Shown here one piece after another: positions 1 to 33,374 of a stretch of DNA of 33,374 nucleotides. The position numbers were made by a program, and so were the translations under genes. The stretch lies in NCBI GenBank assembly GCA_020721605.1, contig DYML01000016.1, positions 1-33,374 on the forward strand, read 5' to 3'. Below the pieces are notes generated by a model. It was given only the letters and a program-made list of their open reading frames with translations. It did no database searches and had not been told where the DNA came from. This stretch comes from Anaerolinea thermophila. Lineage in GTDB: Bacteria > Chloroflexota > Anaerolineae > Anaerolineales > Villigracilaceae. The number at the start of each line of letters is the position of its first letter. Positions within the stretch are counted from its first letter, which is position 1.

Positions 1-53
1 ACTGCCTCGCTTATTGCCTCTTACGCGTTCTTTACCAAATTTGGAACAGTCAC

Positions 54-89
54 AAAGGATGAAAGAATTCTTCTTTCATCCTTTTTTTT
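54..89 (+). terminator. Rho-independent terminator for an off-window + strand gene
   Basis: 12-bp perfect stem AAAGGATGAAAG (54-65) / CTTTCATCCTTT (73-84), 7-nt loop, followed by a T tract. Confidence 0.8.
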
Positions 90-95
90 ATTTTC

Positions 96-3000
96 TTACG
101 GCAGGGTATATCTTCTTAGTCGCTGGTTTAGGCTGTCTGTGACCCAGATATGACCATCATTATCAATGGCAATGCCTGACGGTGACCCAAGGCTTTCGCT
201 GGACTCCAAGTCATCCCAAACACGAAGAATTGCGCCATTTTGGTCAAATTCCATAATTCGATACCCATCTGGGTCTGTAATAAATACATGCAGGTTTTCA
301 TCAACGGCAATGAAGGGTTTGTTATCCAGCGATTGACCAAACCAACCGTACACGTCCCATTGTTTTTCTGGCAGAAATGATAGGCTGTCTTCGGTTTCAA
401 TGGGTGTAAATGTCTGAATGCGGCGATTCCATGTATCTACCACATAAACTGTGCCATTTTTATCAATTGCGACGCCAACAGGTTCGTCAAACTGACCGGG
501 ATCAAACCCTGCGGAGCCAAAATCTGTGATGAAGTTTCCGTCTTCATCAAATACGGCGATGCGTTTATTGCCGGTATCGGTCACATATACGCGTCCTTTG
601 GCGTCTACCGCCAGTCCGCGCGGTCCGTAGAACGAATCGGGGGTTTCACCCTGACCGAAAATTCCCCAGGCAGCAATAAATTTTCCCGATGAGGTGAACT
701 TTTCTACACGATGGTTCCATGTATCTGTTACATAAATGGAGCCACCATCAGGCGCTATGGCAATACCCCAAGGTTCGTTGAATGTCCCTTCTCCTATCGG
801 GGTGCTGACTCCGTCTGCAAAGGAACCCCATTCGTGCAAGGTATTTCCTTCCATATCCAGGTGAAGTATGCGGTGGTTGCGCGAATCTGCAACGTAGACT
901 GTGCCGTCTTTTGCAAAGGCAAGTGAGCGCGGGGCATTTAAGCCGATCGGGTTTTTTAATGCCGCATCCAAGACAAGGTCGGCGGCAAGGGGTGTGTATT
1001 TTGTTTCTGTTGGGTCTTCGTCTGCTTGAAGAATGGTTGGGGCTACGCCATAATTCCATATCTTTGCGGCGACATCCTGTCGAATGTAAAGCCGCATTTT
1101 GTCTGAAGGATTCCATGTGGCGAGAGTAAGGTCTGTGCGTCCTTTTGCTTCTGCGTATTTTGTATAGTCGCGGTTTAACCAAATTTGAATAATTCCGGCG
1201 CGAATGGCTGGGTTGGTAAATGCTTCGCAGAAGGGGGTGTAGTCTTTTGTTTTGGCTAATTTTAAGAACCCAAGCACTCCGCTGCAGGCATAATCTTCTG
1301 AAAATGGTTGGCTTGGATCGCGGTCATAAGACAGACTAAAGTAGTCTTGCATGGGCCACCACATGCGAATGTAGTCTATGCGGTAGTATCCGGGTCCGAG
1401 CGCAGGTTCAATTTTTTCGAAATTCTTTTCATCTACAATGACAAGCACAGATTCGCGCAAAGCGCGGGTTGGCTGGTCGAAGGAGGTTTGTTGGGTGAAA
1501 TCTCGCAGATACCAGACAAAGGGCCATGAAACGCCGGTATCTGGCGCGCTGGCATCGTAGGCGAGCGCTACTCCTGTGCCGCCTGTGGTGCGCTCAGAAA
1601 TTTCCTTTGCTTGTGTGATGATTTCTTTAATGCCTGGTGCGCCGTGCGCGTACACGAGAAATTCAGTTGCCTGATCGTAGGTGATGTAATTTGTGCGGAA
1701 TGAAGCGCGTGCTGTCAGTACCGCCAATAAGCCAAAGAATACCAGAACGAACATATATCTTACTTCCTGAAATGCCCATTCCCGAAAAAGATAAGTGACG
1801 GCAATCGCGCTTATGATTGTTGCGATCATTGGTAAGAGAAATGTGCTGGTGGCTTGTAATTGCGCAAGTTCTTTGCCTTGGAATGGGGGAGTAGACCCAT
1901 TTAATGCAAGCACCATACCCATAACGCCGACTGTAAATATGGTAAGCGTGGCAATTGTTAATGGCGCACGCTTTTCCCTTAATTCTAGCCAGTTGATGCC
2001 GTCTAAAATTCGCCCCAGCGCCCAGCCTGTGATCAAAATCATCGGCAGGGTCATGTGGTAGGTAAGCCAGGGCATTTTTTCGCCCGCGTAAGAAAATGCA
2101 AAAATACTGCTAATGCTCCACCAGAGCAACAGGCTAAACAGGTTGGGGAAATTTCTTTCTTCAGACTCTGACTCTTCAAGCAGTCCGATGATTTCATCTT
2201 CTTCTGCTTTTGGCGTGAACTTTCTGCGTAAGCCAAGAATAATGGCAAGAATAAGCCCTAGTGCGGGTAGGAACTCATAGATGGGAATTTGAATGAGAAC
2301 ATAAAAATACCAGGGCTGACTGCCGCGCGCCACATCTTGTTGGGCAAGCCAATATCCAAGCGACCCTATTGTGCCTGTAAAAAAGCCAGCGCCTTTTGTA
2401 AAGATAGTTGTGTATAAAATGGTGAATGGAACCCAAAAGACCAGCGCGGTCTGCCACCATTTTTCTCTGTTCCACAACAGCCCTGCTGCCGCAGAGAGAA
2501 CAAACATCAAGACCAGAAACCCAAAAATAATAAGGATTGATCGGATGTCTGTGCTTATTGCTTGTACCTCTGCCGCCGTTGTTGGAATTGTGACGTTCAA
2601 CCAGTTCTTTAATAACGTGACAGGAAATGGAGAAAGCATGGGCAGCACAATCGTTCCTGAAACCATAAGTAAATCAAACGAACGCTCGTTACGAATTTTC
2701 TCCCATGAGTATCCGCGAATTAAGAATATAGCAGCGACTACGAGCGCTACAAAAATTGCCAATACAAGCACAATCAATGTGGGGGAAATAGAAGCAGATT
2801 CAGGAGCGGTAATGGGTGCGGCGATTGTGCCGGGGTCGCTAGGTACGGCTGTTTCACTCCCGCCAAGGGTGGCTGTGTCGCGCATATATAGCCCGTAGCC
2901 TACAGTTAAACCGGTGAATAAAACTGCAATGCCAAGCGCGATAATAAATGAGCGATAGGCTTTCTCTGCGTTTTTCCACGGGCGGCGTGTCACCTGAGCT

Positions 3001-3623
3001 ATAAAATACACGGCAAGATAAATCAACGCTTGCGCAGTGTATATGAAGGCTGTTTCTTTTGCGGTATAGTGCAGAACAAGCGCTGCGGAAAGAAGCAGAA
3101 GATATTTCTTTCCACCTACTTCAAGATGGCGAAGAATGGCGTATAGCATAACAATGCCAGAAAATCCTGCAAATGATTCATTACGAACATAGCGCCCGTA
3201 ATAAAGCATGTACGGCGAAATGACCAACAGCAAGCCGGCTGTCAATGCACCCCATTTTCCAAGATATCTGCGCCAATACCAAATCATCCAGATGGTGGCA
3301 ATACTAAACAGTACGGATGGAATGCGGGAAGTGAAATCATTTGCGCCAAGTAAAAAGTAAGATAGCGCAACTGCATGAAACTGAAATGGACCGTGCATCA
3401 TGGGGGAGTGTTCGTAGCCCTGACCACGATACAGGAGCCATGAAAAGTAGGTGTGCAAACTTTCGTCGTGACTCATCACACGCGATTCAAGGTCATAAAA
3501 ACGGGTGACAATTGCAAGCAGAATGACAGCGGCAAAGACCAGAATTTCATTTGTTAAATTAGGAAGTGCCGGATGAATGGGGCGGTTAAGCCAATTTTGT
3601 TTTTGTTCCATTGATTTCACCAT
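96..3623 (-). CDS. Agl23-like (TIGR03663-type) membrane glycosyltransferase with C-terminal NHL-repeat beta-propeller
   Basis: 1175-aa ORF; N-terminal multi-TM with 'SHDESLHTYFSWLLYRGQGYEHSPMMHGPFQFH' typical of GT39/Agl23-like proteins; C-terminal repeats such as 'GTVYVADSRNHRILHLD', 'GSIYVTDTWNHRVEKF', 'GRVYVTDTGNKRIAVF', 'GTVYVVDTWNRRIQTF'. Confidence 0.85.
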   Translation of the reverse strand: MVKSMEQKQNWLNRPIHPALPNLTNEILVFAAVILLAIVTRFYDLESRVMSHDESLHTYFSWLLYRGQGYEHSPMMHGPFQFHAVALSYFLLGANDFTSRIPSVLFSIATIWMIWYWRRYLGKWGALTAGLLLVISPYMLYYGRYVRNESFAGFSGIVMLYAILRHLEVGGKKYLLLLSAALVLHYTAKETAFIYTAQALIYLAVYFIAQVTRRPWKNAEKAYRSFIIALGIAVLFTGLTVGYGLYMRDTATLGGSETAVPSDPGTIAAPITAPESASISPTLIVLVLAIFVALVVAAIFLIRGYSWEKIRNERSFDLLMVSGTIVLPMLSPFPVTLLKNWLNVTIPTTAAEVQAISTDIRSILIIFGFLVLMFVLSAAAGLLWNREKWWQTALVFWVPFTILYTTIFTKGAGFFTGTIGSLGYWLAQQDVARGSQPWYFYVLIQIPIYEFLPALGLILAIILGLRRKFTPKAEEDEIIGLLEESESEERNFPNLFSLLLWWSISSIFAFSYAGEKMPWLTYHMTLPMILITGWALGRILDGINWLELREKRAPLTIATLTIFTVGVMGMVLALNGSTPPFQGKELAQLQATSTFLLPMIATIISAIAVTYLFREWAFQEVRYMFVLVFFGLLAVLTARASFRTNYITYDQATEFLVYAHGAPGIKEIITQAKEISERTTGGTGVALAYDASAPDTGVSWPFVWYLRDFTQQTSFDQPTRALRESVLVIVDEKNFEKIEPALGPGYYRIDYIRMWWPMQDYFSLSYDRDPSQPFSEDYACSGVLGFLKLAKTKDYTPFCEAFTNPAIRAGIIQIWLNRDYTKYAEAKGRTDLTLATWNPSDKMRLYIRQDVAAKIWNYGVAPTILQADEDPTETKYTPLAADLVLDAALKNPIGLNAPRSLAFAKDGTVYVADSRNHRILHLDMEGNTLHEWGSFADGVSTPIGEGTFNEPWGIAIAPDGGSIYVTDTWNHRVEKFTSSGKFIAAWGIFGQGETPDSFYGPRGLAVDAKGRVYVTDTGNKRIAVFDEDGNFITDFGSAGFDPGQFDEPVGVAIDKNGTVYVVDTWNRRIQTFTPIETEDSLSFLPEKQWDVYGWFGQSLDNKPFIAVDENLHVFITDPDGYRIMEFDQNGAILRVWDDLESSESLGSPSGIAIDNDGHIWVTDSLNQRLRRYTLP

Positions 3624-3664
3624 TAGAAAAAGATAACTGACTATACTTTAATCAAGCGGTTCTG

Positions 3665-3713
3665 ACAAGAAATAAAATTTGCCATTGCAGTAGGTCTCAT
3701 GCAGTGGCAAATT
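3665..3713 (-). terminator. Rho-independent terminator downstream of rlmN
   Basis: 14-bp inverted repeat with one G.T pair, AATTTGCCATTGCA (3676-3689) / TGCAGTGGCAAATT (3700-3713); T-rich tract follows on the minus strand. Confidence 0.65.
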
Positions 3714-3782
3714 GACATATCTATTGTTGGCAAATGATATTTGTATTTAAAGAAAATTGGGTGATGAATTGACCACAAAAAA

Positions 3783-4847
3783 CTATATTGATTCAGAATG
3801 AAGAACAGACCCAGCCAACTGACCGCACCCGGCTTGAATGTCTATGCCGCGCCGCATACGGATTGTGCATTCAATGCCAGATTGTTCAAGGATTTCTTTG
3901 AATGCCATTGCCCGCTGTCTGTCTGTTGCTTCACCATCATAGCCTTCGGTGGGATTAAGCGGGATTGCATTGACGTGACACAACAAGCCTTTAAGCCGTT
4001 TTGCAAGTTTGTGGGCTACTTCGGGAGTATCGTTTACGCCGTTAATCAGCGCCCATTCAAATGTTACACGGCGATGAGTCTGTTCAACGTAATATCGGCA
4101 GGCTTGAAGTATGTCTTCAATTTTATAGCGTTTATTGATTGGCATAATTTCAAGCCGCTTGGCATCATCTGCTGCATGAAGCGAAATGGCAAGATTCACT
4201 TGTCGTTTTTCATCTGCAAATCTTTTAATTTGTGGCACCAGACCAACGGTTGAGATGGTGAAGCGGCGCGCGCCAAAGTTGTACCCATCAGGATCATTAA
4301 GGATGTCTATGGCTGCCATTGAGTTTTCATAATTGTGGAACGGTTCGCCCATGCCCATAAAGACAACATTGGTGACGGTAAGCCCTTCATCTTGTAACAT
4401 GCGGGCATAATAGATTACCTGGGCAACAATTTCGCCGCTGGATAAATGTCGGCTGAATCCCATTTGACCTGTGGCGCAGAATACGCACCCCATGGCGCAG
4501 CCGGCTTGTGTGGAAATACATAGCGTACGCCTGCCCTTGCCTGAATTGGTGTTTGGGTCGTAGCGCATTAGCACGGCTTCTATTAAATGACCGTCGTATA
4601 GTTCAAAGAGTGTTTTACGTGTTTGCCCATCTGACGATTCTTGAAAAAGTTTTACTTTTATGGGTGAAAATCCAAGCCGTTCGGCTATTTTTTCACGCAG
4701 TGGTTTCGGCAGGTTTGTGAACTCGTCTGGCGAGTTATACAATTGTTGATAGACACCCTGCCAGATTTGCTTGGCACGGTAGGCGGGTTCGTTCCATTGC
4801 TGGAGCAGGTTTGTAAGAGTGGGGAGGTCAAGATCGTAAATAAACAT
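3783..4847 (-). CDS. rlmN: 23S rRNA (adenine(2503)-C(2))-methyltransferase RlmN (radical SAM)
   Basis: 354 aa; radical-SAM motif CAMGCVFCATGQMGF, 'NVVFMGMGEPFHNYENSMAAI', 'STVGLVPQI', 'LAISLHAADDAKR'. Confidence 0.97.
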   Translation of the reverse strand: MFIYDLDLPTLTNLLQQWNEPAYRAKQIWQGVYQQLYNSPDEFTNLPKPLREKIAERLGFSPIKVKLFQESSDGQTRKTLFELYDGHLIEAVLMRYDPNTNSGKGRRTLCISTQAGCAMGCVFCATGQMGFSRHLSSGEIVAQVIYYARMLQDEGLTVTNVVFMGMGEPFHNYENSMAAIDILNDPDGYNFGARRFTISTVGLVPQIKRFADEKRQVNLAISLHAADDAKRLEIMPINKRYKIEDILQACRYYVEQTHRRVTFEWALINGVNDTPEVAHKLAKRLKGLLCHVNAIPLNPTEGYDGEATDRQRAMAFKEILEQSGIECTIRMRRGIDIQAGCGQLAGSVLHSESI

Positions 4848-5025
4848 GCCTTCATTTTACTCTACGCAGCCGTTGGCAGACAACTGGTTTTACAATTAAT
4901 ATTAAGTTTATTAATTATTCGTTTTTATAATCTGCATATATTAAGCGCAGGGTTAATGATAGGTGAGTTAATGCTTTCTGTTTTTCCATTCACACTATAA
5001 TCTGTGTCTTATAAAAGGAGAAAAT

Positions 5026-5775
5026 ATGATGAATAAAAAAACAAAAACGCCTCTTTTGTGGTCAGGCGTTGTCTTTCTTTTTGCCGCTGGAATCACCATG
5101 ATTTCCCTGTATTTTGGCAACGTAGAAGATACCGCCACAAAAGATATTAATGCGGTCTATACCCATGCCGCATTGACGGTGGCTGCGCAGCAACAAACCA
5201 TGCAGGTTGAGATTCTTTCTGCAACGCCCAATGCGATATTAAGTTCGCCGACTGCGCTGCTGCCTGTTGCCAGCCAGCCGCAAACACCCGCTTTGCTGCC
5301 GAGCGTTCCTTCCACTGCGGTTTCTATTGCTTGCGATGTTGCGGTATACGTCAGTGATGTATCTATTCCAGACGGTACCACAATTGCCGCTGGTGAATAT
5401 TTTACAAAAACGTGGAAAGTCTCCAACCTTGGCGCCTGCACTTGGACGGAAACATATCAACTTGTTTTTGTTGCTGGAGATAGTTTAGGCGGCAAGGCAA
5501 CCGCCATTGGGAAGATTGTAAAACCAGGAGAATCTGTAGATGTTTCAGTCGTGCTGACTTCTTCTGCTGCTGCGGGAAGTATTACAGGCTCATGGCGATT
5601 GGCGAATGATCAGGGACAGACATTTGGAGATGCACTGACTGTGGTAATCAATTCTGGAGTGGATTACACTGCCACTGTCGGCGTGGCTGAGACCGCTCTA
5701 CCAACTTCTACTTCGGCAGCCGCCACTGAGATTCCCGCTGAAACGCCGGCGCCAACAGAAACTCCAGTAGAGTAA
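5026..5775 (+). CDS. Membrane-anchored protein with NBR1-type Ig-like domain
   Basis: N-terminal TM segment; 'VSIPDGTTIAAGEYFTKTWKVSNLGACTWTETYQLVFVAGDSLGG...SVDVSVVLTSSAAAGSITGSWRLANDQGQTFGD' matches NBR1 Ig-like domains; Thr/Pro-rich C-terminus. RBS AAAGGAG upstream. Confidence 0.8.
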   Translation: MMNKKTKTPLLWSGVVFLFAAGITMISLYFGNVEDTATKDINAVYTHAALTVAAQQQTMQVEILSATPNAILSSPTALLPVASQPQTPALLPSVPSTAVSIACDVAVYVSDVSIPDGTTIAAGEYFTKTWKVSNLGACTWTETYQLVFVAGDSLGGKATAIGKIVKPGESVDVSVVLTSSAAAGSITGSWRLANDQGQTFGDALTVVINSGVDYTATVGVAETALPTSTSAAATEIPAETPAPTETPVE

Positions 5776-5792
5776 ATTTGGTCTTTTAAGGA

Positions 5793-5830
5793 ATAAAAGC
5801 GGCATCTCGCTAGTGAGATGCCGCTTTTAT
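5793..5830. terminator. Bidirectional intrinsic terminator between convergent genes
   Basis: Perfect 16-bp stem ATAAAAGCGGCATCTC / GAGATGCCGCTTTTAT with 6-nt loop GCTAGT; A/T-rich at both ends. Confidence 0.85.
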
Positions 5831-5853
5831 TGTTACAAAATCAAGTGGGTAGT

Positions 5854-7401
5854 TTAATCTTTATATCGTGATTCAATTTCGGCAATTTTGGCTTGATTCG
5901 CCTTAATTTTTTCACCTTCAGGAACACCTTCAAAGCGTTTGTTTTCGCCAAAGACAAACCAAATAATTGGCAAAACGACAATCATGCCAATGGTAAAGTA
6001 AAACACCTTCTCATTGGGCGGGAAGAATCCGCTAATGGCTAGGGTAATACCAAAAATGATGGCAATCACCGCGTTGATTTTTGAGAAAACGCCGAGGTTA
6101 AAGGGTCCTTTTTCTGCCCATTTGGAGGTGCCTTCAGCAAGTAGACCTGCCGCAATCGGCATAACCATGGAGATGTATAAAAAGACTGCACAAGCAACAG
6201 CCAGAACAAGATAAGCGGGCGCGTATACCATACTAAGAAGCGCCAAAGTTGCTGAGACCCAAATTGAGTAGGTGGGTGTGCGATAGGTGGTGCTAACGTG
6301 TGCAAGAGTCTTCGAGGCTGGCAGCCCGCCGTCTCGCGCGAAAGCGTACATCATGCGTGAGGTGGAGGTAAGCCCGGCAAGCGCGCAGAGATAATTTACT
6401 ACAACCAATCCGATGGCAAGGAAAAGGCTTAAACCATACGGCATTCGAGATGCGCCCCACATATAGAAGAAGGAACCCCAGCCCGCTGCGCCGGCTTCGT
6501 CAATGCTGGGCATTGTCAAAATATAAGACGCCACAGCAACGAGACCAAATACCCAAGACCAGAATACGGCAGTCCACATGCCTTTGGGCACATTGACTTG
6601 GGCGTCTTGCGTTTCTTCGGCAGTATGCGCCGATGCATCAAACCCTGTAATCGTATAGCAAACATAAGAGAGACCAAGCAGAAAAGCAAAGGCTACATTC
6701 TCAGTGCGGAAGGGGACAACTGCGCCGCCTGCATCACCTGTGAAGTTTTTAAACGTCCAAAGTCGCGTAATATCCATTTCGCTAAATGGAACTGGGCTGA
6801 ATGCAAATAAAGAGACAATCAAGATGACTGACAATCCGAGGATTAAGTAACCGCTCAGGTCTGTCAATTTGGTGGTAAGTTCAATGCCGTAGTGATTGAG
6901 CATGGCTTGGGTGATCAGCACAACTGCAACAAAGAAAAACTGGTGCCAGTAGCCAAAAGTAGAAACATCTACGCCCATCACCGTTCCCAACAGCAGGTCT
7001 TTGAAAAATACCGTATACAGTAATACATCAACAGATGAAACCACTGCAATTAACCCAACGAGATTAAACCAAGCAGTTGCCCAGCCCCAGGCTTTTCCGC
7101 CCAAGTGGGAACTCCAATGATATAAGCCGCCAGCCGTTGGGAAGGAAGAAGCAATTTGCCCCATGCCGACAGCAACGCTCATGGCAAGCGCCCCGCCAAT
7201 CAACCAGATAAAGAACGCACCACCAGGTCCCAGCGAATTGAACGCGGCAGGAAATGCAGAAATGCCGCCAGCCAGAATACAAATGATCGCGAATGAAATT
7301 GCGAAATTAGAGAAGCCGCTCATGCGGCGTGAAAGTTCTTGCGCATACCCCATCTTATGCAATATTTGTTTGTCATGCTCTTGCACACTATTTTTGCTCA
7401 T
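5854..7401 (-). CDS. APC-superfamily amino acid permease
   Basis: 'MGYAQELSRRMSGFSNFAISFAIICILAGGISAF' and 'GFDASAHTAEETQDAQVNVPKGM' are typical of the amino acid/GABA permease family. Start moved from 7470 to 7401 (MSKNSV) because AAGGAG lies just upstream. Confidence 0.9.
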   Translation of the reverse strand: MSKNSVQEHDKQILHKMGYAQELSRRMSGFSNFAISFAIICILAGGISAFPAAFNSLGPGGAFFIWLIGGALAMSVAVGMGQIASSFPTAGGLYHWSSHLGGKAWGWATAWFNLVGLIAVVSSVDVLLYTVFFKDLLLGTVMGVDVSTFGYWHQFFFVAVVLITQAMLNHYGIELTTKLTDLSGYLILGLSVILIVSLFAFSPVPFSEMDITRLWTFKNFTGDAGGAVVPFRTENVAFAFLLGLSYVCYTITGFDASAHTAEETQDAQVNVPKGMWTAVFWSWVFGLVAVASYILTMPSIDEAGAAGWGSFFYMWGASRMPYGLSLFLAIGLVVVNYLCALAGLTSTSRMMYAFARDGGLPASKTLAHVSTTYRTPTYSIWVSATLALLSMVYAPAYLVLAVACAVFLYISMVMPIAAGLLAEGTSKWAEKGPFNLGVFSKINAVIAIIFGITLAISGFFPPNEKVFYFTIGMIVVLPIIWFVFGENKRFEGVPEGEKIKANQAKIAEIESRYKD

Positions 7402-7866
7402 ACGATTGGATCTCCTTGGCGAAAAGTTTTGATACAGATACGATGAGAAAACAAAATACTTGTGGTGCAATACACTAAATCAATATGGGCTCCCTACCTC
7501 CTCCTAATCCTTTCACAAATACTGAAAGACCCCTCTTTAAACAGTCTATTTAGTAAACGCTGACAAAAGCAGGAAGGTTTGAATTGCTGCATTTTTTTGC
7601 CAGAATTTGAAGCATTATGACACAAAAGTATATTTATGAAAATAGAATATTTATTCTATTTCTCGCCGACTTCAAGGCTTGCAAGCGGCGGGGCAGAAGA
7701 TAAGGCACTGCCTTAATGGGTGAACATGAACAGGGTATGATTTTTGCTTCCATAACCTTAAAGTATTTTATATTTTAAGATAAAACCTTGTAATATATTT
7801 CATAGTCGCTATACTACGTTAAATAAATTTATGTTGTATGTGTTTGTAAAAAAGGAGATTACAAAA

Positions 7867-8355
7867 ATGTCATCAATAATGGATACGCTCACAATCCGAA
7901 CTGAAAATAAATTCAGAACGCTTGTTACAAAGCAGTCCTATAAAAAAGGTGAGGTTATTTGCTCTATACCCAGTGAAAACATTGTAGATAAGCCAACCCG
8001 CTTTACGGTACAAATTGCAAAAAACAAACATACCCATGTCGGAAAACTTGCCGCGCTTAATCATTCCTGCGACCCCAATGTCATACTGGATACAGAAAAT
8101 ATGTTAATGATTGCCCGCCGTAATATAGAAAAAGGAGAAGAATTATCTTTCTTTTACCCTGCTACTGAATGGGAAATGCAAGCGCCGTTTATCTGTCTTT
8201 GCGGAGCGGCAAACTGCATTCACGTTGTTGCTGGCGCACGCTTTTTGCCCTTATCCACACTGGAGATGCATTATCTTAGCAAACACGTCCGTGAGGCTGT
8301 GATCGAAACGCTTAATACCACCGAATTACATTTAAAAAAATTACAGAAAGCCTAA
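7867..8355 (+). CDS. SET domain protein (putative protein-lysine methyltransferase) with post-SET Cys motif
   Basis: 'LAALNHSCDPNVIL', 'ARRNIEKGEELSFFYPATEWEM', and CxCx4C 'CLCGAANC'. Start 7867 chosen from RBS AAAGGAG. Confidence 0.85.
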   Translation: MSSIMDTLTIRTENKFRTLVTKQSYKKGEVICSIPSENIVDKPTRFTVQIAKNKHTHVGKLAALNHSCDPNVILDTENMLMIARRNIEKGEELSFFYPATEWEMQAPFICLCGAANCIHVVAGARFLPLSTLEMHYLSKHVREAVIETLNTTELHLKKLQKA

Positions 8356-8357
8356 AC

Positions 8358-8394
8358 AAAAATCTCCGAAGCCATAAAGACTTCGGAGATTTTT
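8358..8394. terminator. Bidirectional intrinsic terminator
   Basis: Stem AAAAATCTCCGAAG (8358-8371) / CTTCGGAGATTTTT (8381-8394), 9-nt loop. Confidence 0.85.
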
Positions 8395-8397
8395 TAT

Positions 8398-8820
8398 TTA
8401 CAATTTGCGATGCAAAGCCAACAATGAATAAGCGCCAACCCAAGGCTTGCCTAGCCGGTGATTGTCTGAAACTTCGACCTTATTAAACCTGGATGCGATT
8501 TGCGGCATTAGCAAGGCAATTGCAGCCCAATCACTTGTTAGCACGGCAGTTTTCATCTTTTCCGCCGAGAGACCAGTCCACATCCACTCCATGCGGAATT
8601 TATCTGCCTTGACCCAGTAATCGCGTTTTTCCCATGCTGCAACAGAAACGTCTACACCATCAGAAATGGATTGAAGCGCCAAAGCAATAAACGAAGCCAT
8701 GTCTTTTGTTTCTGATGTAACATTTGTCTGCTTGGCTAATTCGCGGATGCACAAGACAATAGATTTTATTAAGCGGGTACGTTCTTTTCCAACAGAATCA
8801 GGATTAATAACACGGCTCAA
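8398..8820 (-). CDS. Conserved hypothetical protein, 140 aa
   Basis: Uninterrupted ORF between terminator and tRNA, no strong competing ORF on the other strand; no recognised domain. Confidence 0.65.
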   Translation of the reverse strand: MSRVINPDSVGKERTRLIKSIVLCIRELAKQTNVTSETKDMASFIALALQSISDGVDVSVAAWEKRDYWVKADKFRMEWMWTGLSAEKMKTAVLTSDWAAIALLMPQIASRFNKVEVSDNHRLGKPWVGAYSLLALHRKL

Positions 8821-8944
8821 GAAAAATTCTCCAAGATCAAAATAGAAATTGCAAGAGCGGGATTATACCCAGCAATTAAAAATCGTCAATTGAAAATTGG
8901 TTGAAATTTCCAAATTGGCAGTATAATTTCGCCCGTTACAACGT

Positions 8945-9028
8945 GAGGACGTGTCGGAATTGGCAGACGAGCATGACTTAGGATCATGTGCCTTAATAGG
9001 CGTGTGGGTTCGACTCCCACCGTCCCCA
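8945..9028 (+). tRNA. tRNA-Leu (anticodon UAG)
   Basis: Class II cloverleaf: D arm TCGGAATTGGCAGACGA, anticodon stem/loop CATGA-CTTAGGA-TCATG, variable arm, T arm GTGGG-TTCGACT-CCCAC. Acceptor GAGGACG/CGTCCCC has one A.C mismatch at 2:71. Confidence 0.93.
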
Positions 9029-9078
9029 CTAAAATTTATTAGACTCTAAAAGGATAGCCTTTGAGTCTGGAGGAAACT

Positions 9079-10473
9079 TTGAATATCGAAAAACAATACC
9101 AAGAAGACCATTCTGTAAAACTGATTGTTGATGTAGATCAGGAAAAAATGAATATCTATAAGCGCCGCGCTGCAACAAAGATTTCATCACGCAGTAAAGT
9201 GCCTGGGTTTCGACCGGGCAAAGCTCCGTATGAAATTGTTGTGCGCACAGTCGGCGAAGCCGCTGTCACAGAACAGGCTGTGGATTTGTTGATTGACGCA
9301 GAATACTCCAATATTCTTAAAGATGCGGATATAAATCCGGGCGCTACAGGAACGCTTGAGTCCGTAGAAAGCATTGATCCTCCAAAACTAATATTCCGTG
9401 TACCACTTGCGCCAGAAGTAAACCTCGGTGACTATCACTCAGTTCGTATGCCTTATGAATGGGTGACTCCTGGCGAAAAAGATGTTGAAGACGCACTTGA
9501 AGAATTACGCCAAAGGTATGCCGCCACCGAAAATGTAGATCGCCCAATTGACGTGGGGGATTATGTGCTGGTAGATGTAAAATCTGAAACAACAGAACTC
9601 AACCGCACAGGGTTTGCGACCTTTGTTCGCAGTGAAGACCGTGACACCGAATGGCCCTATAACGGTTTTGCAAAAGAACTAACTGGCTTAAAGGCTGGAG
9701 AAAACAAGACAATTCAACATACCTTCCCTGAAGACTGGGAAGTGGACGCGCTAAAAGGCAAGAGCGTTGAAATTGAAGTTGCCATTAAAACTGTACGAGG
9801 CGTAACTCTGCCTGATCTTGATGACGAACTGGCAAAAATGACGGGCGCAGGCGAAACACTCGAAGCGCTTAAAGAAGCCATCAAAACGGATGTGGAAAAA
9901 CGATCCCAAGATTCTTACGACGACAAATACTTTGTTGATCTTATTGAAAAAGTCAAAGAAGGCGCAACGATTAAATACCATGAACACGCCATCGAGCATG
10001 AAAACGAACATGTTTTATCTGATCTTTCCAACCGCCTTGCCCAACAAAGTATGGACTTGGAAACTTACTTCAAAATTCGTGAAACAACACGCGAAAAATT
10101 TATTGCAGAAGAAGTAGCCCCAGTCTCTAAAAAACGGCTGGAACGCGGTCTTCTGCTAGATGAAATTGTTCGCAAAGAAAAAATACAAATTGACAACGCC
10201 TCGCTTGAGGCTGAATATAACGAGACTCTCATGGGACTTGCTCAACAAGGCATGGACTTCTCAAAAATGCCTGGCGGCAAAAAAGGGCAGAAGCAATTAA
10301 GCGAAGCCATTGCCATGGAATCAGCCAGCCGCGTGATGACTCGCAAAGCGCTGGATATGCTCAAAGCAATTGCAATGGGCGAATACAAGCCTGTTGAAGA
10401 AACACCCATGATTGATGCTGTAAAAACAGAAATAGATTCAGCCGAAAGTGAGCAGGAAACGCCCTCAGAGTAG
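9079..10473 (+). CDS. tig: Trigger factor (ribosome-associated chaperone, peptidyl-prolyl isomerase)
   Basis: 'SKVPGFRPGKAPYEIVVRTVGE' ribosome-binding signature, FKBP-like middle domain, C-terminal helical domain. Likely TTG start at 9079, preceded by GGAGG. Confidence 0.93.
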   Translation: MNIEKQYQEDHSVKLIVDVDQEKMNIYKRRAATKISSRSKVPGFRPGKAPYEIVVRTVGEAAVTEQAVDLLIDAEYSNILKDADINPGATGTLESVESIDPPKLIFRVPLAPEVNLGDYHSVRMPYEWVTPGEKDVEDALEELRQRYAATENVDRPIDVGDYVLVDVKSETTELNRTGFATFVRSEDRDTEWPYNGFAKELTGLKAGENKTIQHTFPEDWEVDALKGKSVEIEVAIKTVRGVTLPDLDDELAKMTGAGETLEALKEAIKTDVEKRSQDSYDDKYFVDLIEKVKEGATIKYHEHAIEHENEHVLSDLSNRLAQQSMDLETYFKIRETTREKFIAEEVAPVSKKRLERGLLLDEIVRKEKIQIDNASLEAEYNETLMGLAQQGMDFSKMPGGKKGQKQLSEAIAMESASRVMTRKALDMLKAIAMGEYKPVEETPMIDAVKTEIDSAESEQETPSE

Positions 10474-10521
10474 TATCTGCACAGGGCGAGGGGGCAGGCG
10501 CAAGGCTTAAGTTTTATTACT

Positions 10522-10567
10522 TGTCATTGCAGGCGCACATTCCAAATGCGTTTGCAATGACATTTTG
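10522..10567 (+). terminator. Hairpin/terminator between tig and clpP
   Basis: Perfect 10-bp outer stem TGTCATTGCA (10522-10531) / TGCAATGACA (10553-10562), then TTTTG. Confidence 0.5.
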
Positions 10568-10632
10568 TATCAAACTTTAATAAAAATCCAATACACCTTG
10601 TGTATCATCGCTTCATCAAAAAGGAGACAAAC

Positions 10633-11241
10633 ATGATTCCAGACTTTAAAAATGTAGTGCCAATGGTTGTTGAAAATACGGGTCGCGGCGAGCGTGCTTA
10701 TGATATTTACTCACTTCTACTAAAAGAACGGATTATCTTTCTTGGCACACCAATTGACGACCAGGTTGCAAATGTAATTGTCGCACAATTACTCTTCCTC
10801 AATCACGAAGACCCCGAAAAAGAAATTCGTATGTACATCAATTCACCTGGCGGGCAAATTTATGCCGGACTTGCCATTTATGACACAATGCAAATTATTA
10901 CAAATCCAATCAGTACGGTGGCAGTTGGCGTGACCGCTTCTTTTGGAACTGTTTTACTGACGGCAGGAACAAAAGGCAGGCGCTACGCCTTGCCGCACGC
11001 CACTGTTCACATGCACCAGCCGTTAGGCGGGGCGCAGGGTCAGGCAACTGATATTGCCATTCAAGCCAAGCAAATTATGAGTTTGAAATCATTGCTAAAT
11101 GGCATTATGTCAAAACATACCGGGCAGCCGCTCGATGTCATTGAGCGTGACCTTGACCGCGATTATTATCTCGATGCGCAACAAGCGGTAGATTACGGTC
11201 TGGTAGATCAGATTATCGAAATGCCCGAAAAAAAGAAATAG
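10633..11241 (+). CDS. clpP: ATP-dependent Clp protease proteolytic subunit
   Basis: '[55 protein letters not shown]', Ser in GVTASFG, His in [17 protein letters not shown], Asp in [18 protein letters not shown]. Start 10633 from AAGGAG. Confidence 0.97.
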
Positions 11242-11257
11242 ACAGGATAAATTAAGC

Positions 11258-11291
11258 AGACCCTGAGACAACCCTCAGGGTCTTGTCTTTA
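11258..11291 (+). terminator. Rho-independent terminator after clpP
   Basis: Perfect 9-bp stem GACCCTGAG (11259-11267) / CTCAGGGTC (11274-11282), then TTGTCTTT. Confidence 0.8.
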
Positions 11292-11328
11292 TACTAAATC
11301 AACTACTAATACAAAGTAAAGCAAAAAT

Positions 11329-12114
11329 ATGATTCCCTCAAATATAAAAGCACTTATTCTGGATATGGATGGCGTTATATGGAAGGCAGATGCGCCAATT
11401 GGAAATCTGCCTCAAATCTTCGCCCGTATTCGCCAGCGCGGACTAAAATTTATTTTTGCCACCAACAACGGCACAAAAACCCCCGAAGACTATCAACAGA
11501 AGTTACAAGACCTGGGCGTGAGTATTGATCCCGCACAAGTTGTTACCTCGGCTTTGGGGCTTGCTTTTATGCTTTCGCAAAAATACCCCAAAGGAACAAA
11601 AATATTTATGATCGGCGGCGATGGTGTACGAATCGCGCTGGAAGAAAAAGGATTTAAAATCTTAAGCGTAGAAAATGCATCCGAGGCACAAGTCTTTGTC
11701 ATGGGCATTGACCGGGAAATCAATTTCCAAAAAATTGCCGAAGCGGCTCTGTTGGTGCGGGCTGGAATCCCATTCTACACAACCAACACAGATCGCACCT
11801 TTCCCACGCCGCGCGGAGAAATTCCAGGGTCGGGCGCTTGGGTTTCGGTCATTGAAACAGCAACGGGCGTATCTCCCATTATTGCCGGCAAACCTTTTCC
11901 GTATTTAATGGAACTCTCTCTCGAAAGACTCGGAACCAAAAGAGAAGAAACCCTCATCGTTGGAGACCGTCTTGAAACCGACATCGCAGCCGGGCAAAGC
12001 GTTGGTTGCCCAACTGCGTTGGTTCTAAGCGGGGTTTCATCCAAAGCGCAAGCAGAAGCCTGGATACCGACACCAACAATCATCGCCGAAAATTTAACCA
12101 CACTGGTTCGATAA
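11329..12114 (+). CDS. HAD-IIA family hydrolase (NagD/PGP-like)
   Basis: 'LILDMDGVIWKADAPI', 'FATNNGTKTPEDYQQKL', 'AGKPFPYLMELSLERLGTKREETLIVGDRLETDIAAGQSVG'. Confidence 0.95.
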   Translation: MIPSNIKALILDMDGVIWKADAPIGNLPQIFARIRQRGLKFIFATNNGTKTPEDYQQKLQDLGVSIDPAQVVTSALGLAFMLSQKYPKGTKIFMIGGDGVRIALEEKGFKILSVENASEAQVFVMGIDREINFQKIAEAALLVRAGIPFYTTNTDRTFPTPRGEIPGSGAWVSVIETATGVSPIIAGKPFPYLMELSLERLGTKREETLIVGDRLETDIAAGQSVGCPTALVLSGVSSKAQAEAWIPTPTIIAENLTTLVR

Positions 12115-12151
12115 ACCCCGATGGGGGAGGGGCTGAAATTTGGAACGCACA

Positions 12152-12196
12152 AATGAGGAATGCAGCAAAAATAAGCAACGGGCTGCACTCCTCATT
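12152..12196. terminator. Hairpin downstream of HAD hydrolase gene
   Basis: 15-bp inverted repeat with one mismatch, AATGAGGAATGCAGC (12152-12166) / GCTGCACTCCTCATT (12182-12196), 15-nt loop; short T run after. Confidence 0.5.
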
Positions 12197-12286
12197 TTCT
12201 CCGGCACTTTTCGTTCACAATAACAAACTGAGTACTGAAAGAAATAGGGGAGGGCTTTTTTTGATTGCATTTTCCAATTTTGAAGT

Positions 12287-12318
12287 ATGCTTTCGATAAG
12301 TATTATTATCGAAAGCAT
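12287..12318. repeat. Perfect 13-6-13 bp palindrome, dif-like site candidate
   Basis: ATGCTTTCGATAA - GTATTA - TTATCGAAAGCAT. Arms end inward in ATAA/TTAT around a 6-bp centre, as in Xer dif sites; lies directly 5' of a tyrosine recombinase gene. Confidence 0.85.
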
Positions 12319-12345
12319 TGACAAGGATAAGAAAATCTATATAAT
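12318..12345 (+). promoter_or_regulatory. Consensus sigma70-type promoter for the recombinase
   Basis: TTGACA (12318-12323), 16-bp spacer, TATAAT (12340-12345). Overlaps the palindrome by one base. Confidence 0.7.
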
Positions 12346-13375
12346 GAGCGGTATGACCGATGTGCCACATCCATCCCCGACTATTTCTGAAGTGATAACC
12401 AGTTATTTGCGCATGGTGGAGCGCGCACGCAGCAAACACACCATGCTTGCGTATAAAACCGCTTTACATGTTTTTAGTAACCTTTTAGAAAAAAAATCCC
12501 TCCACCCTAATTTCACCCCCATTGAAAAATTAACCGAGGATTCCTTTGCGAAATTTGTAGACTATCTCAACATCTACTCCACTGCCACCGAACAATTATA
12601 TTTGCAAGCGATCAAAGGCTTTTACTTGTACGCTGATTCGGAAAAACTAATTGATATAAATCAGTCTCGCTTAATTGTGCTGATACGACAACGCTCACGC
12701 CGCGCAGGAACCCGTCTGCCGCAGTTCCCTGTTAATGATATTGAGACGCTTTTGGAAAGTATGCAAGACGTTAGCAGCCTAAAAACTTCAATTTCCAGCG
12801 AAGATGAGGCATTCAATAATAATCTACGCGCATATCGCGATCGTGCCTTTATCATCACCCTGGCAGACACGGGATTCCGCGTTCATGAAGCCTGTAATCT
12901 TCGGCGCGGCGATATTGACTGGAACGAAGGACGGGCGGTCATTATTGGCAAAGGGAATAAGCAGGCTGTCGTTCGTTTTACTGCGCGTTCTTTGCAAGCC
13001 ATAAAAGAATATTTAGCGCAACGCGCCATATTGGATGGAAGTTCGGGAAAGCAACTCAGTTCACTGCCTCTTTTTGCCCGTCACGATAAAGGCGCTGGCA
13101 AAAAGATAAAACCAATGACCCCCACCACCGGGCGTAATATTATTAAAGAGCGTGTGAGACAATTTTTAGGAGACGAAAAAATTGGGAACATTACCCCTCA
13201 CTCCTTCCGACACTATTTTGTCACGTCAGTTTTACGCGGCACGGGGAATTTGCGTATTGCGCAAGAACTTGCGCGGCATAAGAATATTCAGGTGACACAA
13301 AGATACACGCATCTTTCAGATGATGAGTTGGACAAGGCGTACTATGAAGTGTTTGAAAAAAAATCAAAACATTAA
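12344..13375 (+). CDS. Tyrosine recombinase (Xer/phage-integrase family)
   Basis: SAM-like N-terminal core-binding domain; catalytic 'TDTGFRVHEACNLRRGDID', 'HSFRHYFVTSVLRGTGNLRIAQELARHKNIQVTQRYTHL' (R, HxxR, H, Y present). Start could be 12344 or 12353. Confidence 0.93.
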   Translation: MSGMTDVPHPSPTISEVITSYLRMVERARSKHTMLAYKTALHVFSNLLEKKSLHPNFTPIEKLTEDSFAKFVDYLNIYSTATEQLYLQAIKGFYLYADSEKLIDINQSRLIVLIRQRSRRAGTRLPQFPVNDIETLLESMQDVSSLKTSISSEDEAFNNNLRAYRDRAFIITLADTGFRVHEACNLRRGDIDWNEGRAVIIGKGNKQAVVRFTARSLQAIKEYLAQRAILDGSSGKQLSSLPLFARHDKGAGKKIKPMTPTTGRNIIKERVRQFLGDEKIGNITPHSFRHYFVTSVLRGTGNLRIAQELARHKNIQVTQRYTHLSDDELDKAYYEVFEKKSKH

Positions 13376-14190
13376 ATAGGTTCACAACGGCTTTCAATGT
13401 AATTTGCATACGCCCGCATCAACTTTTTCGTCCAGTCCCCCACTTGCCCCTGCCCTACCGGGTTTTGGCTAATAGAAATAATTGGCACAATACCGCGCGA
13501 ACTGGATGTAAGAAATGACTCGTCAAATCTCTGGCTGAGAACTGGTGCGCGGTATTCGATGGACATCCCCTGCCCTCGCGCCAGGCGCAAGACAACACGG
13601 CGTGTAACCCCAAGTAAAATTCCACTGCGGGCGGTAATGAGTGTACGCTCTTTGATTGCATAAAAATTAGAAGTCATGCCCTCCAAAATTTTTCCGTGGT
13701 GTGTTAATAAAACTTCAAAAATAGCCCCTTGCACTAATTTTCTTTGCTCCACGCTCTTGGTGATAAAATCTGTACCTTTTACGCGTGGAGCGCCGCGCGC
13801 AATATTGGCGCTAATGACCTGCACCCCATCTCGATAAACTGCTTCTGGCAGTGGGCTAAAAGGTTGAATACCGATATATATCGCTCCATCGTGTTTGGTT
13901 AGAATTAAGCGAACACGCGATTCATCTGGCAGGTTTATCTTTACGAGGCTGGCAACTTGAGCTCTTAGCGCCGCCTCATTTACTGCGGGGTTCAGCCCTA
14001 TCTCTGCTGCGGGATGGTACAGCCTGCGTAAATGCGCCGATAGACCTAAAACTTTTGTTCCGCCTGCAAGCGTGCTAAAAGTTGTGTAAAACCCGTAGGG
14101 CAGTCCGCGTGTCATTTCATCAAGTGTGCCTGCCTGTGTGGAGAACGGCACAATGCTCAGGCGAGTAATTTTATAGGCAATTATGCTCAT
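13372..14190 (-). CDS. Class IV PLP aminotransferase (branched-chain aminotransferase / aminodeoxychorismate lyase-like)
   Basis: 'TDFITKSVEQRKLVQGA' (candidate PLP Lys), 'GKILEGMTSNFYAIKERTLITARSGILLGVTRRVVLRLA'. Exact start uncertain. Confidence 0.88.
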   Translation of the reverse strand: MSIIAYKITRLSIVPFSTQAGTLDEMTRGLPYGFYTTFSTLAGGTKVLGLSAHLRRLYHPAAEIGLNPAVNEAALRAQVASLVKINLPDESRVRLILTKHDGAIYIGIQPFSPLPEAVYRDGVQVISANIARGAPRVKGTDFITKSVEQRKLVQGAIFEVLLTHHGKILEGMTSNFYAIKERTLITARSGILLGVTRRVVLRLARGQGMSIEYRAPVLSQRFDESFLTSSSRGIVPIISISQNPVGQGQVGDWTKKLMRAYANYIESRCEPI

Positions 14191-14275
14191 GCGCCAATTC
14201 TAGCGTATTTTCAGGCGTCTGTTTGCGCTTTTGGTAGAAAAATAAAGATTGGGAAGAGATATAATTCGTGAGCCT

Positions 14276-16699
14276 ATGGACAAAAAGCCAAGTTATCAGC
14301 AAGCAACTCAAGCCACTGCAAAAGATTTACAAACTGTCGCGCGGAAAATTTCAGTCCAGCAACTATCTCGCCTTTCCCTGCCCGAAGTAGATGCCGTTGT
14401 TGAAATGATCTCCAGGGTTATTCCTGCGGGAAATGTGCCAGGGATGATTTTGAGCGGGCTGGCGCGCCTGCCAGGGCGCCGCATTCCCGCCGCAAAAATG
14501 CAGCAAGATGTAAACGCTTTGTTTAGCGGGGTTGAACAAATTTTAGATAAAGCCGTCTACGGGGCAATCTTTGCTGGTCCCGCCGCTATTATTTGGGGGT
14601 ATCAAAATCTGCTTAAATTGGCGGGCAAAGACCCCGAAACCGCATTCCCAGAAGGCGTATGGCAATTTTATGCTGGGTACGCGCTACGCGAAGACACAGC
14701 CCGCCACACCAACGAAACAGACGGATTCGACACGCTGCTTGACGAACACCATATTTACCTCAGCCCCAGCGACCGCCTCACCGCCTGGCTGATGGCGGCG
14801 GTTACGTGTCTGCATCAATACAGCGCTCTGCTTGAAAATGAATGGCGTGAACGAGTATCTATTTCTCTCATGGAAGAAACAAGCATTCCCCGCGCCAAAC
14901 TGCTGCACCGTGACTGGCAAACTCGCCTCCCCTATCGCCGCGAAGCAGACGCGCCCGAACTGAATTACCCTGCCTATCGGCGTTATAAATTTGATCAATT
15001 TCTAAAAAACGACTTAAATTCTTTGTCGGCTTCTGAACGCCAAAAATGGCTGGAAAAAATGGATTTATTGACGACCCGCGACCTTGCCGCGTATCAGCAT
15101 CAAATGTCTGTTTTGGCTTATCTGGAGCCTGGCTTGTACGGTGAAACCCGCATCCCATTTAATGTGACCGAAACACAAATTGGAATCATCCACCGTCACA
15201 GTTATTATCTCATTCCAATTTGCGAGCCAGGGTCAAACAAACCACTGGACGTACTGACAGCCCGCGCCCAACTTGCAACTTTGTTTCGATCTTCGGCTTC
15301 GTCGCCGACACAATTGGCGGCTTTGGCGCAGGTTCAGCGCTCTGCCCTGCCAGACTTGCGCAACAGGCTCACCCCCATGCTGGTAAATGACTTGGATAAT
15401 TTGCGTTTTGCGCCCATCTTAATTTCAACTGATATTCGCTCGCGGGCGCTGCCACTTTCTGAACTGCGGCAGGCAGAGCGCGGCATTGGCTCACACGCAC
15501 TGACCATCTTCGACACCGGCGAAAGCATTGTTTTTGATCAGTCGCACATTTTTTTTGATGGAGCCTGGGGAACGGCTCTTTCTGAAATTATGACCAACGA
15601 AGCCCTATCTTGGGCGCGTTATTTAAGTATGCTCCCCGCCCCTGTTTTAAGTGATAGCCGCATTTACACCTCACTCACGCTTCAGATGCAAAAAACAGAC
15701 CTGGACTTAATTCAAAAAGCGCCGCGCGTTTCAGTGGAAGCCTGCGCAGAAAATGAAAATATACGACTTAAAGACTGCCTCAGCCTGCGCCGACAGTTCA
15801 AACAGCGAAACGACCTGCTGCAACTCACCATCAACGATCTGTTAATTTTGTACCGCGCCATTCATGCCGTAACTTACAAGCCTTCTCAAAAACTACTTGC
15901 CGAAATAAAACACCTCGCCGCCGCCGAACCAGAAATTGCGGCGGCTCTTCGCCAAATGTTGGAAGAAGCAAGCCGCACCAATCCTGCCATTCTCATCCCC
16001 ATGGATGCCAGCCTCAAAATTCCGCGCGAGCGCATTTACCCGCTCAACATGGAAGTGCCGCTCATTGAGTTAAATTTGCTCAACCTACACGCGCAAACCA
16101 TGAAACTGCTCGCCGCCTACGAAGATTCCACAGAAGACCTGGGCGCCATGTATGCCAGTTTTGATCAATCACAACGCTTGTATCTTGCCTCGCTGGCGGG
16201 GTTTGGCGCAATCCTAACTCGCGCAAAAGAAATTGCCATTCAGGGTGAAAGCGCCAGCGTCGGCGCCATTAAACTACTTGCGCACCTGCCGCTTTCACTT
16301 CAACGCATCTTAGATAAAATCCCTGAGCGATTTGAACTGCTCAACAACATCCTCAAAGGACGTGAGGTATTTTCCAATGTCGGCGCAGTGGCAGAAACCA
16401 GCACATTAACGCGCTTCATCACCGCCAAAGACGATAACACCCAAAAACAACTTGCCTGGGGTGTAATGACTGACGCAAATGGCGTTATGCGTATTTCCCT
16501 GCGCGACTTCCGCCCACATGTAGCAAGCCTGGTTTCCATTGGGCGCAGAGACCTGGCAAATGGAATCACCCAAGACTATCTAAATGCCTATGCCGAAGGC
16601 TTCAACACCTTCGTATCTGACCTATCTAAAATTACACGCGCCAGCAGCAGAAAAACACTACCCTCTGCCAACGCCAAACAACGGAATACACGAAAATGA
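14276..16699 (+). CDS. Putative divergent choline/carnitine O-acyltransferase-like protein
   Basis: Segment 'IGIIHRHSYYLIPICEPGSNKPLDVLTARAQLATLF...DNLRFAPILISTD' followed by 'GSHALTIFDTGESIVFDQSHIFFDGAWGTALSE' (HxxxDG) and C-terminal 'AETSTLTRF...WGVMTDANGVMRISL' follow the motif order of the carnitine acyltransferase family; remainder unrecognised. Confidence 0.5.
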   Translation: MDKKPSYQQATQATAKDLQTVARKISVQQLSRLSLPEVDAVVEMISRVIPAGNVPGMILSGLARLPGRRIPAAKMQQDVNALFSGVEQILDKAVYGAIFAGPAAIIWGYQNLLKLAGKDPETAFPEGVWQFYAGYALREDTARHTNETDGFDTLLDEHHIYLSPSDRLTAWLMAAVTCLHQYSALLENEWRERVSISLMEETSIPRAKLLHRDWQTRLPYRREADAPELNYPAYRRYKFDQFLKNDLNSLSASERQKWLEKMDLLTTRDLAAYQHQMSVLAYLEPGLYGETRIPFNVTETQIGIIHRHSYYLIPICEPGSNKPLDVLTARAQLATLFRSSASSPTQLAALAQVQRSALPDLRNRLTPMLVNDLDNLRFAPILISTDIRSRALPLSELRQAERGIGSHALTIFDTGESIVFDQSHIFFDGAWGTALSEIMTNEALSWARYLSMLPAPVLSDSRIYTSLTLQMQKTDLDLIQKAPRVSVEACAENENIRLKDCLSLRRQFKQRNDLLQLTINDLLILYRAIHAVTYKPSQKLLAEIKHLAAAEPEIAAALRQMLEEASRTNPAILIPMDASLKIPRERIYPLNMEVPLIELNLLNLHAQTMKLLAAYEDSTEDLGAMYASFDQSQRLYLASLAGFGAILTRAKEIAIQGESASVGAIKLLAHLPLSLQRILDKIPERFELLNNILKGREVFSNVGAVAETSTLTRFITAKDDNTQKQLAWGVMTDANGVMRISLRDFRPHVASLVSIGRRDLANGITQDYLNAYAEGFNTFVSDLSKITRASSRKTLPSANAKQRNTRK

Positions 16700-18441
16700 A
16701 AGACCCTATGATCGGACAACAACTTGCAAACTTTCGCGTGGAACGCCTGCTTGGACAGGGCGGCATGGCTACCGTCTACTACGGGCGAGACGTAAGCCTT
16801 CAACGCGCCGTCGCCATTAAGGTAATTGATAAACGCTACAGAAGCGACCCAGCCTACACCACGCGCTTCCTTAATGAAGCGCGGATGATGGCAAAATGGC
16901 GGCACGAAAACCTGATTCAAATTTATTATGCGGGCGAACAGCAAGGCTACTCCTACTATGTTATGGAGTATATAGATGGCGAAGACCTTTCAATGGTCAT
17001 GGCAGCCTACGCTGAAGAAAACGCGCTAATGCCCAATAAAGATGTCTTACGAATTGGCAACGCAATTGCCCGCGCGTTAGATTACGCTCACGCACAAGGC
17101 ATCATTCACCGCGACGTAAAACCTTCCAACGTGATGATTGCCAAAGACGGGCGCGTACTGCTGGGAGATTTTGGCATGGCGCTTGAAGTTAGCGACGGTT
17201 CAATGGGCAATATTTTTGGCACACCGCACTACATTTCACCCGAACAAGCCAAACGCTCAGCAGATGCTGTGCCGCAATCGGACTTATATTCGCTGGGGAT
17301 TATTCTCTACGAAGCCCTCAGCGGCGCAGTGCCTTTCGACGACTCATCCCCCGCCAGCATTGCACTCTTGCACATTACTCAAGCCCCGCCGCGCCCACGC
17401 AGCATCAACCCCCAAATCAGTGCGGCAGTTGAAACCGTCATTCTCAAGGCGTTAGATAAAAAACCGCAAAACCGCTACCAATCGGGCGCGCAATTAATGT
17501 CGGCATTGCAAGAGGCATTCAAAGCCTCGGCGCCTAAAATGTCGTTGCCGCCCTTGCCAGTTGGCGCGCCAACCATTGTTCAGGGCAAACAACCCGCCGA
17601 CCCAATGCCAACGCGCCTTGTAACCGATAAAAAAGAGAACCTAAAACCAGCGCCCGCTAAAAATAAAAAAAACAAATGGGTGATCATTCTGCTCCTGCTG
17701 CTGCTCTTGCTGGGGACTGGAGGATGGTTCTGCGCGAAGAGCGGACTCTTCCCAATGGCAGTTGCCGCCGCCCCAACTTTCTCCCCCTCCCCCACCGAAT
17801 CTGCGCTTCAACCTGTTCAACCGACCCAGACATTAATTCCCCCGTCTGCCACCTCAACTGCAAATCCGCCCACCTTTACAGCAACGGCTGCCGCAACTAG
17901 AACCGCAACTGCAACCATCACTGCAACTGCAACTGCAACTGCAACGACTCAACCATCTGCTACTGCAACGATACAGCCGCCCAAGCCCAACCCCACCACA
18001 GAAATGATCGGCGTGCCAACCGTCAAATATCCAAATGGAAACAATCTGACCCTATTTTGGAATGAAACCAGTTTTGTCATGCTTAACCGCTCGCGCGCAT
18101 CACGCAGTTTGTCCGGTTTTACTTTTGAACGCCTCGATCTAAACGACCAGCCAGCCGAAACCCTGCCAGGCTTTCGGCTGGAAAATCATCGTTTTAAATA
18201 TATTCCGGGCAAAAATTGCATCAGCGTTAAATCTTATAAAGATCAAACCCCGCCCTACCTGGACCCGATGGATTGCGCGGGCAGTTATTCGAGTATTATT
18301 CAGCCCGATAAAATAGTAGAACCTGAAATATTCTTTTGGGATATTAAGGAAGGCTCAACCCAATTTCGCGTATTATGGGTTGGAGAAGAAATTGCCCGCT
18401 GTGAAATTGGCGCGGGCGCCTGTGAAATATACATCCCATAA
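16696..18441 (+). CDS. Transmembrane Ser/Thr protein kinase (PknB-like) with extracytoplasmic C-terminal domain
   Basis: GQGGMATVY, HRDVKPSNVMI, LGDFGMAL, GTPHYISPEQ; single TM 'WVIILLLLLLLLGTGGWF'; Thr/Ala/Pro-rich linker; Cys-containing C-terminal domain. Confidence 0.95.
   Translation: MKDPMIGQQLANFRVERLLGQGGMATVYYGRDVSLQRAVAIKVIDKRYRSDPAYTTRFLNEARMMAKWRHENLIQIYYAGEQQGYSYYVMEYIDGEDLSMVMAAYAEENALMPNKDVLRIGNAIARALDYAHAQGIIHRDVKPSNVMIAKDGRVLLGDFGMALEVSDGSMGNIFGTPHYISPEQAKRSADAVPQSDLYSLGIILYEALSGAVPFDDSSPASIALLHITQAPPRPRSINPQISAAVETVILKALDKKPQNRYQSGAQLMSALQEAFKASAPKMSLPPLPVGAPTIVQGKQPADPMPTRLVTDKKENLKPAPAKNKKNKWVIILLLLLLLLGTGGWFCAKSGLFPMAVAAAPTFSPSPTESALQPVQPTQTLIPPSATSTANPPTFTATAAATRTATATITATATATATTQPSATATIQPPKPNPTTEMIGVPTVKYPNGNNLTLFWNETSFVMLNRSRASRSLSGFTFERLDLNDQPAETLPGFRLENHRFKYIPGKNCISVKSYKDQTPPYLDPMDCAGSYSSIIQPDKIVEPEIFFWDIKEGSTQFRVLWVGEEIARCEIGAGACEIYIP
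17920..17945 (+). repeat. ACTGCA hexanucleotide microsatellite in Ser/Thr kinase linker
   Basis: ACTGCAACTGCAACTGCAACTGCAAC read directly; encodes Thr-Ala dipeptides. Confidence 0.8.
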
Positions 18442-18557
18442 AAAATTATTTTTTCATGCAAATATGAGCGCCTTTACAAAAGAAAATATCTTATTCTTCG
18501 CCAAAGGCAAATTCCGCACTGATTGTTTATAGACCAGTTTTTTCAAAAGAGGTATTT

Positions 18558-21500
18558 ATGATTGCACCAAATCTTTCTGTTGATTTTTATGTAGTGGGAA
18601 TTGGCGCATCTGCTGGCGGGTTGGAAGCGCTCGAAAAATTTTTTAGCAACGCGCAACCTGATAGCGGCATGGCGTATGTGGTGATTCAACACCTTTCACC
18701 CGACTACAAAAGTCTGATGGCTGATTTGCTTTCCAGACGAACAGAATTACCCGTGCTGGTTGCCCAAGACGGTATGCTTGTTGAGCCAAATCACGTTTAC
18801 CTCATTCCCCCCAAACAAAGCATTACCATATTTCACCGCAAACTTTTTTTGACCGACCGCGAAACAGGGCTGCTGTATTTACCGATTGACATTTTTTTTC
18901 AATCGCTGGCACAAGACCTGGGAGAAAAAGCCATTGGCGTCATTCTTTCTGGCACTGGCAGTGACGGCTCGCGCGGTTTGCGCGCCATTAAAGAAAATGG
19001 CGGCTTGGTAATAGTTCAAGATGAGAAATCTGCCAAGTTTGATGGAATGCCGCGCAGCGCCATTGCCACCAATCTTGTTGATTATATTTTGCCGCCAGAA
19101 CACATGGCGCGCGAAATGCTCAATTATGTTCAACATCCCTGCCTAATCAGCGACCCGGCGGTAAAGCGCGTTATCTCGCAGGATGATGACAGCCTGAGCA
19201 AAATATTTGCACTCCTGCGCACCAGCAGCAGCGTAGACTTTACTTATTACAAACAGACCACCATGGTGCGGCGAATTGAGCGGCGCATGGGCATTAAGCA
19301 GATTGAAAAATTAAGCGACTATCTTCACTTTTTATACCAAACGCCCTCAGAAGTAAACACACTCTTTCGAGAATTTCTAATTGGCGTTACCCGATTCTTC
19401 CGCGACACAGAAGCATTTGAAGAAGTTAAAAAGGTGGTAATTCCGTCAATTTTTGCAAACAAACATCGCGGCGACACAATCCGCGTTTGGGTGGCGGCAT
19501 GTTCCACAGGTGAAGAGGCTTACTCCATTGCCATTCTCTTAACAGAGTACATGGAGACCACAGGTCATCACATGGACATTAAGGTTTTCGCTACTGATTT
19601 GGATAAGAACGCGCTGGAATTTGCCGGTAAGGGAATTTACCCCGAAAGTATTGCCGAGGATGTCTCTCCCGACTACCTGCAAAATTATTTTGTTAAAAGC
19701 GGCGAGAGTTATTGCGTTTCCAGGCGCGTGCGTGAAATGGTGATCTTTGCCCAACAAAATATTATTACCGACCCGCCCTTCTCAAAAGTAGATTTAATCT
19801 CCTGCCGCAATGTCTTAATTTATTTACAGCCAATCTTGCAAAAGAAGGTGATCTCTGCCTTTCAATTTGGATTAAACCCTGACGGTTTTCTTTTTCTTGG
19901 CACGAGCGAAACCATAGGCGACTCGGATGACTTCTTTCAAAATCGGCACATCAAATGGAAGATTTATCAATACAAAGGCGGGTTTCGCCCATCACTAGAT
20001 GATAATCGTCTGGTGCGCTCGCCAATACCAATTCAACCAGGCTTGGGGCAACGCTATCGTCAGAATCCAGCCGCGCGTGATGATCTACGTCTCATTGAAG
20101 GAATTCAGCGCGGAGTAATTCAGGCATTTTTGTACCCAACCGTGGTGGTAGATGAAAACCAAGACGTGATTTATGTTGCGGGAAATATGGATGCTTATTT
20201 ACGAGTATCAAGCGGCGGAATGTTCAGCGCCAATATTTTAAAGCAGGCACGCGAAGGACTTTCTGTTCCACTCAGCACGGCAATTCACAAGGTATTTAAT
20301 GATCAGCAGGAAATAATTTATAAAAATATCCGCCTGACCGAACAACCTGCCGAAACAAATTTGATAGATATAAGAGTCAAGCCGTTTGTTGAGCCAGCCA
20401 GCCGTCAGAAGATGGCAATCATTCAATTTGTCCCAATCGTACAGTCTCACATCCCTGATACTACCGCAACACAATCATTTGATGTAAACGCCGGCGCACA
20501 ACAGCGGATTCAAGACTTGGAACACGAATTGCAATTTACGCGCGAAAGTCTGCAAGCCACTGTCGAAGAACTGGAAACCTCCAACGAGGAACTGCAAGCC
20601 ACCAACGAGGAGTTGTTTGCATCAAACGAAGAATTACAAAGTACCAATGAAGAACTGCATTCCGTCAATGAAGAACTGATTACAGTGAATGCAGAATATC
20701 ACGCCAAGATACAAGAGCTGACCAAACTTAACGAAGACATTAACAACTTATTAAGCAGCGCCGATATTGGCATCATCTTTCTCGACCGCAATCTGCGCAT
20801 CCGCCTATTTACCCCATCGGTTCAACATGAAATTCATCTGCTTGAACAGGATATTGGGCATCCGATCAACCATGTTACACATACAATTATTAACTGCAAC
20901 CTGGCGCATGAAGCCCAGCAGGTATTAACGACTCTTATGACAAATGAAATGGAAGTGCAGAACACAAACGGGCGCTGGTATCAAATAAAATTTTTACCCT
21001 ATTACACGTTACAACAGCAAGTTGGCGGCGTGGTCATTACCCTATTAGATGTTACTGAGTTTAAACGGGCAAATATGCAGTTAGCCCGCTTGTCTGCCGC
21101 AGTAGAACAAAGCACCGCGTCCATTGTCATCACCGACACAGAAGGCAACATTGAGTATGTCAACCCGCGTTTTACGCAAACCACAGGCTACAGCCTGCAA
21201 GAGGCGCTCGGTAAGAATCCGCGCATTCTAAAAACAGATAAAACCCCACCAGAGACATTTCGTCAATTGTGGGAGACGATTAGCAACGGCAAGGTCTGGA
21301 GCGGAGAATTTATCAATCAAAAGAAAAACGGCGAAATATTCTATGAATACGCCAGCGTATCGCCCATCCTTGATGAAAAAGGCAAAACCACCCAGTACTT
21401 AGCCGTCAAGGAAAACCTGACTGAAAGAAAAACAATGGAAAAAGCGCTGGGTGAAAGTGAACAGCGCTACCGAATGTTATTTGATTCCTTTCCGCAGGGA

Positions 21501-21857
21501 TTGACAGTTGCCGACCGAAATGGAAAAATATTGGAAAGCAACCGCGAAGCCGAGCGTATTTTAGGACTAAAAAAAGAAAGCCAGCAAAAACGCAATATTC
21601 ACGACCCTGAATGGAAAGTTGTCCGCCCTAATAATTCACCCATGCCGCTGGAAGAATACGCTAGTTTCCGCGCGCTAAAAGAAAACAAGATCATTGAAAA
21701 TGTCAAAATGGGCATTATCAAAGAAAATGGGCAAGTCACTTGGATTACCGTATCTGCCGCTCCACTCGGCAAGATCGGCGTTATCATTACCTACAAAGAG
21801 ACAGGCTCCAACCTTGAAGAGAAAAATACAAAAATGTTAGACAGAAAGACAGTATGA
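18558..21857 (+). CDS. CheB methylesterase-CheR methyltransferase-PAS hybrid protein
   Basis: '[17 protein letters not shown]...[17 protein letters not shown]...[20 protein letters not shown]' (CheB); '[19 protein letters not shown]' and '[13 protein letters not shown]' (CheR); coiled coil '[31 protein letters not shown]'; several PAS domains; no kinase domain. Confidence 0.95.
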
Positions 21858-23425
21858 AAAAACAAGATTTAAACCCCATTAATATGGATTTTTCTGATCT
21901 CAGGCGGCAGGCTGAGAAAATATTACCCGAAGCGGCGCTGCCAGCAATACCGATAAATTCCATTGAAGATGCAGAGCGATTGATCACAGAATTGCAAGTG
22001 CATCAAATTGAGTTGGAATTACAAAACGATGAGCTACGAAAAATGCAGGATCAACTATTTGGTGAAAGGGAAAAATATGCCGACCTCTACAATTTTGCCC
22101 CGGTGGCTTATTTTACGTTTGATGAACGGGATGTAATTTTAGACCTCAATCAGGCTGCCGCCGACCTATTGGGAAATGACCGCAAATTTTTAATAGGGCA
22201 TCCGCTCACACCGTACATCACCCCTGCTTCACTGCAAATATTTATCAGACACCGCCAGCTATCTTTGGAGACAAAAGTTCCACAGGTCTGTGAGTTAATC
22301 ATTCGCTTGCGAAGCGGCTAAACAAGCTGCGTCCATGTGCGGACTGTGGCGCTGGAAACAGCGCCCGATGCGCCGCAGGCTTGGCGTTCAGTGATGACCG
22401 ATATTACTGAAAGAAAATATGCGGAAAATGAATTACAAAAGTTGAACGAACACCTGGCGGCTACCCTTCACGCACTGCCAGACTTGGCATTTGAAACAGA
22501 CCTCAACGGAGTAATTTATGATTACCATGCATCCCGCCCCGAATTGTTATACCTCCCGCCGCAACAATTTATTGGAAAAAAACTCGATGACCTATTACCC
22601 TCAAGCGCCGTTCAAAGTATTAGATCGGCGCTAAAGGAAGCCTCAGAAAAAAGCGTATCTTTTGGCGAAACCTATTCCCTGCCCATTCAAAATAAAACTG
22701 CCTGGTTTGAATTATCTATTGCAGTGGTGGGCGATATAAAGTCCAGCGACAAGCGCTTTATTGTTTTAGCCCGTAATATTACCGACCGCAAAAAAATTGA
22801 AGAAGATCTAACCTTATCGAATAACGCTCTTCAAACTCACATTTTGGCAATTGAACAGTTGCATGACCAATTGCGCGAACAAGCCATCCGTGACCCGCTA
22901 ACGGGATTATTTAATCGGCGGTATTTGCAGGAAACCCTTGACATTGAAGTCTCACGCGCACAACGATCAAACAGCCCAATTGGTTTTATCATCATAGATT
23001 TGGATTATTTTAAGCAAGTCAATGATTCGTATGGACACAAAGCAGGCGACTTGGTGCTGCAAAAACTGGGCGGGCTGATTCTCCGAAACTTACGCATGGG
23101 GGATGTCTCCTGCCGTTATGGCGGCGAAGAATTTACGATTATGATGCCGGGCGCAACGCTAAACATTACTGTTAATCGTGCCGAACACCTATTACGTCAA
23201 ATAAACAAAATGGATATTGAATACCATGGCGCAACAATAAAAATTACAGCATCCATGGGGGTTGCCGTGTTTCCCGACCACGATACAGGCAGCGAGGATG
23301 TATTAATCTGCGCAGACCGCGCTCTTTACCGCGCCAAGTCGCTTGGACGCAATCAGGTCGTTGTATACCAAAATAATAATTACCTGATTAAAAATCCTTT
23401 GACGATAGAAAAACATAAAAAATAG
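21854..23425 (+). pseudogene. PAS-PAS-GGDEF diguanylate cyclase interrupted by an in-frame TAA
   Basis: ORFs 21854-22321 and 22337-23425 are in the same frame; TAA at 22319-22321 falls inside a PAS domain ('CELIIRLRSG*TSCVHVRTVALE...MTDITERK'). GGDEF 'RDPLTGLFNRRYL...RMGDVSCRYGGEEF' intact. Confidence 0.75.
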
Positions 23426-23489
23426 TGGATACCCAGGCGAGCGGCGCAGCAAAATCGTATTGCAAACACCACCCGTTTTTACTTTGAGT

Positions 23490-23822
23490 TTATCCCTCGC
23501 CTTTAAGCAAGCCCATGAATATATTTACCAAGAGGGGTTCAAAATGAGAGCCAGATTGACTGCGAATATATTCAATTACCTCGGCTTTCGACATGGCGGC
23601 GCGATAGGGGCGGTCTGAACTTAACACATCCCAGACATCCACAATGGCAAACAGGCGGGCAAAAAGCGGAATCTCTTCGCCACGCAATCCGCGCGGGTAG
23701 CCGCTGCCATCCCATTTTTCGTGGTGACAATAAGGAATATCCACAGCGTTTTTAAGAAAAGTGATTGGAGAAAGCCTGCGAATCGAAGCGTAGTTTTGCC
23801 ATGACGTGCGCGCGGTGTTCAT
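23490..23822 (-). pseudogene. Truncated HD-GYP domain protein
   Basis: 'LSPITFLKNAVDIPYCHHEKWDGSGYPRGLRGEEIPLFARLFAIVDVWDVLSSDRPYR' is the C-terminal half of HD-GYP; the N-terminal part with the HD dyad is absent. Confidence 0.8.
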
Positions 23823-23835
23823 TCTCCTATGCCGC

Positions 23836-26800
23836 TCATTTCCTGCCTCTCGTCCATTGATTCAGCAGTTCGCTTAAATCTCTAAGTTTGAGCGGTTTGC
23901 TGATGTAGTCATTTGCGCCAGCCTCCAAACAGAGTTCCTTGTCTCCGGGCATGGCAAGGGCGGTGATGGCAATGATGGGCGCGGATGCAATTTCCGCGTT
24001 GGGGTGGGCGCGGACGCGGCGGATGGTTTCCAGCCCATCCATGCCGGGCATTTGAATATCCATCAGAATGACATTTGGCTTGATGCTTTCAATTTTTTCC
24101 AGAAGTTCCCTGCCGCTTTGGCTTTGGGCGGTGCGAAAGTGCTTTGCCTCCAGAAAGTCGCACATCATCTCCAGCAGCACTTCATTGTCATCAACAATCA
24201 AGATCATGGGAGAGGATGGGTCTTCATCCACCGCGCCCTGTGGCAATTCAGCGCCAACCGCCGCTGCTGAAGCGTTAGGCAGCGGATTCTTCAGGTACGG
24301 CAGGGTGACAATAAAACGGCTGCCTTCGCCAAATTTGCTTTCCACTTTCACGCTGCCATTGTGCAGTTCCACCAAACGCCGCACGAGGGCAAGCCCCAAG
24401 CCGGTGCCGGAATATTCGCGCGCCAGGCTGCTGTCAATTTGGGTAAAAGGCTTGAAGAGTTTCGGCAGGTTTTCCGACTTGATGCCGATGCCCTTATCCC
24501 AGACCGCCAGCCTGACCTGCTGGTTTGCTTCGTCGGGTTCGACGGTGAGTCCCAACTCGCCAGATTCGGGGGTAAATTTGATGGCATTACTAATGAGGTT
24601 GACGATGACCTGTTTGATGCGCCGCGAATCCACATTGAGGAAAATGGGATCAATTGGCGCGGAGTATCTGACTTGCTGGCGTTTTTGATGCGCCATGCCC
24701 TTGGTCAAATGCAAGCTGGATTGAGAAATATCTTTTAGTGAGCAGCGTTCAATCTGTAATTCCAATTTGCCCGCTTCAACCTTCGACAAATCCAGCACAT
24801 CGTTGATCAATTCCAAAAGATGCCTGCCGCTGTTTTCGATATTTTTGATTGTCACAATCTGACGGTCGCTCAGGCTGCCGTAGGTTTCCAGTTGCAGCGC
24901 TTCAGACAAGCCGAGAATGCCGGTGAGCGGGGTGCGTAGTTCGTGGCTCATGGTGGCAAGGAATTCGTCTTTCATACGCATGGCGCGTTCCAATTCCAGG
25001 TTAACGCGCAGCAGGGTTTCTTCGGCTTTTTTGTGCGCGGAAATATCGCTGGTGGTGACGAGGATATGATTGATGGAGTTGATTTGCAAAATAAAAATAC
25101 GGCTTTCTACAATTCGCTTTGTCCCGTCCGCGCTGGTTAGGAAGTGTTCCACAAGGGCGAAGTTTTCCTGCCGCGAGAGGGCATCAATCATTGATTCCGT
25201 CAGGCGTGTGGTTACATCTGGCTCAACCAGTCCCGTCTCTTCGGCGGTTTTACCGTACAATGCAGAACGTGGAAAACCAGTCAGTTCTGCATAGACACGA
25301 TTGGCGTGGATGATATGCCCGGTTTCATCCAACAATGCGATGGGGATTGGCGATTCTTCAAAGAGCAGGCGGTTTTGTTCTTCGTTCTCGCGCAGGGCGC
25401 GTTCCGCTTTTTTGCGTTCGGTAATGTCAAAGATGGTGGAACGGCTCATCACAAACTTGCCAAATTCATCATACAGCGCGGTGGCGTTAAGCGAGACCGG
25501 CAGGAGCGAGCCGTCTTTGCGCATGAAATCAAGTTCTAGGTCTTTCAGCCAGCCGCGCTGGAGGAAAAGCGGAAAGTTCTTTCGGAAGATTTCCCGACTC
25601 TCTTCGGGTAAAAATTCCTGGGCGGTATGGCCTATCATTTCTTCACGGGTGTAGCCCATCCAGTTCAACTCGGTTTGGTTCACCAGAATATAATTTCCGT
25701 TGATGTCGAGGGAGTGATAGCCTGAAGGCGCGTTGTCGTATAAATCTTGCACCTCGGCAGCGCGCTGGGCAACCTTTTCCTCCAGCGTGTGGTTCAACTC
25801 CTGAAGTTCCTGCTGGGCAGTCTTGAGATCGTGAATGTCGGTGACATTGACCAATACCTGCGCCACTTGACCGGCTTCATCGTGGAGCGGTTGGAAGGCA
25901 GCGCGATACCAGCGCAGTCCATTTTTGACCATGCTTTGGGTTTCGTACACGGTTTCGCGGTTAATTTGGAAGACCTCTTGAACGGCTGCCATCTGGCGCG
26001 AAGCAAAAGGCTCTGGGAATGTTTCTTGAATCTTTTTGCCAATCAATTCCTGCGGCGTTCCTCCCAGGCTTTCCGCCGCCCTGTCGTTCATGTATAAAAA
26101 TGTTCCATTCTGATCTACGGTGGAAATGGCATTGTTTAAACTTTCCATCAAGCCGCGATATTTTTCCTCGCTTTCGCGCAGAGATTCTTCGGCTTGTTTG
26201 CGCTCGGTCACATCCTGAATGATGGCGATCATGCGCGCGGGCGCGCCGTTTTGGTCATAGGTGATTCTGCCTATTTGATGAATCCAGCGCTCGCTTCCAT
26301 TTTTCAGGCGGATTCGGTATTCGTAATTCATTTCCTCGCGCTGCTGGATGAACTGCAAGTCCAATTGCTGAATCCTGTCTTTTTCCTCGGACGTCATCAT
26401 CTCGGTCAGCAGTTTTTGGGTGATGACTGTTTCGCGCGGCAAATTGAGGATGTTGTACACCTCGTCGGAGCAGATGAGCGTGCTTTCTCCGCTGCGCCAT
26501 TCCATGTGACCAATATGCCCAATGCGCTGGGCTTCGGTCAAGAGCGTCTGGCTCTTTGTCAGCGCTTCCTCCGCCTGTTTTCGTCCGGTAATTTCAATGC
26601 CCATACATTGAATTTCAGCAGGCGCTTTGTTTTCGTCCGTGAGGCAGATGAACTCCCATAACGTAGTGCGAACCCCGCCATTTTTTGCGGGTTTGTCTAT
26701 CTCAACAGAAAACACCTGCCCCGGCTGGGCAACACATTTGGCGACAACTTCTTTTACCCGTTCATGGTGATATGAACACACGGCGGTTAGCACACTGGAT

Positions 26801-28698
26801 TTTGACATCCCCTCTGCCGCATATAGCCAGCCAAATTCCCTCTCAAAACTTTGATTCCAATAGGAATATTTTCCTTCCATATTCACGCGAATCACAAAAT
26901 GCGTTTCCGAGTCGATCAGCGATTTGAGTTTCTGTTCGTTTACCACCAGCGCATTTTCAAAATTCCTACGCTCGCTGATGTCGCGCGCAATGCTCATAAT
27001 GACGGTCTTGCCGAGGTATAAAACAAGGCTGGAACTAATTTCAAATGGAAGTTTTTTGCCGTCTTTTGTGGCGTGCCATGTTTCAAATATCTGCGCCTTG
27101 TCTGTAAGCATGGCGGCGATCAGCCGCTGAATTTTTTCGGGAGCCAGTTCAGCGTCAATATCCGAGATTTTCATTGAAAGGAGTTCTTCGCGGGTATAGC
27201 CCAAGACCATCGCGGCGGCATTGTTCACGTCTAAAATCCTTGCGTCAGAGTCAATGACCCAGACGGTGTCGTTCATGCCATTAATCAATTCCCGATACTT
27301 TATCTCGCTTTCGCGCAGTTTATCTTCCATCACCTTGCGTTCAGTGATGTCTTGAATCAACCCCATAATGGTCTGCTGCGGGTTTCCCTCCGTGTCGCAT
27401 TCCACTTGCCCATAAATGGCGACCCAGCGCATATTCCCTTTGACATCAAACATGCGATATTCCATGCGCAGGATTTTCTTTTGGCTCAACGCCTCTTGCA
27501 GCGCGGCAATTGTCCGCACCCTGTCATCGGGGTGAAATTGCGCCAAAATTGCGCCGAAGTCGTTCTGTTGGTTTTCGATGCCAAAAATGCTGGCGGCTTC
27601 AGGCGACCAGTCAATGCGGGCGGTGGGAACATGATAGCGCCAGGTTCCCATGTGGGCGGTCACCAGCGCGCGGCTTAATTGCTTGCTGCTGCTTTGCAGA
27701 GATTCCTCCATGCGCCGATGGGTAATGATATTTCCAATTTCCAAGGCAACGATTTCGAGCGCAGTGCGCGACCAGTCGGGGATGTTGGGTAAAGTGTGCG
27801 AAGCAATATTTAAACAGCCAAGAACCCGCCCGTGGTGTTGAATGGGAATGACTACCGCTGAACGCAAGCCCTCGGCGCGATGATAACTTTTTACTTGAAG
27901 GTCAGATTCTGTAAAGTATATGGCGTTGCCGCTTAAAACCATTTTCGCGCTGGGCGTGTCTTCCCCGAACCGCGCCGTTGCGTCGGCAAATTTCACGCTC
28001 AAGCCTTGCTGACGAACAAGATTAAATACGCGGGAATCTTCATCAAAGAGATATAAGCCCCCGCTATCAAAGCTGGAAACGCGCATAACCTCCCGCAGGC
28101 ACAAGTCCCAGACCTCTTCCTTCGGCAGATTGGCGCTGGCTAATTTTGCAAGGTCGCGCTGGCTGGCAATTAAATCGGCAGAGCGGTTTCGTTCGGTCAC
28201 ATCGCGGATGGCGCACAAGACAACCACCTCGCCGTTCGTCAGTTTGTGATAACTCAGGCTAATCTCGGCTGGAAATTCTTGCCCACCCTGCCGCAGCCCG
28301 AAAATTTTGCGGTTGCCGCTGGTCGTTACGCTGTGGGGTTGCTGCATGAATTTGGCGCGATTCTCCACATGCCCGCCGCGCAGGGAGTTGGGAATCAAGG
28401 TTTCCACCGCCGCGCCGACCAGTTCTTTTTGAGAATAGCCGAACATTTTTTCCGCTTGCGCATTTGCCATCAGGATTTTGCCGTCTGCATCAATGGTGAA
28501 AATTGCGTCAGGCATGACTTCCAGCAATTCCCTTGTGCAGGCTTCGCTTTCTGCCATTGTCACAGGCAATGGGCTGGCATCGAAGGCGGAGGCAGGAAGT
28601 TCCTCTCTCCTCGTTGCGGCGGATTCCAATTCGGCAATCCGCTTATGCGCCTGTTCCAACTCTGCCTGAAGTTCGTTTTTTGTTTTTGCTTTGCTCAT
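23836..28698 (-). CDS. Multi-PAS/GAF hybrid sensor histidine kinase with C-terminal receiver
   Basis: Many PAS/PAC units ('DITERKQAEE'), GAF, HisKA 'MKDEFLATMSHELRTPLTGILGLSEAL', HATPase 'VIVNLISNAIKFTPESGEL...GTGLGLALVRRLVELHNGSV', REC 'MILIVDDNEVLLEMM...ILMDIQMPGMDG'. Start 28698 chosen from GAGG. Confidence 0.95.
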   Translation of the reverse strand: MSKAKTKNELQAELEQAHKRIAELESAATRREELPASAFDASPLPVTMAESEACTRELLEVMPDAIFTIDADGKILMANAQAEKMFGYSQKELVGAAVETLIPNSLRGGHVENRAKFMQQPHSVTTSGNRKIFGLRQGGQEFPAEISLSYHKLTNGEVVVLCAIRDVTERNRSADLIASQRDLAKLASANLPKEEVWDLCLREVMRVSSFDSGGLYLFDEDSRVFNLVRQQGLSVKFADATARFGEDTPSAKMVLSGNAIYFTESDLQVKSYHRAEGLRSAVVIPIQHHGRVLGCLNIASHTLPNIPDWSRTALEIVALEIGNIITHRRMEESLQSSSKQLSRALVTAHMGTWRYHVPTARIDWSPEAASIFGIENQQNDFGAILAQFHPDDRVRTIAALQEALSQKKILRMEYRMFDVKGNMRWVAIYGQVECDTEGNPQQTIMGLIQDITERKVMEDKLRESEIKYRELINGMNDTVWVIDSDARILDVNNAAAMVLGYTREELLSMKISDIDAELAPEKIQRLIAAMLTDKAQIFETWHATKDGKKLPFEISSSLVLYLGKTVIMSIARDISERRNFENALVVNEQKLKSLIDSETHFVIRVNMEGKYSYWNQSFEREFGWLYAAEGMSKSSVLTAVCSYHHERVKEVVAKCVAQPGQVFSVEIDKPAKNGGVRTTLWEFICLTDENKAPAEIQCMGIEITGRKQAEEALTKSQTLLTEAQRIGHIGHMEWRSGESTLICSDEVYNILNLPRETVITQKLLTEMMTSEEKDRIQQLDLQFIQQREEMNYEYRIRLKNGSERWIHQIGRITYDQNGAPARMIAIIQDVTERKQAEESLRESEEKYRGLMESLNNAISTVDQNGTFLYMNDRAAESLGGTPQELIGKKIQETFPEPFASRQMAAVQEVFQINRETVYETQSMVKNGLRWYRAAFQPLHDEAGQVAQVLVNVTDIHDLKTAQQELQELNHTLEEKVAQRAAEVQDLYDNAPSGYHSLDINGNYILVNQTELNWMGYTREEMIGHTAQEFLPEESREIFRKNFPLFLQRGWLKDLELDFMRKDGSLLPVSLNATALYDEFGKFVMSRSTIFDITERKKAERALRENEEQNRLLFEESPIPIALLDETGHIIHANRVYAELTGFPRSALYGKTAEETGLVEPDVTTRLTESMIDALSRQENFALVEHFLTSADGTKRIVESRIFILQINSINHILVTTSDISAHKKAEETLLRVNLELERAMRMKDEFLATMSHELRTPLTGILGLSEALQLETYGSLSDRQIVTIKNIENSGRHLLELINDVLDLSKVEAGKLELQIERCSLKDISQSSLHLTKGMAHQKRQQVRYSAPIDPIFLNVDSRRIKQVIVNLISNAIKFTPESGELGLTVEPDEANQQVRLAVWDKGIGIKSENLPKLFKPFTQIDSSLAREYSGTGLGLALVRRLVELHNGSVKVESKFGEGSRFIVTLPYLKNPLPNASAAAVGAELPQGAVDEDPSSPMILIVDDNEVLLEMMCDFLEAKHFRTAQSQSGRELLEKIESIKPNVILMDIQMPGMDGLETIRRVRAHPNAEIASAPIIAITALAMPGDKELCLEAGANDYISKPLKLRDLSELLNQWTRGRK

Positions 28699-28937
28699 GT
28701 TTTGCCTCACGCGCAGAAGATAAAAGGGCTTCGGTTTTTTCTTCAATGAATCGATTTTAACGTTTTATTTATTCACTTGAGCCTGTCTTCAGGATATGCT
28801 TGGATATGGTAATTTCCCTTCCTTAAGTCTACCATCCGTATTGCTACTTAATTCTACCGTCTTTTGGCAATGCGGCAATATGCGGAGTAAAGATCAAGTT
28901 CAGTGTTTTTTCGCAGTCACCTCCCGTAATTAAACAC

Positions 28938-28967
28938 TTACATATATTTCGCTCTTCTTCTTATACT
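28938..28967 (+). promoter_or_regulatory. Candidate promoter for riboswitch-LysM transcript
   Basis: TTACAT (28938-28943), 18-bp spacer, TATACT (28962-28967), about 20 nt before riboswitch P1. Confidence 0.45.
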
Positions 28968-28984
28968 CCCGTTTACAAAAAAGA

Positions 28985-29066
28985 AAAAGGCAAACCTGTC
29001 GAAAGGCAGGGACGCAAAGTCATGGGTCTAAAGGCGCAACAGCGCCCACGATTGCCAGATTGCCAA
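28985..29066 (+). promoter_or_regulatory. c-di-GMP-I (GEMM-I) riboswitch aptamer
   Basis: P1 GGCAA (28989-28993)/TTGCC (29060-29064); P2 CCTGTC-GAAA-GGCAGG with GNRA tetraloop; conserved GACGCAAAG (29011-29019); GGGTCTAA receptor-like segment; P3 GGCGC-AACA-GCGCC; GATTGCCAGATTGCC closing side. Confidence 0.93.
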
Positions 29067-29162
29067 ATCTACAAATGCTGGTTGTACACGCAAATTTATA
29101 CAACTGCCCCTGATGTGGCGTCTGGATTTTCCGACCCAAATTGGTTCGTAACAGAGGCAAAT

Positions 29163-30638
29163 ATGTATAAATTTTTTGTTCAGGCAACTCTGATAATCAG
29201 CATGGCAATCTCTCCCTTCCTTGCTTTCCCTTTGGAAAAGCCAATCGAAGGAACGAAGGTCTCCGGCGTTGCGCAAACTTTACGTCTCCCCACACAACAA
29301 GTTAATGCGGATACATTATCTTTTGTGGATCTTCCATCGGCATGGGAATCCCAGCCTGCGCCGTCGCCTGCCCATACGTTTGGAAATCCCGCCGGGTGCG
29401 CCGCATCCGCGCCGACTCAGTCCCCGGTGGAAATGCTGGAAAACGTCCAGGCGCAACTCCCCGAACTTGATCTCGCCTCGCGCAGGCTGGGTTACATCTA
29501 TAACGGTACGCTCGATAGCATGGTCAGCGTGGGGGACGATCCGTTTGTTTATGAATTCTCTGTCAACTTGTATCAATCTCCCTTTACCTATCTTGCCGAT
29601 CAAACGGTGACGGTTTTCCTGCAAAACGGATTTGTCGTCTGGCTGCGTAACTACGGAGGGCATTTCCGCCTGACCGCCATTCCGATGGTGGACGGTGTGT
29701 ACGAATCACGTTGGGGTGAATACATAAGCGCCTACTGGTCTACAGGTCTGCCGAATGATAAATATCTTTACCCTGTGATGAAGAAACTCCCCTGCCATTG
29801 GATGATTGACGAAGGCTGGGTCAGCGATGAAACGATTGGCAATATGTTTGATCTCGATTGGCAAATTCCCGACTACCTGACCGATGGGCGCAAGTATCTC
29901 GCCTCCAATTGTGAAGAGGCAAATCGAATATCACAGGAGCAGATCGGTTTCTGGGATGCGGCTTCCATGTGCGGACCCCTCGCCTGGACGTTGATCAAGA
30001 ATGCCAATTCCTTTCCGTATCGCATTGGCAGTTGGTACGCAAGCGCCCACATCTTTGAAGACGCCAATCCCAAGTGGAACGGGCGTCCGTGGGCGGGTTT
30101 CGATCCTGAGACCTACGATGTCATCCACACCGACAGCCCCATGCCTGGTTACGACTTTGCAGAAAACGGCAACATGGAAAAGGGCGACATTATTTATTCC
30201 TATTCCACGCTTTATGCCAGCAACGATGAACGCTTCGACCACATCTTTCTTGTTGCTGATGTCAATCAGAAAGGCGAGCGCATCAGTATTAGCAACATGG
30301 TGCAGAACAAGCCTGAATGGGATTGCTTCATTCAGGAGGTAGTCTTGTACACTCCCAGTGACTTGGTGGATGGGGTGATTAACAAACAATGGAATAGTTT
30401 TGAGAATGGGCGCACCGGCGTGATGGGTTTCGACATTTTCCGCTGGAAGTGGATCACCTATCACCTGGATGGGCTGCCTGTTTCGTACACCGTGCGGATT
30501 GGTGATACGCTCGAAACCATCGCCTTTGATTGGAAGGTCTCCCCGCAGGAAGTTGCAGCGTATAACCAGATTTCGATCACATCCCAATTAACCCCTGGTC
30601 AAATCATTACGCTCCCCGCTTTGTTGAGTTCGTTGTAG
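29163..30638 (+). CDS. Secreted protein with cysteine-peptidase-like region and C-terminal LysM domain
   Basis: Signal peptide MYKFFVQATLIISMAISPFLAFP; 'QIGFWDAASMCGPLAWTLI' and 'FDHIFLVADV...ISISNM' suggest a Cys/His papain-like fold; LysM 'YTVRIGDTLETIAFDWKVSPQEVAAYNQISITSQLTPGQIITLP'. Track start 29022 lies in the riboswitch; 29163 has upstream AGAGG. Confidence 0.75.
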   Translation: MYKFFVQATLIISMAISPFLAFPLEKPIEGTKVSGVAQTLRLPTQQVNADTLSFVDLPSAWESQPAPSPAHTFGNPAGCAASAPTQSPVEMLENVQAQLPELDLASRRLGYIYNGTLDSMVSVGDDPFVYEFSVNLYQSPFTYLADQTVTVFLQNGFVVWLRNYGGHFRLTAIPMVDGVYESRWGEYISAYWSTGLPNDKYLYPVMKKLPCHWMIDEGWVSDETIGNMFDLDWQIPDYLTDGRKYLASNCEEANRISQEQIGFWDAASMCGPLAWTLIKNANSFPYRIGSWYASAHIFEDANPKWNGRPWAGFDPETYDVIHTDSPMPGYDFAENGNMEKGDIIYSYSTLYASNDERFDHIFLVADVNQKGERISISNMVQNKPEWDCFIQEVVLYTPSDLVDGVINKQWNSFENGRTGVMGFDIFRWKWITYHLDGLPVSYTVRIGDTLETIAFDWKVSPQEVAAYNQISITSQLTPGQIITLPALLSSL

Positions 30639-30884
30639 GATAAAAAATAATGTTTTTAATTACGCTGTTTGAGGCGGGTTGTTTTTATGACCGTATCCTC
30701 GCTATGCTATTATTTATTGTTATTTTCTAATTTACCTTATTGGCTACGCGCAATTTAGAAACAAACTAATTTCTCGGAATAAAAACAGAATTTATTTCTT
30801 TTTCAAATAAGAGGTAGGGTTCGTAAAAATATAATTTCCCCACCCGCCAACAAACAGCGCAAGTGTTACGCATACAATGCAGAA

Positions 30885-30947
30885 ATTGATTTGCCGCCCA
30901 ATCACACCTGCCCTAACGAGCGGCGCAAAGGAAGGCGGCAAATCAAT
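30885..30947. repeat. Perfect 14-bp inverted repeat, 35-nt loop, 3' of repeat-protein gene
   Basis: ATTGATTTGCCGCC (30885-30898) / GGCGGCAAATCAAT (30934-30947). Confidence 0.7.
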
Positions 30948-30971
30948 GACCGAGAAGGAAGTTAATGACCC

Positions 30972-33374
30972 TTAATGAATATGGGTTGCCGTTCCAGCCA
31001 CAACCGTGTAAGTGGTCTGCGGGAAGCCTGTGAAAGTGAATGCGTAACTGGCGGGCAGGAGTTCCATATCCTGCGTGAAGGGCTTGTAGCCGCTGGCATA
31101 ATACTGGGTGCAGGTCGCGCTATCGGAGTGGACTTCGCCAGTCTTGAATACCACCAGCGGATTGGTCGAGACATTCTGCGAGAATTCCTGCCGCGCCCCG
31201 ACGTAGTTCATGCCGAAGGAATAATTTAGCGGCAAAAGTTCAATGCTGACTTTGCCGTCCACCGTTGCGCCGATGTCCTTCCAGCCGCTGGCATAATATT
31301 GCGCGGCTCCCTCGGCGGGAAGTTGATCGAGCAGCCCCGCGCTGTTCTGCAACTGTACCTCAACCAATTTGGTCTTGAATACCACCAGCGGATTGGTCGA
31401 GACATTCTGCGAGAATTCCTGCCGCGCCCCGACGTAGTTCATGCCGAAGGAATAATTTAGCGGCAAAAGTTCAATGCTGACTTTGCCGTCCACCGTTGCG
31501 CCGATGTCCTTCCAGCCGCTGGCATAATATTGCGCGGCTCCCTCGGCGGGAAGTTGATCGAGCAGCCCTGCGCTGTTCTGCAACTGCACTTCGACTTTGG
31601 CGGTTTGATAAACCACAAAGGAATTTGTAGCGATGTTTTGAGTCTTGTCCACTGCGGCGCCTGCGTAGTTCATCTTGAACGTGATCGAACTCTTCAAGCC
31701 AGGCAGGAAGCCAAGCGTAATTCCATTGGAATTCGTGACCTCAGAAATGGGTTTCCATCCGCCGTCATAATATTGAGCGCTGCCGCCTGCAATCCCATTT
31801 TCTTTACTATTGATCAAGCGCAGGTAGGCAACGCTGTTCACGATCTCATCTGCGCCAACCACAAAGTTGGTTTGAATGGCTGGGAATCCCGTCCCTGAAA
31901 AGCGGAAGGGATACGTCCCCGGCAAGAGGTTGGTCGTCGGCTTGGTGAAGGTCTTCCAGCCGCCAGCGTAGTATTCGATATTACCGCTGAATTGCAGTGT
32001 GACCTTGCTGCCGGTGAAAATCACCAGCGGGCTAGCCGACACATCTTGATTCTTTTGCAATCCCGCTCCGTTGTAAGTCACCTTGAACGGATAGGTGGTG
32101 GGCAGCAACTGCATGGTGGTAGTCGTTGTGCCGCCACCAAAGGTCTTCCAGCCGCTGGCATAGTATTGTGAGCCGCCCGCCAATTCCGCGCCTGCCGCAT
32201 CAAGCAATTTCATTGTGACAAGCGTGGTGTTGAAGATGACTTCCCGTTTATCAACCGCTGTGACATCCTGATTCTTCTGGATGCTCGCGCCGCCATAGGT
32301 CACGCGGAACGGGTAAGTGGTCGGGAGTAATTCTGCGACCTCGGTTGTTGTGCCGCCGCCGAAGTCCTTCCAGCCGCTAGCGTAGTATGCCGCGACACCT
32401 TCGAGTTCTGCACCCGTCGAGTCAAGCAGTTTGAAGGTCACTGCCACCGTGTTGAAAGTAACCAACGGGTTATCCGCCACGTTTTGATTCTTCTGAATGC
32501 TCGCGCCGAGATACGTCACCTTGAAGGGGTAGGTCGTCGGCAGCAGTTCCAGCGTGGCGGGAGTTGTGCCAAAGTCCTTCCATCCGCTGGCATAGAACTG
32601 TCCCGCGCCCGCCAATTCCGCCGCAGTGGAACTGAGCAGTTTCATCGCGACAGATGTGGTGTTGAACACAACCAACGGGTTCGCAGCCACATCCTGATTC
32701 TTTTGGATGCTCGCACCGAGATAGGTAACGCGGAAGGGGTAGGTCGTCGGCAGCAGTTCCAGCGTTGCGGGAGTCGCGCCAAAGTCCTTCCAGCCGCCGG
32801 CGTAGAAATCAGCCTCGGCGGTCAGGTCGGTATCGCCTGCTTCGTTGAGCAATCTCACCGTCACCGCTTTGGTATTGAAGATGACCAGCGGATTATCCGC
32901 CACGTTTTGATTCTTCTGAATGCTCGCGCCGAGATACGTCACCTTGAACGGGTAAGTCGTCGGCAGCAGTTCCAGCGTGGCGGGAGTTGTGCCAAGGTCC
33001 TTCCAGCCGCTAGCGTAGAAATCAGCCTCGGCGGTCAGGTCGGCATCGCCCGCCGCATTGAGCAGTTTGACAGTCACCAGTTTGGTCTGGAATTTCACGT
33101 TCGGATCATCGGCAACATTTTGATTCTTCTGAATGCTCGCGCCGAGATACGTCACCTTGAACGGGTAGGTCGTCGGCAGCAGTTCCAGCGTTGCGGGAGT
33201 CGCGCCAAAATCCTTCCAACCGCTAGCGTAGAAATCAGCCTCGGCAGTCAGGTCGGCATCGCCCGCCGCATTGAGCAGTTTCACCGTCACCGCTTTGGTA
33301 TTGAAGATGACCAGCGGATTATCCGCCACGTTTTGATTCTTCTGAATGCTCGCGCCGAGATACGTCACCTTGAA
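30972..33374 (-). CDS. Tandem-repeat, probably extracellular protein (5' end off-window)
   Basis: Open to the window edge; about 11 units of roughly 60-77 aa such as 'VTYLGASIQKNQNVADNPLVIFNTKAVTVKLLNAAGDADLTAEADFYASGWKDFGATPATLELLPTTYPFK'. Confidence 0.85.
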   Translation of the reverse strand, partial: FKVTYLGASIQKNQNVADNPLVIFNTKAVTVKLLNAAGDADLTAEADFYASGWKDFGATPATLELLPTTYPFKVTYLGASIQKNQNVADDPNVKFQTKLVTVKLLNAAGDADLTAEADFYASGWKDLGTTPATLELLPTTYPFKVTYLGASIQKNQNVADNPLVIFNTKAVTVRLLNEAGDTDLTAEADFYAGGWKDFGATPATLELLPTTYPFRVTYLGASIQKNQDVAANPLVVFNTTSVAMKLLSSTAAELAGAGQFYASGWKDFGTTPATLELLPTTYPFKVTYLGASIQKNQNVADNPLVTFNTVAVTFKLLDSTGAELEGVAAYYASGWKDFGGGTTTEVAELLPTTYPFRVTYGGASIQKNQDVTAVDKREVIFNTTLVTMKLLDAAGAELAGGSQYYASGWKTFGGGTTTTTMQLLPTTYPFKVTYNGAGLQKNQDVSASPLVIFTGSKVTLQFSGNIEYYAGGWKTFTKPTTNLLPGTYPFRFSGTGFPAIQTNFVVGADEIVNSVAYLRLINSKENGIAGGSAQYYDGGWKPISEVTNSNGITLGFLPGLKSSITFKMNYAGAAVDKTQNIATNSFVVYQTAKVEVQLQNSAGLLDQLPAEGAAQYYASGWKDIGATVDGKVSIELLPLNYSFGMNYVGARQEFSQNVSTNPLVVFKTKLVEVQLQNSAGLLDQLPAEGAAQYYASGWKDIGATVDGKVSIELLPLNYSFGMNYVGARQEFSQNVSTNPLVVFKTGEVHSDSATCTQYYASGYKPFTQDMELLPASYAFTFTGFPQTTYTVVAGTATHIH
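31141..31577 (-). repeat. Near-identical 231-bp tandem duplication within the repeat protein
   Basis: Segment from 31141 recurs at 31372 (offset 231 bp = 77 codons) with about one mismatch seen over roughly 205 bp (CCC vs CCT). Confidence 0.85.

Follow-up and report, generated by a model that had tools for sequence, protein, structure and literature searches.

A probable single-recombinase Xer/dif module in the Anaerolineales

A dif-like site adjoining a tyrosine recombinase gene

The window analyzed here, the whole 33,374-nucleotide stretch of Anaerolinea thermophila DNA, harbors a dif-like site on the forward strand at 12287-12318, where the perfect 13-bp arms ATGCTTTCGATAA and TTATCGAAAGCAT flank the 6-bp center GTATTA. 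A first-pass annotation had described just such an inverted repeat, and this part of it held. With an 11+6+11 core at 12289-12316 and ATAA/TTAT inner ends, the site meets the dif format of about 28 bp with two 11-bp arms and a 6-bp center. The center itself (12300-12305, forward strand) is asymmetric and conserved across orthologue loci, and by analogy with dif anatomy we presume it to be the strand-exchange region. Of 100 shuffles that preserved the dinucleotide content of the window, 1 contained a perfect 13-bp inverted repeat with a spacer of 0-10. A search for further copies of the palindrome, as the annotation had proposed, found none elsewhere in the window or the 3.2-Mb genome assembly (a second match was the identical place on the other strand). 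The remaining perfect inverted repeats of the real window resemble hairpin or terminator repeats. Two of these, at 5794-5830 and 8359-8393, are intergenic and look like ordinary terminators.

A sigma-70-like promoter (12318-12345, forward strand) directly follows the site, composed of TTGACA (12318-12323), a 16-bp spacer and TATAAT (12340-12345). The right arm ends on the first base of TTGACA, and from this contact between the arm and the -35 box we infer that the recombinase gene may be autorepressed. The recombinase start lies 34 nt beyond the site and 7 nt past the -10 TATAAT, and close relatives likewise have TTGACA-N16-TATAAT with an ATG about 7 nt on. Given so short an interval in a conserved promoter, it is possible that the recombinase message is leaderless, although this is an inference.

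The gene encodes a Xer-type tyrosine recombinase of 340 aa (12353-13375, forward strand), assigned by Pfam and orthologue alignment, which together with its orthologues we refer to as group A. The annotation had correctly placed a tyrosine recombinase of about 340 aa, ending at 13375, 3' of the palindrome. One correction concerns the start: the ATG at 12287 is inside the palindrome and does not begin the gene, since the orthologues align from 12353. Upstream of the site is a HAD-family hydrolase gene (11329-12114, forward strand), which is context and stands outside the proposed mechanism. Downstream, a class IV aminotransferase gene (13372-14190, reverse strand) is a conserved neighbor that served as a locus marker for the group A modules and for the group B modules described below.

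The group A recombinase

Pfam detected a Phage_integrase domain (102.6 bits) and a SAM-like N-terminal domain, and no further domains in the recombinase. The catalytic residues are intact: R176, K200, H283, R286, H309 and Y318 are all present and are invariant in 32 aligned sequences, whose orthologues share 50-76% identity with the window protein, so that the R-K-H-R-H-Y criterion of a Xer-type tyrosine recombinase is met. By the score tests that we ran, the protein falls outside the XerC, XerD, XerA and XerS families, as it did not reach the NCBIfam cut-offs for XerC (TIGR02224, 142 bits vs 335), XerD (TIGR02225, 132 bits vs 330), archaeal XerA (NF040815, 136 bits vs 220) or XerS (NF003462, 68 bits vs 267). 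The XerC and XerD equivalog cut-offs are strict, being passed by just 2 and 4 of 14 control genomes, respectively. The closest solved structures by sequence are archaeal XerA (71.7 bits), then XerD and XerH; the XerH value (5jjv, 36.8 bits) rests on the structure sequence only, without a XerH model. Archaeal XerA was again the closest solved structure by fold. Whole-chain TM-scores were low because the AlphaFold model (mean pLDDT 83) had a pTM of 0.62 and poor confidence around the tyrosine.

Group A orthologues were found in most of the Anaerolineales genomes examined and in most families sampled, and the gene is single-copy in most relatives of the order. It is neighbored by trigger factor, ClpP and HAD genes, with no element genes adjoining. 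In an independent genome collection, group A proteins accounted for most of 78 loci, nearly all labeled Anaerolineales, Anaerolineae or Chloroflexi. At a strict profile threshold, 121 genomes drawn from across the phylum gave clear members solely in the window's own family; this draw included few other Anaerolineales genomes.

Conservation of the site across orthologues

The annotation had proposed comparing the palindrome upstream of orthologous recombinases, and its conservation there favors the earlier interpretation. A matching site, called when at least 19 of 28 positions agreed, was found upstream in 74 of 82 distinct orthologue loci. The near-fixed positions are GnTT..GATAA in the left arm, GTA..A in the center and TTA in the right arm, while right-arm positions 23, 24 and 27 vary and the left arm is better conserved than the right. 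Across the center, the consensus base was counted as G in 70, T in 72, A in 66, T in 50, T in 55 and A in 72 of the 74 sites. In many distant relatives the site is present without a TTGACA following it, and the distance from site to start codon ranges from about 32 to more than 400 nt. Since the site persists without TTGACA and at varying distance, promoter function does not account for its conservation.

A site of this kind would be expected once per chromosome, a criterion that was met in the window genome assembly and in relatives. When 101 relatives were searched with up to 3 mismatches, 38 genomes had one gene-linked site, within about 440 nt upstream; unlinked matches were few, and a reversed control pattern gave 1 match. 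The linkage of site and gene and the conservation of the site are thus shown by sequence. In two genomes (G012 and G016; loci L010, L102, L015 and L041) the orientation of the site is flipped relative to the gene with the arms kept. We also observed additional dif-like palindromes at a distance from the recombinase gene, with identical or almost identical arms but different centers, in L268 at about 9714 (G022:C6:418714), L269 at about 9841 (G022:C17:17841) and L270 at about 5879 (G082:C75:5879). It is possible that these mark integrated elements.

Copies of the site in phages

The arm pattern TTTCGATAA-N6-TTATCGAAA matches 16 IMG/VR virus contigs, and 10 of the 15 contigs with readable flanks also match the host site at its outer G and C (counted by eye). 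One virus site (L236) equals a same-genus host site (L016) across the 28-bp core. An integrase domain is absent from 14 of the 16 contigs, which may be fragments, and in one contig carrying terminase, portal and head genes the site lies between the portal and head genes. These copies fit the pattern of elements that borrow the Xer system of their host, with the hosts here being inferred and not verified. A search of 101 relatives with the portal protein of one mimic-bearing phage, intended as a prophage link, found nothing, and had no positive control. In virus contigs L239 and L248, a host-like site is accompanied by a phage-encoded tyrosine recombinase (L274 and L275) that falls outside groups A and B in the tree.

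Position at the replication terminus

A dif site is expected at the replication terminus, and the annotation had suggested checking whether the locus lies at the GC-skew inversion, a check that we regard as the decisive one. The placement comes from relatives and not from the fragmented window genome: in three complete genomes (G020, G025 and Pelolinea submarina, G102), cumulative skew over 400 kb around the locus peaked at 2431811, 2386059 and 2055557, with the sites at 2433007, 2387040 and 2044176, or 1.2 kb, 1.0 kb and 11.4 kb from the peak, respectively. Sampled genome-wide, the skew in all three switched from positive to negative at the locus. The terminus position is thus shown for these relatives. 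In the window the skew follows the same trend, with a maximum near 6.4 kb, about 6 kb off the site. A weaker test, confounded by gene orientation, compared flanks at 43 loci: the 5-kb stretch preceding the site had a mean skew of +0.026 and was more G-rich than the flank beyond the gene, at -0.018 (Wilcoxon p = 0.0006). We had also tried dnaA as an origin proxy, but its distance was inconsistent, spanning about 0.16 to 0.45 of the circle, and it was replaced by direct GC skew.

These data bear on two other readings of the locus. The first is that the palindrome is only a transcriptional operator, bound by a regulator or by the recombinase, and not a recombination site. In its favor, TTGACA directly adjoins the right arm, and close relatives conserve both the promoter and the start 7 nt past the -10. 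However, the persistence of the site in distant orthologues without TTGACA, at distances of 32 to more than 400 nt, speaks against it, and an operator would predict neither a position at the skew switch, nor copies in phages, nor a conserved asymmetric center. We therefore rejected the operator-only reading, which seems very unlikely, on the grounds that the site is retained where the promoter is absent and lies at the point where the skew changes sign.

The second is that the gene is a mobile-element integrase and the palindrome its attachment site. Tyrosine recombinases beside att sites are common in mobile elements. Against this, the gene is a single copy among chromosomal core neighbors in most relatives of the order, all three complete genomes tested place the locus at the terminus, and the same site and gene are conserved in genomes that share no element. 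Element integration, which the annotation had offered as one option, does not fit this gene given its order-wide single-copy occurrence beside trigger factor, ClpP and HAD genes, and we rejected this reading as all but excluded.

FtsK and candidate partner recombinases

Two ORFs of the window genome contain an FtsK_gamma domain above the cut-off, so the presence of an FtsK with a gamma domain is shown by sequence. G-rich heptamers converge on the site: GGTGGGG, for example, points toward rather than away from it 125 vs 27 times over the three complete genomes (54:9, 41:13 and 30:5 per genome), a polarity that is partly a by-product of GC skew. The known KOPS sequence GGGNAGGG is skewed in G020 and G102 and not clearly so in G025.

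The annotation had named a canonical XerC/XerD pair as a possible refutation, and no separate pair is evident. By profile score, the XerD cut-off was reached in none of 101 genomes and the XerC cut-off in none of 17 selected genomes. A few other families contain a XerD-like protein scoring 285-306 bits, whereas all others score at most about 210 bits; as the cut-offs are strict, the absence of a pair rests on this score gap. In one genome (G099) the group A protein was the one tyrosine recombinase detected, but this is an incomplete draft in which the group A match holds one in-frame stop. The complete genome G097 encodes two, group A and one weak match. The lack of a second Xer is supported by the score gap and by these near-empty genomes, but it is not proven.

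A third reading is a two-recombinase system, in which the group A protein and an unlinked tyrosine recombinase each bind one arm, as XerC and XerD do. The better conservation of the left arm is consistent with this, and most genomes encode further tyrosine recombinases of mobile type, several in most cases, one of which could be the partner. Yet the arms of the window site are perfectly symmetric, G099 and G097 offer respectively no partner and one weak match, the genomes examined showed no other recombinase that is comparably conserved, and XerS acts alone but nevertheless prefers one half-site (PMC5357621). We consider a two-recombinase system unlikely.

A second module at the same locus

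Same-genus genomes without group A often carry a group B recombinase, about 37-45% identical, which forms one fully supported clade in the tree. A dif-like site distinct from that of group A, ATCATTSRATATAA-N6-TTA..., precedes most B genes and comes in two right-arm types. B adjoins the same aminotransferase as A, often with the same 816-aa protein and kinase genes. Two genomes have both recombinases and one clear site. In G051, B is intact and has a B site, and the A copy that follows lacks an A site, has H in place of a catalytic arginine and has lost the GKG lysine motif; G042 has A with an A site followed by B without a clear B site. We infer that these are stages of in-place replacement. 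A bolder reading, which we consider as likely to be wrong as right, is that in one genus the whole module, recombinase and site, was swapped in place at the terminus, with group B (left arm ATTCGATATAA or ATTSAATATAA) taking the place of group A (TTTCGATAA arms). As part of this reading, site-bearing phages may add to the pressure on dif specificity to change.

Several modules of both groups have a small GIY-YIG-like ORF, scoring under the Pfam cut-off, directly 3' of the recombinase (L266:7126-7578 and L267:6771-7142, both on the reverse strand, and also L048, L114/L263, L255 and L256). It is possible that it aids module exchange.

Discussion

We propose that the site and the group A gene very likely form a self-contained, single-recombinase Xer/dif module for chromosome dimer resolution. 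This is inferred from sequence without data on binding, cleavage or recombination. The first-pass annotation had suggested a single-Xer/dif module; this is supported, the refuting tests that could be run were all favorable, and its chromosome-resolution option fits. In the proposed mechanism, replication would leave sister chromosomes joined as a dimer, and the two copies of the site would meet at the division septum as FtsK translocates along G-rich polar sequences that point toward the terminus. Each of the four near-identical arms would then be bound by a copy of the one recombinase. Its catalytic tyrosine, Y318, would cut at the borders between arms and center, and strand exchange across the 6-bp center via a Holliday junction would resolve the dimer into two monomers. 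Binding, cleavage, action without a partner and control by FtsK are all inferred.

Chromosome dimer resolution is near-universal, and few lineages are known to have a single-recombinase version of it. A linked module that occurs order-wide and has almost perfectly symmetric arms offers a simple substrate on which to study how one recombinase determines the order in which strands are exchanged. The occurrence of two modules with different sites at one locus makes the evolution of dif specificity directly testable, and the site provides a terminus marker for Anaerolineales genomes.

The known single-recombinase systems are XerS, XerH, XerA and XerL. We found no description of such a module in Anaerolineae in the open-access literature searched, and a broad dif survey predicted sites within this phylum only for Dehalococcoides (PMC3025954). 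Like XerS/difSL of streptococci and lactococci, the Anaerolineales module appears to rely on a single recombinase and has a site that adjoins the gene at the terminus (PMC5357621), but difSL has an 11-bp center and imperfect arms whereas the site here has a 6-bp center and near-perfect arms. XerH/difH of Campylobacter and Helicobacter also pairs a single recombinase with a nearby site (PMC5357621, PMC9765430); its site differs, and the similarity to the solved XerH is weak (36.8 bits, against 71.7 for XerA). XerA/dif of archaea, again with a single recombinase, includes the nearest solved structures and is linked in some archaea (PMC5357621), but XerA is reported to be FtsK-independent whereas FtsK gamma is present in the window genome. 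XerL/dif of the Legionellales is likewise a single-recombinase system, with a dif that is mimicked by a mobile element (PMC9765430), although in L. pneumophila dif and xerL are >400 kb apart while the Anaerolineales site and gene are adjacent. KOPS are polar toward the site, as are the heptamers here, though GC skew contributes to the latter. Finally, the module resembles XerC/XerD-dif in having a 28-bp site at the terminus, built as 11+6+11 with ATAA/TTAT inner ends, and differs from it in apparently relying on one recombinase.
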